A stretch of 64,000 nucleotides of DNA from Flavobacterium bernardetii (GTDB lineage Bacteria; Bacteroidota; Bacteroidia; Flavobacteriales; Flavobacteriaceae). Positions 1 through 64,000 of the stretch are shown here, piece after piece; position 1 is the first letter of the stretch; each line of letters begins with the position of its first letter. Below the pieces are notes generated by a model. It ran no database searches. It worked only from the letters and a program-made list of their open reading frames with translations, and had not been told where the DNA came from. The translations under genes were made by a program, and so were the position numbers. The stretch is from contig NZ_JAANOQ010000008.1 in the NCBI RefSeq assembly GCF_011305415.1, positions 1 through 64,000 on the forward strand. Direction: 5' to 3'.

Positions 1-353
1 GTTCCGTCATTTGCTGGTAAGCTGTCTGATAAGGGTCCGAAGTTATCCGTTCCTACTGAACAGTCATCACATCCGTCTCCATCTGAGTCACCACAAATAT
101 CTGGGTTCGTATCGTTAGGGTCTGTAGCATCTAAGATTCCGTCGTTATCATCGTCTGTATCTCCAGTATCACATATTCCATCTCCATCTGTATCCGTTCC
201 GTCATTTGCTGGTAAGCTGTCTGATAAGGGTCCGAAGTTATCCGTTCCTACTGAACAGTCATCACATCCGTCTCCATCTGAGTCACCACAAATATCTGGA
301 TTCGTATCGTTAGGGTCTGTCGTATCTAAGATTCCGTCGTTATCATCGTCTGT
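1..353. repeat. 195-bp direct repeat inside the TSP3 region
   Basis: The sequence from base 1 recurs from base 196 with only a few substitutions, the second copy running to about 353. The period of 195 bp equals 65 codons, so it keeps frame and duplicates a block of Asp-rich calcium-binding-type repeats. Near-identity at DNA level points to recent duplication or homogenisation. More copies may lie beyond the left edge. Confidence 0.9.
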
Positions 354-3300
354 ATCACAAGTTCCTACTAAACCATCTCCATCAAAATCTAAATCAACTG
401 TTGTTACACTTAAATTTGTCCCAGTATAACCACCATCTCCAGTAATTTGACCTGAGCCATTTACTGTATCAGGTGTTGCTCCTAATGTACCGTTATTATC
501 TGAATCCAAAAATCCAGCCTCATTAACATCGTTACAACCGTCATTATCAGAATCTAAATCAAAAGAATTCTGTACCCCATCTCCATCAAAATCACAATGG
601 TTAACATTTATGACAATATTATCAACATATTGATCAACTGAAACACTTAAAGAAGCATTATTTAACCACGGATAATTACTTGCTGGACCAAAATTTATTG
701 CATTAGCGATAATAGGTGCACTAGTAGGAATACCTGTTGGGCCATATTGATAACCCTCATTATTAGCATATAAATGTAAAACTCCTGATCCATTATCTGC
801 AACATAATACGTTGACTTTTGTCTAAACCATCCGGTAACTCTTGGTGGAGCAGTAAATGCTGGTCCTGAACTATTTGGCTCACGTATTAAAGATACACCA
901 TGTCCATATAAAAAGACCCCATCAGGAACTCCCGGTACATCATTTCCCCAAATTGGATCTTGTCCTCCAGCTCCTAAAGCTATACCATATTCATTACTAG
1001 TCCCACCTGTAGTCATATCCAATGAAAAATCAGCACTAACTGTAAAAACATTTCCAGCTACAAGATCAATATTCTTTTTTACTACAAACGAAGACATTTG
1101 CAAATTATCAGTAATTCCACCACCATTTGCATTAATAACCTTAGTAAGATTTCCATCAAAACCAATAACACTTGAATATTCACCAACATTAACTGTTGAA
1201 GAATTTCCAGGATTACTATTATATGCTTCTAATAAACCAACTATACCAGGAACTCCCACTAAATTTCCTTTAGGTACTGGGAAACCAATTGTTCCTGTTT
1301 CAAAAACTTCATTTAAAATATTTTCAACCACAAAAGGACCTGATGCACAATTAGTATCTTCAACAGTATCTAAAATACCATCATTATCGTCATCTAAATC
1401 TGTTAAATCAGGAACTCCATCACCATCATTATCAGGAGCTGGATTAACAATTAAATCTACTGCGTTTGATTGTACATTGGCACAAACAAAATTAGATTCT
1501 GTTATTATAACTCTATAATCATAACCATTATTAGCACCAGTAACAGCGGTTAATGTTAATGTATTTGTTGTAGCGCCACTATAAATACCAGCATTTACTA
1601 TATTATTCCATGTTGTACCTCCATCTGTACTTTCTTGCCATTGGTACGTTGTTACACCTGAACCACCAGAATTTGCTACAGTAAATGTTGCGTTGTTTCC
1701 AGAAATTACTGATTGGTTTGAAGGTTGTGTTGTAATTGCACTTGCAGAACCTGCAGTTGTTACATTGGCGTTTGTCCCAGTATAACCACCATCTCCAGTA
1801 ATTTGACCTGAGCCATTTACTGTATCAGGTGTTACTCCTAATGTACCGTTATTATCTGAATCCAAAAATCCAGCCTCATTAACATCGTTACAGCCATCAT
1901 TATCAGAATCTATTTCAAAGCTATTTGGAATCGTATCTCCATCAGTATCTCCAACTTCAACAGTATCTAAAATTCCATCATTATCATCATCTAAATCAGT
2001 TGAGTCATCAATCCCATCTCCATCATTATCTGCTAAAATTGCAACCGTAAACGTTTCTATATCATTAGGACAGGGAGCGGTACCAGTCACTAAATATTGA
2101 AAAGTGTAAGAACCAATACCTGCTAGAGCGGGATCAAAAGTTCCTGCACCTGCATTAAAGGAACCAGGACCAGGACTTCCAGCGGTTATTGTCCATACAC
2201 CACCTGCGTCCTCACCTGTTAATTGATTTGCTAATGTAATTATTGGATCAATTAACGATGCAGTTAAATTAGTTCCTAAACCAGCATTAGATCTTGGATT
2301 TGCTTGAATAAACAAAATATCTTCTCTATTACAAGATGATATACTATTATCTAAAGTAAGTTTAACCCATGTGTTTTGATTAACTACTAAATTTGGTGTT
2401 AAAGTTGTGTTATTAAATTCCGCATATGGACCAGCAATACCGTCTACACTATAAGACCATTGCCATCCTCCTGACGAACCATTGACACCAACACTAGGAT
2501 TAATTGTTAATGTCTGACTTACAGTAACTAACGGACTTGAAGGCACCACATAAATAGAAGCTGTAGCTTGAGTACATGAGTTGTCATTAATTGGCACATT
2601 AATTGAGCCACTTGTATATGTGACTATATTACCAAAACCATCATCAAAAATAATTGTTGCTCCGGTTAAATTCCCTATGTCAGCGCCAACACAATCATAA
2701 ATTTGTACAGCCCATCCCCCTTGATTAGCATCTATACCATAAAGAGGCGCCCAATTAATTAATTTATTAGTATTATTAGGCAAATCTGTTGGGTTTGTAC
2801 CAGTATAATATCCGTTCCAAGTTCCTGTTAGTGGTGCTACAACTGGTGAACAATAATTGAAATAAGCAGGTGCACCTTGATTACTAAATGTTAAATTACT
2901 AACATTATCTCCAGAATTACAAGTATTTGCCTGATTTACAGCTAAAGGAATTGTAATTGTACTTGAAGGATCAACAAAATAAAAGCCTAAATCAGAAACG
3001 TAGGTATGTGTAGCATTAAATCGTACTGAAATTCGAGTAGTTGGGCCAATAATAAAGGGTCTTCTTACTGGGTCATAGTGCGTAAAAGTTTGAACTAAAC
3101 CTCCAATACTTCCGTTTAAAGAATGAGTATCACCCTTACAAACAATCGCATCAACACCAGCATTAGGGTTGCTTGATGCAACATTCCATATCCAAGCTCT
3201 ACCTTCTGTAATAGTTCCTGCATCATTTCTTACAACCAAATAACCCCCATCAGGAAGGTTACTTTGAATTCTTGTACTACCTAATGCATAATTTGCATAA

Positions 3301-4376
3301 GAATTTGTAGCTGGGTTAAATTTATACCAATTATAAGTTGTTGCGACATCTACACCTGCTGGGCACTCTAAGTTACCATCGTTACCACCAGAATTAAATA
3401 TATATATGGGATCATTTGAATTAGCGGAATATAATGGATTTGAATAGTTTGTTTCTAACACACCGCAAGAGCTAGAAGAAGTCAAAGGCAATTCATTAGC
3501 ATCCATTTTTATAACTAAGACCGATGTAGATGCGGTACCACAAGGAAGTGGTGCATTAACATCATATCTAAAAGTTGAACCTCCTAATGGTAAAGAAGCA
3601 ATTGTCACAATACTTCCGGCTAGTGACCCAGTACCATCAACATCAACCCAAGTACCACCTAAATCTTGCGAACCATCTAAACCAGTGAATAAATCCACAG
3701 TAAATCCTGTAGTAAAAACAATTAGCGGACCTGGTGTATTTCCGGAGTTTGCAGCTTTTGTGACATTGAAAAAAGCTATTGGTGCATTTGAAATTTGACC
3801 AATCGCATCAGTAACTTGAACACTAACTTGACGTTGTACAACAGTATTTGGATTTGTTGCTAAATCTTTATAAATTAAATCATCTAAAACATTTCTCATT
3901 GTATTAGTTGAAGCTGAACCATCATTTGTAATTGTCAAAACTTGTGATCCATTACCAGCTACTAAAACACCTGCATATGAACCTCCAATTGACAACTGCT
4001 CATTTACTCCGTCTTGTGGATTTAGTAACGTCACCGTCATAGACATAACTACTCCATCTGGAGAATTAAAATTAGAAGTCGCTCCTGTATTTGAGTTGTC
4101 TAATATTTCCCAACCACTAGAACAAGCAGTTGTATTAATATTTACACCACCCGCTCCAGTAATATTTGTTACATCTAAACTAATTATTGGAGCAGCAACA
4201 AGTTTTTTGTAAGTAGTATTGTTCTTGCTTTTTGCTGAAAAAGACTCTTTGTTTTTTATAGAACTCGACTTTTTGCTTTTGGTGTTTTTCCCATTTTCAG
4301 CATACATTGAAGTAACTAAAAAGAAAGTTAGCAAAGACAAAAGACCAAATTTAAATTTTGAGTATTTTGTTATCAT
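1..4376 (-). CDS. Very large secreted multidomain protein (lectin-like, Ig-like, TSP3-type repeats); C terminus outside window
   Basis: The frame opens at an ATG (4376-4374) and stays open to base 1, at least 1458 codons, so the C-terminal part is missing from the window. The N terminus is a signal peptide ([20 protein letters not shown]) followed by a Ser/Lys-rich stretch. After that come beta-rich segments, an Ig-like segment (around 1480-1740) with the common surface-protein motif [10 protein letters not shown], a lectin-like segment (around 650-1330), and Asp/Asn/Gly-rich blocks such as [11 protein letters not shown] and DSDGDGCDD (1-600 and 1840-2040), which resemble calcium-binding thrombospondin type 3 repeats. 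Proteins of this build in Flavobacteriia are usually exported, often by type IX secretion, and act as adhesins or surface proteins. The T9SS sorting domain would lie outside the window, so that part is inference. No specific substrate can be named. Confidence 0.85.
415..556. repeat. In-frame 142-bp direct repeat, copy 1 (mate at 1771-1912)
   Basis: This stretch encodes a block containing GYTGTN, GDGGYTG and [14 protein letters not shown]. It recurs with a few substitutions 1356 bp away (452 codons, in frame). It is a second repeated module within the large secreted protein, distinct from the 195-bp repeat. Confidence 0.85.
1771..1912. repeat. In-frame 142-bp direct repeat, copy 2 (mate at 415-556)
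   Basis: Second copy of the module at 415-556. It differs at a handful of bases (for example ACT versus GCT near the middle, and CAGCCATC versus CAACCGTC near the right end). It lies between two Ig-like/TSP3 segments of the same protein. Confidence 0.85.
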
Positions 4377-4427
4377 AATTAATAAAATTAAATTTTAAAA
4401 AAGTTTATAGTTGATTGATTAAAAAAA

Positions 4428-4754
4428 TTATTCTGAAACTAATTTTTTTAATACTTTACTGTTTTTTTCTAACTTAGAAACTTCATTTGGATAAATCAAA
4501 AGTTTTAATTCTTGTTCAAACTCTAATGCAATTTCCTTTTTCCTTTCAACTGTTAACGAATAAATGGAATACTGCTTATACTTCTTATAAAAAAAATCTA
4601 AAATAGGTTGTTCTTGTTCAACACCTACTGAAACAACTGTTTTTAAAATTTCTAAATCTTTCTTTGCAAAAAGTTTAAAATCTTTAGTTAAGTCTTGAGA
4701 CATTGACATTTGAGTAAAGCTTAAGAAAAACAAAAGTGCAATGATTTTTTTCAT
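4428..4754 (-). CDS. Small secreted protein of unknown function
   Basis: A 108-residue protein with a clear signal peptide (hydrophobic MKKIIALLFFLSF, likely cleaved after SMS-Q), leaving a mature chain of about 88 residues that is Lys/Glu-rich and predicted helical. No family is recognised. It lies 51 bp upstream of the large secreted protein on the same strand, so the two may share a transcript. It could be an accessory or chaperone-like partner of that protein, but this rests on position only. Confidence 0.7.
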   Translation of the reverse strand: MKKIIALLFFLSFTQMSMSQDLTKDFKLFAKKDLEILKTVVSVGVEQEQPILDFFYKKYKQYSIYSLTVERKKEIALEFEQELKLLIYPNEVSKLEKNSKVLKKLVSE

Positions 4755-4860
4755 GTGTATGGATTTATTAGGATTAAATAATGTTGACTCTAAACAATAT
4801 GAACAACTTTACAAAAGTATTAACTTTTTTTTAAGATATTTGTAACGGCCCACTACATTG

Positions 4861-4890
4861 TTTGTAGAATTAAAACTACAAATGTTTTTG
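4861..4890 (+). promoter_or_regulatory. Candidate promoter for the sensor kinase gene
   Basis: TTTG at 4861-4864 and TGTTTTTG at 4883-4890 are separated by 18 bp. This is one mismatch from the Flavobacterium consensus TTTG-N17-23-TAnnTTTG, and the ATG follows 25 bp later at 4916. Confidence 0.4.
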
Positions 4891-4915
4891 GTCGATGTTT
4901 TAAAACATTTTGTCG

Positions 4916-7900
4916 ATGAAGTTAACAGAAAATACTACTTTTAAAGTTTTATTAACCATTTTTTTACTTATTTCTAATACTATTTATTCACAAAACAGTT
5001 ATTTTGAGGAGTGGTATTCTGCAGATAAGGAACATTTACCACAAAATTCTGTTAAAAGTATTACTCCAGATAAATATGGTTTTGTTTGGATGACAACTGA
5101 AAATGGATTGGCGCGATTTGATGGGCAAAACTTCAAAAACTTTAACAATACTACAATGGAATTGCAATCCAATCGGTTTTTGTATTTGTTTGGTAATATT
5201 AAAAAAGATGCCTTATATGCCTTTACAGATGAACGAGCCGACTTCGTTTCTATTACAAAAAGAAAAGTTAATAAAATCAAAAAAAACAATTTTAACAAAA
5301 ACGTTTTAGATTATTTAGATAAGCGATTTTACCTCAATCATCAGCTCCATACAAAAATCCATTTTTTAGGATGTAGAATTGAAGATACTAACGAAAACTA
5401 TTATCTTATTGGAGCAAAAAACATCTCGTTTTACTCTTCAAAACATAAATTAATAAAGAAAGTTGCACACAATTACCTACCTACAAATGACTATTTTTTA
5501 ATCCATAACGAATTAGTTTGCTTGAGCAACTCCAAAATTTATAGCTTTTTTAATTCAAATTTTCAAACTCAAAACACACTAAATTTACCTTCAAATTCAA
5601 AAACTATTTACAATCATTTAACCCAACAATATTTTCTGTGTTCTGCTAATCAAATTGCAATGATTAGTAAATCGAAGAATAAATTATTTTTAACAACCTT
5701 AGTGAAATTAAAAAATGATCATAATTTAATTAGTTGTGTGTATTATGATACAAAAAACAAAAAGTTATTTTTGGGTACACAAAACAAAGGATTAGCTATC
5801 CTTACCTTAAATAAATTTACTGTTTTAACAAATCCTACTAGTACAAATAATAATTATTATGCGATAACAGCCTTAACAAAAACGGAATTTATTACGGCTA
5901 AAGGAGAAATTTATAACAAAGACGGACTGGTTAAAGATTTAAAATTAAACCAAAACGGAAATACATATGCTATAACTTTAGATCAACAAAAAAATATTTG
6001 GATACAAAACGACAATATTTTAATACGCTTTCACAAAGCTACAAACTATACCACTTCCAATACTTACGATTTTAAAACAGAAATTAAAACTATTTTTTGT
6101 GATTCTAAAAACAAAATATGGGTCGGATTTAGATCCACAAAACAAACAAAATGTGGAGTGGCTACTATAGATGCTAACAAAAAGAAAGCAACACCCGAAT
6201 GGAAGTTTTTTATTAAAGATGCTGTTAGTTTTTTTGCAGAAACGAAAGAACAAACGATTTTAATGATTGGAAAAAAAAGAATCTTATTTTATAAACCCAA
6301 TAGCAAAAATGTACAAACTGTTTCACTCGGTAAAAATGAAGCGCGAAGTATTTTTATCTGTAAAGACAATAAAATATGGATTTGTACTTACAATAATGGA
6401 TTTAGTTTACTAAAAGATAAGCAATTAATTAAACTCCCTTTTGATACGAATCAATTTTTAAACTCTGCACATTGCATCAATGAAGACAAAAAGGGGCATT
6501 TTTGGATCAGTACAAATAGAGGGTTAATTGAAGTTGCAAAATCAAGTTTACTTCAATATATTGTAGCAAAAAAACCTGTTTATTACCATCATTATGATAC
6601 GGAGGATGGATTTCTTACTAATGAATTTAACGGGGGTTGTCAACCAAGTACCTGTCAATTAGAAAATGGGTATATTATATTTCCAAGTTTAAATGGTTTG
6701 GTGGTTTTTCATCCAGAAAAAGTAAATAAAATTATTCCAATTCGTGATTTTTTTATCCATGAAGGAGAAACAGAAAACGAAACTATTTATTTTAACGATA
6801 CGGTATATTTATCTAGAAAAAATACTAGAGTAAAATTAAAAATCGACTTTCCATATTATGGTAATGGAAATAATATTCATTTCGAATCCAAATTGATGCT
6901 AGGTGAAAACAGTAAGTGGATTTCAACAAGTGGAGAAAAAAAAACAATTAGTTTTACCAATTTACCTCCCGGTGATCACATCCTATTTATCAGAAAAATT
7001 GGTGGTTTTTCTTCTAATTACCAAACTAAAAAAATAGTACTTTCTGTTCCGTATAAGTATTATGAAAAAACTTGGTTTAAATTTATAATTATACTATTCA
7101 TAATTGGTTGTATTTTAATTATATCGAGATTAAGATATAAATATATACAAAGGAAAAACGAAGAATTAGAACAAATTATTGACGAAAGAACTAATGCACT
7201 AATTAAAACGGTTGAAGCTTTAAAAATCACAAAAAACAATTTATCGCAAGAAATTTTACAGCAAAAAAAATTAATTGGTACTATAAGTCATGATATTAAA
7301 AGTCCCTTAAGATTTCTTGCAATTACCGCCAAACATTTAGATGAAAAAGTATCAAAAACCGAAAACGAAACTTTAAAAGATAATGCTAAAATTATGCATG
7401 AATCAGCCAATCAATTGTTTCGATTTGTAGAAAACTTGGTAGATTATTCTAAAATATTTATGGAACATCATAACATAAACCAGCTTCAAAAAGAGCCAAT
7501 TGAAGTGGTAATTTATGAAAAAATGGACTTGTTTGAAAATATCGCAGTAGCAAATGGCATTCAAATTCTATATAAAAATGAAACGGCACATCCTCTTTTA
7601 ATAGACAAAAAAGTCATAGGAATCATTATCCATAACTTATTAGATAATGCTATCAAAAACACCAAAAATGGTGAAATACATATAAGTGTAAAACTAGAAG
7701 GTAAAAAATTATATGTTGGAGTAACAGATACGGGAAATGGTATTTCGGAAGAAATTAAAAACTATTATTTAAACTTGTTAAAAAACAACGAAACAGATAA
7801 ACTAAGCATTCAAAACTATGGCATTGGTTTACACATGGTTCTCGAATTAGTGAAACTTTTAAATGGTGATTTAAAAATAAATACTAAAAAAAATGAAGGC

Positions 7901-7933
7901 ACTACAATGGAAATTATTTTAGATTATATTTAG
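4916..7933 (+). CDS. Two-component sensor histidine kinase with periplasmic propeller sensor
   Basis: An upstream TTG at 4910 is in frame, but ATG at 4916 is the natural start (MKLTENTTFK), giving 1005 residues. Order: signal peptide or N-terminal anchor (about 1-27), a long periplasmic region with two-component-regulator propeller repeats (YGFVWMTTENGLARFDG, NIWIQND, HFWISTNRGLIEV), a Y_Y_Y-type beta domain (about 610-715), a transmembrane helix (about 718-740), a coiled coil, a HisKA-like domain with phosphoacceptor His792 in GTISHDIKSPL, and an HATPase with N box (HNLLDNAIKN) and G boxes (DTGNGIS, YGIGLHM). No receiver domain follows, unlike the hybrid kinases with similar sensors common in Bacteroidetes. 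The convergent response regulator at 7930-8559 is the likely partner. The ligand is unknown. Confidence 0.85.
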   Translation: MKLTENTTFKVLLTIFLLISNTIYSQNSYFEEWYSADKEHLPQNSVKSITPDKYGFVWMTTENGLARFDGQNFKNFNNTTMELQSNRFLYLFGNIKKDALYAFTDERADFVSITKRKVNKIKKNNFNKNVLDYLDKRFYLNHQLHTKIHFLGCRIEDTNENYYLIGAKNISFYSSKHKLIKKVAHNYLPTNDYFLIHNELVCLSNSKIYSFFNSNFQTQNTLNLPSNSKTIYNHLTQQYFLCSANQIAMISKSKNKLFLTTLVKLKNDHNLISCVYYDTKNKKLFLGTQNKGLAILTLNKFTVLTNPTSTNNNYYAITALTKTEFITAKGEIYNKDGLVKDLKLNQNGNTYAITLDQQKNIWIQNDNILIRFHKATNYTTSNTYDFKTEIKTIFCDSKNKIWVGFRSTKQTKCGVATIDANKKKATPEWKFFIKDAVSFFAETKEQTILMIGKKRILFYKPNSKNVQTVSLGKNEARSIFICKDNKIWICTYNNGFSLLKDKQLIKLPFDTNQFLNSAHCINEDKKGHFWISTNRGLIEVAKSSLLQYIVAKKPVYYHHYDTEDGFLTNEFNGGCQPSTCQLENGYIIFPSLNGLVVFHPEKVNKIIPIRDFFIHEGETENETIYFNDTVYLSRKNTRVKLKIDFPYYGNGNNIHFESKLMLGENSKWISTSGEKKTISFTNLPPGDHILFIRKIGGFSSNYQTKKIVLSVPYKYYEKTWFKFIIILFIIGCILIISRLRYKYIQRKNEELEQIIDERTNALIKTVEALKITKNNLSQEILQQKKLIGTISHDIKSPLRFLAITAKHLDEKVSKTENETLKDNAKIMHESANQLFRFVENLVDYSKIFMEHHNINQLQKEPIEVVIYEKMDLFENIAVANGIQILYKNETAHPLLIDKKVIGIIIHNLLDNAIKNTKNGEIHISVKLEGKKLYVGVTDTGNGISEEIKNYYLNLLKNNETDKLSIQNYGIGLHMVLELVKLLNGDLKINTKKNEGTTMEIILDYI

Positions 7934-8559
7934 GAAAGATACAACTGATACACCTCTATTAATTCTACTAAATTATTAATCTTTAGCTTTTCAAATATTC
8001 GGTTTTTATAGGTACTTACAGTAGACATTTGTATGTTTAAACTATTCGATATTTCTAAATTACCATTTCCTTTAATTAATAATTTAGTGATTTCTAATTC
8101 TCTATTCGATAATTTATCAAAGGGATTAATAGGTTCATTATTTAATTTTTTAGCTTGTAATAATGATCGGATATCATCCGGAATGTATTCTCCATGATTC
8201 ATAATTGAATTTACAGCAGCAACAATTTTGTCTTCTCCGCTTAATTTATTTAAATATCCGTTGGCGCCAGCCTGAATATATCGTAAAGCATGAGATTCTT
8301 CTTCGTAAGCTGAAAACATTAAAACCTTAACTTCTGGCATCATAGCTTTTATCTCAGTAATCATTTCTGTATTTTTTCCCCCAGGAATATTGATATCTAA
8401 AATAATTAAATCATAATTTTCCTTAGATAAGATCTGTAATAAATCACAAAAATCTGCTCCAAAAGATATAGAAAGTCCTTCTATTTCGCTTTGCAAAATA
8501 ATTTTCACACCTGTTTTAACTACCAAGTGATCGTCTACAATAAGTATTTTATAAGCCAT
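7930..8559 (-). CDS. NarL/LuxR-type response regulator
   Basis: 209 residues. The receiver domain shows the acidic pair VDD (9-10), phosphoacceptor Asp55 in LIILDINIPG, Ser83 and Lys105 (GYLNK). The C-terminal LuxR-type HTH is seen in LSNRELEITKLLIKG followed by MSTVSTYKNRIFEKLKI. It should be phosphorylated by a sensor kinase and bind DNA as a dimer. The stop codon overlaps that of the convergent kinase gene by 4 bp, so the two genes form a tail-to-tail pair rather than the usual operon. Confidence 0.85.
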   Translation of the reverse strand: MAYKILIVDDHLVVKTGVKIILQSEIEGLSISFGADFCDLLQILSKENYDLIILDINIPGGKNTEMITEIKAMMPEVKVLMFSAYEEESHALRYIQAGANGYLNKLSGEDKIVAAVNSIMNHGEYIPDDIRSLLQAKKLNNEPINPFDKLSNRELEITKLLIKGNGNLEISNSLNIQMSTVSTYKNRIFEKLKINNLVELIEVYQLYLS

Positions 8560-8685
8560 TCTATATATTTTATAGGTATAATTAAATCTGCTTCAATTCG
8601 TTGGTAAAATACGAAACAAACCTTTGTATTTCTTATTCAGATGCTAAAATAACAATTCGAAGATTAGAATGTTAGTAATAAATAG

Positions 8686-8693
8686 TATTTTTG
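8686..8693 (+). promoter_or_regulatory. TAnnTTTG promoter element with no full gene behind it
   Basis: TATTTTTG is a perfect match to the flavobacterial -7 element. Downstream are only a 10-codon ORF (MSFEKEIALQ, 8711-8743) and a hairpin. No clear TTTG is seen at the -33 position. Confidence 0.4.
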
Positions 8694-8699
8694 CAAAAA

Positions 8700-8797
8700 A
8701 AAGCACACAGATGAGTTTCGAAAAAGAAATTGCCTTGCAATAATCAAAATCCTGTTAAAGCTGTATTTAAAATTTAATTTTAGGTACAGCTTTTCTT
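8700..8797 (+). ncRNA. Candidate short transcript (small RNA, leader or gene remnant)
   Basis: Between the TAnnTTTG element (8686-8693) and a terminator-like hairpin (8757-8793) lies about 100 nt with a 10-codon ORF starting at ATG 8711 and ending at TAA 8741. This could be a small RNA, a leader peptide unit or the promoter-proximal scrap of a lost gene. No known RNA family is recognised. Confidence 0.25.
8757..8796 (+). terminator. Terminator-like hairpin
   Basis: AAAGCTGTA (8757-8765) pairs perfectly with TACAGCTTT (8785-8793). The loop is 19 nt and AT-rich, and the right arm runs into TTTTCTTTAT. Confidence 0.5.
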
Positions 8798-8871
8798 TAT
8801 TTATATATTCTACAAATATTGTTTTGATGAAATTTAATTCTTTTAGTTTTTTGTATGTTAAAATCACAATT

Positions 8872-8968
8872 TTAGTTTGTTACTAAAATTGGTTTTCCGT
8901 TAAAAGTTTCTATTGGTTTATTTCCTAGTAATCGTTGTTGTGGTCTAATGGTGTTGTAAGTTATTATA
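8872..8968 (-). pseudogene. C-terminal scrap of an insertion-sequence transposase (rve/integrase-core type)
   Basis: Reading the minus strand from about 8968 to the stop at 8872 gives TYNTIRPQQRLLGNKPIETF and a short tail. The YNxxRPxQxL...P pattern is the typical C-terminal end of DDE integrase-core transposases of the IS3/IS481 type. Only about 30 codons remain, abutting the end of the decayed gene at 8964-9943. No terminal inverted repeats were found, so the IS is a remnant. Confidence 0.55.
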
Positions 8969-9943
8969 CAAGAAATTGTTTTACAAGTTCTTTTTTATCT
9001 TTTCCTATTCTACTTACAGCTTGTTCAATTTTATCTAAAATTAAATCCTCTACAACCTTTCCATTTGGCTTCAGATAATTTACAACCTCATTTATTCCTT
9101 ACTTTTTGAGATTTAAGGAATAAAACTGAACTCTCGGAATACCCTTTGTATAAGTATGAAATTCCGAAAGTTCTTCATTAGTGATATTAGGAAAGTTCTT
9201 TTTTATAAACAGTCCTGTTATCAATCAATGTGATTGTTCTTTCATCACGATTTTCAGTTATCATTTTATCCCAAATCATTTTAAATAATGAATTGAATTT
9301 GTTCCACAATCTTCAAAATCTAATAACCTTATAAAATCAGTGAAGTCTTTCAAATTTAACCTCGATGCCTTTCTCAATTTTAAAAAAGGTACTTTTAATA
9401 TTTCAGAAAATCATTTAAAACAGCATTAAAACTCAAAGCTCTTTTATTTCTGATTAAAAAATTCTGAATTTGAGTAATTTGATTTAAATATAAAGCATTA
9501 ACACTTCTATTACTAACTAATTTAATTTTTGATATCACTTCATCTCTCCCAAATTCATCTAAAAAGGTTTTAAAAATAGTAGCTAACCTATGAATGATTA
9601 ACCCATCATAAGAGCTCGATTTTTTACCCTCATACAATTTTGAAAAAGTAAAATTTTCATTTGATCTTCTTGTGCTGTATTTTAACAAAGAAATTACAAT
9701 TGATTCTGAACTTTTAAAATCATTCCCTCCAAAATATTCCGTCAAATCAATTCCTAAAAAATTTTCCCCAGAAAAATCAATTTTTCTTGACAAATTCTTT
9801 TCAAATCCTTCAATTGTAATAGCCTTTATACCTGCTTTCTCAAAGTTTAGTAATTCGAGAGATTTCTTAATAGACCACAATATGTGAAAGTCGTCTCCAG
9901 CACTAGATAAATCCGCATCTGTAATAGATTTTTTAAATTTCAT
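8964..9943 (-). pseudogene. Decayed nuclease/STAND-like gene, possibly anti-phage defence
   Basis: The ATG at 9943 opens a 182-codon intact segment (MKFKKSITDADLSSAGDDFH...). After it, the same protein appears to continue in changed frames: LKLRKASRLNLKDFTDFIRL, then MIWDKMITENRDERTITLID, then LSEFHTYTKGIPRVQFYSLN, then GINEVVNYLKPNGKVVEDLI, ending at 8964. Frame changes fall near 9405, 9295, 9200 and 9105. The N terminus has the feel of Cap4/DUF4297-like nuclease domains (AGDDFHILW ... ITIEG), and KGIPRVQFYSL resembles the GxP segment of STAND ATPases. No P-loop is visible, so an internal deletion is likely. The decay is well supported; the defence role is a guess from these patterns and from the neighbouring integrase. 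Confidence 0.6.
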
Positions 9944-10025
9944 GTTCTAAATCTATTTTTATTATAATATTACATACTTTACTATAACAAGCATACTTAA
10001 TACATTATAAAAATAATTAATAATC

Positions 10026-11053
10026 TTAATTGATTAAATCACTATAATCCTCAGGTAATTCTGCATCAATATCGGGTAAACACTTTTCTAAAGCCATCAT
10101 AGTATTATGAACAGTAATTAACATTAATCTACTCTTTGTTTCAAATGGAGTTAAAGTCTTTCTCATTTCACGATAAATCTTTGTAATAAAAGCATGTCTG
10201 AATGAATAGATTCCATATTCACTACCTAAAGCAAAATAATCTTTAGCTCATCTTTAGCTTTTTTAGTGAACAAATCTTTTACTTCCTTAAATTTCTTCGT
10301 AAAGTAATCTCTTTTGTTATCATCTGTAGCTTCACAATCAGAAGGTTCTCCTTTTGGAGTAAAAATAAAATCGGATGGATTGTATTTACACAAAAAAGAT
10401 AATTCTTCCATTAAGATATTTGGAATGATTTTCTCTTTTACTAACTTATTTTTAGCCTTAACACTTAAAGTTTGTTCTTTGAAGTTTATATCTTCAACTT
10501 TTAAACGACAAACTTCAATAGGACGCAAGAAATTATATGATACAAATTTGACAAATAACAATAAATTTGGATCATTCTTTTTAAGATACTCATAAATGAA
10601 TTCTAACTTATTTTCAGAATAACTTTTATTTCTTTTTGGAGGAGCTTTTAAGTGTTTCAATTTAGAAACAAAATTTGAAGGAATAATATCTTCATCTTCA
10701 AAAAGCTGAAACATTGTTCGAATATCTGTTCTAGTATTATTTCTATTCCTTGGACTTGATGTATTTAAAAATTGATTTAAATAATCCATCACTACACGCT
10801 TATCAACTGAAGTTATAAATCGATGAGTAAAACCATTATCTAAATAAACTTCAAAACGCTTAATTCTAGATTTAAATCGAATAAACGAATTCTCATTCAT
10901 CACATTCTTTTTTAAATTCAATCCAAAAGAAAATGCGCCTTTTACAGACATGATTTCAGTTATAACTTCTTATGAGTCGTATGGGTCATAACCGTCCTTT
11001 AAAATCCTTGACAAGTCGTTTACTGCTGCCAATATATGAAGAATTTTAGACAT
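10026..11053 (-). pseudogene. Inactivated tyrosine recombinase (integrase)
   Basis: The original gene appears to start at ATG 11053 (MSKILHILAAVNDLSRILKD...) and end at 10026 (...DAELPEDYSDLIN), about 340 codons. Three lesions are visible. First, a TAA at 10972-10970 stops it after 27 codons; the intact remainder reopens at ATG 10951. Second, a frameshift near 10240 coincides with a repeat of GCTAAAGAT spaced 11 bp, consistent with an 11-bp duplication. Third, the expected catalytic tyrosine region reads LEKCLPDID, with Cys (TGT) where related flavobacterial integrases have Tyr, as I remember them. Preserved hallmarks are FLRPIEVCRLK (first catalytic Arg) and YSFRHAF (second Arg and His). It lies beside tRNA-fMet, a plausible integration target. 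Confidence 0.85.
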
Positions 11054-11094
11054 AAAAAAAAAGGCTTTGAAAGTATTCAAAACCTTTTGTTTTC
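11054..11094 (-). terminator. Terminator of the tRNA-fMet gene
   Basis: AAGGCTTTGAA (11061-11071) pairs with TTCAAAACCTT (11076-11086), one mismatch, loop AGTA. On the minus strand the hairpin runs into the T-run complementary to 11054-11062. It lies 27 bp beyond the tRNA 3' end. Confidence 0.7.
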
Positions 11095-11120
11095 TAGCTC
11101 TACAAGCTTTTCTAATTTAG

Positions 11121-11193
11121 TAGCGGGAACAGGACTCGAACCTGTGACCTTCGGGTTATGAGCCCGACGAGCTGCCTACTGCTCTATCCCGCG
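11121..11193 (-). tRNA. Initiator tRNA-Met (anticodon CAT)
   Basis: The minus strand folds as a complete 73-nt cloverleaf. The acceptor is CGCGGGA/TCCCGCT, the anticodon loop CTCATAA, the T arm ACAGG-TTCGAGT-CCTGT, and the discriminator base is A. Two initiator hallmarks are present: a mismatched 1-72 pair (C with T) and three consecutive G:C pairs at the base of the anticodon stem (GGG/CCC). CCA is not encoded. The 3' end faces the dead integrase gene, so this tRNA was probably the attachment site; no second att copy was found in the window. Confidence 0.93.
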
Positions 11194-11316
11194 ATATATG
11201 TTTAAATCAATTTGTCAATTCTAAGAACTAATAAGAAAATCTCTTCCTTAATTCGAGTGCAAATATACAACCATTTTTGGTTCTGGCAAGTAAAACTTAA
11301 AAAAATATTAAATTAT

Positions 11317-11346
11317 TTTGTTGTGACTAAAAAACAAGTACATTTG
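11317..11346 (+). promoter_or_regulatory. Promoter of the inorganic-carbon uptake cluster
   Basis: TTTG (11317-11320) and TACATTTG (11339-11346) are 18 bp apart, a full match to the Flavobacterium consensus. The GTG start of the first gene follows 22 bp downstream. The unusual GTG start is favoured because no better start lies between it and the promoter. Confidence 0.7.
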
Positions 11347-11368
11347 TATTGTTAAAAAAAACACATCA

Positions 11369-11752
11369 GTGCTTAAAAAAATATTCCATAAACTATTGTT
11401 TATCACTCCGCTATTAGGATTGATACTATCTTATGCAACAGGAATAACAACTACTTCAATTGAACTAAACAAAGAAACAAGTTATGTTCAATCTGAAAAA
11501 AATACCTTAAAAGCACTTTCTTTCTATCACGAAATTGAAGAAACCAACGATTTTTCCGATTTCTTTTATGAAGAATCTGAATTAGAAGATGACTTTGAAT
11601 TTGATTGGCTTACTCCCATATCTAATTCGGAAACTTTCATTTCTTCTGTTACCGAAGACCAAAAACTTTATAACAAAACCTCTTTTTGTCTCCTACAAAA
11701 AAGTACACCTCTGTACGATTTATTTTGTAATTGGAAACACCATCTAAGTTAA
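11369..11752 (+). CDS. Small secreted acidic protein leading the DAB cluster
   Basis: 127 residues from GTG at 11369 (read as Met: MLKKIFHKLLFITPLLGLIL). It has an N-terminal signal or anchor segment, then an acidic middle (FYEESELEDDFEFDW) and a short basic tail with two Cys residues. No family is recognised. It lies 66 bp upstream of dabA under the cluster promoter, so it is probably co-transcribed with it. It might be a periplasmic partner or regulator of the DAB transporter; that is inference from position only. Confidence 0.6.
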   Translation: MLKKIFHKLLFITPLLGLILSYATGITTTSIELNKETSYVQSEKNTLKALSFYHEIEETNDFSDFFYEESELEDDFEFDWLTPISNSETFISSVTEDQKLYNKTSFCLLQKSTPLYDLFCNWKHHLS

Positions 11753-11818
11753 AACAATAGTTACAACCATTTGCTAACTAAGCAAATTTACATTGTTATT
11801 AACTTAATTTAGAATATA

Positions 11819-14311
11819 ATGAATTCAACTTCATTGCGATTTGTCGAAGAAGCAACTCTTCACAAACTTTCGCATTTTCTACCTGCACAAAATCCGTTAA
11901 AAGACTTTGTGCATCATAACACATTACATGCTTTTCAGGATAAAGACTTCTTTACTGCCTTACAAGAATCATCTGGAATATTTGGTTATAAAACGTTTTT
12001 ACCGCTTTCTGATTTCAGAAACAAGCTAAAAAACAACCAAATAAACTCAGAAATTCTAGATAAAATTATTTATCAGAAAAAAGGAGAAGACAACTTTTCA
12101 TCTTGGAAAGAAAATATTTTACATAAAAATTACGACGAAGCCATTCATCCTAAGATTGGAAAACTTAGAAGTCTTTGGAAAGAAAAATATGCCATAAACT
12201 TAGATAAATCTACACATGGTATTCTTTTCAGAATCTTATGCAGTTATTTAGATCAAGGTATTTCTGTTTGGACATTTCCTGTTCATCAAGACGGGTTTTT
12301 AGCTTCTATAAAAGAATTAGATAAAAATGGTGTTTTTAGTATTTTTTCAACGGCAAGAGCTAAGAAATTACTAGAAGAAGACACTTCCATTTATAAATTA
12401 CTTCAAATTTTAGTGGGAGAAGGTTTGTATTTTGAAAATTATCTCTTTGATCAACAATTTTCTCATCCTGGATGGAGCGGTATGATTGCAACTTTGGAAA
12501 GCAATCCCACTTCTCTATTAGATGAAAGAAAAATAACTTTAAAAGAACTTATTACTTTCGAGTTACTTTTAGAAATTGACGCATTAGATAAAAAATTTGG
12601 TGAAAACTGGGAACCACTTATTTCTAAAATCACTTTTGACGCCGAAAATTTATTTTCTCAATCTGCCTATTCTGAATATTTTGAAGTGCTTTCTATTTGG
12701 CAAGAAGCTTTTGAATGGACCTTTTACAACCAAGCCTTAACAGGTTTACAACATAAAACAAGTGTAAAAACGTCAAAAGAAACTACAAAATTTCAAGCTT
12801 TCTTTTGTATGGATGACAGAGAATGTTCATTACGTAGACATGTTGAAGCTTTAGAGCCTAATGCAAAAACGTTTGGAACTGCTGCGTTTTTTAATTTCGA
12901 ATTTTTCTATCAACCTATAAATGGAAAATTCTTTACCAAATTATGTCCAGCACCTGTTACTCCAAAATTTTTAATTAAAGAATTACCGAGAAAAAAGAAA
13001 AGCGCTAAAGATTATCATTACCATAAGAAATCGCATTCTTTAGTATTTGGTTGGCTTATTTCTCAAACTTTAGGATATACCTCAGCGTTTAAATTGTTTT
13101 TAAATATTTTTAAACCGAGCATGTCACCAGCCACTTCTTCTTCATTTAAACATTTGAATAAGAAATCGCAATTAGTTATTGAAAACACCAATCCAAAGGA
13201 AACTATTAAAGGTTTACAAGTTGGTTTTTCAGTGGAAGAAATGGCAAACCGCGTGGAAGGGATTTTAAAAAGTATTGGTTTAGTGGAAAACTTCGCACCT
13301 CTTGTGTACGTGGTTGGACACGGCGCAACTAGCGTAAACAACACCCATTTTGCCGGTTACGATTGCGGTGCGTGCAGCGGAAGACCAAGTAGTGTGAATG
13401 CGAAAGTATTAAGCTTCGCAGCCAATCATGTAAAAGTTCGTGAAATTTTGGCTGAAAGAGGCATTGTTATTCCAGCTGAAACTCAGTTTCTACCGGCTTT
13501 ACATGATACAACTAGAGATGAAATTGTTTTTTACGATGAAGCATTACTTTCTGTAGTAAACACTTTTTCACACAAAGAAAACAGCAAAACATTCACAAAT
13601 GCCTTAGCCAATAATGCCAAAGAACGCTCTAGACGATTTGATACAATTGATTCTAACCTTAGCATTTCAAAAGTACATGAGAAAATAAAAAATCGTTCGG
13701 TTTCACTATTTGAACCTCGACCTGAATTAAATCACGCAACAAATGCCATGTGTATTGTTGGTAGAAGAAGCGTTTCAGACCATGTGTTTTTAGACAGACG
13801 TTCGTTTATGAATTCTTTTGATTATGAAGTAGATCCAAAAGGCGATTATTTAGCTGGAATTTTAAATGCCGTAGCTCCTGTTGGTGGTGGAATTAATTTA
13901 GAATATTATTTTTCTAGAGTCGACAATCATAAACTCGGCGCTGGTTCCAAATTACCTCATAATGTAATGGGATTAATTGGAGTAGCCAATGGAATTGATG
14001 GTGATTTACGACCAGGTTTACCTAGTCAAATGATTGAAGTTCACGATCCATTACGCTTATTAATTGTAGTAGAACATTTTCCTGAAATTGTAAAATATGC
14101 CATAACAAAATCTCCTGCAACTTACGAATGGTTCATCAATAATTGGGTGAATTTAGTTGCCTTAGATCCAGAAACTAAAGAACTATATCGTTTTGTGAAG
14201 GGTGAATTTGAAATTTACAAACCTGTTTCTTATAACATACAAACTATCGATAATTCTTTGGAATATGCGATTACGAGTTCGGAAAATTTAAACATAACGC
14301 TAATAAAATAA
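11819..14311 (+). CDS. dabA: Inorganic carbon transporter subunit DabA (DUF2309)
   Basis: 830 residues of the DUF2309 family. DabA is a cytoplasmic, beta-carbonic-anhydrase-like subunit that works with the membrane subunit DabB to accumulate bicarbonate. The expected zinc site is visible: Cys330 and Asp332 in FFCMDDRECSLRRH, His501 in VVGHGATSV and Cys516 in YDCGACSGRP. Their spacing (C-x-D; H to C 15 residues) matches the ligands reported for Halothiobacillus DabA. The gene ends 4 bp before dabB. Flavobacteria are usually heterotrophs, so the likely role is supplying bicarbonate to carboxylases at low CO2. Confidence 0.92.
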   Translation: MNSTSLRFVEEATLHKLSHFLPAQNPLKDFVHHNTLHAFQDKDFFTALQESSGIFGYKTFLPLSDFRNKLKNNQINSEILDKIIYQKKGEDNFSSWKENILHKNYDEAIHPKIGKLRSLWKEKYAINLDKSTHGILFRILCSYLDQGISVWTFPVHQDGFLASIKELDKNGVFSIFSTARAKKLLEEDTSIYKLLQILVGEGLYFENYLFDQQFSHPGWSGMIATLESNPTSLLDERKITLKELITFELLLEIDALDKKFGENWEPLISKITFDAENLFSQSAYSEYFEVLSIWQEAFEWTFYNQALTGLQHKTSVKTSKETTKFQAFFCMDDRECSLRRHVEALEPNAKTFGTAAFFNFEFFYQPINGKFFTKLCPAPVTPKFLIKELPRKKKSAKDYHYHKKSHSLVFGWLISQTLGYTSAFKLFLNIFKPSMSPATSSSFKHLNKKSQLVIENTNPKETIKGLQVGFSVEEMANRVEGILKSIGLVENFAPLVYVVGHGATSVNNTHFAGYDCGACSGRPSSVNAKVLSFAANHVKVREILAERGIVIPAETQFLPALHDTTRDEIVFYDEALLSVVNTFSHKENSKTFTNALANNAKERSRRFDTIDSNLSISKVHEKIKNRSVSLFEPRPELNHATNAMCIVGRRSVSDHVFLDRRSFMNSFDYEVDPKGDYLAGILNAVAPVGGGINLEYYFSRVDNHKLGAGSKLPHNVMGLIGVANGIDGDLRPGLPSQMIEVHDPLRLLIVVEHFPEIVKYAITKSPATYEWFINNWVNLVALDPETKELYRFVKGEFEIYKPVSYNIQTIDNSLEYAITSSENLNITLIK

Positions 14312-14315
14312 GAGG

Positions 14316-16184
14316 ATGACAAATGAATTTTTATTAGTATTTATCATTATTCCTATTGTAGGATTTTTGATTAGTTTTTTTATTCCTGAAAAGAAAGAGT
14401 CTTGGCTATCTTGGACGGCATTTACAACCGTTTTTGTTCAGTTTTTAGTGCTATGCGTTTTTATTTCCTATTGGATAATTAACGGCAGCAAAGATTTAAA
14501 TTTATTCGAAATATCATTAGTCAAAACAAATGACTACGACTTCTTTATAGATTTTTATTTCGACAAAGTAACTGCGGTATATTTATTCATCGGTGCTTTA
14601 TTAACCTCAATGATAACTACATATAGTCGCTATTATTTACATCGAGAAAAAGGATACAAACGCTTTTTTATAACGGTTTTATTCTTCTTTTTTGGATATA
14701 ATTTAGCCATTTTATCAGGAAATTTTGAAACCTTATTTATCGGTTGGGAAATTATCGGAATTTCATCATTCTTACTAATTGGTTTTTACCGAGAACGTTA
14801 TTTACCTGTAAAAAATGCTTTCCGAGTATTTTCAATTTATAGAATTGGTGATGTGGGAATTATTTTAGCGATGTGGGCAAGTCATCATTTGTTCCATGAA
14901 AACATCACTTTTATCCGACTACATAATTACGAATTGGTCAACGAACATTTGCAAAATCACACCTTAATTGGTTCGTTTATTGCCTTATGTTTGGCGTGTG
15001 CAGCAGCAGTAAAATCTGCTCAAGTACCTTTTTCTTCTTGGTTACCAAGAGCTATGGAAGGTCCTACACCATCAAGTGCTATTTTTTATGGTTCCCTTTC
15101 GGTGCATTTAGGTGCATTTTTAATGTTACGAACCCTACCTTTTTGGGAACACCAAACGTCTATGCGAATTGCCATTGGCGTAATGGGTTTCACCACAAGT
15201 ATCATTACCACATTAATTGCTAGAGTACAATCCTCCGTAAAAAGTCAAATTGCTTATAGTTCGATTTCTCAAATTGGATTGATATTTATTGAAATTGCAT
15301 TAGGATTCGAAACATTAGCTTTATTTCATATCGCTGGAAATGCGTTTTTAAGAACCTATCAATTATTGGTTTCACCATCTGTGGTAAGTTATTTAATCCG
15401 AGAACAATTTTACAATTTCGTACCTAAACAAGTAAGCAAAAGTATCCTTCCTAAAAAATTAGAAAATGCTTTATATGTTTTAAGTATCAACGAATTTTAT
15501 TTGGAAAAAATAATTAGAATTTTCCTTTGGAATCCATTAAACACAATTGGTAACAAATTAAATTTCTTAAACTTAAGAAAACTATTCTTCTTGTTTTTAA
15601 GCACGTATTTAATTGGAAGCATCACTTTGTATTACAAAAATTCCATTCCAAGTTATGTGACTAATTATTTGCCTGAAATTTTTGCTGCGATTGGATTAGT
15701 ATTCGTATTCAAAGCCTTTTCAGAAAGAAAAAGTCCGTTTGTAGCTTGGTTGCTAATTGTTTTTAATCATTTCTGGATTGTGTTAGCCATTTTGTTTAAC
15801 GAAAAAGTAAGTTATTACGAAATATCCCTTTATATCACAGGAATTGTAATTGCGGGAACAATTGGTTACATCGCTTTATTGAAATTAAAAACAATGGAAA
15901 AAAGAATTTTATTAAGTCAACATTCTGGACACGTTTATGAACATCCAAAATTTGCTTTCTTTTTCTTATTAGCAGCACTTGGCGTTACAGGTTTTCCAAT
16001 TACTTCCACTTTTATTGGCGAAGATTTATTGTTTAGCCATATTGAAAGTCACCAAGTAGTTTTAGCTTTTTTAGTGGCAAGTAGTTTTGTGGTTTCTGGA
16101 ATAGCTGGCGTTAGAATTTACACCAGACTTTTCTTAGGTACACACATTAAAACCTATCACGAATTACCTTATAAATCATCATAA
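14316..16184 (+). CDS. dabB: Proton-conducting membrane subunit DabB (NuoL/MrpA family)
   Basis: 622-residue polytopic membrane protein of the NuoL/MrpA superfamily. Typical signatures are GWEIIGISSFLLIGFY, the segment KSAQVPFSSWLPRAMEGPTPSSA and a following Lys/His-bearing helix region. It starts 4 bp after dabA. DabB is thought to couple a cation gradient to CO2/HCO3- capture by DabA. The association with dabA rather than with nuo genes supports the DabB call over a complex I subunit. Confidence 0.9.
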   Translation: MTNEFLLVFIIIPIVGFLISFFIPEKKESWLSWTAFTTVFVQFLVLCVFISYWIINGSKDLNLFEISLVKTNDYDFFIDFYFDKVTAVYLFIGALLTSMITTYSRYYLHREKGYKRFFITVLFFFFGYNLAILSGNFETLFIGWEIIGISSFLLIGFYRERYLPVKNAFRVFSIYRIGDVGIILAMWASHHLFHENITFIRLHNYELVNEHLQNHTLIGSFIALCLACAAAVKSAQVPFSSWLPRAMEGPTPSSAIFYGSLSVHLGAFLMLRTLPFWEHQTSMRIAIGVMGFTTSIITTLIARVQSSVKSQIAYSSISQIGLIFIEIALGFETLALFHIAGNAFLRTYQLLVSPSVVSYLIREQFYNFVPKQVSKSILPKKLENALYVLSINEFYLEKIIRIFLWNPLNTIGNKLNFLNLRKLFFLFLSTYLIGSITLYYKNSIPSYVTNYLPEIFAAIGLVFVFKAFSERKSPFVAWLLIVFNHFWIVLAILFNEKVSYYEISLYITGIVIAGTIGYIALLKLKTMEKRILLSQHSGHVYEHPKFAFFFLLAALGVTGFPITSTFIGEDLLFSHIESHQVVLAFLVASSFVVSGIAGVRIYTRLFLGTHIKTYHELPYKSS

Positions 16185-16262
16185 ATAGAAACAAGATTAT
16201 AGACGAAAGATAATAGACTTTTCGCAAATATTTAAATTATCAATATAAACACATTCATTTAT

Positions 16263-17870
16263 ATGAACTCAAAAATAAAAAAAATCCTCCCAGCAGACGG
16301 AATTGCGGGATTAAAAGAAAATTTCTCATCAGATGCCATATCTGGTTTTATCGTATTTTTATTAGCGCTTCCTTTAAGTTTAGGAATTGCCAAAGCATCA
16401 GAATTTCCACCAATTATGGGATTAATTACTGCCATTATTGGTGGTTTATTAGTCAGTTTAATTTCTGGTTCACGATTAACTATAAAAGGTCCAGCTGCTG
16501 GATTAATTGTAATTGTAGCTAGCGCAGTTGCCGAATTTGGACAAGGCGATCCAATTTTAGGTTGGAAATTAGCCTTAGGCGCCATGGTAATTGCGGGTTT
16601 TGTTCAAATTTTATTTGGTGTTTTAAAACTTGGAAAACTTGCCGATTTCTTTCCGCTTTCGGCCATTCATGGCATGTTAGCCGCCATTGGAATTATTATT
16701 ATTGCGAAACAAATTCCAGTATTATTAAATGACAATCCAGCTTTGGCAAAAGGGAAAGGTCCGTTAGAATTATTAGCTAACATTCCGAATTTCATTATGA
16801 ATTTAGACTATAAAGCGACTATTATTGGTGTGGTGAGTTTAGCCATTATGTTGGGTTGGCCATACATCAAAAACAAGTATATCAAAATGTTTCCAGCGCC
16901 GCTTGTAGTTTTATTATTCGCTATTCCAGCTGAGTTATATATGGATTTCGCTCATACAGAACCGGCTTATTCTTTAGTAAAAATTGGAAATTTAGTAGAT
17001 AACATTAATTTCAACGCTAGTTTTGAAGGAATTTCACAAACAGGAACATTTATTAAATTCGTGATTATGTTTGCTTTGGTTGGAACTTTAGAAAGTTTAT
17101 TAACTGTAAAAGCTATTGACTTAACGGATCCTTTCAAAAGAAAATCGAACGCTAATAAAGATTTAATTGCTGTTGGAATTGGAAATGTTTTCGCTGCTTT
17201 TTTAGGTGGTTTACCAATGATTGCTGAAGTAGCACGTAGTTCTTCAAATGTGAACAATGGTGGAAAAACACGTTGGGCGAATTTCTTTCATGGTTTTTTC
17301 ATTTTAGCTTTTTTATTAGTCGCTTCACCCTTATTAGAAATGATTCCGAATGCCGCATTAGCAGCCATGTTAGTTACGGTTGGAATAAAATTAGCACATC
17401 CGAAAGAATTCATTCATACCTTTGAAATTGGAAAAGAACAATTAGCCATATTTTTAGTGACTATTTTCTTTACTTTATTTGAAGATTTATTAGTCGGTAT
17501 CGCTGCTGGTATGATTTTAAACATGATTATTCACTTATTACACGGAACTCCAATTTCATCATTCTTTAAAGCACCTACAGAAGTCGCTTTCGAAGGAAAT
17601 GAGTATTTAGTTACGATTAGCAAAGCTGCGATTTTCACCAATTTCTTAGGAATTAAAAGAAAATTAGAAGAAATTCCATACGGATTTAACGTTACAATCG
17701 ATTTAAAAAAGACGAAAATTGTAGACAATTCTGTTATGGAAAACTTAGAACATTTCGTTCATGATTATGAATCTAACGGAGGAAAAGTTACCATTAAAGG
17801 ATTAGAAAATCATACCGCTTTTTCAGCACATCCAAAATCGTCAAGGAAAAATTTAAATTTTGTTCATTAA
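16263..17870 (+). CDS. SulP-family anion (probably bicarbonate) transporter
   Basis: 535 residues. The N-terminal SulP core has about 12 membrane segments with family signatures (ISGFIVFLLALPLSLGIAKA, GPAAGLIVIVASAV, LPMIAEVARSSSNVNNGGKT), followed by a short STAS-like cytoplasmic tail (about 430-535). SulP proteins carry sulfate, bicarbonate or other anions. Sitting 78 bp after dabB, bicarbonate is the most likely substrate, but this is context inference. The downstream DUF2490 gene starts 3 bp later. Confidence 0.85.
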   Translation: MNSKIKKILPADGIAGLKENFSSDAISGFIVFLLALPLSLGIAKASEFPPIMGLITAIIGGLLVSLISGSRLTIKGPAAGLIVIVASAVAEFGQGDPILGWKLALGAMVIAGFVQILFGVLKLGKLADFFPLSAIHGMLAAIGIIIIAKQIPVLLNDNPALAKGKGPLELLANIPNFIMNLDYKATIIGVVSLAIMLGWPYIKNKYIKMFPAPLVVLLFAIPAELYMDFAHTEPAYSLVKIGNLVDNINFNASFEGISQTGTFIKFVIMFALVGTLESLLTVKAIDLTDPFKRKSNANKDLIAVGIGNVFAAFLGGLPMIAEVARSSSNVNNGGKTRWANFFHGFFILAFLLVASPLLEMIPNAALAAMLVTVGIKLAHPKEFIHTFEIGKEQLAIFLVTIFFTLFEDLLVGIAAGMILNMIIHLLHGTPISSFFKAPTEVAFEGNEYLVTISKAAIFTNFLGIKRKLEEIPYGFNVTIDLKKTKIVDNSVMENLEHFVHDYESNGGKVTIKGLENHTAFSAHPKSSRKNLNFVH

Positions 17871-17873
17871 CAA

Positions 17874-18638
17874 ATGAAAAGATATATTCATTTCTTAGTA
17901 GCTCTAGTTGGGCTACTAGGAATTCTGTTGCCAAATAGTTCTAGCGCACAGACCAAAACAAGCAACAACGATGTTTGGTTTCATTATGTTGGAAAAAATA
18001 TGTTAACCAAAAAGTTATCGTTTACATTAGAAGCTACCATGCGATATGCAAATGGAGTTTCTGAAAAACAACAATATTTTGTGAGACCATCCTTTGATTA
18101 TCAGTTTACTAAAAAATTTAATGGTAGCATTGGTTATTCGCATTACAACACGTATGTATATGGAAGTCCGGCTTTAAATAAAAAAGATATTCCTGAAGAT
18201 CATGTTTGGATTCAAGGAACATTTGTTCACACGAAAGGAAAATTTAAATTCACGCATCGTTTAAGAGATGAAAATAGATTTGTTGGAATCGCAGTTAAAA
18301 ACGGAACCGATTATTCAATTGATCGTTATGAGTATAGAAACAGATTGCGATATATGTTTTTGATGAATTATACTTTAACGAAAAAAGAAGATAAAGTAAA
18401 ATTATTTGGAATTGTAGGAAATGAAGCTTTTTTTAATTTGGGTTCAAACGCCGGAAAAACCTTTTTTAATCAGAATAGAATTATTGGAGGTATAGGTTAT
18501 AATATTGATAAAAACCAACAAATTCAACTAAGTTATATCCATCAAAACATTTGGAATTACTCCAATACTTTACAAGAAAGTAATCCAACTATTAGAATAT
18601 CGTATATAACGAATTTAGATTTCAGCAAAAAAGAATAA
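17874..18638 (+). CDS. DUF2490 outer-membrane protein, first copy
   Basis: 254 residues with a signal peptide (hydrophobic about 5-25, ending near SSAQ). The mature part alternates polar and aromatic residues (FHYVGKNMLTKKLSFTLEAT; RYEYRNRLRYMF; NQNRIIGGIGYNI) typical of DUF2490, a predicted outer-membrane beta-barrel of unknown function. It starts 3 bp after the SulP gene and ends just before a terminator, so it belongs to the dab transcript. It may form an outer-membrane pore or sensor for this system (inference). Confidence 0.8.
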   Translation: MKRYIHFLVALVGLLGILLPNSSSAQTKTSNNDVWFHYVGKNMLTKKLSFTLEATMRYANGVSEKQQYFVRPSFDYQFTKKFNGSIGYSHYNTYVYGSPALNKKDIPEDHVWIQGTFVHTKGKFKFTHRLRDENRFVGIAVKNGTDYSIDRYEYRNRLRYMFLMNYTLTKKEDKVKLFGIVGNEAFFNLGSNAGKTFFNQNRIIGGIGYNIDKNQQIQLSYIHQNIWNYSNTLQESNPTIRISYITNLDFSKKE

Positions 18639-18658
18639 ATAGAGTTTAGTTATAATGC

Positions 18659-18697
18659 GAAAAATCCGTCTTGATTTATTTCTTGACGGATTTTTTA
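18659..18697 (+). terminator. Intrinsic terminator after the first DUF2490 gene
   Basis: AAAATCCGTC (18661-18670) pairs with GACGGATTTT (18685-18694), 14-nt loop, followed by further T residues. It separates the two DUF2490 genes transcriptionally. Confidence 0.8.
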
Positions 18698-18747
18698 TGC
18701 TCATATATTTAATTATAAATCTTACTTTTATAGGATAAAATTTAAAA

Positions 18748-19500
18748 ATGAATTTGAAACACAAAATAGTAGTTGTCTTGTTCTTTATGTTTTCAGTAAC
18801 ATTTGCACAAAAAACAATTCAAGGTCAAGCCATTTGGGTCGCCTATACAGGACAATATAAACTTACCAACAAGTTTGGTGCACATTTAGAAGTTCAATGG
18901 CGTGGCGATGCTAATTTTGAGCAAAACAGACAAAATTTATTCCGAATTGGCGGCATGTATTACTTAAACAATCAAATTACGATAAGTGCGGGTTACGGAT
19001 TGATAAAAACATTCAAACCTTCTTTAACCGATTTTTTTACAGAAAACCGAGCTTGGGAACAAATACAATACAATCATAATTGGTCTGAAAATAAAAACGT
19101 AATGTCTCATCGTTTTCGTTTAGAACAGCGTTTTGTAGACAATATTGTTTTAAATAGTGACGATGAAGTGGTAGTTGAAGCAACGAATTATCAAAACCGA
19201 TTGAGGTATTTAAACCGAAATTTGTTTCATTTATTTAAATTTAATGATGACAGAAATAAAGCGTACGCCATTTTACAAGACGAATTCTTTTTTAATTTAG
19301 GAGACAATAAAGTGAATGCAAATTTCTTTGATCAAAACAGATTTTTACTTGGCTTCGGAATTAATTACGAAAATACAATCCGACTTGAAGTTGGTTATTT
19401 AAATCATTTGGTAACTCCAAGTACTGGAAACAACACAATGAATCATAATGTTTCTATGAGCATTACACATAATTTAGATTATACGAATTCGAAGAAGTAA
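18748..19500 (+). CDS. DUF2490 outer-membrane protein, second copy
   Basis: 250 residues with a signal peptide (MNLKHKIVVVLFFMFSVTFA, then QK). It shares the DUF2490 pattern with its neighbour: an N-terminal IWVAYTGQYKLTNKFG segment, a central YQNRLRYLNRN and a C-terminal FDQNRFLLGFGINYE. The two copies are paralogous but clearly diverged. The first ends in a terminator, so this one probably has its own promoter. Function unknown. Confidence 0.8.
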   Translation: MNLKHKIVVVLFFMFSVTFAQKTIQGQAIWVAYTGQYKLTNKFGAHLEVQWRGDANFEQNRQNLFRIGGMYYLNNQITISAGYGLIKTFKPSLTDFFTENRAWEQIQYNHNWSENKNVMSHRFRLEQRFVDNIVLNSDDEVVVEATNYQNRLRYLNRNLFHLFKFNDDRNKAYAILQDEFFFNLGDNKVNANFFDQNRFLLGFGINYENTIRLEVGYLNHLVTPSTGNNTMNHNVSMSITHNLDYTNSKK

Positions 19501-19518
19501 TAAAGTTTCTAAAAAACA

Positions 19519-19553
19519 AAAAACCGTCCCGATTTTATCAGGACGGTTTTTTT
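19519..19553. terminator. Bidirectional terminator between the DUF2490 gene and groEL
   Basis: AAAACCGTCC (19520-19529) and GGACGGTTTT (19541-19550) form a perfect 10-bp stem with A-run on the left and T-run on the right, so it can end transcripts from both convergent genes. Confidence 0.85.
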
Positions 19554-19591
19554 ATACTTCGTAAATCTAAAATCGTAAATCTAAAATTAGA

Positions 19592-21229
<1,638 letters not shown>

Positions 21230-21347
21230 TTAAAGTTTAAGGTTATATTTGTTTAACGTTGAACAACCCATAAATCAATTTTAATAAATAATATTTTCAG
21301 AAATTAAAGCTTATTAACTTGAAACTTTAAACCTGAAACTAAGAGTT

Positions 21348-21623
21348 TTATAATATTGCGTAAATTTCGTCTTCTCGCATAATTAGGTAATCTTTACCTT
21401 CGTATTTTAATTCTGTTCCTGCATATTTACCATATAAAACAGTATCTCCAACTTTCACAGTCATAGTGTAATCAGTTTTACCAGTTCCAACGGCAACAAC
21501 AGTTCCTTTTTGAGGTTTTTCTTTAGCTGTATCTGGAATAATAATCCCTGATGCAGTAGTTGTTTCTGCAGCAGAAGGTTCAATTACTACTCTGTCTGCA
21601 ATAGGTTTAATATTTAATGACAT
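21348..21623 (-). CDS. groES: Co-chaperonin GroES (Hsp10)
   Basis: 91 residues from ATG at 21623 ([16 protein letters not shown]). The frame is open for 21 more codons upstream, but those residues ([11 protein letters not shown]...) do not belong to GroES and overlap an inverted repeat in the upstream region. The mobile-loop region ([14 protein letters not shown]) and [20 protein letters not shown] are typical. It caps the GroEL ring. Confidence 0.97.
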
Positions 21624-21661
21624 AATTATATGAATTATTAGTTTATTTTTCGCTTTTGATG

Positions 21662-21696
21662 TTGTCAGAAATTGTGCCAAACGCAATTTTTGACAA
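21662..21696 (-). promoter_or_regulatory. Inverted repeat upstream of groES, possible heat-shock control site
   Basis: TTGTCA (21662-21667) and TGACAA (21691-21696) flank a segment that reads on the minus strand GCGTTTGGCACAATTTC. It is neither a CIRCE element nor a clean sigma-54 promoter: TGGCAC is present, but the expected TTGC half is replaced by CTGA. Its position 40-70 bp before the groES start suggests a control role. Confidence 0.35.
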
Positions 21697-21709
21697 ATTT
21701 ACTTAAATG

Positions 21710-21740
21710 AAAATGCCAGCACTGACAGGCTGGCATTTTA
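21710..21740 (-). terminator. Terminator after secG
   Basis: AAAATGCCAGC (21710-21720) pairs perfectly with GCTGGCATTTT (21729-21739), 8-nt loop. It sits 20 bp past the secG stop and before the groES control region, so secG and groES are probably separate transcripts. Confidence 0.75.
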
Positions 21741-21759
21741 TAATATGAATGGCAAAATA

Positions 21760-22098
21760 TTATTTTGCAGAATCTACTGGTTTTGCAGCAGGAGTTGTAG
21801 CTGGTGCTGGAGTCGCTGACTTCTCAGTTGCAGGAGCAACATTTTCGTCAACTAATTTAGAACCACCTGTACTTCCGTTGAAACTTAAAGTTGATAATAA
21901 GATTAATAAAATTAATGTACCTCCTAAAACCCAAGTTGTTTTTTCCAAAAAGTCGGTAGTTTTTTGAACACCTCCCATTTGACCACCACCACCAAAAGAT
22001 GAAGACAAACCTCCACTCTTAGGATTCTGAACCATAATAGTTAAGATTAATAAGAAACATACGATGATGATTAATGCTAAAAAAATTGTAAATGACAT
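21760..22098 (-). CDS. secG: Preprotein translocase subunit SecG
   Basis: 112 residues: a first transmembrane helix (TIFLALIIIVCFLLILTIMVQNPK, positions 3-26), the conserved SecG loop NPKSGGLSSSFGGGGQMGGVQ, a second helix (about 52-70) and an Ala/Pro/Thr-rich cytoplasmic tail longer than usual. SecG assists SecYE in protein export. The gene starts 10 bp after the TPR gene. Confidence 0.95.
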   Translation of the reverse strand: MSFTIFLALIIIVCFLLILTIMVQNPKSGGLSSSFGGGGQMGGVQKTTDFLEKTTWVLGGTLILLILLSTLSFNGSTGGSKLVDENVAPATEKSATPAPATTPAAKPVDSAK

Positions 22099-22108
22099 AA
22101 CTTCTGTA

Positions 22109-22948
22109 TTAATTATTTTGTTGTAAAATTTTTATATTTTTTATTCGGTCTGCAAAGAAACTACTTTTTTCTGGATATTTCAAAATTAAAATATCATAAG
22201 CTTGTATGGCTTTGGTATATTTTTTTTGTTCGAGATAAATTTGAGCCAAAGTTTCCGTCATAATTGACGAAGGCATTTCATTGCTTTTGGCCACATTTAC
22301 TGGCACTGACGTGCTATCTTTTGCTTGAGGAATTTTCGGATTTAGTTCAATAAATTTTTCAATTAAGTCGAATTTTTTTTCTAATTCTGAAGACACTTCA
22401 AGTTGTTTTTCTTCTTGTTCACGAACAATTGGTGAAATTTTAGACAATTGTAACCATTCTGAAAAGGAATGTGTTTCATTTTTTTCGAAATGCAATGGTT
22501 TTCCTATTTGCAATTCGGCTTCTACAATTTCGTTTTGTGTTTTTGGTTCTGCACTTGCAACAAATTCTGTTCGAATAGTTGTATTAACTTTAGAAATCGC
22601 ATTCAAATCAACAGTTAAACCTTCCTCCACTTGAACCAATTCAAAGTCAGCTACAATTATATTCTGAATTTCAGCTTGGTATTTATCGTATACTTCTTGT
22701 TGAAAAATTTTAAAATCGTCGGAAGTAACAAAATCGAACAACACACTTCTATCTGTTGTATGAGCTGCTGTTTTCTTTAATTCGTAATTATATCTGAAAC
22801 TTTCCTGATTATACAATCCCTTTAAATACAAAGCACGAGCACTTTGATAAAAAGGAAATTCTTGCACAATAGTTTCTAGTATTAACGTTTGTTTGTCGTT
22901 AATAGCCTTAGAATTATTGAGTAAGTTGATGTAATCGTTTGTGTTCAT
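22109..22948 (-). CDS. TPR-like cytoplasmic protein of unknown function
   Basis: 279 residues, no signal peptide. The N-terminal helical part has QSARALYLKGLYNQESFRYN, the middle is Glu/Lys-rich, and the C terminus carries a TPR unit (TETLAQIYLEQKKYTKAIQA YDILILKYPEK). It stands between lptE and secG, an arrangement I recall as common in flavobacterial genomes. A link to envelope biogenesis is suggested only by these neighbours. Confidence 0.75.
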   Translation of the reverse strand: MNTNDYINLLNNSKAINDKQTLILETIVQEFPFYQSARALYLKGLYNQESFRYNYELKKTAAHTTDRSVLFDFVTSDDFKIFQQEVYDKYQAEIQNIIVADFELVQVEEGLTVDLNAISKVNTTIRTEFVASAEPKTQNEIVEAELQIGKPLHFEKNETHSFSEWLQLSKISPIVREQEEKQLEVSSELEKKFDLIEKFIELNPKIPQAKDSTSVPVNVAKSNEMPSSIMTETLAQIYLEQKKYTKAIQAYDILILKYPEKSSFFADRIKNIKILQQNN

Positions 22949-23007
22949 TTTTATAAAAGAGCCAAGTAAAAAGTAAAAAGGTTAAAGTGTGAAATTTTGA
23001 AATTAAA

Positions 23008-23511
23008 TTACCATTTCGCTAAAGATTCATTAAAGATATCTTGAGTGATACGTCCGTAAATACCTTCTAAAGCTTCATTTAATACTTCTGAAGGTAATTT
23101 ATCTGCGGGATAATCATGATAAAACGAAAAACGTTTTTCAAAATTATCTTCTTCTGTGTTTTTACTTGAATATCTGACATTAATAGTAATTGTCATTCTG
23201 TTTTGAGAGGATTCTTGTGCCGCATTGGCCGACATAGGCGTGATACGATATTCTACAATTTCACCTTCATATAACAAATCGCCACCAGAAGTTACTAAGT
23301 CTAAATTGGTTTGATTTAAAATAGTGTTTTGCAATTTTTGTGTAAAAGTTCTTTCGATTCCAACTTCCACAATTTCAGCATTATTTGTAAAATAATTTAC
23401 TTGAAATGTTTTGGCATTTATTTTTCCTGTTCCTGTAAAATTATATTTCACATTACAACCAACAAGTGTAAACAAGGTTAAAATTGCAATTATTTTTATC
23501 TTTAATTTCAT
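23008..23511 (-). CDS. lptE: LPS-assembly lipoprotein LptE
   Basis: 167 residues with a lipobox (LFTLVGC, lipidated Cys19). Then comes the Bacteroidetes LptE pattern: KYNFTGTGKI, FERTFTQKLQN-type helix, LLYEGEIVEYRITPMSANA and ITINVRYSSK. LptE plugs the LptD barrel and delivers LPS to the outer leaflet. It follows the sigma-54 activator gene by 91 bp. Confidence 0.85.
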   Translation of the reverse strand: MKLKIKIIAILTLFTLVGCNVKYNFTGTGKINAKTFQVNYFTNNAEIVEVGIERTFTQKLQNTILNQTNLDLVTSGGDLLYEGEIVEYRITPMSANAAQESSQNRMTITINVRYSSKNTEEDNFEKRFSFYHDYPADKLPSEVLNEALEGIYGRITQDIFNESLAKW

Positions 23512-23602
23512 ATGCGGATATTATTGTTTTTTTAGGACATATGGTATAGCTTTTATATCTGTGTTTGCAAGCAAACGCTTTGTTTATGGCTATTTCATTA
23601 TT

Positions 23603-24874
23603 TTACAAATCAAATTGTTTAATTTTTCTGTATAAAGTACGTTCAGAAATACCTAATTCGTCAGCCGCAGCTTTTCTTTTTCCTTTATTTTTTTCTAACG
23701 ATTTTTTAATTAATTCTATTTCTTTGGCTTCTAAACTTAACGTTTCCGTTTCGTCTATCGTTTCTGCATACAAGTAATTGTTATTGAAATCGTCATCGTC
23801 GTCCTCAAATTCTTCTTGTTCTATTTCCTCTTCTTCAGGCAAAACCTTGATCTTCGATTCTTGTTCAAAAATAGTATTTTTTTCTTCAGAATTGCCATAA
23901 ATTTTCTGAATCAACGATTTATTATTTTCCTGAACTTTTGCTGTTCCATTTTGCATCAATTCTAATGTCAGCTTTTTCAAATCGGTTAAATCGCTTTTCA
24001 TATCGAATAAAACTTTATATAAAATTTCGCGTTCGTTACTGAAATCTGAAGTGCTTTTTTTCTCGCCAACTACTTGTAATGAATTACTTTCTGCACTTGG
24101 TAAATACGATTTTAAAGCTGCTAAAGAAATATCTCTATTCGCTTCCAAAACCGAAATTTGTTCTGCCGAATTTCTCAATTGACGGATATTTCCGCTCCAG
24201 CGATAATGCATTAAATAATTCACCGCATCATCTGATAATTTAATCGGAGGCATTTTATATTTGTGCGCGAAATCAGCTGCAAACTTGCGAAACAACAAAT
24301 GAATATCTTCTTTTCTTTCGCGTAAAGCAGGCAAATTAATTTCAACAGTGCTTAAACGGTAATATAAATCTTCACGAAATTTCCCTTTTTCAATCGCATC
24401 TAACATGTTCACGTTAGTAGCAGCTACAATTCGAACATTTGTTTTTTGTACTTGCGAAGAACCTACTTTAATAAATTCACCATTTTCTAAAACACGTAAT
24501 AAACGTACTTGAGTTGTTAACGGCAATTCCCCTACTTCATCTAAGAAAATAGTTCCGCCATCGGCCACTTCAAAATACCCTTCACGAGTTCCTGTAGCGC
24601 CAGTAAATGAACCTTTTTCATGTCCGAAAAGTTCCGAATCAATCGTACCTTCTGGAATAGCACCACAGTTTACCGCAATGTATTTTCCGTGTTTTCTGTG
24701 TGATAAAGAATGAATGATTTTAGGAATACTTTCTTTTCCCACACCACTTTCACCTGTGACCAATACAGAAATATCTGTAGGCGCAACCTGAATGGCTTTT
24801 TCTACGGCGCGATTGAGTTTTGGATCGTTTCCAATAATCTCAAAGCGTTGTTTTATGTTTTGAACTGATTCCAT
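23603..24874 (-). CDS. Sigma-54-dependent transcriptional activator without N-terminal sensor domain
   Basis: 423 residues. The AAA+ domain starts almost at the N terminus: Walker A GESGVGKES (41-49), the sigma-54 contact loop as GSFTGA (88-93) instead of the canonical GAFTGA, Walker B GTIFLDEVGEL, then a linker rich in Glu/Asp (EEEEIEQEEFEDDDDDF) and a Fis-type HTH (RKAAADELGISERTLYRKIK). With no receiver or GAF domain, its control must come from expression level or a partner protein. Its targets cannot be seen. Confidence 0.92.
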   Translation of the reverse strand: MESVQNIKQRFEIIGNDPKLNRAVEKAIQVAPTDISVLVTGESGVGKESIPKIIHSLSHRKHGKYIAVNCGAIPEGTIDSELFGHEKGSFTGATGTREGYFEVADGGTIFLDEVGELPLTTQVRLLRVLENGEFIKVGSSQVQKTNVRIVAATNVNMLDAIEKGKFREDLYYRLSTVEINLPALRERKEDIHLLFRKFAADFAHKYKMPPIKLSDDAVNYLMHYRWSGNIRQLRNSAEQISVLEANRDISLAALKSYLPSAESNSLQVVGEKKSTSDFSNEREILYKVLFDMKSDLTDLKKLTLELMQNGTAKVQENNKSLIQKIYGNSEEKNTIFEQESKIKVLPEEEEIEQEEFEDDDDDFNNNYLYAETIDETETLSLEAKEIELIKKSLEKNKGKRKAAADELGISERTLYRKIKQFDL

Positions 24875-24906
24875 ATATGTTACGAAGCAATTTCGTTTAT
24901 TTATTA

Positions 24907-24932
24907 GCCGCGAATTTTCGAATTTATCGAAT
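24907..24932. repeat. Left inverted repeat flanking the GxxExxY gene
   Basis: The 26-bp GCCGCGAATTTTCGAATTTA plus TCGAAT is nearly the reverse complement of 25333-25358 (24 of 26 positions). It abuts the stop codon of the GxxExxY gene. Confidence 0.85.
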
Positions 24933-25315
24933 TATTTTGTACTTACTAATCGTTTTCTTTCTAATGAAGCTTTATTGAAATTTACAATTAATCCAACATC
25001 TGCATCTGCTAACTTTATATAATTCAATGTTTGAGCAATATGTTCTTTAGATATTTCAGTTACAGATTTTATTTCAAGAATAATATCTTCAAAAACTATA
25101 AAATCTGCATAAAATTTATGTGGAAGAACTATTCCTTTATATTCAATTTTGAACTCTTTTTCGCGTTCAAAAGGAATTCCTCTTTCTTTAAATTCGATTT
25201 CTAAAGCATCTTTATAAACAATTTCCAGCAATCCTGGTCCCAAACTATTATGAACTTCAATACAAGCACCTATTACTTTAAAGGTGTCTTGATTTCTATA
25301 ATCTTCTAAACTCAT
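24932..25315 (-). CDS. GxxExxY protein (PD-(D/E)XK nuclease fold) in an inverted-repeat cassette
   Basis: 127 residues. The family signature GPGLLEIVY (28-GxxExxY-34) is present, as are the nuclease-fold residues Asp71, Glu81 and Lys83 in YADFIVFEDIILEIK. GxxExxY proteins (PDDEXK_3) are abundant in Bacteroidetes and have no settled function. The gene and about 17 bp upstream of it are enclosed by inverted repeats at 24907-24932 and 25333-25358. It sits inside an otherwise housekeeping run between miaB and a sigma-54 activator, which suggests insertion. Key residues look intact, so the protein may be active. Confidence 0.9.
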   Translation of the reverse strand: MSLEDYRNQDTFKVIGACIEVHNSLGPGLLEIVYKDALEIEFKERGIPFEREKEFKIEYKGIVLPHKFYADFIVFEDIILEIKSVTEISKEHIAQTLNYIKLADADVGLIVNFNKASLERKRLVSTK

Positions 25316-25332
25316 TATTTCGTTATCAATAT

Positions 25333-25358
25333 ATTCGAAAAATTCGAAAATTCGTGGC
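25333..25358. repeat. Right inverted repeat flanking the GxxExxY gene
   Basis: ATTCGAAAAATTCGAAAATT plus CGTGGC is the mate of 24907-24932. The pair encloses 452 bp. No clear target-site duplication is visible outside the repeats. Confidence 0.85.
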
Positions 25359-25374
25359 GTATATTTTTTATTTT

Positions 25375-26829
25375 CTAATTCATTATCTCAGAATATCCAA
25401 CTGCTTCCCCAATTAAGGTTCCACTTGTACAATCAGATATTTTTACTAGTACAAAATCTCCTGGTTTATAATTTTCTTTTGGAAAAACAACAACTGTACT
25501 TTGTGAATTTCTTCCACTCCATTGTTTGTCGGAACGTTTAGAATCTTTTTCCACTAAGACTTCAACAGTTTGTCCTACAAAACGTTGTGTGCGTTCTAAA
25601 GCAATACGTTGTTGTACTTCGATAATTTCTTGTAAACGACGTTTTTTTACTTCTTCAGGAATATCATCTTCCATTTTTCTGGCTGCTAAAGTTCCTGGTC
25701 GTTCCGAATACGAGAACATGAATCCGAAATCGTATCGAACATATTCTAATAAACTTAAGGTATCTTGATGATCTTCTTCAGTTTCTGTAGGGAAACCTGC
25801 AATAATATCTTGCGATAAAGTAATATCTGGAATGATTCTGTAAATATTATCCACCAACGTAATATATTCTTCACGAGTATGTTGGCGATTCATTTCTTTC
25901 AAAATTCTGGTACTTCCACTTTGAACGGGTAAGTGAATGTAATTACAGATGTTATGATGTTTTGCCATCACTTCAATCACTTCAAGATGCATGTCTTGTG
26001 GATTTGAAGTTGAAAATCTAAAACGCATTTTTGGAAATTGCGTCGCACATCTGTCTAACAACTGAGCAAAATCTACCGAAGTTGCTTTTTGCATATCACT
26101 TGCTTTTTCGAAATCTTTTTTCAATCCGCCACCATACCAAAGGTAACTATCCACATTCTGACCTAATAAAGTAACTTCTTTAAAACCTTTACTCCATAAA
26201 TCGGCAATTTCTTCAATAATACTTTCTGGTTCACGACTACGTTCACGACCACGAGTGAAAGGCACTACGCAAAACGTACACATATTATCGCAACCACGAG
26301 TTATCGATACAAATGCTGTAATTCCGTTGCTACTTAAACGTACTGGTGAAATATCTGCATAAGTTTCTTCACGAGAAAGAATTACGTTTATCGCATCACG
26401 ACCATCTTCTACTTCTCTTAATAAATTTGGAATATCTTTGTAAGCATCTGGTCCTACAACCATATCAACAATTTTTTCTTCGTCTAAAAATTTTTCTTTT
26501 AAACGTTCTGCCATACAACCTAAAACCCCAACTTTCATTTTTGGATTGATGTCACGTTTTACAGCATTATACATTTGTAATCGCTTACGAACGGTTACTT
26601 CTGCTTTATCTCTAATGGAACAAGTATTTACTAAAACCAAATCGGCTTCTTCTAAAACTTGGGTAGTATTATATCCTTCATTAGCTAAAATAGAAGCTAC
26701 AACTTCACTATCAGCAAAGTTCATTTGACAACCATAACTTTCTATAAATAACTTTTTTTGGTTTTCTTTTTTTGTTTCCAAAACCATCGAAGTTCCTTGT
26801 TTGCTTTCTTCTATAACCTTTTCTTCCAT
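25375..26829 (-). CDS. miaB: tRNA-2-methylthio-N6-dimethylallyladenosine synthase MiaB
   Basis: 484 residues. The N-terminal MTTase domain has three cluster-binding Cys (ESYGCQMNFADS, VNTCSIRDKA, VLGCMAERLK). The radical SAM motif is RGCDNMCTFCVVPFTRGRERS, followed by a C-terminal TRAM domain. It methylthiolates i6A37 in tRNAs reading UNN codons, using two 4Fe-4S clusters and SAM. RGRERSR.P favours MiaB over RimO. A promoter with both elements lies upstream. Confidence 0.96.
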   Translation of the reverse strand: MEEKVIEESKQGTSMVLETKKENQKKLFIESYGCQMNFADSEVVASILANEGYNTTQVLEEADLVLVNTCSIRDKAEVTVRKRLQMYNAVKRDINPKMKVGVLGCMAERLKEKFLDEEKIVDMVVGPDAYKDIPNLLREVEDGRDAINVILSREETYADISPVRLSSNGITAFVSITRGCDNMCTFCVVPFTRGRERSREPESIIEEIADLWSKGFKEVTLLGQNVDSYLWYGGGLKKDFEKASDMQKATSVDFAQLLDRCATQFPKMRFRFSTSNPQDMHLEVIEVMAKHHNICNYIHLPVQSGSTRILKEMNRQHTREEYITLVDNIYRIIPDITLSQDIIAGFPTETEEDHQDTLSLLEYVRYDFGFMFSYSERPGTLAARKMEDDIPEEVKKRRLQEIIEVQQRIALERTQRFVGQTVEVLVEKDSKRSDKQWSGRNSQSTVVVFPKENYKPGDFVLVKISDCTSGTLIGEAVGYSEIMN

Positions 26830-26882
26830 AACCAGTATTATAATTTTATTTTCGAAAACTATTCTTTCGAAAATTCAGTCAG

Positions 26883-26915
26883 CAAAGATAGTACTAAATT
26901 TTACTATCTGCCAAA
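26883..26915 (-). promoter_or_regulatory. Promoter of miaB
   Basis: On the minus strand, TTTG (complement of 26912-26915) and TATCTTTG (26890-26883) are 21 bp apart, a full flavobacterial consensus match, about 53 bp before the miaB ATG. Confidence 0.7.
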
Positions 26916-27020
26916 TTGTCAGCATCAGTTTAACAAAATATTTTAAAATTTCTTCGCGTATACAAAAAACTAAAAAAATCAAAAAAACTACACCTATATA
27001 TATTAATCAAAAAAAAAATA

Positions 27021-27028
27021 TACTTTTG
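27021..27028 (+). promoter_or_regulatory. -7 element of topA
   Basis: TACTTTTG matches TAnnTTTG and lies 13-20 bp before the two candidate ATGs. No TTTG is seen at the -33 position. Confidence 0.5.
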
Positions 27029-27041
27029 CCAAATCAAATAA

Positions 27042-29549
27042 ATGAAAATGGCGAAGAATTTAGTTATCGTGGAGTCACCTGCAAAGGCAAAAACCATAGA
27101 AAAATTTTTAGGAACAGATTTCCAAGTGGAATCGAGTTACGGACATATTGCAGATTTACCTTCAAAGGAAATTGGTGTAGATGTGAACGATAACTTCAAA
27201 CCTAAATATGAGGTTTCTCCGGATAAAAAAGCACTAGTAAAAAAATTAAAAGACTTATCAAAGAAAGCCGACATGGTTTGGTTAGCTTCCGATGAGGACC
27301 GAGAGGGAGAAGCAATTTCTTGGCATTTAGCTGAAGAATTAAAATTAGATCCAGCCAAAACAAAGCGTATTGTTTTTCACGAAATTACAAAAACTGCCAT
27401 TTTAAAAGCGATTGAAAATCCGAGAGATATTAATTACAACTTAGTAAACGCACAACAAGCTCGTAGAGTTTTAGACCGTTTAGTAGGTTACGAATTATCA
27501 CCAGTTCTTTGGAAAAAAGTAAAAGGTGGACTATCTGCTGGTCGTGTACAATCGGTTTCAGTGCGATTAATTGTGGAACGTGAAAGAGAAATTCAGAATT
27601 TTAAAGCGGTTGCGAGTTATTCCATCAGTGCTGAATTTACAAACGAAGCTGGAAAAACGGTTAAAGCAAAACTGAGCAAAAATTTCAATACGAAAGAAGA
27701 AGCGAAAGCCTTTTTAGAAAAAAACATAAAAGCCGATTTTAAAGTTGCCGATTTAGAAACGAAACCAACTAAAAAATCACCAACAGCACCCTTTACGACT
27801 TCTACTTTACAACAAGAAGCCGCTCGTAAATTGTATTTACCTGTTGGAATTACGATGCAAATTGCACAACGTTTATACGAAGCCGGTTTAATTACGTATA
27901 TGAGAACCGACAGTGTAAACCTTTCTCAAGATGCAATGGCAGCTGCAGAAGCAGAAATCACATCATACTACGGAAAAGAATACAGTAAACCAAGAAATTA
28001 CAATACCAAATCGAAAGGTGCGCAAGAAGCTCACGAGGCTATTCGTCCTACAGACATGAGTCGCCATACAGTTGATATCGATAGAGATCAAGCACGTTTA
28101 TACGATTTAATTTGGAAACGTACTTTAGCTTCGCAAATGAGTGATGCAGAATTAGAACGTACCAATGTTAAAATTGCTGCAAATACACATAATGAATATT
28201 TTTCTGCAACGGGTGAAGTTATCAAGTTTGACGGTTTCTTAAAAGTATACTTAGAAGGTAATGACGACGATGAAGAAGAACAAGAAGGCATGTTACCTGC
28301 TTTAAAAGTAAACGAAAAATTAAATAATAAATTTATTGCTGCAACGGAACGTTTTACCAGACCAGCAAGTAGATATACTGAAGCTTCTCTAGTAAAAAAA
28401 TTAGAAGAATTAGGAATTGGTCGTCCTTCAACGTACGCGCCAACTATTTCTACTATTATCAATAGAAACTATGTTGAAAAAGGTAGTTTTGAAGGAGCAG
28501 AAAGAAAATACGAACAATTGACTTTAATTGCTAACGAAATCAAATCGCAAACTTTAAAAGAAAATTCTGGTTCGGATAAAGGAAAATTAGTTCCAACAGA
28601 TATTGGAGGAATTGTGACCGATTTCTTAGTCAAAAACTTCGAAACGATTTTAGATTATAATTTCACAGCAAAAGTGGAACAAGATTTCGATGAAATTGCT
28701 GCTGGAAATGAAGATTGGCATAAAATGATGAGTACGTTTTATAACCACTTTCACCCAATTGTAACAAAAGTAGAAACGACTGCAGAACGTGAATCTGGTG
28801 AACGTATTTTAGGAACCGACCCAAAATCTGGAAAACCAGTTTCAGTACGTTTAGGAAAATATGGTGCAATGGCTCAAATTGGTGCTATTGACGATGAAGT
28901 AAAACAATTTGCAAGTTTAAGAGCGGAACAAAATTTAAGTACTATTACTTTAGAAGAAGTTTTAAATTTATTTTTATTACCAAAATCTTTAGGGAATTAC
29001 GAAGGAGAAGAAATTGAAGTGAATAACGGACGTTTTGGACCTTATGTGAAGTTTGGTACTCAATTTATTTCTTTAGCGAAAGGTGAAGAACCACTAGACG
29101 TTACTATGGAAAGAGCTATTGAGTTAATCGATGAAAAAACGAAAGCAGATGCTCCAATTGCCACATATGACAATTTACCAGTTCAAAAAGGAGTGGGTCG
29201 TTTTGGACCTTTCTTAAAATGGAATGGCATTTTCATCAATGTAAATAAAAAATACAATTTCGATAATTTATCTCAAGCAGATATTAACGAATTAATTGAA
29301 GACAAGCAACAAAAAGATATCGACAAAGTACTTCATAATTGGACGGATGAAGGCATCAAAGTTGAAAAAGCACGTTGGGGAAGATCTGTAATTACAAAAG
29401 GTAAAATTAAAATTGAATTAAGTAAAGATATTGATGCTACCAAATTAACTTTGGAAGAAGTTAAAGAAATGATCGAAAAGAAAGCTCCAGCTAAAAAAAC
29501 AGCAGCAAAAAAAGCTCCAGCAAAGAAAACTGTAGCTAAAAAGAAATAA
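27042..29549 (+). CDS. topA: DNA topoisomerase I (type IA)
   Basis: 835 residues from ATG 27042; ATG 27048 (MAKNLVIVESPAKAKTIEKF) is equally good and more typical. Toprim domain: VESPAKAKTIEKFLG ... SDEDREGEAISWH. Catalytic Tyr286 (numbered from 27042) lies in LITYMRTDS. C-terminal zinc-finger-like units are replaced by glycine-rich RFGPYVKFG and RFGPFLKW repeats, and the end is a Lys/Ala-rich tail (EKKAPAKKTAAKKAPAKK) that probably binds DNA non-specifically. It relaxes negative supercoils. Confidence 0.97.
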   Translation: MKMAKNLVIVESPAKAKTIEKFLGTDFQVESSYGHIADLPSKEIGVDVNDNFKPKYEVSPDKKALVKKLKDLSKKADMVWLASDEDREGEAISWHLAEELKLDPAKTKRIVFHEITKTAILKAIENPRDINYNLVNAQQARRVLDRLVGYELSPVLWKKVKGGLSAGRVQSVSVRLIVEREREIQNFKAVASYSISAEFTNEAGKTVKAKLSKNFNTKEEAKAFLEKNIKADFKVADLETKPTKKSPTAPFTTSTLQQEAARKLYLPVGITMQIAQRLYEAGLITYMRTDSVNLSQDAMAAAEAEITSYYGKEYSKPRNYNTKSKGAQEAHEAIRPTDMSRHTVDIDRDQARLYDLIWKRTLASQMSDAELERTNVKIAANTHNEYFSATGEVIKFDGFLKVYLEGNDDDEEEQEGMLPALKVNEKLNNKFIAATERFTRPASRYTEASLVKKLEELGIGRPSTYAPTISTIINRNYVEKGSFEGAERKYEQLTLIANEIKSQTLKENSGSDKGKLVPTDIGGIVTDFLVKNFETILDYNFTAKVEQDFDEIAAGNEDWHKMMSTFYNHFHPIVTKVETTAERESGERILGTDPKSGKPVSVRLGKYGAMAQIGAIDDEVKQFASLRAEQNLSTITLEEVLNLFLLPKSLGNYEGEEIEVNNGRFGPYVKFGTQFISLAKGEEPLDVTMERAIELIDEKTKADAPIATYDNLPVQKGVGRFGPFLKWNGIFINVNKKYNFDNLSQADINELIEDKQQKDIDKVLHNWTDEGIKVEKARWGRSVITKGKIKIELSKDIDATKLTLEEVKEMIEKKAPAKKTAAKKAPAKKTVAKKK

Positions 29550-29572
29550 CATTTTAAAAGCAAGAAAAAATT

Positions 29573-30715
29573 ATGATATTCGAATATTTACAACCTGTAT
29601 CGGAAGAAATTCAGAAATTTACAGAAAGTTTATCTAATCAAACATTAGGTAAAAAGGTTGTGATGCATACTGAAACCGATTATCCAAATTTAGAAAATAT
29701 ATCTATTGCAATTATTTGCGTTAATGAAAATAGAGGTGCTGATTTATATAATGAAGATTATAATTTCGACAACTTTAGAAAAACCCTATACAGCTTATTT
29801 CCAGGAAACTGGAGTAAAGGAATTGCGGATTTAGGAGATGCATTAGTTGGAAATGAAACAAGTGACACCTATTTTGTGTTAAAAATCATTTGCGCAGAAT
29901 TAATTAAACAAAAAATTATACCTTTGGTGATTGGTGGGTCACAAGATTTAACTTATGCGATGTATCGTTCATTTGATAATTTAGATCAAATGGTTAATTT
30001 AGTTGCCATCGATAATAAGTTCGATTTTGCAAAAGAAGAAAAACTGCAATCTGATTCCTATTTATCAAGAATTATAGTCGAAGAACCAAATAATCTATAT
30101 AATTTTAGCAGTGTTGGTTATCAAACCTATTACACTTCTCAAGAAGAGATAGATTTAATTGAAAAACTATATTTTGACACATACAGATTAGGCGAAATAA
30201 TTAAAAGTCCAGCTATTGTTGAACCCATTTTTAGAGATGCTGATATTATCAGTTTAGATCTAAAATCAGTAAAATCATCAGACTCTGGAAATACAACTGA
30301 ATTTTATCCAAACGGATTTGACGGAAGAGAAATTTGCGCATTAGCAAGATACGCTGGAATTAGCGATAAAGTAAGCGCATTTGGTGTTTTTAATCAGTTT
30401 TTTGCAAAAAATGAAAACGAGCTAATTGCTCAAATTGTTTGGTATTTCATTGAAGGATACCACTTAAGAAGTTACGAATACCCATTTGAAGAAAAAACAA
30501 ACTATAACAGATATATTGTTTTAGCAGAGGACGAAGAGTTGATTTTTTACAAAAGCAACCGATCAGAAAGATGGTGGATGGAAATAAATTATAATACTAT
30601 ATACAATAAAAGTGTTAAAAAAACGTTATTACCTTGCACAAACGACGATTATATAGCAGCATGCAATGCGGAAATTCCAGAAAGATGGTGGAAAGCGCAT
30701 AAAAAAAGTTATTAA
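29573..30715 (+). CDS. Arginase/formimidoylglutamase-fold protein with degenerate metal site
   Basis: 380 residues with the ureohydrolase fold order, but the three metal motifs are altered. GGDHS is GGSQD (Gln124 for the His ligand), DAHxD is DNKFD (147-151, Lys for the His), and the SxDxDxxDP motif reads SLDLKSVKSSD (Lys231 for an Asp). Three of the six Mn ligands are therefore missing, and arginase-type catalysis is unlikely. It may be a structural or regulatory pseudoenzyme. It starts 23 bp after topA and lies directly upstream of gldKLMN, a neighbourhood I recall from other flavobacteria. Confidence 0.75.
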   Translation: MIFEYLQPVSEEIQKFTESLSNQTLGKKVVMHTETDYPNLENISIAIICVNENRGADLYNEDYNFDNFRKTLYSLFPGNWSKGIADLGDALVGNETSDTYFVLKIICAELIKQKIIPLVIGGSQDLTYAMYRSFDNLDQMVNLVAIDNKFDFAKEEKLQSDSYLSRIIVEEPNNLYNFSSVGYQTYYTSQEEIDLIEKLYFDTYRLGEIIKSPAIVEPIFRDADIISLDLKSVKSSDSGNTTEFYPNGFDGREICALARYAGISDKVSAFGVFNQFFAKNENELIAQIVWYFIEGYHLRSYEYPFEEKTNYNRYIVLAEDEELIFYKSNRSERWWMEINYNTIYNKSVKKTLLPCTNDDYIAACNAEIPERWWKAHKKSY

Positions 30716-30781
30716 AACATCGTTAAAAGTGCAATAATAATCGATAAAAAGCATTTTTTTTAGTTTTTTTTAAGATAGCTA

Positions 30782-30812
30782 TTGTATATGTCAAAATAAA
30801 TAGATAGGTTTG
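30782..30812 (+). promoter_or_regulatory. Promoter of gldKLMN
   Basis: TAGGTTTG (30805-30812) matches TAnnTTTG. A partial -33 (TTG at about 30787) lies upstream. The gldK ATG follows 38 bp downstream. Confidence 0.55.
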
Positions 30813-30850
30813 AACCCTAAAATAAAATAAAATTTTATAACCCAATTAAT

Positions 30851-32242
30851 ATGAAAAAGTTTTTAGTATTATCGGCAGCATTAGCTTTATTTACAAGCTG
30901 TGGAAAAGGCGATAAAGGTGAACTGGTAGGAGTTAAAGGCAAGAAGTGGTTTTCTGAAAAGCCATTTGGTATGTCACTTATACCTGGAGGTGCATTTATA
31001 ATGGGTAAGTCAGATGATGACGTTGCCAATATTCAAGACGCTCCAACTAAGACTGTTACTGTTCGTTCATTTTATATGGATGAAACTGAAATTACTAATA
31101 GTGAATACCGTCAATTCGTAGAATGGGTGAAAGATTCTACTATCAGAACAAGACTTGCTATCCAAGCTGAAGAATCTGGTGCAAAACCAGCTGAAGGTGG
31201 TAAAGGCGGTAAAAACGCTGGAAGTATTGGTGATTTTGCTTTCGCAGACACTGATCCAGAAAAAATGACGGCATATGATAAATATATGTACGAAAACTAT
31301 TATAGTGTTGGAACTGATGCAGATCCTTACGCTAATAGAAAAACAAACAAAAAAGTAAAATTAATTACAGAAACTGCAAAATATCCAGATGCGGATTATG
31401 TTGAAGTAATGGATTCTATGTATTTACCTGAATCAGAATCGTTTAATGGGTTAAAAACGATTGATGTAAGTAAATTAAAATTCAAATACAATCAAGTAGA
31501 TTTAAATAAAGCTGTAAAGAAAAAAGGTCGTAAAAACTTCTATGAAGATGCACCACCTTTAGAAATTTATCCTGATACAACTGCTTGGATTAAAGATTTC
31601 GCATATTCTTACAACGAACCAATGCACAATGATTATTTTTGGCACCAAGCATATGGAGAATATCCAGTAGTTGGAGTTTCTTGGAAACAAGCTAAAGCAT
31701 TTTGTGCTTGGAGAACAATGTACAAAAACTCTCATGTTAAAAAACAAAAAGGTAGAGATCAAGTAAACTCTTTCCGTTTACCAACTGAAGCAGAATGGGA
31801 ATATGCTGCAAGAGGTGGAATTGAATCAGGAACTTACCCTTGGGGAGGTCCTTACGCTAAAAACGACAGAGGATGTTTCTTAGCTAACTTCAAACCAAAC
31901 AGAGGAGATTATGCAGCAGACGGTGCTTTATACACAGTTGAAGCTAAATCTTACGAGCCAAATGATTTCAATTTATACAACATGGCTGGTAACGTTTCTG
32001 AGTGGACAGAAACTGCTTATGACGCTGGAGCTTATGAATTCGTTTCAAGTATGAATCCAAACGTTGCAGATCCAAAAAACCAAAGAAAAGTTGTTCGTGG
32101 TGGATCTTGGAAAGATGTTGCATTCTTCCTACAAGTTTCAACTCGTGATTTCGAATATGCAGATTCTGCAAGAAGTTATATCGGTTTCAGAACTGTACAA
32201 GATTACATGGGAACTGATGCAACAGGAAATAAACCAAAATAA
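30851..32242 (+). CDS. gldK: Gliding motility / type IX secretion lipoprotein GldK
   Basis: 463 residues with a lipobox (FTSC, Cys17), then a formylglycine-generating-enzyme/sulfatase-modifying domain (SLIPGGAFIMGKSDDD, FYMDETEITNSEYRQFV, SFRLPTEAEWEYAARGG, NMAGNVSEWTET, VVRGGSWKD). GldK forms the outer-membrane-associated periplasmic ring with GldN in the type IX secretion and gliding machine; the enzymatic fold is used structurally. It is the first gene of gldKLMN. Confidence 0.97.
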   Translation: MKKFLVLSAALALFTSCGKGDKGELVGVKGKKWFSEKPFGMSLIPGGAFIMGKSDDDVANIQDAPTKTVTVRSFYMDETEITNSEYRQFVEWVKDSTIRTRLAIQAEESGAKPAEGGKGGKNAGSIGDFAFADTDPEKMTAYDKYMYENYYSVGTDADPYANRKTNKKVKLITETAKYPDADYVEVMDSMYLPESESFNGLKTIDVSKLKFKYNQVDLNKAVKKKGRKNFYEDAPPLEIYPDTTAWIKDFAYSYNEPMHNDYFWHQAYGEYPVVGVSWKQAKAFCAWRTMYKNSHVKKQKGRDQVNSFRLPTEAEWEYAARGGIESGTYPWGGPYAKNDRGCFLANFKPNRGDYAADGALYTVEAKSYEPNDFNLYNMAGNVSEWTETAYDAGAYEFVSSMNPNVADPKNQRKVVRGGSWKDVAFFLQVSTRDFEYADSARSYIGFRTVQDYMGTDATGNKPK

Positions 32243-32300
32243 TATTAAACAAGAATTAACTTAACTAATTAATTATACTTAACTAACTAAAATTTAAATT

Positions 32301-32936
32301 ATGGCACTTTTAAGCAAAAAAGCAATGAATTTCCTTTACGGAATGGGAGCAGCAGTAGTAATCGTTGGAGCATTATTCAAAATTCAACACTGGCCTGGAG
32401 CAGGACCTATGTTAATTGTTGGATTATTAACTGAAGCAATAATTTTTGCATTATCAGCATTTGAAACTCCTGAAAAAGACTTAGATTGGTCATTAGTTTA
32501 TCCAGAATTAGCAGGAGAAGATGCTAAACCAAAATCATTGAAAAAAGAAAATCCAGCTGAAGCTCAAGGATTATTATCTCAAAAATTAGACAACTTATTA
32601 AAAGACGCTAAAATTGATGGTGAATTAATGGCAAGCTTAGGAAATAGCATTAAAAACTTCGAAGGTGCTGCTAAAGGTATCGCTCCTACAGTTGATGCAA
32701 TGGCTTCACAAAAGAAATATGCAGAAGAAATGGTTAAAGCATCTAGTTCATTAGAAGCATTAAACAATTTATATACTGCACAAGTTGACGCTGCTCAGAA
32801 AAATGCTGATGCAAACTCTCAAATTGCTGAAAATGCAGAAAAATTAAAACAACAAATGCAATCAATGACTTCTAACATATCTTCATTAAATGCTGTTTAT
32901 GGTGGAATGTTATCTGCAATGCAAAACAAAGGATAA
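32301..32936 (+). CDS. gldL: Gliding motility / T9SS motor protein GldL
   Basis: 211 residues. Two transmembrane helices (about 12-28 and 36-54) carry KIQHWPGAGPMLIVGLLTEA. The acidic residue in the second helix (Glu45 here) matches the Glu reported as essential for proton-driven rotation in Flavobacterium johnsoniae. A cytoplasmic helical domain follows. With GldM it forms the inner-membrane proton-powered motor. Confidence 0.97.
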   Translation: MALLSKKAMNFLYGMGAAVVIVGALFKIQHWPGAGPMLIVGLLTEAIIFALSAFETPEKDLDWSLVYPELAGEDAKPKSLKKENPAEAQGLLSQKLDNLLKDAKIDGELMASLGNSIKNFEGAAKGIAPTVDAMASQKKYAEEMVKASSSLEALNNLYTAQVDAAQKNADANSQIAENAEKLKQQMQSMTSNISSLNAVYGGMLSAMQNKG

Positions 32937-32990
32937 TTAGTTTTATCAAATAAATTACAATTTAATTAACTAAACTAATTATTACACAAA

Positions 32991-34517
32991 ATGGCAGGAG
33001 GAAAATTAACCCCTAGACAGAAGATGGTAAACCTAATGTACTTGGTTTTCATCGCAATGTTGGCATTAAACATGTCAAAAGAAGTATTATCAGCATTCGG
33101 AAACTTTAACGATAAATTTTCAGAATCTAATAAATTGACAGATGAAGCAAATGGAAATTTATTATCAGCATTAAATACCAAAGCTAGTGATGAGCCAGCT
33201 AAATATGCAGAATCAGCAAAAAAAGCTGCGGAAGTAGCTAAAATTTCTAAACAATTTGTAACATTTATTGAAAGTGTTAAAGGTGAAGTTACTGCAGGTT
33301 ATGAAGTTGATGAAAATGGTAAATTACCATTTGAAGCAATGGATAAATCAAGTATTGATGAAAAATGGTTTTTAGGAGATGGGTATAGCCCAAGAGGAAA
33401 AGAAATTGTTTCAAGTATTGATAAATACGTTGCTGATATTAAAAAGGTATTAGGATCTGATGTAAAATACATTCCTTTTATCAAAGAAATTGAAAAGAAA
33501 TTTTCAACGGCTGATATTAAAAACAGAGAAGGTGTAAGTGTAAAATTCTTAGATTATAAAACTAAAGGTTTTCCAGATGTATCTACTTTAACATTTTTAA
33601 CAGCTTTACAAAATGATGCTAAAAATACTGAAGCTGGAGCTTACAATTTATTCTTAGGAAATGCATTAAAAACTGCAGCTTCTATGAAAAACTTCCAAGC
33701 GATTGTTGTTTTAGATAAAAATGCATATTTCCAAGGTGAGCAAGTAACTGGTAAAGTGGTTTTAGGTCGTTATGACGCAAACACTCAACCAACTTCTTTC
33801 AAAGGTCCTGGAAAAATCCAAAACGGACAAGCTGTTATATCTATGACTGCTGGTGGTATTGGAGAACAAACAATCTCTGGACAATTTGGTTTCTTAGAAG
33901 ATGGAAAAGAAATTCCATTAAAATTCGAAGGTACTTACGTTGTTGTTCCTCGTCCAAACTCTGCAACTATTTCTGCAGACAAAATGAACGTGGTTTACAG
34001 AGGTGTAAACAACCCAATGACAATATCTTTTGCAGGAGTTTCTAACGATAAAGTAAGAGCAAATGCAGCTGGAATGACTGGAACAAACGGTAAATACGTT
34101 TTAAGACCAGGAGCTGGAAGTACAGTAATGATTAATGTAAGTGCAACATTACCTGATGGTAAAGTGGTTTCTGACAAAAAAGAATTCCGTATTAAAGGTT
34201 TACCTGCTCCAACTGGAAAAGTTAGAGGAATGGTTGCTGCAAGTGGACCAGCTTCAAACTTAGAAGTTGTTTCAATTTCAGCTGAAATGGAAGATTTTGA
34301 TTTCCCTGTAACAGCAAACGTAACTCAGTTTAACGTTAAAGTTCCTGGACAACCAACAATTGTAGTTCAAGGAAACAGAATGGACGGAAGAGCTAAAGCT
34401 GCAATTAAAAAAGCAGGAAGAGGTGATGTTGTAATCATTTCTGAAATTAAAGCTACTTTCGTTGGAATTGACCAAAGACCAAAATCTATTTCGCCTTGTA
34501 CTTACGAAATAAAATAA
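32991..34517 (+). CDS. gldM: Gliding motility / T9SS motor protein GldM
   Basis: 508 residues: a short cytoplasmic N terminus (MAGGKLTPRQKMVNLMYLVF), one transmembrane helix (about 15-32) and a large periplasmic part of stacked domains ending in an Ig-like C-terminal domain (TAKGRA..ISEIKATF region). It spans the periplasm and links the GldL motor to the GldKN ring. Confidence 0.97.
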   Translation: MAGGKLTPRQKMVNLMYLVFIAMLALNMSKEVLSAFGNFNDKFSESNKLTDEANGNLLSALNTKASDEPAKYAESAKKAAEVAKISKQFVTFIESVKGEVTAGYEVDENGKLPFEAMDKSSIDEKWFLGDGYSPRGKEIVSSIDKYVADIKKVLGSDVKYIPFIKEIEKKFSTADIKNREGVSVKFLDYKTKGFPDVSTLTFLTALQNDAKNTEAGAYNLFLGNALKTAASMKNFQAIVVLDKNAYFQGEQVTGKVVLGRYDANTQPTSFKGPGKIQNGQAVISMTAGGIGEQTISGQFGFLEDGKEIPLKFEGTYVVVPRPNSATISADKMNVVYRGVNNPMTISFAGVSNDKVRANAAGMTGTNGKYVLRPGAGSTVMINVSATLPDGKVVSDKKEFRIKGLPAPTGKVRGMVAASGPASNLEVVSISAEMEDFDFPVTANVTQFNVKVPGQPTIVVQGNRMDGRAKAAIKKAGRGDVVIISEIKATFVGIDQRPKSISPCTYEIK

Positions 34518-34536
34518 TTTAAATAAAAATAAAAAA

Positions 34537-35433
34537 ATGAATTGGAGAAATTTTTTATTAGTAGCAGTATTTAGTGTAAGCACGTTTTCGTTCGCTCAAT
34601 CTAACTTACTAAACGCAAAAACACCTGCTGAAATCGGTAAAAAAACGGAAGCAGAATTAAATGCAGATAATGACAAACCATTACCTTACGGTTACGTAGG
34701 TGATAGAGATATCCTAATGGGTAAAACAGTTTGGGAAATTATTGATGTAAATCAAAGAGTTAATTTTCCTATGTATTATCCAATTGAAGGAGATTTAGGT
34801 CCAGATAGAAAACCTTTATATGATGTATTGACTCAAGCAATGAGAGACAAAAAAATCACTGAAGTATACGATTCTGGATACTTTACAGCTAAAAAAACTT
34901 TAGATGATATTGAAAAATCATTAGTATTTACAGATACTACTGACCAAGGTATTGAAGAATTAAATGCTGGTGCAACAAAAGTTTCAGAAGAATACATTGT
35001 AAAAACTGAAATCAAAGCTATTGATGTTCAGGGATACAAAATCAAAGGGTTTTGGTATTTTGACAAACGTCAAGGTGAATTAAAATACAGATTAATGGGA
35101 ATTTGTCCATTAGTTCCAGATGTTTACACAATGAACTCTGAAGCTGGTAAAAACGAACCACCAATTGAATTATTCTGGGTTTATTTCCCAGCAGCTAGAG
35201 AAGTTTTACATGGAGCAAATGCTTTCAATGAAAAAAACTCAGCGATGCCATTCTCTTTTGACCATATTTTAAATGCTCGTCGTTTTGGGGCAGTAATTTA
35301 CTTAGAGGAAAATGTATACGGAGACAGATTAATTAAAGATTACATGAAGGAAAATTCTCAAATGCAATTATTAGAATCTGAAAGAGTAAAAGAAAAAATA
35401 CGTAATTTCGAATTAGATATGTGGAATTACTAA
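34537..35433 (+). CDS. gldN: Gliding motility / T9SS ring protein GldN
   Basis: 298 residues with a signal peptide (MNWRNFLLVAVFSVSTFSFA, then QSN). The GldN core has ILMGKTVWEIIDVNQRVNFP, YFTAKKTLDDIEKSLVF and EVLHGANAFNEKNSAMPFSF. It binds GldK in the periplasmic ring of the type IX system. The operon ends in a strong terminator. Confidence 0.97.
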   Translation: MNWRNFLLVAVFSVSTFSFAQSNLLNAKTPAEIGKKTEAELNADNDKPLPYGYVGDRDILMGKTVWEIIDVNQRVNFPMYYPIEGDLGPDRKPLYDVLTQAMRDKKITEVYDSGYFTAKKTLDDIEKSLVFTDTTDQGIEELNAGATKVSEEYIVKTEIKAIDVQGYKIKGFWYFDKRQGELKYRLMGICPLVPDVYTMNSEAGKNEPPIELFWVYFPAAREVLHGANAFNEKNSAMPFSFDHILNARRFGAVIYLEENVYGDRLIKDYMKENSQMQLLESERVKEKIRNFELDMWNY

Positions 35434-35456
35434 TTAAAATATTTCTCCAATCATAA

Positions 35457-35493
35457 TACAAAAACTCTTACTTCGGTAAGAGTTTTTTTTTGT
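35457..35493 (+). terminator. Terminator of gldKLMN
   Basis: AAAACTCTTAC / GTAAGAGTTTT with a TTCG tetraloop (about 35461-35484), then a T-run; a textbook intrinsic terminator. Confidence 0.9.
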
Positions 35494-35503
35494 TTAATTA
35501 CTT

Positions 35504-35529
35504 TGTCATTGCAAGCACGAAGCAATTTC
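35504..35529. repeat. Dispersed intergenic repeat scrap
   Basis: TGTCATTGCAAGCACGAAGC followed by AATTTC resembles the GTCATTGC...ACGAAGCAAT repeat often scattered between genes in Bacteroidetes. A related scrap (TACGAAGCAATTTCG) lies at 24888-24903. Confidence 0.4.
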
Positions 35530-35559
35530 ATAATAGCAAATGAAACCAAAAAATTTATG

Positions 35560-35567
35560 TAAATTTG
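35560..35567 (+). promoter_or_regulatory. -7 element of the FAD oxidoreductase gene
   Basis: TAAATTTG matches TAnnTTTG. It lies downstream of the first in-frame ATG (35540) and 20 bp before the ATG at 35588, so it decides the start in favour of 35588. Confidence 0.6.
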
Positions 35568-35587
35568 CATTTCTATCATACAAAATA

Positions 35588-36643
35588 ATGGAAGTCGATT
35601 ATCTTATTATTGGTTCTGGTTTAGCCGGAATTTCTTTTGCAGAAACCTGTTTATTGAACCATAAAACAATTATGGTAATCAATGACAACTCACAAAACTC
35701 CACAACCATTGCTGGTGGATTATACAATCCTGTAGTTTTAAAAAGATTTACAAAAATTTGGGAAGCGGAAGCACAACTTGAAATCTCTATTCCTTTTTAT
35801 AAAAATTTAGAAGAAAAATTAAACGAAAAATTTCTATTTGAAATTCCACTTTTAAGAAAACTGAATTCAATAGAAGAACAAAACAATTGGTTTACAGCTT
35901 CAGACAAACCTACCCTATCTAATTACCTAAACATCAATTTAGAAACTTTAGAAAATGAATTTGTATCAAATAACTACAAATTCGGAAAAGTAAATCATAC
36001 TGGCTTTTTAGATACCAAAAAATTGAAAGAAACATATACTACATTTTTAATTTCGGAAAAAAGTTATTTACAAGAAACATTTGATTATTCTAAATTAGTT
36101 GCTGAAGAAAATCACATTCATTATAAAAACATCAAAGCCAAACAAATTGTTTTTGCAGAAGGTTTCGGTATACATAGCAATCCCTATTTCAATAATTTGC
36201 CATTAGATGGAACAAAGGGGGAACTTTTTATTATCAAAGCGGAGAACTTAGATTTAAACGAAATCATTAATTCAAGCATTTGGATTTTACCTATCGGAAA
36301 TGATTTGTATAAAGTTGGTGCGACTTATAATTGGGAAGACAAAACCACAACTAAAACCGAAGCAGGTAAAAAAGAATTACTTTCCAATTTAAAAGAATTA
36401 ATTTCTTGCGAATTTGAAATTATTGAACATTTAGCAGGAATCAGACCAACTGTAAAAGATAGACGACCACTTTTAGGTAGACACTTTGCAGAAAAAAACA
36501 TCTATATTTTAAATGGAATGGGAACAAGAGGCGTACTTTTCGCACCTTATTTATCAGATAAATTATATCAGTATATAGAAAACAATATGGAATTAGACAA
36601 CGAAATTTCAATCAATAGAATTTATAAAAAGTTATTTAGATAA
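35588..36643 (+). CDS. FAD-dependent oxidoreductase (DAO family)
   Basis: 351 residues from ATG 35588 (MEVDYLIIGSGLAGISFAET), chosen because a -7 promoter element lies between this and the upstream ATG at 35540. The N-terminal Rossmann GSGLAG and C-terminal AGIRPTVKDRRPLLG and NGMGTRGVLFAPYLSDKL are typical of glycine oxidase/D-amino-acid dehydrogenase-like flavoproteins. The substrate is not evident. It overlaps the convergent DUF983 gene by 12 bp. Confidence 0.8.
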   Translation: MEVDYLIIGSGLAGISFAETCLLNHKTIMVINDNSQNSTTIAGGLYNPVVLKRFTKIWEAEAQLEISIPFYKNLEEKLNEKFLFEIPLLRKLNSIEEQNNWFTASDKPTLSNYLNINLETLENEFVSNNYKFGKVNHTGFLDTKKLKETYTTFLISEKSYLQETFDYSKLVAEENHIHYKNIKAKQIVFAEGFGIHSNPYFNNLPLDGTKGELFIIKAENLDLNEIINSSIWILPIGNDLYKVGATYNWEDKTTTKTEAGKKELLSNLKELISCEFEIIEHLAGIRPTVKDRRPLLGRHFAEKNIYILNGMGTRGVLFAPYLSDKLYQYIENNMELDNEISINRIYKKLFR

Positions 36644-37024
36644 TTTTGATTTCCAATTCTTATCAAAATCAATAAAAATATTAATCCAAATATTTCTAGA
36701 TACACGCATCATAATTGGCATCATAACCAATAAAGTAATGACAATTGCAATAAAAGAAGTCTTTAATGACGATTCAAAAAACAAATAAGAAACTACAAAA
36801 GCGGCAACTGAAAAAGCAACTCCTAAACCATAACTAACATACATTGCACCATAAAAAAAAGAAGGTTCAATACTATAAACTAATCCACATTGCGTGCATT
36901 TTTCGTGCATAGCATAAACTTTGTTTAAATTAAATGGATTTCCATCAAAATACATACTTTCCTCGTGACATTTTGGACAACAACCAGTTATCATCGCATA
37001 AATTTTAGAACCTTTACCAAACAT
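36632..37024 (-). CDS. DUF983 zinc-ribbon membrane protein
   Basis: 130 residues. Two Cys pairs (CCPKCHE and CTQCGLVY) form a zinc-ribbon-like head, followed by two transmembrane helices (about 55-85 and 90-110). DUF983 has no fixed function; it occurs near cytochrome oxidase genes in proteobacteria, but no such gene is near here. Its 3' end overlaps the convergent FAD oxidoreductase by 12 bp. Confidence 0.8.
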   Translation of the reverse strand: MFGKGSKIYAMITGCCPKCHEESMYFDGNPFNLNKVYAMHEKCTQCGLVYSIEPSFFYGAMYVSYGLGVAFSVAAFVVSYLFFESSLKTSFIAIVITLLVMMPIMMRVSRNIWINIFIDFDKNWKSKLSK

Positions 37025-37060
37025 TTCAATAATTTTAATGCAAAGGTAAGATAAGAGTAG

Positions 37061-37068
37061 TACTTTTG
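37061..37068 (+). promoter_or_regulatory. -7 element of the ABC-F gene
   Basis: TACTTTTG matches TAnnTTTG, 20 bp before the ATG at 37089. Confidence 0.5.
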
Positions 37069-37088
37069 CAGACTATTAGAAAAAAAAC

Positions 37089-38999
37089 ATGCTGAATATA
37101 CATAATCTTTCTGTTTCCTTTGGTGGAACGTATTTATTTGAAGAAGTAACCTTTAGAATGGGCGCTGGCGACAGAGTCGGTTTAGTTGGAAAAAATGGTG
37201 CGGGAAAATCGACCATGCTTAAAATTTTGGCTGGCGATTTCAAACCTGATTCTGGGCAAATTGCAACTGAAAAAGAAGTTCGTATTGGGTTTTTACGCCA
37301 AGATATTGATTTTGAAGCTGGGAGAACGGTTTTAGAAGAAGCCTACCAAGCGTTCAAGGAAATCAAACTTTACGAAGCGAAGATTGAAGAAATCAATCAT
37401 CAATTGGTGACTAGAACGGATTATGAAAGTGAAGCGTATTCAGAATTAATTCAGCAATTAAGTGATTACCAGCACCAATATGAAATTCATGGTGGTTATA
37501 ATTATGTCGGTGATACTGAAAAAATATTATTAGGTTTAGGTTTTAAACGTGAAGTTTTTAACGATCAAACAGAAACGTTTTCTGGTGGATGGCGTATGCG
37601 TATTGAATTAGCAAAACTGTTACTTCAAGCGAATGACATCTTACTTTTAGATGAGCCAACCAATCACTTGGATATTGAAAGTATCATTTGGTTAGAAAGT
37701 TTTTTACGAAATTATCCTGGTGTTGTGGTTATAGTATCGCACGATAAAATGTTTTTAGATAATGTAACGAATCGTACGATTGAAATTTCCTTAGGAAAAG
37801 CCTATGATTTCAACAAACCGTATTCTCAATATTTAGAATTACGTCATGAAATTCGTGAAAAACAATTGGCGACTCAGAAAAACCAAGCTAAGAAAATTGA
37901 AGAAACAGAAAAATTAATTGAGAAATTCCGTGCCAAAGCTTCTAAAGCATCGATGGCGCAATCTTTAATTAAAAAATTAGATAAAGTAGAACGAATTGAA
38001 GTTGATGAAGACGATAATTCGGTGATGAATATTTCGTTCCCCGTTTCAAAAGTTCCGGGAAGAGTGGTGATTGAAGCCGAACATGTAACAAAAGCATACG
38101 GCGACAAAACCATTTTAAAAGACATTTCTCTTTTAGTGGAACGTGGTAGTAAAATTGCGTTTGTAGGTCAAAATGGTCAAGGAAAATCGACTTTTATTAA
38201 AGCGATTGTGAACGAATTTGAATATGAAGGTGAAATAAAATTAGGTCATAATGTCCAAGTCGGATATTTTGCCCAAAATCAGGCGGAATACTTAGATGGT
38301 GAAATTACTTTGCTTCAAACTATGGAAGAAGCGGCAACGGATACCAATCGTGCGAAAGTTCGAGATATGTTAGGTTCGTTTTTGTTCCGTGGTGATGATG
38401 TAGAGAAAAAAGTAAAAGTACTTTCTGGAGGTGAGCGTAATCGTTTGGCTTTATGCAAGTTATTGTTGCAACCTATCAACGTTTTGGTGATGGATGAGCC
38501 AACGAATCACTTAGATATTAAATCGAAAAATGTATTAAAAGCCGCTCTTCAAAAATATGAAGGCACACTCCTACTCGTTTCTCACGATAGAGATTTTTTA
38601 CAAGATATGTCGAATTTAGTATACGAATTCAAAGACCAAAAAATCAAAGAATATTTAGGTGATATCAATTATTTCTTAGAACAACGCAACTTGGAAAACA
38701 TGCGTGAAGTAGAGAAAAAAGATATTGAGAAAAAAGAAGTTTCGGCTTCCAACAACTCTAAAGCTTCTTATGAAGATCAGAAGAAAAATAAATCTTTATT
38801 AAATAGATTATCTAAAATTGAAAGTCAAATTAAGCAATTAGAAATCGACATTCAAAATGACGATAAAGAATTAGCATCTAATTACGATAAACATGTGGAA
38901 AACGCTTCGTTTTTCACCGCTTACAACAAGAAAAAAGCAGAATTAGACAAGTTATTATCGGATTGGGAAATTGTTCAGGAAGAAATAGATAATTTGTAG
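37089..38999 (+). CDS. ABC-F family ATPase
   Basis: 636 residues with two ABC domains and no membrane segments. First domain: Walker A GKNGAGKST, signature FSGGWRMR, Walker B LLLDEPTNHLD. Second: GQNGQGKST, LSGGERNR, LVMDEPTNHLD. A charged inter-domain linker and a C-terminal coiled coil (SLLNRLSKIESQIKQLEIDI) match the Uup/YheS-like group. ABC-F proteins act on the ribosome, as translation factors or in antibiotic resistance; no resistance subgroup can be assigned here. Confidence 0.93.
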   Translation: MLNIHNLSVSFGGTYLFEEVTFRMGAGDRVGLVGKNGAGKSTMLKILAGDFKPDSGQIATEKEVRIGFLRQDIDFEAGRTVLEEAYQAFKEIKLYEAKIEEINHQLVTRTDYESEAYSELIQQLSDYQHQYEIHGGYNYVGDTEKILLGLGFKREVFNDQTETFSGGWRMRIELAKLLLQANDILLLDEPTNHLDIESIIWLESFLRNYPGVVVIVSHDKMFLDNVTNRTIEISLGKAYDFNKPYSQYLELRHEIREKQLATQKNQAKKIEETEKLIEKFRAKASKASMAQSLIKKLDKVERIEVDEDDNSVMNISFPVSKVPGRVVIEAEHVTKAYGDKTILKDISLLVERGSKIAFVGQNGQGKSTFIKAIVNEFEYEGEIKLGHNVQVGYFAQNQAEYLDGEITLLQTMEEAATDTNRAKVRDMLGSFLFRGDDVEKKVKVLSGGERNRLALCKLLLQPINVLVMDEPTNHLDIKSKNVLKAALQKYEGTLLLVSHDRDFLQDMSNLVYEFKDQKIKEYLGDINYFLEQRNLENMREVEKKDIEKKEVSASNNSKASYEDQKKNKSLLNRLSKIESQIKQLEIDIQNDDKELASNYDKHVENASFFTAYNKKKAELDKLLSDWEIVQEEIDNL

Positions 39000-39056
39000 A
39001 GAGAATAGATTTACGATTTTGAATTTACGAATTACGTTCTTTCTATAAAAACACAT

Positions 39057-39094
39057 TAAAACTCCTAACTTGTTATCAGGTTGGGAGTTTTTTG
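39057..39094 (+). terminator. Terminator of the ABC-F gene
   Basis: AAAACTCCTAAC (39058-39069) pairs with GTTGGGAGTTTT (39080-39091), one T-G wobble, followed by TTTG. Confidence 0.8.
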
Positions 39095-39110
39095 TTTGAA
39101 CTATGTTTGT

Positions 39111-39243
39111 TTCGATTAAGCCAAAGGTTACTTCGATTGAGCCAAGGCTTACTTCGATTGCGCCAAAGGTTATTTCGATTGAGCCAAAGCTTACTTCGAT
39201 TGAACCAAAGCTTACTTCGATTGCGCCAAAGGTTATTTCGATT
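39111..39243. repeat. 21-bp tandem repeat, six units plus a partial
   Basis: Six units of the type TTCGATTGAGCCAAAGGTTA plus one base run from 39111 to 39236, with a seventh partial unit after. Two variants alternate (GAGCC...CTTAC and GCGCC...GGTTAT). A frame through it reads as repeats of T-S-I-E-P-K-L, but it opens only 8 bp upstream, has no promoter or start signal and ends in unrelated sequence, so I treat it as non-coding. Confidence 0.85.
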
Positions 39244-39278
39244 TGGGATTTACGAATTGTGATTTGGGATTATGAAAA

Positions 39279-39367
39279 TCCTCCTTAGATCGGAATGACA
39301 AAGTTTGTAGGGATTGGATGGAGATTAAGGCTTGTGTGAGATGCTTTCAGCATGAAAAGATTGTGGT
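39279..39367. repeat. 89-bp direct repeat, copy 1 (mate at 39396-39484)
   Basis: TCCTCCTTAGATCGGAATGA and following bases to GATTGTGGT recur 117 bp downstream with one mismatch. The rest of the 39001-39714 gap holds only scraps such as CCCTTCGACAAGCTCAGGAT (near 39618) and no gene. Confidence 0.9.
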
Positions 39368-39395
39368 AAAGCATTATGGATGTAGATTATGAGAT

Positions 39396-39484
39396 TCCTC
39401 CTTAGATTGGAATGACAAAGTTTGTAGGGATTGGATGGAGATTAAGGCTTGTGTGAGATGCTTTCAGCATGAAAAGATTGTGGT
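39396..39484. repeat. 89-bp direct repeat, copy 2 (mate at 39279-39367)
   Basis: Second copy of the repeat at 39279-39367, one mismatch. The region between the copies (39368-39395) is unique. No function is apparent. Confidence 0.9.
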
Positions 39485-39660
39485 TAAGTTTAGATTTGTT
39501 TTGAAAACTGGATTTGCGTTAGTGATGGGAACGGCATCCTTTTTGTTTTTTGCTTTAATAAAAAAAGCAATAAAATAAAAAGATATAGTGGACAGCACGA
39601 CCTGAAAGGGAACGCCCAACCCTTCGACAAGCTCAGGATGACAATTAAAACTATAGAAAA

Positions 39661-39690
39661 CAAAAAAAGTCCCGATTGCTCGAGACTCTT
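39661..39690 (-). terminator. Terminator of the S46 peptidase gene
   Basis: AGTCCCGA (39668-39675) pairs with TCGAGACT (39680-39687), one wobble, loop of 4. On the minus strand it runs into a T-run (complement of 39662-39668). Confidence 0.7.
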
Positions 39691-39714
39691 TTACTATTTA
39701 TAAAACATTATGAA

Positions 39715-41862
39715 TTACTTCACTAAAGTCATTTCATCAACAATGTGTTTTGCACCAGAGAAATTTTCAATAACCCAAAGTACATAACGGATATCTACGT
39801 TAATTGTTCTTTGTAAGTTTCTATCGAAAATAACATCACCAGCCATGGCTTCAATGTTTCCATCAAAAGCTAAACCGATTAATTCTCCTTTTCCGTTTAA
39901 TACTGGAGAACCAGAATTCCCACCTGTAATGTCATTATCTGTTAAGAAATTTACGTGTAAAGAACCGTCTTTATCTGCATAACGACCAAATTCTTTTTTA
40001 GCGTTCATATCTAAAAGACGCGTTGGTAAATCAAATTCTAAATCCCCTTTTTTGTATTTTTTTACTTGTCCTGCTAAAGTTGTGTAGTTGTTAATTGATG
40101 CATCATTTCTTTTATCAGCTGGTAAAGAACGAACTTTTCCGTAAGTTAAACGTAATGTTGAATTCGCATCTGGATATAAAGTAGTACCAATTTTAGATTC
40201 TCTTAAACCTTCTACCAATAAACGGAAAGAAGCTCCGAAATCGTTTTGAGCTTTCATTAACTCATCACTTCTTTTACCAATATGAGCTGTTAAATCATTT
40301 GATAAAACATATAAAGGATCATTTGTTAACATCGCTTCACTTGGTAAATCTAAGAACGCTTTAATTCTGTCTACAGAAGTAAAAATACTTAAATCGAAAG
40401 CTGCGTTTACATATTTTGTAAAATCGCCATTGTTTTCTTTAGCTAATTTTTCAACCATTGGTGCTAAAGTATAACCCGCTTTTTTAGAATACAATCCTAA
40501 TTGAGCTGCTAAGATATCTTTTTCAGCAGGGATATGTAATTCTTTGAACATATCAGTGGCAGTTTCTAAAATACCTGGAGCCAATTCTGCACGTTTTGCA
40601 GCATCAGCTTTTGCATAGAAATCTAATTGTTTTCCTAAAGTTCTGCTTACAGTTCCGAAAGCAGACGTTCTGAATAATTGTTGTAAATAGTTATCATGAC
40701 GAGATTTTTCATTCGTCATTCCATAAAATTTATTAATTGTAGCTACAACATTTCCATATTTTGCTTTGTTAGCTGGTTGGTTCGCCCATTTGTTAAATTT
40801 AGCTTCTTGAGCAGCTTTAGATTTAGCTGTACCAAATTTTGTTAACGCATCAATCATACCTTGACGGTTTTTCCAGTAGTTAGCAACTCCTGCAAATTTT
40901 GAAGCATAAATTAAGTTTAAAGCATCAGATTGAACCATGTATTTTTTCATGTTGTCCATTCCTGTTTTAGAACCTTCAACCCAAGCTGGATAAGCAAATT
41001 TTACGTTTTGCTCAATTCCACCTGCTGGCATCCAACGGTTTGTACGACCTGGATAACCTAAAATCATAGCGAAATCATTTTCTTTTACTCCACCTAAATT
41101 AACTGGTAAGTGGTGTTTTGGTTTTAAAGGAACATTGTTCGCTGAATAGTCTGCTGGATTACCATTCGCATCTGCATAAATTCTGAACATAGAGAAATCT
41201 GCAGTATGACGTGGCCATTCCCAGTTGTCTGTATCTCCACCAAATTTTCCTAAACTTTCTGGAGGAGTTCCAACTAAACGTACATCTTTATAATCTTGGT
41301 AAACGAAATAGTAATATTCATTCCCTTGGAAAAATGGACGAACAGAAACGGTATATTTTCCACCTTCGTTATTTTCTTTTTCGATTTTTGCAATTTCTTG
41401 ATTGATTGCTTTTTCTCTGTCTGCTTCACTCATACTTGGGTTCACAACAGATAAAATTCTTTTTGAACAATCGTCCATACGAACGAAGAAACGTACAAAT
41501 AAACTAGAAGGTTTTAATTCTTCTTTTTTATTTGCTGCCCAGTAACCATCTTTTAAATAGTTTTTTTCAGCAGAAGATAATTCAGCAATAGCATCATAAC
41601 CACAGTGGTGATTTGTTAATACTAATCCGTCTTTAGAAATTAATTCGGCAGTACAACCTCCGTTAAATTGCACGATAGCATCTTTTAAACTGTGATTGTT
41701 AATACTGTAAATTTCTTGTGGTGTTAATTGTAACCCCATTTTTTGCATATCGCGGTGGTTTAGTCTTTCAATAAACATTAAAAACCACATTCCTTCGTCA
41801 GCCTTTACACTAAATGGGATTAGCATAAATGCAGCCACTAAGGATACAATAAATTTTTTCAT
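39715..41862 (-). CDS. S46 family dipeptidyl-peptidase, DPP7-like
   Basis: 715 residues with a signal peptide (MKKFIVSLVAAFMLIPFSVKA). The S46 triad is visible: His in TNHHCGYD (85/86), Asp222 in HTADFSMFRIYA and Ser650 in GGNSGSP. Glycine (Gly668 in FDGN) stands 18 residues after the Ser, where DPP11 enzymes carry Arg. This points to DPP7-type specificity for hydrophobic residues rather than Asp/Glu; that assignment is from memory of the family. The enzyme removes dipeptides from peptides in the periplasm of amino-acid-scavenging Bacteroidetes. Confidence 0.92.
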   Translation of the reverse strand: MKKFIVSLVAAFMLIPFSVKADEGMWFLMFIERLNHRDMQKMGLQLTPQEIYSINNHSLKDAIVQFNGGCTAELISKDGLVLTNHHCGYDAIAELSSAEKNYLKDGYWAANKKEELKPSSLFVRFFVRMDDCSKRILSVVNPSMSEADREKAINQEIAKIEKENNEGGKYTVSVRPFFQGNEYYYFVYQDYKDVRLVGTPPESLGKFGGDTDNWEWPRHTADFSMFRIYADANGNPADYSANNVPLKPKHHLPVNLGGVKENDFAMILGYPGRTNRWMPAGGIEQNVKFAYPAWVEGSKTGMDNMKKYMVQSDALNLIYASKFAGVANYWKNRQGMIDALTKFGTAKSKAAQEAKFNKWANQPANKAKYGNVVATINKFYGMTNEKSRHDNYLQQLFRTSAFGTVSRTLGKQLDFYAKADAAKRAELAPGILETATDMFKELHIPAEKDILAAQLGLYSKKAGYTLAPMVEKLAKENNGDFTKYVNAAFDLSIFTSVDRIKAFLDLPSEAMLTNDPLYVLSNDLTAHIGKRSDELMKAQNDFGASFRLLVEGLRESKIGTTLYPDANSTLRLTYGKVRSLPADKRNDASINNYTTLAGQVKKYKKGDLEFDLPTRLLDMNAKKEFGRYADKDGSLHVNFLTDNDITGGNSGSPVLNGKGELIGLAFDGNIEAMAGDVIFDRNLQRTINVDIRYVLWVIENFSGAKHIVDEMTLVK

Positions 41863-42012
41863 AATTAGTTAAGTTTAAATTTTGAAACCTGCATTTACAG
41901 ATTTCGTAAAATAGTTTGTTATTTGCGATGCGAATATACTTTATTTTTAAAAAAAAATCTAAATTTTCAGTAATCAATAAAAAGCGTTAAGAAAATTTTA
42001 ACTTTTAAACAT

Positions 42013-42047
42013 AAAAAAAAGCGCTCTGAAAATTAGGGCGCTTTTTA
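42013..42047 (-). terminator. Terminator of obg
   Basis: AAAAGCGCTCT / AGGGCGCTTTTT (about 42017-42046, 7-nt loop, one wobble) with an A-run on the left that gives the T-run on the minus strand. Confidence 0.7.
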
Positions 42048-42072
42048 AATATAAAAAATAGTTTGTTAAAAG

Positions 42073-43074
42073 TTATATATTTAACATTTTCCACAATTTG
42101 TCTTTCAATTCCGTTAAACCTTGTTGTGCCACAGACGAAATAAACATATAATCAAGACCTTTAAGTTCTTTATCTAATTGTTGCTTCATTTCTTGCTGCA
42201 ATTCTTCATCTAACATATCGCATTTAGAAATTACTAACAACCTGTCTTTATCTAACATTTCAGGATTGTAACGTCTTAATTCGTCTAAAAGAATTTCGTA
42301 TTCCTTTTTAATATCATCTGCATCTGCAGGAACTAAAAATAATAAGGTAGAGTTTCTTTCAATGTGACGTAAGAAATAATGCCCTAAACCTTTACCTTCA
42401 GCTGCGCCTTCAATAATTCCAGGAATATCAGCAATTACAAATGATTGAAAATCACGGTAAGCAACAATTCCTAAATTCGGTTTTAAAGTGGTAAAAGCAT
42501 AATCAGCAATCTTTGGTTTTGCTGATGTTAATACTGATAATAAAGTCGATTTTCCAGCATTTGGAAATCCAACTAAACCAACATCTGCTAGTACTTTTAA
42601 TTCTAAAATTACATCTACTTCTTCACCAGGAATTCCAGGTTGTGCATATCGAGGCGTTTGGTTGGTAGAACTTCTGAAATTCCAGTTTCCTAAACCACCT
42701 TTTCCACCACGTGCTAAAATTTTAGTTTCTCCATCATCTGTAATTTCGAATAAAATTTCACCCGTTTCTTTATCTTTTACCACAGTTCCTAATGGAACTT
42801 CAATAAATTTATCTTCACCATCATGACCTGTACTTCTACTGCTTCCTCCATCACCACCGTGACCCGATTTCACATGGCGCAAAAATTTTAAATGGAATAA
42901 AGTCCACAAATTTTTACTTCCTCTAATAACTACATGACCACCACGTCCACCGTCTCCACCATCTGGACCACCTTTTTCAATAAATTTTTCTCTGTGTAAG
43001 TGAGAAGATCCCTTCCCGCCTTTACCAGATGCAACATATATTTTTACGTAGTCTACGAAATTTCCTTCTGTCAT
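42073..43074 (-). CDS. obgE: Obg GTPase (CgtA)
   Basis: 333 residues. The glycine-rich Obg fold ([36 protein letters not shown]) is followed by a GTPase domain: G1 [10 protein letters not shown]3 [10 protein letters not shown]4 SKCD (a variant of NKxD). The C-terminal extension seen in some Obg proteins is absent. It acts in 50S ribosome maturation and stringent response. A TATCTTTG element (43168-43175) lies upstream. Confidence 0.96.
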
Positions 43075-43167
43075 TTTATTTTGTTTTCAGTTTAAATTTT
43101 TCAGTTTTCATCTTTTATATGAAACTGGCATTCAAACTATTTTTATTCTTTAATTATATTTATTTGG

Positions 43168-43175
43168 CAAAGATA
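43168..43175 (-). promoter_or_regulatory. -7 element of obg
   Basis: Minus-strand TATCTTTG matches TAnnTTTG, about 93 bp before the obg ATG. Confidence 0.45.
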
Positions 43176-43205
43176 CGTTTTTTACCTTATTTATTTAAAT
43201 AGAAA

Positions 43206-43242
43206 AAACAGCTCAGAATGTTATCCATTTCAAGCTGTTTCA
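43206..43242 (-). terminator. Terminator of the CNNM/CorC-type gene
   Basis: AAACAGCT (43206-43213) pairs perfectly with AGCTGTTT (43233-43240); the left A-run gives the T-run on the minus strand. Confidence 0.6.
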
Positions 43243-43259
43243 TTTATGTTTTAAAAAAG

Positions 43260-44534
43260 TTATTCTGTAATTGCTTTTATTAGAATTTTATCAATTTTAA
43301 CACCATCCATATCCATTACTTCAAACTCTAATTTATTCCATATTAATTTTTCACCTTGTTTTGGAATACTTCCTAATTCAGTAATCATTAAGCCGCTCAC
43401 AGTGGTTACTTCATAATCGTTTAGCATATCATCTAAATCGAAATACGTCATAAAATCATGTAAAGAATAATGTCCATCTACTAACCAACTGCCATCTTCT
43501 CTGACTACTAATTGAAATTCTTCATCGTAAAAATCGGCAGCATCGCCCACTAACGCTTCTAAAATATCATTTAAAGTAATAATTCCTTGAAAAATACCAT
43601 ATTCATCAGTAACTAAAGCATAATGCACTTTTGATTTTTTGAAATTCTCTAAAGCTTTATATGCCGAAGTATGTTCAATAAAATATACTGGATCAATCAT
43701 GATTTTTTGCAAATCGAAATCGCCTTTTTCAATATTCGCAAATAAATCTTTCAATAAAACTACACCAATAACTTCATCTAAATTTTCGCTACAAACTGGA
43801 TATACAGAGTGTAATTCGTTTAATATTTTTGTTTTTAATTCTTCATAACTTTCGTCTAAAGCCAAATACACAATGCTTTTTCTGTGTGTCATTAAAGAAT
43901 TAACTTTTCGGTCACCAATATGAAAAACACGTTCCACAATGTCTTGTTCAATTTCTTGAACTTCACCTACTTCGGTACCTTCTTTAATAATCGCTTTAAT
44001 TTCTTCTTCGGTAACTTTTCCGTCAGCTGTTGGTTTTATTTTAAATACTTTAAGAATAAAATCTGTTGAAGTGGTTAACAACCAAATAAAAGGTGCTGTC
44101 GCAATGGACATCACTTTCATTGGAACGGCTACTGATTTTGCAATAGCTTCTGGATAATTTAAACCGATTCTTTTTGGTAATAATTCTCCAAAAACAAGAG
44201 AAAAGAAAGTTAAAATAACTACCACCACACCTACTGCTAAAGAATGTGCATATGGAAAAGTTAAGGTATATGATGCGAAAAATGTTTCCACATCAGTTGT
44301 AATTTTTGCTCCAGAATAAATACCGGTTAAAATACCAATTAAGGTAATACCAATTTGCACCGTCGACAAAAATTTGTTAGGTGAATTAGCTAAATCTAAA
44401 GCTGTTTTTGCACTCGTGTTGCCTTTTTTGGCAGCGGTTTCTAACCTGTTTTTTCTTGCTGATATGAGTGCGATCTCTGACATGGAGAAAATTCCATTGA
44501 GTAGTATCAACAAGAATATTATGACTATTTCCAA
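43260..44534 (-). CDS. Hemolysin-family (CNNM/CorC type) membrane protein
   Basis: 424 residues: a DUF21/CNNM domain of four membrane segments (IFLLILLNGIFSMSEIALIS ... VFGELLPKRIGLNYPEAIAK), two CBS domains (about 200-330, YEELKTKILNELHSVYPVC and HYALVTDEYGIFQGIITL) and a CorC_HlyC transporter-associated domain. Such proteins are implicated in Mg2+/Co2+ efflux or homeostasis despite the old hemolysin name. It follows adk by 32 bp. Confidence 0.9.
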   Translation of the reverse strand: MEIVIIFLLILLNGIFSMSEIALISARKNRLETAAKKGNTSAKTALDLANSPNKFLSTVQIGITLIGILTGIYSGAKITTDVETFFASYTLTFPYAHSLAVGVVVVILTFFSLVFGELLPKRIGLNYPEAIAKSVAVPMKVMSIATAPFIWLLTTSTDFILKVFKIKPTADGKVTEEEIKAIIKEGTEVGEVQEIEQDIVERVFHIGDRKVNSLMTHRKSIVYLALDESYEELKTKILNELHSVYPVCSENLDEVIGVVLLKDLFANIEKGDFDLQKIMIDPVYFIEHTSAYKALENFKKSKVHYALVTDEYGIFQGIITLNDILEALVGDAADFYDEEFQLVVREDGSWLVDGHYSLHDFMTYFDLDDMLNDYEVTTVSGLMITELGSIPKQGEKLIWNKLEFEVMDMDGVKIDKILIKAITE

Positions 44535-44566
44535 TTTTTATGTAGTTGAATTTAAATGCAATATAA

Positions 44567-45139
44567 TTAAAATTTATCGATTATTGTACTTAATCGTTCT
44601 GTAATTTCTTCAATTGTACCAATTCCATTCACAGCATAAAACTTACCTTGAGACCTATAATAGTCCATTAAAGGTGCAGTTTTTTCGTTATATTCTTGGT
44701 ATCTATTTCTTATTTTTTCTTCATCTTGATCGTCTGGTCTTCCAGAAGTTTTCCCTCTTTCTAACAAACGTTTTACTAAAATTTCATCATCTGCTTCTAA
44801 AGCAACAGTAGCTGTAATTTTATCATTTTTAGATTCTAAAAACACATCTAAAGCTTCCGCTTGTGCAATAGTTCTTGGAAATCCATCAAATAAAAACCCT
44901 TTAGATTCTGGATTTTTTTCCACTTCACTTTGTAACATTTGAATCGTTACAGAATCTGGAACCAAATCCCCTTTATCCATGAAGGTTTTTGCTAAAAGAC
45001 CTAATTCTGTTTCATTTTTGATGTTAAATCTAAAAATATCACCAGTTGACAAATGTGTCAAAGTGTATTTCTCTTTTAAAAATTCCGCCTGTGTTCCTTT
45101 ACCAGCACCCGGCTTACCGAATAAAACGATATTAATCAT
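44567..45139 (-). CDS. adk: Adenylate kinase
   Basis: 190 residues, a short-LID type. P-loop GKPGAGKGTQ, LSTGDIFRF, GFPRTIAQAEAL and the LID-region RGKTSGRPDDQDE with no zinc Cys. It interconverts ATP + AMP and 2 ADP. The TAAATTTG element at 45166-45173 (minus) lies upstream. Confidence 0.97.
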   Translation of the reverse strand: MINIVLFGKPGAGKGTQAEFLKEKYTLTHLSTGDIFRFNIKNETELGLLAKTFMDKGDLVPDSVTIQMLQSEVEKNPESKGFLFDGFPRTIAQAEALDVFLESKNDKITATVALEADDEILVKRLLERGKTSGRPDDQDEEKIRNRYQEYNEKTAPLMDYYRSQGKFYAVNGIGTIEEITERLSTIIDKF

Positions 45140-45165
45140 TGTGTTGTTGTAGTTAAAATAAACGG

Positions 45166-45173
45166 CAAATTTA
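45166..45173 (-). promoter_or_regulatory. -7 element of adk
   Basis: Minus-strand TAAATTTG matches TAnnTTTG, 27 bp before the adk ATG. Confidence 0.5.
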
Positions 45174-45236
45174 CAAACTATTGAACATATAAAAATATAA
45201 ATAGTGCTTTTTTTAAAAAATGATTATTTTTACTGA

Positions 45237-45770
45237 ATGAATTTAGCTTTTTATAAACTTGTAGAAGAAAGTACGGCACATCGATTAAATCGAGAATTTA
45301 TTCGCGATTATGTAATTCAAAATCCAGAAAAACTTAAATTTTTAATGGAAATTGCGCTGAACGAAAACGACAAAATTCATGTTAAAGCTTGTTGGAGTTT
45401 AGAATTAATTTTCGAACTAAAACTAGAACTTATTTTGCCATTTTTAGATGATTTTATTGCAAAAATTCCCGTTTACAAAAACGATTCTGCAATTCGCCCG
45501 GTTTCTAAAATATGTCTGTTTTTATCTAAATCGAAAACCATAAAACTATCAGAAAACCAAGAAACAAAAATCATTGAAACCTGTTTAGATTGGTTAATTC
45601 AAGATGAAAAAGTAGCTTCAAAAGCCTATTCCATGAGAGCTTTGCACAATTTTGGTAAAAAACATTCGTGGATAAATGAAGAATTAAAAATGATACTTTC
45701 GCAAGATTACCCCAATCATTCCGCAGCCTACAAAGAAGCAGCAAAAGATATTTTAAAGAAACTAAAATAA
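45237..45770 (+). CDS. HEAT-like helical protein of unknown function
   Basis: 177 residues, cytoplasmic and all-helical in appearance. Helix pairs (RDYVIQNPEKLKFLMEIAL; CWSLELIFELKLELILPFLD; IKLSENQETKIIETCLDWLI) resemble HEAT/ARM repeats. It stands between the divergent adk gene and purK. Small proteins like this have sometimes been labelled adenylosuccinate lyase in flavobacterial genomes; nothing in the sequence supports that enzyme. Confidence 0.7.
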   Translation: MNLAFYKLVEESTAHRLNREFIRDYVIQNPEKLKFLMEIALNENDKIHVKACWSLELIFELKLELILPFLDDFIAKIPVYKNDSAIRPVSKICLFLSKSKTIKLSENQETKIIETCLDWLIQDEKVASKAYSMRALHNFGKKHSWINEELKMILSQDYPNHSAAYKEAAKDILKKLK

Positions 45771-45799
45771 ATGCCAATTGCGAAACAAATTCAAATTAG

Positions 45800-45807
45800 T
45801 ATCTTTG
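45800..45807 (+). promoter_or_regulatory. -7 element of purK
   Basis: TATCTTTG matches TAnnTTTG, 23 bp before the purK ATG. Confidence 0.55.
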
Positions 45808-45830
45808 CGCAAACACAACAATAACAACTA

Positions 45831-46988
45831 ATGAATTATTTTTCTTCAGATTTTAAATTAGGAATTTTAGGAGGCGGCCAATTAGGTAAAATGCTACTTA
45901 CCGAAACTCGTAAATTCGACATCACCACTCTTGTTTTAGACCCAAGTAACGAAGCACCAGCACAATTCGGCGCGAATAAGTTTTTTACTGGAAGTTTAAT
46001 GGATTATGAAACGGTTTATCAATTTGGTAAAATGTGTCATGCCATAACGATTGAAATTGAAAATGTAAATTTAGAGGCTTTAGATACATTAGAAGAAGAA
46101 GGTCATATTGTTTTTCCTTCACCAAAAACGTTGCGATTAATTCAAAACAAAGGAAAACAAAAAGATTTTTATGTGGATAATAACATTCCAACATCAAAAC
46201 ACCAAAGATTTGTAGATTTAAATGATTTGAAAAAATCTTTAGAGAATGACGAATTAGAATTTCCTTTTGTTTGGAAATGCGCCCAATTTGGTTACGATGG
46301 TAATGGTGTGAAAATTTGTCGTTCTACTATGGATTTAATGCATTTACCAGAAGTCGAATGTATTGCGGAAGAAATGGTTCCGTTTAAAAACGAATTAGCT
46401 GTGATTGTTGCCAGAAATGCAAATGGTGATGTAAAAACCTACCCAGTTGTGGAAATGGAATTTCATCCAGAAGCGAATCAAGTGGAATATGTAATTTGCC
46501 CAGCTAGAATCGATGAAAAAGTAGCACAATTAGCTATTGAAACGGCTTTACAAGTTTCACAAGCTTTCAATCATGTTGGATTATTGGCTGTAGAAATGTT
46601 TCAAACAGAATCAGACGATATTTTAGTAAACGAAGTCGCACCAAGACCACATAATTCAGGACATCACACCATTGAAGCGAGTTATACTTCGCAATTTGAA
46701 AACCATTTGCGTTCGGTTTTAAACTTACCTTTAGGAAATACCGATAGTAAAGTCGCTGGAATTATGGTAAATTTGGTTGGGGAAGAAGGTTTTTCTGGTC
46801 CAGTTATTTATGAAAATATTGAAAAAATAATGGCCATTGATGGTGTAACACCTCATATTTACGGTAAAAAAGAAACGCGACCATTCAGAAAAATGGGACA
46901 CGTGACTATCGTAAATGAAGACATGACAGAAGCCAGAAAAATTGCCGAAGAAGTGAAGAATAGTATTAGAGTTATCAGTGTTCAGTAA
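45831..46988 (+). CDS. purK: N5-carboxyaminoimidazole ribonucleotide synthase PurK
   Basis: 385 residues, ATP-grasp fold. Signatures are LGGGQLGKMLLTETRKF at the N terminus, KCAQFGYDGNGVKI, AEEMVPFKNELAVIVARN and EVAPRPHNSGHHTIEA. It converts AIR + HCO3- + ATP to N5-CAIR. PurE, the mutase for the next step, is encoded 346 bp downstream, with a small membrane-protein gene between them. Confidence 0.97.
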   Translation: MNYFSSDFKLGILGGGQLGKMLLTETRKFDITTLVLDPSNEAPAQFGANKFFTGSLMDYETVYQFGKMCHAITIEIENVNLEALDTLEEEGHIVFPSPKTLRLIQNKGKQKDFYVDNNIPTSKHQRFVDLNDLKKSLENDELEFPFVWKCAQFGYDGNGVKICRSTMDLMHLPEVECIAEEMVPFKNELAVIVARNANGDVKTYPVVEMEFHPEANQVEYVICPARIDEKVAQLAIETALQVSQAFNHVGLLAVEMFQTESDDILVNEVAPRPHNSGHHTIEASYTSQFENHLRSVLNLPLGNTDSKVAGIMVNLVGEEGFSGPVIYENIEKIMAIDGVTPHIYGKKETRPFRKMGHVTIVNEDMTEARKIAEEVKNSIRVISVQ

Positions 46989-47036
46989 TTAGTATTCAGT
47001 CGCAGTTTTCAGTCGCAGGTTTCAGTCGCAGTTAAC
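46983..47036. repeat. Degenerate TCAGTCGCAG tandem repeat
   Basis: Several near-copies of TTTCAGTCGCAG follow the purK stop. They show no coding or hairpin signal and look like simple tandem duplication; similar strings recur between genes in many Flavobacterium genomes. Confidence 0.6.
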
Positions 47037-47044
47037 AGTTTACT

Positions 47045-47338
47045 ATGATGAAAAATATTTTAAAAATAACATTACAAGCTTTTGTTTTATTTTGTGTGAT
47101 TTCTTTTTTATCATTATCATATTCGATGATTAATTCAAGACTTAATAGTATATCTCCAAATTTAACAATTGGTTTTCCATTTGAAATGTATTATCAATTT
47201 GAAGTTAAAGGCGAATGTGATGAAAGAACTTTATTACATGGTGCACATTTCATAAACATAATTTACAATTTTATAATCTGTTTTATTATAATAGCTTTTA
47301 TAAACTATAAACAACAAACTAAAAATAACAATCAATGA
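47045..47338 (+). CDS. Small membrane protein of unknown function between purK and purE
   Basis: 97 residues from ATG 47045 (an ATG at 47048 also fits). An N-terminal hydrophobic helix (ITLQAFVLFCVISFLSLSYS) and a C-terminal one (FINIIYNFIICFIIIAFI) flank a periplasmic loop. It overlaps the purE start by 4 bp (ATGA), which implies translational coupling, but nothing suggests a purine role. No family recognised. Confidence 0.6.
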   Translation: MMKNILKITLQAFVLFCVISFLSLSYSMINSRLNSISPNLTIGFPFEMYYQFEVKGECDERTLLHGAHFINIIYNFIICFIIIAFINYKQQTKNNNQ

Positions 47339-47820
47339 GTAAAGTAGCCATCATAATGGGAAGCATTTCGGATATGCCTGTCATGCAAGAAGCCATAGAC
47401 ATTTTAAAAGGATTTGATATTGAAATTGAAGTCGATATTGTTTCAGCACACAGAACGCCAGAAAAATTATTCGATTTTAGTAAAAACGCACATACTCGTG
47501 GTATTTCAGTCATTATTGCTGGAGCTGGTGGCGCGGCACATTTACCTGGAATGGTCGCTTCTATGAGTCCACTTCCAGTAATTGGAGTGCCTGTAAAATC
47601 AAGTAATTCTATTGATGGTTGGGATTCTGTTTTATCCATTTTACAAATGCCAGGTGGTGTTCCAGTAGCAACAGTTGCTTTAAATGGCGCGAAAAACGCT
47701 GGAATTTTAGCGGCACAAATTATCGGAAGTTCAGATAAATGTGTGTTGGATAAAATTATTTTTTACAAAGAAGGCTTACGCGATACGGTTTTAAAAGCTT
47801 CAGAAAACTTGAAGAAATAA
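47335..47820 (+). CDS. purE: N5-CAIR mutase PurE
   Basis: 161 residues. GSISDMPVMQEAIDIL, VSAHRTPEKLFDF and GAGGAAHLPGMVASMSPLPV are the PurE signatures, and SSNSIDGWDSVLSILQMPGG fits the class I mutase that works with PurK. It isomerises N5-CAIR to CAIR in purine synthesis. The start overlaps the preceding gene's stop. Confidence 0.97.
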   Translation: MSKVAIIMGSISDMPVMQEAIDILKGFDIEIEVDIVSAHRTPEKLFDFSKNAHTRGISVIIAGAGGAAHLPGMVASMSPLPVIGVPVKSSNSIDGWDSVLSILQMPGGVPVATVALNGAKNAGILAAQIIGSSDKCVLDKIIFYKEGLRDTVLKASENLKK

Positions 47821-47824
47821 AAAA

Positions 47825-47848
47825 CTCCGACTTATTACTAAGTCGGAG
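47825..47848. other. Strong stem-loop after purE
   Basis: CTCCGACTT and AAGTCGGAG form a perfect 9-bp stem with a 6-nt loop, 4 bp past the purE stop. On the plus strand it is followed by CCAAAAA, not a T-run; the run of T would appear only on the minus strand. It may stabilise the purE mRNA 3' end. The rest of 47849-48076 holds only a GCGATATATCGC palindrome (about 47912-47923) and no gene. Confidence 0.5.
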
Positions 47849-48076
47849 CCAAAAATCTATTCACAATTAAGTGACAACTATAAAAAAAATTCTCTTTTGG
47901 GGAAAAAAGGGCGATATATCGCTTTATTTCTTTTACAAAGATATACGCTTTGTCGGTAAAAACAAGCATTTCATCGGTTATTTTTGTTAAAATATTGAAT
48001 TATTTTCAAAACCCCAATAAAATAAGGGCTTCCGAAATCATAAAAAAATCAAAGAAATTACTTAAAACATATACAT

Positions 48077-50101
48077 ATGTCAGTTTTAACTCAAAAATTC
48101 AACACAAAATACAATACCGCTCCCTTTTCAATACTAAAAACGGAAGACTACCTGCCCGCTTTCCTTGAAAACATCGAAAAGGCGCGTTTAGAAATTGACA
48201 ATATCATCCATTCAACTGAAAATCCAACGTTTGAAAACACGATTGAAGCCTTAGATTTTTCAGGAGAAACATTAGACCGACTATCAAGTATTTTTTTTAA
48301 TTTGAATTCGGCAGAAACTTCAGATGAAATGCAAAAAATCGCACAAGAAGTGACGCCGTTAATTACGGAATTCGGAAACGATATTGCTTTAAATGAAGAA
48401 TTGTTTAAAAGAGTGAAATCAGTTTATGAGAACAGAGCGAATTTAGATCTGACAACTGAACAAGCTACTCTATTAGATAAAAAATATAAAGGTTTTGCCC
48501 GAAACGGAGCTTTACTTTCGGAAGATAAAAAATTACGTTTACGTGAAATTGATACCGAATTAGCTAAATTACAATTGACTTTTGGTGAAAACACGTTAGC
48601 AGAAACCAATAATTTTCAATTGCACATTACCAATGAAGCCGATTTAAAAGGTTTACCTGATGGCGCAAAAGAAGCTGCAGCCGATTTAGCCAAATTGAAA
48701 AATGAAACAGGTTGGATGTTTACTTTAGATTTTCCAAGTTATATTCCGTTTGTCACTTATATTGAAAATAGAGAGTTACGTAAAAACATGGCGATTTCTT
48801 ACGGTAAAAAAGCTTTTCAAAATAACGAATACAATAACGAAGAAATTACTAAGAAAATTGTTTCACTTCGTCATGAACGTGCTAATTTATTGGGTTATGA
48901 AACGCATGCCCATTTTGTTTTAGAAGAACGAATGGCTCAAAATCCTACTAAAGTATTATCGTTTTTGAATGATATTTTAGAAAAAGCCAAACCAGCTGCT
49001 AAAAAAGAATTTGAACAATTAGCAACTTTCGCGAAGGAATTAGACGGAATTGAACACTTAGAAAAATGGGATTCAGCTTATTATTCAGAAAAATTGAAAC
49101 AAAAATTATTCAATTTGGATGACGAAGTGTTGAAACCGTATTTCAAATTAGAAAACGTTTTAAATGGTGCGTTTACAATAGCAGAAAAACTTTTTGGAAT
49201 CACCTTTAACGAAGTTTTCGATATTGACAAATACCATCCAGATGTTCAAACTTTTGAAGTTTTAGATGAGAATAAAAACTTAGTGGCAATTTTTTACACC
49301 GATTTCTTTCCAAGAAAAGGAAAACGAAATGGCGCTTGGATGACATCTTTCAAACCACAATATATAAAAGAAGGAACAAACGAAAGACCACATGTTTCCA
49401 ATGTGTGCAATTTCACTCCGCCAACAGCAACGAAACCATCATTATTAACGTTTAATGAAGTAACGACATTGTTTCACGAATTCGGTCACGGATTACACGG
49501 CATGTTTGCGAACACCACCTACCCTAGCCTTTCTGGAACATCTGTTTTTTGGGATTTTGTGGAATTACCATCACAAGTTATGGAAAACTGGTGTTACGAA
49601 CCAGAAGCATTGGCATTGTTTGCGAAACACTATGAAACGGGTGAAATAATTCCACAAGAATATGTCGAAAAAATCAAAGAATCAGCGAGTTTCTTAGAAG
49701 GAATGGCAACGTTACGTCAATTGAGTTTTGGTTTATTAGATATGGAATACCATGGAAAAAATCAAGTTATTGAAAATGTAAAAACGTTTGAAAAACAAGC
49801 CATGGGCGACACGTCATTATTTCCAGATGTTGCTGAAAATTGTATGAGTGTTTCGTTTTCACATATTTTTCAAGGCGGCTATTCTTCAGGATACTACAGT
49901 TATAAATGGGCAGAAGTTTTAGATGCCGATGCGTTCGCCTATTTCCAAGAAAATGGGATTTTCAATAAAGATGTCGCAACTAAATTTAAAGATAATGTTT
50001 TGTCAAAAGGCGGAACAGATCATCCAATGACGTTATACAAAAATTTCCGAGGACAAGAACCTAAACCAGATGCTTTGTTGAAAAGAGCTGGGTTGATTTA
50101 G
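48077..50101 (+). CDS. M3 family oligopeptidase (Dcp/OpdA-like)
   Basis: 674 residues, no signal peptide, so cytoplasmic. The zinc motif HEFGHGLHGMF gives His467, Glu468 and His471, with further family markers FPRKGKRNGAWM and SLSGTSVFWDFVELPSQVME. It resembles dipeptidyl carboxypeptidase/oligopeptidase A, which clears short peptides. A terminator follows. The exact specificity cannot be read from sequence. Confidence 0.92.
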   Translation: MSVLTQKFNTKYNTAPFSILKTEDYLPAFLENIEKARLEIDNIIHSTENPTFENTIEALDFSGETLDRLSSIFFNLNSAETSDEMQKIAQEVTPLITEFGNDIALNEELFKRVKSVYENRANLDLTTEQATLLDKKYKGFARNGALLSEDKKLRLREIDTELAKLQLTFGENTLAETNNFQLHITNEADLKGLPDGAKEAAADLAKLKNETGWMFTLDFPSYIPFVTYIENRELRKNMAISYGKKAFQNNEYNNEEITKKIVSLRHERANLLGYETHAHFVLEERMAQNPTKVLSFLNDILEKAKPAAKKEFEQLATFAKELDGIEHLEKWDSAYYSEKLKQKLFNLDDEVLKPYFKLENVLNGAFTIAEKLFGITFNEVFDIDKYHPDVQTFEVLDENKNLVAIFYTDFFPRKGKRNGAWMTSFKPQYIKEGTNERPHVSNVCNFTPPTATKPSLLTFNEVTTLFHEFGHGLHGMFANTTYPSLSGTSVFWDFVELPSQVMENWCYEPEALALFAKHYETGEIIPQEYVEKIKESASFLEGMATLRQLSFGLLDMEYHGKNQVIENVKTFEKQAMGDTSLFPDVAENCMSVSFSHIFQGGYSSGYYSYKWAEVLDADAFAYFQENGIFNKDVATKFKDNVLSKGGTDHPMTLYKNFRGQEPKPDALLKRAGLI

Positions 50102-50122
50102 ATTACTAAATTTTAGATATTT

Positions 50123-50157
50123 AGAAGCCGAAGAAAATCACTTCGGTTTCTTTTTAA
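50123..50157 (+). terminator. Terminator of the M3 peptidase gene
   Basis: GAAGCCGAAG (50123-50132) pairs with CTTCGGTTTC (50141-50150), one wobble, then CTTTTT. Confidence 0.7.
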
Positions 50158-50160
50158 AAC

Positions 50161-50186
50161 AAACTTTCATTTTTTTTTGAAAGTTT
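50161..50186. promoter_or_regulatory. Palindromic operator candidate upstream of the GbsR-type gene (site 1)
   Basis: AAACTTTCA (50161-50169) and TGAAAGTTT (50178-50186) are perfect 9-bp inverted half-sites with an 8-bp T spacer. A near-identical palindrome with the same spacing lies after the gene (50815-50840). The -33 element TTTG (50176-50179) sits inside this site, as expected for a repressor operator. Confidence 0.6.
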
Positions 50187-50207
50187 AAAAACTTTTATAT
50201 ATCTTTG
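50176..50207 (+). promoter_or_regulatory. Promoter of the GbsR-type regulator gene
   Basis: TTTG (50176-50179) and TATCTTTG (50200-50207) are 20 bp apart, a full flavobacterial consensus match. The 5' UTR would be about 85 nt. Confidence 0.6.
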
Positions 50208-50297
50208 TACTATCAAATTAGATAAACCATAAAATGACAATGAGCATTTTTTCAATGCGATTTGCATTTGACCATTAAAAAACAATAAAAGCAATAA

Positions 50298-50801
50298 ATG
50301 AAATTCAAAGAAGCTAAAAATAAATTCGTACAAACTTGGGGAGCGTTAGGTTCTCAATGGGGAATTAACAAAACGATGGCGCAAATTCATGCTTTGTTGA
50401 TGGTTTCTAGCGAAGCGATTTCTATGGAAGAGATTATGGAAGAATTACAAATTTCTCGTGGCAACGCCAGCATGAATATTCGTGCTTTGATGGATTGGGG
50501 AATTGTGTATAAAGAATACAAAGCAGGCGAAAGAAGAGAATTTTTCACCGCCGAAAAAGATTTGGACGAATTAGCCGTAAAAATCTCCAAAGAAAGAAGT
50601 AAAAGAGAAATTAAACCCGCATTAAAAGTTTTAAAAGAAGTTTCTTCAATTTCTGCCAATGCCACTTCTGAAGAAAAACATTTCGTTGATCAAACTAAAA
50701 AATTATATGATTTCGTACTAAAAGCGGATAACGTTTTAGATAAAATCACAGAATACAAAGACAATTGGTTGGCGCAGATTTTAGTCAAGTTTATGAAATA
50801 A
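50298..50801 (+). CDS. GbsR/MarR-type transcriptional regulator
   Basis: 167 residues. A winged HTH is clear: INKTMAQIHALLMVSSEAIS, MEEIMEELQISRGNASMNIR (recognition helix), ALMDWGIVYKEYKAGERREF (wing). A helical C terminus may serve dimerisation. This is the GbsR-like group of MarR-type regulators. Its gene lies between two copies of a 26-bp palindrome, one overlapping its own -33 box, so it probably represses itself and the downstream operon; this is inferred from position. The inducer is unknown. Confidence 0.85.
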   Translation: MKFKEAKNKFVQTWGALGSQWGINKTMAQIHALLMVSSEAISMEEIMEELQISRGNASMNIRALMDWGIVYKEYKAGERREFFTAEKDLDELAVKISKERSKREIKPALKVLKEVSSISANATSEEKHFVDQTKKLYDFVLKADNVLDKITEYKDNWLAQILVKFMK

Positions 50802-50814
50802 AAAAATTTAATTA

Positions 50815-50840
50815 AAACTTTCATTTTTTTCTGAAAGTTT
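50815..50840. promoter_or_regulatory. Palindromic operator candidate before the membrane-protein operon (site 2)
   Basis: AAACTTTCA (50815-50823) and TGAAAGTTT (50832-50840) with an 8-bp spacer (seven T and a C) repeat site 1 (50161-50186) almost exactly. It lies 16 bp before the first gene of the downstream cluster. No TAnnTTTG is seen here, so it may act as an operator for read-through or an internal start. Confidence 0.55.
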
Positions 50841-50856
50841 AAAAATAAAAAGAATT

Positions 50857-51210
50857 ATGAAAAAGTTTAGTTTCACCGTGAATATAATTTTAACTAGTAT
50901 AGCTTTAGTCTTCACCGCTTTTAAATTTATATTTAATTATATTGATAATGCAGATATCTCTTTTCTTTTATTTCTTGGAATATATCAAGTATTCATATCA
51001 ATATTAGTGACAATTTACGCTGTAATATACAACAAGATAGTAGCAGCATTTTACTTAGTATATTGGTTTCTTGTAATTTTATTCTTCAAATTTATTTTTC
51101 GAGATTTTTTTTACTTCTGCATTCTAATTGCGTTATATAATTTATATGTTCATTATTGTAGTTTTTCAGATTCAAAATATAATACCACTAATTATGATTC
51201 TACCATTTAA
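50857..51210 (+). CDS. Small polytopic membrane protein, cluster gene 1
   Basis: 117 residues with about four hydrophobic segments (FSFTVNIILTSIALVFTAF; LLFLGIYQVFISILVTIYAV; AFYLVYWFLVILFF; FYFCILIALYNLYVHY). No recognised family. First gene after palindrome site 2; it overlaps the next gene by 17 bp. Confidence 0.6.
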   Translation: MKKFSFTVNIILTSIALVFTAFKFIFNYIDNADISFLLFLGIYQVFISILVTIYAVIYNKIVAAFYLVYWFLVILFFKFIFRDFFYFCILIALYNLYVHYCSFSDSKYNTTNYDSTI

Positions 51211-51478
51211 AGTTATAAAAGTAATTAATATGATCGCCTTATTATTTCTGCTATTAGGTGGATATGGATTAGCTGTTACTGGTTTTTTACAAGTAATTGC
51301 AGCACTATTCTTTTTAGTTACTTTTCCGAAAAACAAATTGATTTATATTTATTTCGCAATCGTAATATCTTTCTTTATTATTTGGGACAGACATACAATG
51401 AACTGGTTATTTATCATTCCAATTTTGTTAATCTTTTTCTTAACCTATATTATTTACAACCAAAAAGAAACAAAATGA
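51194..51478 (+). CDS. Small polytopic membrane protein, cluster gene 2
   Basis: 94 residues from ATG 51194 (MILPFKVIKVINMIALLFLL), preferred over an in-frame ATG at 51128 that would overlap the previous gene by 83 bp. About three membrane helices. Its TGA overlaps the ATG of the next gene (ATGA), indicating translational coupling. No family recognised. Confidence 0.6.
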   Translation: MILPFKVIKVINMIALLFLLLGGYGLAVTGFLQVIAALFFLVTFPKNKLIYIYFAIVISFFIIWDRHTMNWLFIIPILLIFFLTYIIYNQKETK

Positions 51479-51786
51479 ATAATTTAAAAACATACAACCC
51501 TTTATTACTATTGTTAAGTGTTTTACTTTGGCTTACATTTTGGTTAGGCCCAATTTTTATGATTACTTTAGGTGTTTATAATATTTATTCTTCAATAAAA
51601 ATTTACAGCAAACTCAAAACACAAGTAATTGTATACTGGATTCTAGTGGCTATAAATTTAGTATTAATGTTTCTGACATTTAAATTTGAAATTATTGAAC
51701 TATTATCTTTTGAGTTTTTTTCAGTAGTAATAGTTGCACCCTATCTCTTATCAATTTATCTAATTTACCTAATTAATAAAATTTAA
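51475..51786 (+). CDS. Small polytopic membrane protein, cluster gene 3
   Basis: 103 residues from ATG 51475 (MNNLKTYNPLLLLLSVLLWL), chosen because it overlaps the upstream stop by 4 bp; an upstream frame opening at 51382 lies inside the previous gene. About three membrane segments. No family recognised. It ends 2 bp before the DUF2071 gene. Confidence 0.6.
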   Translation: MNNLKTYNPLLLLLSVLLWLTFWLGPIFMITLGVYNIYSSIKIYSKLKTQVIVYWILVAINLVLMFLTFKFEIIELLSFEFFSVVIVAPYLLSIYLIYLINKI

Positions 51787-51788
51787 TC

Positions 51789-52499
51789 ATGAGCTTTTTA
51801 ACCGCAAAATGGACCAACTTAGCTTTAATCAATTATAAAATTGACGCTAAAATTTTAGAAAAATATGTACCAAACGGAACCGAATTAGATTTTTGGGACA
51901 ACAAATGTTATATCAGTTTAGTCGGATTTATGTTTGAAGATGTGAAACTTCTAGGTTTAAAAATTCCTTTACATACTAATTTCGAAGAAGTCAATTTACG
52001 ATTTTATGTGAAACGTTTTGAAGAAGGGAAATGGAAACGAGGCGTTGTTTTTATAAAAGAAATTGTTCCTAAACTAGCATTAAAAATTGTGGCCAATACT
52101 GTTTTTAAAGAAAACTACGAAACTTTACCAATGAAACATAAAATGATAGAAAACGAAAACACTTTTAATTTCACTTATGAATGGAAGAAAGAACAAAAAT
52201 GGCATTCAATTGCTCTAGAAACAGAAAAAAAATTAATAAAAATTGAAGAAAATTCTGAAGCGCAATTTATTACTGAACATTATTTCGGTTATACAAAAGT
52301 AAACCACACAAAAACGTTTGAGTATGAAGTGAAACATCCAATTTGGAAACAATATAACGTATTGAACTCTAAAATTGATGTAGATTTTAAAGCCACATAT
52401 GGAGATGAATTTGCATTTATGAAAGACTTAATTCCAACTTCAATAATTTTAGCAAAAGGTTCAAAAGTAAGTGTAGAAAATAAAATAAAAATCAAATGA
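51789..52499 (+). CDS. DUF2071 (YqjF-like) protein
   Basis: 236 residues of the DUF2071/YqjF type: SFLTAKWTNLALINYKIDAK at the N terminus, LEKYVPNGTELDFWDNKCYI, and EEVNLRFYVKR. Cytoplasmic, predicted beta-rich fold related to acetoacetate decarboxylase-like proteins; no known reaction. The stop overlaps the next start by 4 bp. Confidence 0.8.
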   Translation: MSFLTAKWTNLALINYKIDAKILEKYVPNGTELDFWDNKCYISLVGFMFEDVKLLGLKIPLHTNFEEVNLRFYVKRFEEGKWKRGVVFIKEIVPKLALKIVANTVFKENYETLPMKHKMIENENTFNFTYEWKKEQKWHSIALETEKKLIKIEENSEAQFITEHYFGYTKVNHTKTFEYEVKHPIWKQYNVLNSKIDVDFKATYGDEFAFMKDLIPTSIILAKGSKVSVENKIKIK

Positions 52500-52840
52500 A
52501 CCTCAACATCATAGGATATTTAATTTATCTAAGTCTCACCAGCGTAATTATCATCAAAGTTGGAAAATTATGCTACGATAACGGAAATATTTTTGTGTCG
52601 CAATTGATTCCGAATCATGAAGAATTGTGTCTTCAAATAAACAAAACGCTTCTAATTGGTTATTATTTATTGAATTTGGGTTATTGTGCGATGACAATCA
52701 TTTCATGGGAAAAAATTCAAACTAGAAATCAACTTATTGAAATCATTGCGACCAAATCAGCAATCATCATTCTTACCATCGGATTTATGCATTATATCAA
52801 CATAATATTATTAACTAAATACATTAAAAAATTAATTTAA
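52496..52840 (+). CDS. Small membrane protein, paralogue A
   Basis: 114 residues with three to four membrane helices. It aligns along its length with the next gene: GYLIYL / GYAIYL, IFVSQLIPNHEE / IFMLDIFKGREE, YYLLNLGYCAM / FYLLNLGFALM. The two are thus diverged tandem paralogues. Function unknown; the stop-start overlap with the DUF2071 gene marks an operon. Confidence 0.65.
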   Translation: MNLNIIGYLIYLSLTSVIIIKVGKLCYDNGNIFVSQLIPNHEELCLQINKTLLIGYYLLNLGYCAMTIISWEKIQTRNQLIEIIATKSAIIILTIGFMHYINIILLTKYIKKLI

Positions 52841-52852
52841 ACATTCAACATT

Positions 52853-53239
52853 ATGGAAACTACAAAAATCTTAGTCGGATATGCCATTTACTTACCAATT
52901 GCTTTATTTTTAACTTATTACGTAAGCAAAACATTATTCAAAAACAGTAAAATATTCATGTTAGATATTTTTAAAGGCCGAGAAGAAATTGCAACGGCGA
53001 CCAATAAATTATTTGAAACCGGTTTTTATTTACTTAATTTGGGTTTTGCTTTGATGATTTTAGAAATGACAATTTACAAAGACGATTATCAAAGTTTAAT
53101 TGAAGCCTTAAGTTATAAAATTGGCGGATTTGCCATCTATTTAGGAATTATGTTGTTCTTAAACTTATATTTCTTTTTTAGAGGAAAACGCAAAGCCAGT
53201 CAAACACAAGTAGAACAAAGAATTGTAATTAACGGGTAA
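52853..53239 (+). CDS. Small membrane protein, paralogue B
   Basis: 128 residues, the tandem paralogue of the previous gene, with an extra polar C-terminal tail (RGKRKASQTQVEQRIVING). Helices at about 6-24, 55-70 and 88-108. Function unknown. A stem-loop (TCCGACAG ... CTGTCGGA, 53253-53279) separates it from the DCC-type gene. Confidence 0.65.
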   Translation: METTKILVGYAIYLPIALFLTYYVSKTLFKNSKIFMLDIFKGREEIATATNKLFETGFYLLNLGFALMILEMTIYKDDYQSLIEALSYKIGGFAIYLGIMLFLNLYFFFRGKRKASQTQVEQRIVING

Positions 53240-53295
53240 ATTAAATCCTAGCTCCGACAGCGTTTAAAACCCTGTCGGAATTGAAACTATAAAAA

Positions 53296-54117
53296 ATGAA
53301 AACGCTAAAAAACCAAACCTTACTTTACGACGAAGAATGTCCACTTTGCCGAGTGTATACTAAAGGGTTTATCACAACTGGAATGTTAGACGAAAACGGT
53401 AAAAAACCCTATTGTCAATTAACGGAAGAAGAACAAAATTTTATTGATGTACAACGCGCTTCTAATGAAATTGCTTTGGTTGATAATGAAAATAAAACCG
53501 TTCTTTATGGCATTGACAGTTTGTTAAAAGTGATTGGTTTTTCATTTCCTTGGATGGAAAAAGTCGGAAATTGGAAACCGATAAATTTTCTACTTAAAAA
53601 GCTCTATTCTTTTATTTCTTACAATAGAAAAGTGATAATGCCAAGTAAGAAAAAAACTGAAATAAAATTAGAATGTGTTCCCGATTTTAATATCAAATAC
53701 AGACTAATTTATATCATTTTCGCCACTATAATTACGATTTTCACTTTATACAAATGTGCTCAAATTATAACTATACTTCCAAACGCATCCATTTATAGAG
53801 AAGTTATTTTAGCGATTGGACAAATTGGTTTTCAACTTTTATTTCTAACTAAAACAGATAAAAAAACAAACCTTAATTATATTGGAAATTTAATTACGAT
53901 ATCTTTATTAGGTGCTATTATTTTAGTTCCAATAATTCTACTTTCATCAATTATTGAATTACCTCATCTTTTTATCTTAACTTGGTTTGGACTGACGGTT
54001 TGTATTATGATTGCGGAACATTATAGAAGAATCAATATTCTTGAATTACCAAAATATCTAACCTTAACTTGGGTTTTATATCGAATTATTGCACTAGGAA
54101 TTATCTTAAACACATAA
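53296..54117 (+). CDS. DCC-type thiol-disulfide oxidoreductase with membrane tail
   Basis: 273 residues. The N-terminal DUF393/DCC domain starts with TLLYDEECPLCRVYTKGF, a Cys-x-x-Cys thioredoxin-like active site. After about residue 130 there are four to five membrane segments (LIYIIFATIITIFTLYKCA; ILLSSIIELPHLFILTWFG). The combination suggests a membrane-linked redox protein; substrate unknown. It ends 1 bp before the TIGR01777 gene. Confidence 0.8.
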   Translation: MKTLKNQTLLYDEECPLCRVYTKGFITTGMLDENGKKPYCQLTEEEQNFIDVQRASNEIALVDNENKTVLYGIDSLLKVIGFSFPWMEKVGNWKPINFLLKKLYSFISYNRKVIMPSKKKTEIKLECVPDFNIKYRLIYIIFATIITIFTLYKCAQIITILPNASIYREVILAIGQIGFQLLFLTKTDKKTNLNYIGNLITISLLGAIILVPIILLSSIIELPHLFILTWFGLTVCIMIAEHYRRINILELPKYLTLTWVLYRIIALGIILNT

Positions 54118-54118
54118 A

Positions 54119-55033
54119 ATGAAAAAACTTATCATAGCAGCTGGAACCGGATTTTTAGGCCAGGTTTTAGTCGACCATTTCAAAGATTCTTTCGATGAAA
54201 TTGTCATTCTCACGAGAGGAAAATCTGAGAATAAGAACAACATCAAATATGTAAACTGGAATGCCAAAACATTTTCTGGTTGGGAAAAGGAATTAGAAAA
54301 CACAGATGTTTTAATCAATTTAGCAGGGAAATCTGTGGATTGCAGATACAACGAAAAAAACAAACAAGCGATTTTTAACTCTAGAATTGAGAGTACCAAA
54401 ATTTTAAATGAAGCCGTTTTACAATGTGAAAATCCACCGAAACATTGGTTAAATTCTTCGACTTCTACTATTTATTGTTTTTCATTAGACAAACAAATGG
54501 ATGAAACTACTGGAGAAATTGGTAACGACTTCTCTATGAACATCGCTAAAAGTTGGGAAAAAGCGTTCTTCGAAACTAAAACTCCGAAAACTTTAAAAAC
54601 AGCGTTACGAACTTCTATAGTTTTAGGAAAAAATGGCGGTGCATTTATTCCATTAAAAACTTTAGCAAAACTAGGAATGGGCGGAAAACAAGGAAATGGT
54701 AAGCAATTTATCAGTTGGATTCACGAAAAAGATTTTGCCAGAGCCGTTGCTTTTGTTATCGAAAACAAATTGGAAAACGAGATCAATATAGTGTCTCCAA
54801 ATCCGATTAGAAACGTAGACTTTATGTCGAAATTACGAAAAACGGTTGGTATGCCGTTTGGATTTTCTCAACCGAAATGGCTATTAGAATTGGGTTCAAA
54901 AATAATTAATACCGAAACCGAATTGGTTTTGAAAAGTCGAAACGTAATTCCAAAACGCTTACAAGAAAACGGATTTATTTTTAAGTACGATTCAGTAGAT
55001 AAAACATTTGAAAATTTATTACAAAAAAATTAG
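54119..55033 (+). CDS. TIGR01777 family NAD(P)-binding oxidoreductase
   Basis: 304 residues, an extended SDR/epimerase-like fold: AAGTGFLGQVLVDHFKD (nucleotide binding), VLINLAGKSVDCRY, LNSSTSTIYC and the C-terminal DUF1731-like FGFSQPKWLLELGSKI. Members are often called cell-division inhibitor SulA homologues, which is misleading. Its usual partner, an SRPBCC-fold protein, is encoded just downstream. Confidence 0.88.
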   Translation: MKKLIIAAGTGFLGQVLVDHFKDSFDEIVILTRGKSENKNNIKYVNWNAKTFSGWEKELENTDVLINLAGKSVDCRYNEKNKQAIFNSRIESTKILNEAVLQCENPPKHWLNSSTSTIYCFSLDKQMDETTGEIGNDFSMNIAKSWEKAFFETKTPKTLKTALRTSIVLGKNGGAFIPLKTLAKLGMGGKQGNGKQFISWIHEKDFARAVAFVIENKLENEINIVSPNPIRNVDFMSKLRKTVGMPFGFSQPKWLLELGSKIINTETELVLKSRNVIPKRLQENGFIFKYDSVDKTFENLLQKN

Positions 55034-55089
55034 ACACAGATTTCACAGATTAACACAAACCAATCTGTGAAATTTGAGTAAATCTGTGT
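55034..55089. repeat. Compound inverted repeat between two cluster genes
   Basis: ACACAGATTTCACAGATT (55034-55051) pairs with two right-hand segments: AATCTGTGAAAT (55062-55073) and AAATCTGTGT (55080-55089). The sequence looks like a dispersed flavobacterial element rather than a terminator, as there is no T-run. Confidence 0.7.
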
Positions 55090-55109
55090 TACCAATACTT
55101 TTAATTAAA

Positions 55110-55559
55110 ATGACAACCATAAAAATCACCACAAACTATTTCGCAACCATTGAAACCGTTTTCGATACCAATCGAAATATCGATATTCATCAGCAATCGG
55201 CAAGTAAAACTAAGGAAGTTGCTATTGCTGGAATTACATCTGGATTAATAAATAAAAACGAAACCGTGACTTGGAAAGGCAAACATTTTGGCGTGTATTT
55301 AACACATCAAAGTCTTATTTCTGAAATGGATTTCCCCACTTATTTTGTAGATGAACAACTAAAAGGACAATTTAAAAGTTTCAAACATCAGCATCTTTTC
55401 AAACAAAAAGAAAACTATGTAGAAGTGACAGATGTTTTAGAATACGAAACGCCTTTTGGCATTTTCGGCCAACTTTTCGATAAATTACTATTGAAAAAAC
55501 ATTTGACGAATTTCATCATACATAGAAATGCGGTTTTGAAAAATTTAGCAGAGAAATAA
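55110..55559 (+). CDS. SRPBCC (START-like) family protein
   Basis: 149 residues from ATG 55110 (MTTIKITTNYFATIETVFDT); an upstream in-frame ATG at 55074 lies inside the inverted repeat at 55034-55089 and is rejected. The pattern (hydrophobic-pocket beta strands, VTWKGKHFGVYLTHQSLISE, YVEVTDVLEYETPFGIFGQL) matches SRPBCC ligand-binding proteins. It likely works with the TIGR01777 protein upstream. Last gene of the cluster. Confidence 0.75.
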   Translation: MTTIKITTNYFATIETVFDTNRNIDIHQQSASKTKEVAIAGITSGLINKNETVTWKGKHFGVYLTHQSLISEMDFPTYFVDEQLKGQFKSFKHQHLFKQKENYVEVTDVLEYETPFGIFGQLFDKLLLKKHLTNFIIHRNAVLKNLAEK

Positions 55560-55569
55560 ACCTACAAGT

Positions 55570-56391
55570 TTAATCGTAAACAAAAACTAACATCAACCAC
55601 CAAAAAACAGGAATCGCTTCCACCCAGAAACTAGTATAATATCTCGATCGATTTTCATTGGCAAAATATAAAAACAAAGCAATAGAACCTGAAACTATAA
55701 TTTTAAAAAGTAGTGGTGTATAATCATGATTCGCTTCGTATAAAAATTCTAAAAGAAGCAAAACAATCAAAAGTCCGTAGCCTAATAATTTGGTCTTTTC
55801 TACCCCTATTTGTTGCGGAACGGTTTGTAAATGTGGATCATCGGTATTAATATCTATGATTTCGAAAATCAAAACCAATACAAAAATCAGTATAAATCTT
55901 TGAATACTCAGTAATAAAACGTCAGATGTAAATCCAACTTTTGCGTTAATTAATGGAAGAATTACGGTAACGCCAACCCAGCACAAACTCACAATGTAAA
56001 TCTTTATGCCTTTCCAATTTCTAGCATTTCGTTTATTTGGAAAAAACGGCAAAGTATAAAGCAACAACAATACAAAAACAAAAACTCCTACAGATTGGGT
56101 GATAAATTGCAATTTTAGAAAATAATAAAAACTAGCTAACCCACTAAAAATACTAAGGAGAATAATCAACCTCAATTCTTTCTTAATCGTTATTTTGTTT
56201 AACCTTGCCAACGCATCGTATTTTACAAAATTATAACCTACAATAGTTCCGAAAAAAGCAAAGGCTTTCACCTCAAAATTTTCTGATATGTTGAAGAAGT
56301 ACATTGTCATGGAAACCAATGCAAAAGCCGATAAAGCCACGTGCAAACTGCTTTTAATATAAAAATCAAATATTTTCTTCCATATCACCAT
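55570..56391 (-). CDS. UbiA-like membrane protein with altered Asp motif
   Basis: 273 residues, about eight membrane helices. The second UbiA-type Asp motif is recognisable (FEIIDINTDDPHLQTVPQQI), but the first (NDxxDxxxD) reads YNFVKYDALARL, with Phe in place of the first Asp. It is therefore either a diverged prenyltransferase or a non-catalytic relative. Its 3' end lies 10 bp from the convergent SRPBCC gene. Confidence 0.65.
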   Translation of the reverse strand: MVIWKKIFDFYIKSSLHVALSAFALVSMTMYFFNISENFEVKAFAFFGTIVGYNFVKYDALARLNKITIKKELRLIILLSIFSGLASFYYFLKLQFITQSVGVFVFVLLLLYTLPFFPNKRNARNWKGIKIYIVSLCWVGVTVILPLINAKVGFTSDVLLLSIQRFILIFVLVLIFEIIDINTDDPHLQTVPQQIGVEKTKLLGYGLLIVLLLLEFLYEANHDYTPLLFKIIVSGSIALFLYFANENRSRYYTSFWVEAIPVFWWLMLVFVYD

Positions 56392-56489
56392 TCAACAAAA
56401 ATAATCAAAGTGTTAATAACAAGCCTTATTAGTTGATAAAAATCACAAAATTTCAGTTTAAAAGCGATTATTTTTAACAGATTAATAAT

Positions 56490-56497
56490 TACTTTTG
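56490..56497 (+). promoter_or_regulatory. -7 element of gcvP
   Basis: TACTTTTG matches TAnnTTTG, 35 bp before the gcvP ATG. Confidence 0.5.
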
Positions 56498-56532
56498 TAT
56501 CCAAATTTAAACACAACTTATTTTTATATATA

Positions 56533-59376
56533 ATGAGAACAGATGCTTTTGCTTTAAGACACATTGGAACTGGTGAAAACGACCTAAACCATATGTTACA
56601 AACTATTGGAGTTGATTCACTAGATCAATTAATTTTTGAAACTATTCCAGACGATATTCGCCTTAAAAACGAATTAAATTTAGACGAACCAATGACAGAA
56701 TATGAATACTTAAATCATATTCAAGAATTAGGTAAAAAGAATAAAGTTTTCAAATCATATATTGGTTTAGGATACAACCCAGCAATTGTTCCTGCAGTTA
56801 TTCAAAGAAATATTTTTGAAAACCCAGGTTGGTATACTGCATATACGCCTTATCAAGCAGAAATTGCTCAAGGTCGTTTAGAAGCGATTTTGAATTTCCA
56901 AACAACAGTTATCGAATTAACAGGAATGGAAATTGCAAATGCTTCTTTATTAGACGAATCTACTGCTGCTGCAGAAGCAATGGCATTATTATTCGATGTA
57001 CGTTCTCGTGATCAAAAGAAAAACAACGTAACGAAATTTTTCGTTTCAGAAGAAATATTACCACAAACACTTTCTGTTTTACAAACACGTTCTACACCAC
57101 TTAAAATTGAATTAGTAGTTGGAAATCATGAAACTTTCGATTTCTCTAAAGAATTTTTCGGAGCCATCTTACAATATCCAGGAAAATATGGTCAAGCAAA
57201 CGACTATACTTCATTTATAGCAAAAGCAGCTGAAAACGAAATTAAAGTAGCTGTTGCCGCTGACATTTTATCTTTAGCTAAATTAAAATCTCCAGGTGAA
57301 ATGGGCGCTGCTGTTGTAGTTGGTACGACGCAACGTTTTGGTATTCCAATGGGTTACGGTGGACCTCACGCCGCTTTCTTCGCCACAAAAGACGAATACA
57401 AACGTTCAATGCCAGGAAGAATTATTGGTGTTTCAATTGATGTAAACGGAAACCGTGCCTTACGTATGGCATTAGGAACTCGTGAACAACACATTAAACG
57501 TGAAAAAGCAACTTCTAACATTTGTACTGCTCAGGTTTTATTAGCGGTTATGGCTGGAATGTATGCGGTTTATCACGGACCAAAAGGATTAAAATATATT
57601 GCAAATAAAGTACACGCTTCTGCACACACAACTGCTGAAGAATTAAATAAATTAGGGGTTTACCAAACGAATACTTCTTTTTTCGATACGATTTTAGTAA
57701 AAGCAGATGCTGCTAAAGTAAAAGCGATTGCAGAAAGAAATGAAGTAAACTTCTTTTATGTTGATGCAGAAACGATTTCGATTTCATTCAACGAAACGAC
57801 TTCGATTAACGACATCAACCAAATTATCGGAATTTTCGCAGAAGCAACTGGAAAAGAATTTACACCTGTAAAAATCCTTTTACCTTCTGGAAGAATTACT
57901 GAAAACTTAGAAAGAACGTCAACTTTCTTACAACATGATGTTTTCAACAATCATCATTCGGAAAGTCAATTGATGCGTTATATCAAAAAATTAGAACGTA
58001 AAGATTTATCGTTAAATCATTCTATGATTTCTTTAGGATCTTGTACGATGAAATTAAATGCTGCTGCCGAAATGTTGCCTTTATCTATGGCAAATTGGAA
58101 CAACATGCACCCTTTTGCTCCTATCGAACAAGCGGAAGGTTATTTAACTATGCTTAAAAAATTAGAACAACAGTTAAATGTCGTTACTGGTTTTACAGGT
58201 ACAACTTTACAACCTAACTCTGGTGCTCAAGGTGAATATGCTGGTTTAATGGCTATTCGTGCGTATCATTTATCTCGTGGAGATGATCACAGAACGGTTT
58301 GTTTAATTCCTTCTTCTGCACACGGAACTAATCCGGCTTCTGCAGCAATGGCTGGAATGGACATTATCGTTACAAAAACAACTCCAGAAGGAAATATTGA
58401 TGTAGAAGATTTAAGAGCTAGAGCTATTGAATTTAAAGATAGATTATCATGTTTAATGGTAACTTACCCTTCAACTCACGGTGTTTTTGAAAGTTCAATT
58501 ATCGAAATTACAGACATTATTCACGAAAATGGTGGATTAGTATATATGGATGGTGCGAATATGAATGCACAAGTTGGATTAACCAATCCTGCTACAATTG
58601 GTGCTGACGTTTGTCACTTAAACTTACACAAAACCTTCGCAATTCCTCACGGTGGTGGTGGACCAGGTGTTGGACCAATTTGTGTGAACGATAAATTAGT
58701 TCCTTTCTTACCAACAAATCCTGTAATTAAAGTAGGTGGTGATCAAGCGATTACAGCTATTTCTGCTGCTCCTTATGGTTCGGCTTTAGTTTGCTTAATT
58801 TCTTACGGATACATTTGTATGTTAGGTGCGGAAGGCTTAACAAAATCTACGAAACACGCTATTTTAAATGCGAATTATATGAAAGCGCGTTTAGAAGCAC
58901 ATTATCCAGTTTTATATTCTGGAGAAATGGGAAGAGCGGCTCACGAAATGATTTTAGATTGTCGTGCTTTTGAAGACAACGGAATCAAAGTAACGGATAT
59001 CGCAAAACGTTTAATGGATTATGGTTTCCACGCGCCAACGGTTTCTTTCCCAGTTGCTGGAACTTTAATGATTGAACCAACTGAATCAGAAGATTTAGCA
59101 GAATTAGATCGTTTTTGTGATGCGATGATTTCAATTCGTAAAGAAATTGCAGCTTCAACAAAAGACGATGCTCAAAATATCTTGAAAAACGCTCCGCATA
59201 CTTTAGCTATGGTTACTGCAAACGAATGGGTTTATCCATATTCTCGTGAAAACGCAGCTTATCCATTAGAGTACATTGCTGAAAATAAATTCTGGCCAAC
59301 TGTTCGTCGTGTTGATGAAGCGTATGGAGATAGAAATTTAGTTTGTAGCTGTGCACCAATTGAAGCGTACATGTAA
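56533..59376 (+). CDS. gcvP: Glycine dehydrogenase (P protein), single-chain form
   Basis: 947 residues. The N-terminal half (FALRHIGTGENDLNHMLQTI) and C-terminal half each form a PLP fold, fused in one chain. The PLP lysine is Lys700 in LNLHKTFAIPHGGGGPG. It decarboxylates glycine and passes the aminomethyl group to the H protein of the glycine cleavage system. The gcvT and gcvH genes are not in the window. No glycine riboswitch is evident upstream. Confidence 0.97.
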   Translation: MRTDAFALRHIGTGENDLNHMLQTIGVDSLDQLIFETIPDDIRLKNELNLDEPMTEYEYLNHIQELGKKNKVFKSYIGLGYNPAIVPAVIQRNIFENPGWYTAYTPYQAEIAQGRLEAILNFQTTVIELTGMEIANASLLDESTAAAEAMALLFDVRSRDQKKNNVTKFFVSEEILPQTLSVLQTRSTPLKIELVVGNHETFDFSKEFFGAILQYPGKYGQANDYTSFIAKAAENEIKVAVAADILSLAKLKSPGEMGAAVVVGTTQRFGIPMGYGGPHAAFFATKDEYKRSMPGRIIGVSIDVNGNRALRMALGTREQHIKREKATSNICTAQVLLAVMAGMYAVYHGPKGLKYIANKVHASAHTTAEELNKLGVYQTNTSFFDTILVKADAAKVKAIAERNEVNFFYVDAETISISFNETTSINDINQIIGIFAEATGKEFTPVKILLPSGRITENLERTSTFLQHDVFNNHHSESQLMRYIKKLERKDLSLNHSMISLGSCTMKLNAAAEMLPLSMANWNNMHPFAPIEQAEGYLTMLKKLEQQLNVVTGFTGTTLQPNSGAQGEYAGLMAIRAYHLSRGDDHRTVCLIPSSAHGTNPASAAMAGMDIIVTKTTPEGNIDVEDLRARAIEFKDRLSCLMVTYPSTHGVFESSIIEITDIIHENGGLVYMDGANMNAQVGLTNPATIGADVCHLNLHKTFAIPHGGGGPGVGPICVNDKLVPFLPTNPVIKVGGDQAITAISAAPYGSALVCLISYGYICMLGAEGLTKSTKHAILNANYMKARLEAHYPVLYSGEMGRAAHEMILDCRAFEDNGIKVTDIAKRLMDYGFHAPTVSFPVAGTLMIEPTESEDLAELDRFCDAMISIRKEIAASTKDDAQNILKNAPHTLAMVTANEWVYPYSRENAAYPLEYIAENKFWPTVRRVDEAYGDRNLVCSCAPIEAYM

Positions 59377-59431
59377 TATTAAAGTACGATTTTAGATTTA
59401 CGATTTTCGTAGTCTAAAAACAAACAACTTT

Positions 59432-59470
59432 AAAATCCCAAATTCCAATTCGGTTTTTGGGATTTTTTTT
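59432..59470 (+). terminator. Terminator of gcvP
   Basis: AAAATCCCAAA (59432-59442) pairs with TTTGGGATTTT (about 59456-59466), then a T-run. Confidence 0.85.
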
Positions 59471-59511
59471 TGAAATATGATAAATATCAATTTCTTCAAG
59501 AAGGAATGTTG

Positions 59512-59519
59512 TAAATTTG
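59512..59519 (+). promoter_or_regulatory. -7 element of the truncated haemoglobin gene
   Basis: TAAATTTG matches TAnnTTTG. It overlaps the in-frame TTG at 59517, which rules that out as start and favours ATG 59541. Confidence 0.55.
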
Positions 59520-59540
59520 AAGTGCAAAAAATTGAACAAA

Positions 59541-59912
59541 ATGAAAGACATAGAAACCCGTGAAGATATCATCCTAATCATAAGAAATTTTTACGATAGA
59601 TTATTAAAAGACCAATCTATCAATTTCTTTTTTACTAAAGCAACTCACGTAGATCAACATTTAGAAGAACATTTTGAAACTTTAGCAACCTTTTGGGAAC
59701 AAGGTTTATTTTTAAAAGGCGGTTATACTAACAACATGTTTCAAATTCATAAAGACATTCACGATAAACATCCTTTCACTCACGAACATTTCGAAATTTG
59801 GTTAGATCATTTTTATACTTCCATTACAGAAAGTTTCGAAGGTAATAAAGCCGACCAAATGAAAACTATGGCACTGAACATGGCAACTGTAATGAAAATA
59901 AAGTTTGCATAA
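59541..59912 (+). CDS. Group III truncated haemoglobin
   Basis: 123 residues from ATG 59541 (MKDIETREDIILIIRNFYDR), decided by the promoter element just upstream. The 2-on-2 globin pattern of group III is seen in LKDQSINFFFTKA, FWEQGLFLKGGYTNNMFQIH and HPFTHEHFEIWLDHFY, which includes the proximal His region. It binds haem; roles in O2/NO or redox handling are proposed for the family, none proven here. Confidence 0.9.
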   Translation: MKDIETREDIILIIRNFYDRLLKDQSINFFFTKATHVDQHLEEHFETLATFWEQGLFLKGGYTNNMFQIHKDIHDKHPFTHEHFEIWLDHFYTSITESFEGNKADQMKTMALNMATVMKIKFA

Positions 59913-59945
59913 ATTCTGAAATCAATAAAAAAAAGGAATTATTTT

Positions 59946-59982
59946 AACAATTTCGTAATAATTAATTAATTTACGAATTGTT
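59946..59982. other. Imperfect inverted repeat between the globin and KAS III genes
   Basis: AACAATTTCGTAA (59946-59958) and TTACGAATTGTT (59971-59982) pair with one bulge across an AT loop. It may be a weak terminator or a regulatory site. Confidence 0.35.
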
Positions 59983-60031
59983 AAGCCTTTTATGACTCTC
60001 AATTTAGTAATTTAGACTAAAATTTGCCGAA

Positions 60032-61090
60032 ATGAATATTAAAATTACTGGCTCAGGAAGCTACATACCTACAGAAAAAGTTACGAATTTAGATTTCGCA
60101 AAGCATTCTTTTTTAAATGAGGATGGTTCTGATTTTCCGTATTCAAATGAAATGGTTGCAGAAAAATTTTTAGAAATTACTGGAATTCAAGAACGCAGAT
60201 ATGTTAGCGATGATTTAGTGACTTCAGATATTGCCTTAATTGCCGCTCAACGTGCTATTGAAGATGCAAAAATTGATCCTGAAACTTTAGATTATATTAT
60301 TTTCGCACATAATTTCGGAAACGTAAAACACGCTGCAATTCAAGCAGATGCGGTGCCAACTTTAGCATCTCGTGTCAAACAAAAATTACGTATAAAAAAC
60401 CCATATTGTGTGGCTTATGATATGCTTTTCGGTTGTCCTGGCTGGATTGAAGGAGTTATTCAAGCGCAAGCTTATATCAAAGCTGGAATGGCGAAAAAAT
60501 GTTTAGTCATTGGTGCCGAAACCTTATCAAGAGTCGTTGACATTCACGATAGAGATTCTATGATTTATTCGGACGGAGCTGGCGCTACAGTTATTGAAGC
60601 TACCGAGGAAGAAGGCGGTATAATTAGCCATGCTTCTGCAACTTACGCGACAGACGAAGCGGATTATTTATATTTCGGAAATTCATTTAATAAAGAGTTA
60701 GATGCAGATGTGAGATACATCAAAATGCACGGTCGAAAAATTTACGAATTCGCACTAAACAATGTTCCAAATGCGATGAAATTATGCTTAGAGAAAAGTG
60801 GCTACGAAATCACAGATATCAAAAAAGTATTGATTCATCAGGCCAATGAAAAAATGGACGAAGCTATTATTCATCGTTTTTTCAAATTATATAACCAATC
60901 TCCTCCAGAAGGTGTGATGCCAATGAGTATTCACAAATTAGGAAATTCAAGTGTGGCGACAGTTCCAACTTTATATGATTTAATCGTAAATGGAAAAATT
61001 GAAAATCAAGAATTAAAAAAAGGCGATGTGATTATTTTTGCTTCAGTTGGAGCAGGAATGAATATTAATGCGATTGTTTATAAAGTTTAA
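60032..61090 (+). CDS. 3-oxoacyl-ACP synthase III (KAS III/FabH-like)
   Basis: 352 residues with the KAS III triad: Cys135 (LFGCPGW), His269 (IHQANEKMDEAI) and Asn305 (LGNSSVATVPTLYDL). It condenses an acyl-CoA with malonyl-ACP. The sequence is longer than housekeeping FabH and the gene is next to methyltransferase, glycosyltransferase and Mla genes, so it may serve a specialised lipid or resorcinol-type pathway rather than general fatty acid synthesis; undecided. Confidence 0.85.
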   Translation: MNIKITGSGSYIPTEKVTNLDFAKHSFLNEDGSDFPYSNEMVAEKFLEITGIQERRYVSDDLVTSDIALIAAQRAIEDAKIDPETLDYIIFAHNFGNVKHAAIQADAVPTLASRVKQKLRIKNPYCVAYDMLFGCPGWIEGVIQAQAYIKAGMAKKCLVIGAETLSRVVDIHDRDSMIYSDGAGATVIEATEEEGGIISHASATYATDEADYLYFGNSFNKELDADVRYIKMHGRKIYEFALNNVPNAMKLCLEKSGYEITDIKKVLIHQANEKMDEAIIHRFFKLYNQSPPEGVMPMSIHKLGNSSVATVPTLYDLIVNGKIENQELKKGDVIIFASVGAGMNINAIVYKV

Positions 61091-61094
61091 TTTT

Positions 61095-61180
61095 TTTTTG
61101 TTTAAAGTTTCAGGTTTAAAGTTTCAGGTTTATTTACTATTTTTACACTCTTGTTTTAAACTTGAAACATTAAACTTGAA
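61095..61180. repeat. Intergenic AGTTTCAGGTTTAAA repeat
   Basis: TTTAAAGTTTCAGGTTT is present twice in tandem and again in inverted form (AAACTTGAAACATTAAACTTG). The reverse complement of the unit also appears upstream of groEL (about 21318-21338). A dispersed intergenic repeat with no gene. Confidence 0.6.
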
Positions 61181-61191
61181 ACAGTATTAAA

Positions 61192-61737
61192 ATGTACGAA
61201 AAAACATATCCTAGCAAGCGCTTCAATATTACTTTAGATTTTTTAAAAAAACATATATCCACTTCTGAAACCATTTTCGATTTAGGTGTTCCTAATCCGT
61301 TTTCGAAAATTATGTTAGAAAATGACTATAAAGTTATCAATACAAAAGGGGAAGATTTAGATGCGAATCAGAACGCTTTACGCGAAGAAAATTACGATGT
61401 TTTTACAGGTTTTGAAATTTTCGAACATTTATTAAATCCGTATACTGTTTTAGAAAACGTAAAATGTGATAAAGTTTTAATTTCTATTCCTTTACGTTTA
61501 TGGTTTTCATCGGCATACAGAAGTAAAACCGACAAATGGGACAGACATTACCACGAATTTGAAGATTGGCAATTGGATTGGTTGTTAGAAAAAACTGGCT
61601 TTAAAATTATCGATAGTGTGAAATTCACGCATCCTGTGAAAAAAATTGGTTTCCGTCCGTTATTGAGATGGTTTACACCAAGATATTATTTGGTTTACGC
61701 TGAAAGAAGCACCCTAACCCCTAAAGGGGGAATATAA
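61192..61737 (+). CDS. SAM-dependent methyltransferase (class I, type 11-like)
   Basis: 181 residues. A degenerate motif I (IFDLGVPNPFSKIMLENDY) is followed by VFTGFEIFEHLLNPYTVLEN, typical of small Methyltransf_11/23-like enzymes, and HYHEFEDWQLDWLLEKTGF. The last residues (STLTPKGGI) are encoded within a hairpin-forming repeat at 61708-61735, so the original C terminus may have been altered. Substrate unknown. Confidence 0.75.
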   Translation: MYEKTYPSKRFNITLDFLKKHISTSETIFDLGVPNPFSKIMLENDYKVINTKGEDLDANQNALREENYDVFTGFEIFEHLLNPYTVLENVKCDKVLISIPLRLWFSSAYRSKTDKWDRHYHEFEDWQLDWLLEKTGFKIIDSVKFTHPVKKIGFRPLLRWFTPRYYLVYAERSTLTPKGGI

Positions 61738-61821
61738 AACGCAAAATAAGTTTTATAATGAACAAAATAAAATCAACACAAAATACTTCCAACTCCCCCT
61801 TCGGGGGCTGGAGGGCTTACT
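61708..61821. repeat. Pair of GC-rich REP-like hairpins read as protein ends
   Basis: CCCTAACCCCTAAAGGGGGA (from about 61713) and CTCCCCCTTCGGGGGCTGGA (from about 61794) are GC-rich, hairpin-forming elements in an AT-rich genome. The first supplies the last codons of the methyltransferase, the second codes for SPFGGWRAYY near the N terminus of the glycosyltransferase. They form the two sides of one composite repeat. Confidence 0.7.
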
Positions 61822-62663
61822 ACATTATCATTCCTGCTTATAACGAAGAAGCTTTTATGGCTTTGACCTTACAATCTTTAGTAGAACAAACGGTTTTGCC
61901 ATCTAAAATTGTTGTGGTGAATGATAGTTCTACGGATAGTACGGCAGAAATTGTGACTTCTTATTCAGAAAAATTTCCGTTTATTACTTTAGTCAATAAA
62001 AAATCGGATGCGATTCATCTTCCAGGAAGTAAGGTAATTCAAGCTTTTCATGAAGGTGAAAAACATATTGATGACAATTACGATATTATCGTAAAAGTGG
62101 ATGCCGATTTAATTTTTCCAAACCATTATTTCGAAACAATTATCAAACATTTCCAATCTGATTCAAAAATTGGAATGGCAGGTGGATTTTGTTATATAGA
62201 AAAAAATGGCGATTGGGTTTTAGAAAACCTAACCGACAAAGACCATATTCGTGGTGCTTTAAAAGCTTACAGAAAAGAAACATACAAGCAAATTGGTGGC
62301 TTAAAACCAGCAATGGGTTGGGATACTGTAGACGAATTACTTTGTAAATTCTATAATTGGAAAGTCATTACTGATGAAAGTTTACACGTAAAACACTTAA
62401 AACCAACAGGTGCCAGTTATAACAAAGCGGCGCGTTACAAACAAGGTGAAGCTTTTTATAGTTTAGGTTACGGAATTTTCATTACAGCAATAGCTTCTTT
62501 AAAATTAGCGAGTAGAAAAGGAAAACCATTATTGTTCATCGATTACATAATGGGATTTTGGAAAGCCAAATCTTCAGGAAAACAATTATTTGTTAATTCC
62601 GAACAAGCCAAATGGATACGAAACTACCGTTGGAAAAAAATGAAAGCGAAGTTATTCAATTAG
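61758..62663 (+). CDS. Family 2 glycosyltransferase
   Basis: 301 residues. After a repeat-encoded N terminus (MNKIKSTQNTSNSPFGGWRA) the GT-A fold starts at YYIIIPAYNEEAFM; the likely DXD is in KVDADLIFP, and the acceptor motif resembles GWDTVDELLCKFYNW. There is a hydrophobic segment near 230-250 but no clear anchor. It probably transfers a sugar in envelope or lipid glycosylation. Without the repeat-derived part the protein could begin near YYIIIPAYN, but no ATG is found there. Confidence 0.85.
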   Translation: MNKIKSTQNTSNSPFGGWRAYYIIIPAYNEEAFMALTLQSLVEQTVLPSKIVVVNDSSTDSTAEIVTSYSEKFPFITLVNKKSDAIHLPGSKVIQAFHEGEKHIDDNYDIIVKVDADLIFPNHYFETIIKHFQSDSKIGMAGGFCYIEKNGDWVLENLTDKDHIRGALKAYRKETYKQIGGLKPAMGWDTVDELLCKFYNWKVITDESLHVKHLKPTGASYNKAARYKQGEAFYSLGYGIFITAIASLKLASRKGKPLLFIDYIMGFWKAKSSGKQLFVNSEQAKWIRNYRWKKMKAKLFN

Positions 62664-62771
62664 CCAATTAAAAATTAGCCAATTCATCAATTAAAAATAT
62701 TATGTAATTTTCAAATTGGCACATCGGTAATTGACACATTAATTTACTATTTTAGCAGATATTTTTAAACT

Positions 62772-63518
62772 ATGATGTTGATTAGATATTTATCTCAAAT
62801 TGGTCGCTATTTCATTATGCTGAAAGACGTTTTCAATCGTCCTGTAAAATGGAGCGTGATGAAACAACTTATCTTAAAGGAAATTGATGATTTAATTATT
62901 GATTCACTTGGAATTGTGTGTTTCATTTCATTTTTCGTGGGTGGAGTTGTAGCCATTCAAACGGCTTTGAATTTAACTAATCCGTTAATTCCAAAATATT
63001 TAATAGGTTTTGCTACGCGTCAATCTATAGTTTTAGAATTCGCACCGACATTTATTTCTATCATTATGGCAGGAAAAATGGGTTCATTTATTACGTCAAG
63101 TATTGGTTCTATGCGTGTTACCGAGCAAATTGAAGCGTTAGAAGTTATGGGTGTAAATGCCTTAAATTACTTGGTTTTCCCAAAAATGATAGCCGCTACG
63201 CTTTATCCGTTTGTGATTGGAATCGCCATGTTTTTAGGAATATTCGGTGGTTATTTAGCTGGTGTTTATGGTGGTTTTACTACAAGTCAAGAATTTATTA
63301 CAGGTTTACAAAACGAATTTATCCCTTTTCATATCGCATATGCTTTTATTAAAACGTTAGTATTTGCATTTATTTTAGCTACAATCCCTTCTTTTCATGG
63401 CTTTTACATGAAAGGTGGTGCTTTAGAAGTAGGTAAAGCTAGTACAGTTGCTTTCGTTTGGACATCAGTTGTAATTATTTTAATGAATTATATTTTAACC
63501 CAATTACTTTTAAGCTAA
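62772..63518 (+). CDS. MlaE-type ABC transporter permease
   Basis: 248 residues (ATG 62775 is an alternative start). MlaE/Ttg2B features: VGGVVAIQTALNLTNPLIPK, LEFAPTFISIIMAGKMGSFI, SSIGSMRVTEQIEALEVMG. About six hydrophobic segments. With the ATPase encoded directly downstream (TAATG overlap) it forms the inner-membrane part of a phospholipid/lipid transport system across the periplasm. A substrate-binding MlaD-like gene would be expected beyond the window. Confidence 0.93.
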   Translation: MMLIRYLSQIGRYFIMLKDVFNRPVKWSVMKQLILKEIDDLIIDSLGIVCFISFFVGGVVAIQTALNLTNPLIPKYLIGFATRQSIVLEFAPTFISIIMAGKMGSFITSSIGSMRVTEQIEALEVMGVNALNYLVFPKMIAATLYPFVIGIAMFLGIFGGYLAGVYGGFTTSQEFITGLQNEFIPFHIAYAFIKTLVFAFILATIPSFHGFYMKGGALEVGKASTVAFVWTSVVIILMNYILTQLLLS

Positions 63519-64000
63519 TGATTGAAGTACACGACATTAAAAAAAGCTTTGGAGACCAAATGGTTTTAAAAGGTATTTCTACAAGTTTTGAAGCTGGAAA
63601 AACCAGTTTAGTAATTGGACAAAGTGGATCTGGGAAAACGGTTTTTTTAAAATCATTATTAGGCGTTCATCAAGTGGATAGCGGTCATATTTCATTTGAC
63701 GGCAGAATTTATGAAGACATGAACAAAGATGAAAAACGTGATATTCGTACCGAAATCGGAATGGTTTTTCAAGGAAGCGCTTTGTTTGATAGTATGACTG
63801 TGGAAGAAAACATCGGTTTTCCATTAAAAATGTTTACTAATAAAACAGCAGCAGAAGTTAAAGAACGTGTCAATTTTGTAATTGATAGAGTAAATTTAAT
63901 CAATGCCAATCATAAAAAACCCTCTGAAATTTCTGGTGGAATGCAAAAACGTGTGGCGATTGCAAGAGCAATTGTTAACAACCCGAAATATTTATTTTGC
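63518..64000 (+). CDS. Mla-type ABC transporter ATPase, truncated by the window edge
   Basis: The ATG at 63518 overlaps the stop of the permease gene. 161 codons are present, to the last base. Walker A GQSGSGKT, Q-loop VFQGSALFD, signature SGGMQKRV are visible; the sequence ends at YLFC just before the expected Walker B DEP. It is the MlaF-type partner of the MlaE-like permease. The frame stays open; the stop is beyond the window. Confidence 0.93.
   Translation, partial: MIEVHDIKKSFGDQMVLKGISTSFEAGKTSLVIGQSGSGKTVFLKSLLGVHQVDSGHISFDGRIYEDMNKDEKRDIRTEIGMVFQGSALFDSMTVEENIGFPLKMFTNKTAAEVKERVNFVIDRVNLINANHKKPSEISGGMQKRVAIARAIVNNPKYLFC

Follow-up and report, generated by a model that had tools for sequence, protein, structure and literature searches.

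Results

A nuclease-fold gene between inverted arrays

In the window, the 64-kb stretch of Flavobacterium bernardetii DNA analysed here, a GxxExxY gene sits in a run of same-strand genes leading from miaB to a sigma-54-type activator and is enclosed by two inverted arms (Table 1). The initial annotation had described these arms as inverted repeats, and they do match at 24 of 26 positions; they can be extended to 31 nt at 87% complementarity (24902-24932 and 25333-25363), and the gene's final base falls within the left arm, a 1-nt overlap. Of 20,000 Markov-simulated pairs of equal size, 6 scored as high as the arm pair, and among 3,170 pairs of the same geometry along the window the element itself was the single one to do so; a chance origin is unlikely. 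What did not stand is their simplicity as 26-bp repeats: both are present, but each is really an array of a short unit, and comparable arrays lie beside many other GxxExxY genes.

Table 1. Features of the element and its surroundings in the window
Feature	Position	Strand	Remarks
Whole element (arm, gene, arm)	24907..25358	-	452 bp; in orthologous pairs the exchanged segment starts and stops at the arms
GxxExxY gene, 127 aa, predicted PD-(D/E)XK nuclease	24932..25315	-	TIGR04256, PF13366
Left arm, GCCGCGAATTTTCGAATTTATCGAAT, three degenerate units	24907..24932	+	
Right arm, the left-arm array inverted (minus strand GCCACGAATTTTCGAATTTTTCGAAT)	25333..25358	-	
miaB, host gene upstream of the element and outside it	25375..26829	-	used as flank control
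Sigma-54-type activator, host gene downstream of the element and outside it	23603..24874	-	used as flank control
Gene-less short palindrome of CACAGATT-type units	55034..55088	.	possible solo copy of the arm family

The encoded protein matches TIGR04256 in NCBIfam (E 4.6e-42) and PF13366 in Pfam (E 1.4e-38), and these two families alone were recovered from both collections at E 0.001, with no transposase or recombinase domain. Its catalytic residues D71, E81 and K83, noted earlier as intact, are invariant among 98 aligned family sequences, and Q95 and Y99 are nearly so. A search of PDB sequences gave no match at E 0.01. The nearest solved fold to its AlphaFold model (pLDDT 95.1) is that of SSO0001 (4ic1; Foldseek E 1.7e-4, TM 0.60), a Cas4 nuclease. 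VIA-align likewise placed SSO0001 first (Z 9.8), and its next best match, at Z 7.5, falls below the Z of 8 under which we did not count relatives; fold matches to RecE, LHK-Exo, AddAB and lambda exonuclease were weaker than that to SSO0001. PHROG 1706, labelled 'CRISPR/Cas system associated', also matches the protein (E 4.6e-7), and PADLOC returned a weak match to PDC-M36A (E 4e-4). The protein has a single cysteine, which excludes a Cas4-type iron-sulphur cluster. Its model is that of a minimal RecB/Cas4-type nuclease. At the miaB site, the gene shows purifying selection (mean pN 0.150, pS 0.638; 66 pairs).

Anatomy of the arms

Across elements, most arms comprise two to four recognised units of approximately C-R-C-N-R-A-(G, T or A), mostly 8-12 bp apart, and the array often begins with AACC or GCC. 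Arm sequence varies from element to element, and unit type and spacing tend to agree between the two arms of one element: the first two unit spacings are identical in both arms in 32 of 39 cases (permuted mean 5.3, maximum 13). Unit identity between the arms of gene-bearing elements is 683 in register against 673.3 out of register (s.d. 4.4); in-register copying is weak there and clear for gene-less palindromes alone. Arm mismatches, read in mRNA sense at 98 loci, comprise 180 G.U-type and 179 A.C-type pairs, with no RNA wobble bias. This missing bias and an in-register identity barely above the out-of-register value speak for protein recognition of the DNA rather than for an RNA stem.

The letters of the arms carry a further signal when placed on the protein tree (loci L038-L147). 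On that tree the last unit letter takes 7 changes (shuffled mean 13.4, minimum 11) and the unit spacing 21 (shuffled mean 32.4, minimum 25); the second unit letter does not track it (15 changes; shuffled 17.0, minimum 13). Judged by this fit, the last arm letter and the spacing follow the protein across loci.

GxxExxY genes and matched arms in other genomes

GxxExxY genes occur in 79 of 101 genus genomes and in 101 of the 198 phylum genomes sampled, in keeping with the earlier remark that they are common, and, as that remark also held, the available portions of the open-licence literature gave no function for the proteins (the term 'PDDEXK_3' gave nothing). The genome of F. bernardetii itself has nine family members at different places. 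At the eight loci that entered the comparison of flanks, inverted repeats are visible at each, their sequence differs between copies, and the matched arm score tops both its row and its column at 6 of the 8. The matrix of matched-arm scores used 32 of 37 loci, the five cut by contig ends being dropped.

The annotation had linked its proposal to inverted repeats flanking GxxExxY genes elsewhere, and for a large part of the loci this is what we find. In the phylum set (29 of 30 loci usable), 14/29 lie above the 95th percentile of mismatched arm pairs, and none of the 29 does so when flanks 500 bp farther out are taken. A wider set, with 74 of 80 loci usable, all from genome contigs, spans Verrucomicrobia, Planctomycetes, Chloroflexi, and acidobacterial and deltaproteobacterial records, among others; here 52/74 exceed the 95th percentile and 37/74 the 99th, against 0/66 in the control 500 bp farther out. 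The 95th percentile is missed by 15/29 and 22/74 loci, respectively; in some of these loci units can be recognised, yet a mismatched partner of the same type reaches as high a score.

The gene points the same way as both neighbours in 90 loci, runs against a co-directional pair in 8 and stands in other arrangements in 19, with a further 17 that could not be judged. Many copies in the genus occupy a few shared sites. We rejected the idea of phage or plasmid cargo, given that a single query protein (L014) matched 0 of 50,697 phage and 8 of 72,556 plasmid records. One record typed as a plasmid (L212; NZ_OY725952.1, 24.8 kb, Bacteroides) has its GxxExxY gene between radA and a gene for an FAD protein, among chromosomal-looking neighbours, and may be a mislabelled chromosomal piece. 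A possible tandem pair, two same-strand GxxExxY genes about 400 bp apart (match to match), was seen at G190:C4:68680-69767.

Exchange and overwriting at the miaB site

Occupancy of the site between miaB and the sigma-54-type activator is patchy. Among the best matches in 60 genomes, F. bernardetii included, 11 of 30 site loci hold the gene (its own copy among them, and one frame-broken), and 19 are without it; some of the latter keep single-arm remains or a different palindrome. The annotation had named presence of the gene and repeats at this site in all relatives as a finding that would speak against mobility; the site is not filled in all of them, yet the pattern is not that of a recent one-off insertion either. 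Five alignments of unfilled with filled loci differ across the whole intergenic stretch, the unfilled locus usually having another palindrome or gene, and give no clean empty site. Neither they nor the exchanged pairs revealed a target-site duplication, in agreement with the first inspection of the window. In the interval between miaB and the activator at L157 and L172, another small gene, presumably YcxB-like, lies between GTTTAAAG/GTTTCAAG arrays, and GxxExxY is absent.

Close relatives of the window protein (E 1e-40) are present in 129 of 398 genus genomes, and of the 91 loci retrieved through protein search, of which four come from genomes fetched twice, 90 fall at the same miaB/sigma-54 site. 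The lone exception, L267, failed merely a filter on the start of the activator match; ten more loci, for a total of 101, came via the site itself and carry no evidence on site fidelity. Free hopping of the window lineage was not seen. The proposal of a minimal mobile element survives in one respect, namely that the arms bound a block that moves at the miaB site, and fails in another, since the lineage does not hop freely.

Arms and gene behave as one unit at this site. Left and right arm types are concordant in 80 of 89 same-site elements, and their identity is 0.780 (89 of 96 distinct same-site elements used), compared with 0.620 and at most 0.662 after shuffling. Arm type needs 10 changes on the tree of the gene, against 34 on that of the activator and 38 on that of miaB; after shuffling the figure is about 45. 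The gene's tree distances correlate with those of the two flanks at -0.05 and -0.12, whereas the flanks correlate with each other at 0.87 (3,916 pairs). L227/L283 and L253/L287, for example, combine flanks that are 92-98% identical with genes at 69-70% identity and unlike arm types. Among the closest pairs, sorted by mean flank identity, those with unlike arm types number 0 of 1 at 0.97 or more, 4 of 10 at 0.94-0.97 and 36 of 48 at 0.91-0.94. One of the four, L283/L294, differs in left-arm type despite genes 90% identical, and so arm letters can also drift without a change of gene.

The differing block spans arm to arm, with 30-70 nt of the miaB 3' end added in some pairs and sharp ends in others. 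In the reverse situation, the block from arm to arm is about 95% identical between F. croceum and a distant species, with pS 0.17 in the gene and 0.70 and 0.74 in the flanks. The gene is more similar than either flank in 13 pairs, ten of which trace to one exchange, and L068 and L222, with identical genes, were likewise counted as one exchange.

Remains of an element of another type lie downstream of 7 of 91 delimited elements, of which 58 have the 25 nt or more able to hold them; all seven are AA-type. AG-type arm remains follow L171, L242, L246 and L261, and a GA-type arm together with the 3' end of its gene follows L238, L250 (88 nt, 92% identical) and L260. We left out weaker or one-sided remains (L230 right, E 2.5e-4 with mixed letters; L241 left) as well as low-complexity, same-type or doubtful ones (L220, L254, L290 and L164, and the left-hand matches of L171, L233, L238, L242, L274 and L277). 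The seven may represent few independent events, and their two remnant types imply at least two independent overwriting events. The trees and remains show that, at the miaB site, arms travel with the gene from species to species and displace other versions, a pattern that we read as exchange and overwriting at a fixed site.

At a second shared locus (25 distinct copies, one arm type), the gene correlates with its flanks at 0.48 and 0.57, against 0.59 between the flanks, and inheritance looks mostly vertical; a third, with five copies, looks vertical. What is shown, therefore, is exchange at a single locus and not a general behaviour.

Gene-less arrays and a parallel around IVP genes

Arrays also occur on their own. 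In 464 kb of the F. bernardetii genome (the window plus 400 kb), we counted nine array chains, partly palindromes and partly single arms, against 0 or 1 in each of five Markov controls. One arm pattern, allowed at most one mismatch, has 483 matches in the 79 genus genomes that own a GxxExxY gene (51/79 positive, up to 54 per genome) and 4 matches in the 22 genomes that do not (3/22 positive; Fisher p 2.3e-5), counts that include the arms of gene-bearing elements and come from related, non-independent genomes. The reversed pattern, used as a control, has 0 matches in all 101. This array type is almost confined to GxxExxY-owning genomes, which is an association and not proof of dependence.

In one genome, G042, an inverted partner was recognised at 17 of 20 fetched sites when up to 8 mismatches were tolerated in one arm, and at 6 of 20 when at most 3 were. 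The variable letters of its gene-less palindromes agree between arms at 45 of 68 positions (shuffled mean 24.3, maximum 39). By eye, some of these palindromes contain a further palindrome or a terminator hairpin; in other species, arms of other types surround the hairpin at two sites. At L350 and L353, and at the same sites in L369-L373 and L389-L391, a terminator hairpin is enclosed by inverted arrays whose types differ between species; L350 and L360 have nested palindromes.

A second kind of gene is found in the same setting. The F. bernardetii genome has 14 matches to IVP four-helix-bundle genes (the 23S rRNA IVP type), with inverted arrays around those that we examined. These arrays use other units, GTTTAAAAG, GAAAGTC, GGAAGAT and similar (L198-L211). 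In a test of 12 of the 14 matches (two pieces of a broken gene omitted; one of the 12 under the family cut-off), 10 score above the 95th percentile for mismatched arm pairs, 9 of these above the 99th. Because IVP genes lie between comparable arrays, the architecture is wider than one protein. In the part of PMC5524665 available to us, four-helix-bundle genes are merely named in a table. Two gene-less palindromes of GTTTCAGG/GTTTAAAG units in the window (61107-61182 and 21228-21332) resemble the IVP-type arrays.

Discussion

Our preferred reading, to which we give a probability of roughly 0.57, is that the locus holds a self-bounded, homing-like selfish element: a gene for a minimal RecB/Cas4-type nuclease, placed between inverted arrays and in line with the host operon. 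By this account the nuclease would bind the arrays as several protomers, on units about one helical turn apart, and would cut a rival element or a related array, after which host repair would copy in the incoming arm-gene-arm block, sometimes converting some of the flank or leaving an old 3' end in place. The same nuclease would keep gene-less palindromes circulating as non-autonomous copies.

A broader claim is more tentative, and we hold it at somewhat less than even odds: that this is a class of selfish DNA not described in the literature searched, in which a minimal Cas4/RecB-like nuclease recognises inverted arrays of a short unit whose letters and spacing can change, copies its block over rivals at the same site and keeps gene-less palindromes circulating, with protein and array co-evolving, and with IVP as a second, unrelated protein of the same architecture. 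If protein and array do co-evolve, the array letters could be read as nuclease specificity.

The alternative that survives best, although we consider it unlikely, is a polymorphic nuclease locus for self/non-self recognition that benefits the host, for instance in defence. Its arms would be recognised or protected sites, and its alleles would be swapped by ordinary recombination under selection for diversity, with no self-driven movement. Such a locus would fit the divergent alleles at one fixed site between near-identical flanks, the purifying selection, the gene's alignment with host operons and the weak PADLOC match. However, the arms are part of the exchanged block, the old 3' end that is sometimes left is unlike what clean swaps through the flanks would give, gene-less arrays are dispersed, and the gene is missing at 19 of the 30 site loci.

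It is also rather improbable that the arrays are an independent family of palindromic repeats, which forms around small genes and hairpins, perhaps through template switching, with GxxExxY genes merely caught between them. An arm letter and spacing that track the protein, an arm type that tracks the gene and not the species, and an array type almost limited to GxxExxY-owning genomes all speak against it. The best argument for arrays forming independently of the nuclease is their presence around IVP genes, and arrays around terminators, with unit types differing by species at one site, point the same way, as does the agreement of variable letters in the gene-less palindromes of G042.

We judge an ordinary insertion sequence, with terminal inverted repeats and the nuclease as its transposase, very unlikely: inverted repeats at both ends and nine family members at different places of one genome, the eight examined having different arms, would suit it, but arms that differ between copies of one genome are also a point against it, as are the lack of any target duplication seen, a lineage that stays at one site and PF13366/TIGR04256 as the sole domain matches. 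Least likely is an element acting at the RNA level in the manner of rRNA intervening sequences, whose arms would pair in the transcript and then be processed, since the missing wobble bias disfavours an RNA stem even though the reading frame lies in the loop of a potential stem and is far more often in line with its neighbours than reversed inside a co-directional pair.

Among known systems, the selfish-element reading comes close to free-standing homing endonuclease genes (intronless homing, as with Seg and Mob of T4-like phages), for which the part of PMC2988022 available to us describes a single small nuclease gene, horizontal replacement at a site and some conversion of the flanks. The GxxExxY element is likewise a single small nuclease gene with horizontal replacement at its site; it spreads faithfully to that site against the host tree at miaB, though not clearly at the second locus, and in some pairs, though not in others, the miaB 3' end differs along with it, which may reflect flank co-conversion. 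Unlike homing genes, it is bounded by inverted arrays that travel with the gene, has a RecB/Cas4-like fold and is accompanied by dispersed gene-less arrays; and unlike Seg and Mob, it resides in bacterial chromosomes of many phyla, with none in the phage records searched with one query.

The dispersed palindromes recall REP palindromes with their RAYT transposases, short palindromic repeats that, according to the part of PMC2817692 available, are scattered through a genome and tied to a resident gene. Here too, palindromes are associated with a resident gene, but its family and fold are PD-(D/E)XK and not HUH tyrosine transposase, and the units of its arms, arrayed 8-12 bp apart, vary in sequence by element. 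By analogy, the element would operate as free-standing homing nucleases do, with dispersed palindromes in the manner of REP/RAYT, and we do not file it as a member of either.

Other comparisons concern single features. The model shares a RecB/Cas4-like nuclease core with SSO0001, LHK-Exo, AddAB and RecE; unlike Cas4, the protein has 127 aa, one cysteine in place of the four that bind the Cas4 iron-sulphur cluster, and an element of its own. The 23S rRNA intervening-sequence elements (S23/IVP four-helix-bundle reading frame) are described in the accessible part of PMC4990558 as one small reading frame inside terminal inverted repeats and are called selfish there; the GxxExxY element has the same layout, with an unrelated protein, other units and no sign of an RNA stem. 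With insertion sequences it shares terminal inverted repeats and not a recognisable transposase or recombinase domain. The open-licence literature searched yielded no description of a nuclease gene bracketed by inverted arrays, and searches with array strings returned, as far as the titles go, unrelated work.

If the selfish-element reading is true, GxxExxY proteins would be the engine of a widespread selfish element, dispersed palindromes of the CGCAAAG/CACAGAG type would gain an origin, and natural variation would supply many matched nuclease-array pairs for decoding DNA specificity. Beside two GxxExxY genes, an arm has seemingly grown into a tandem array, of 15 copies of 25 bp at L117:1519-1894 and of 5.1 copies of 64 bp at L002:1874-2194.
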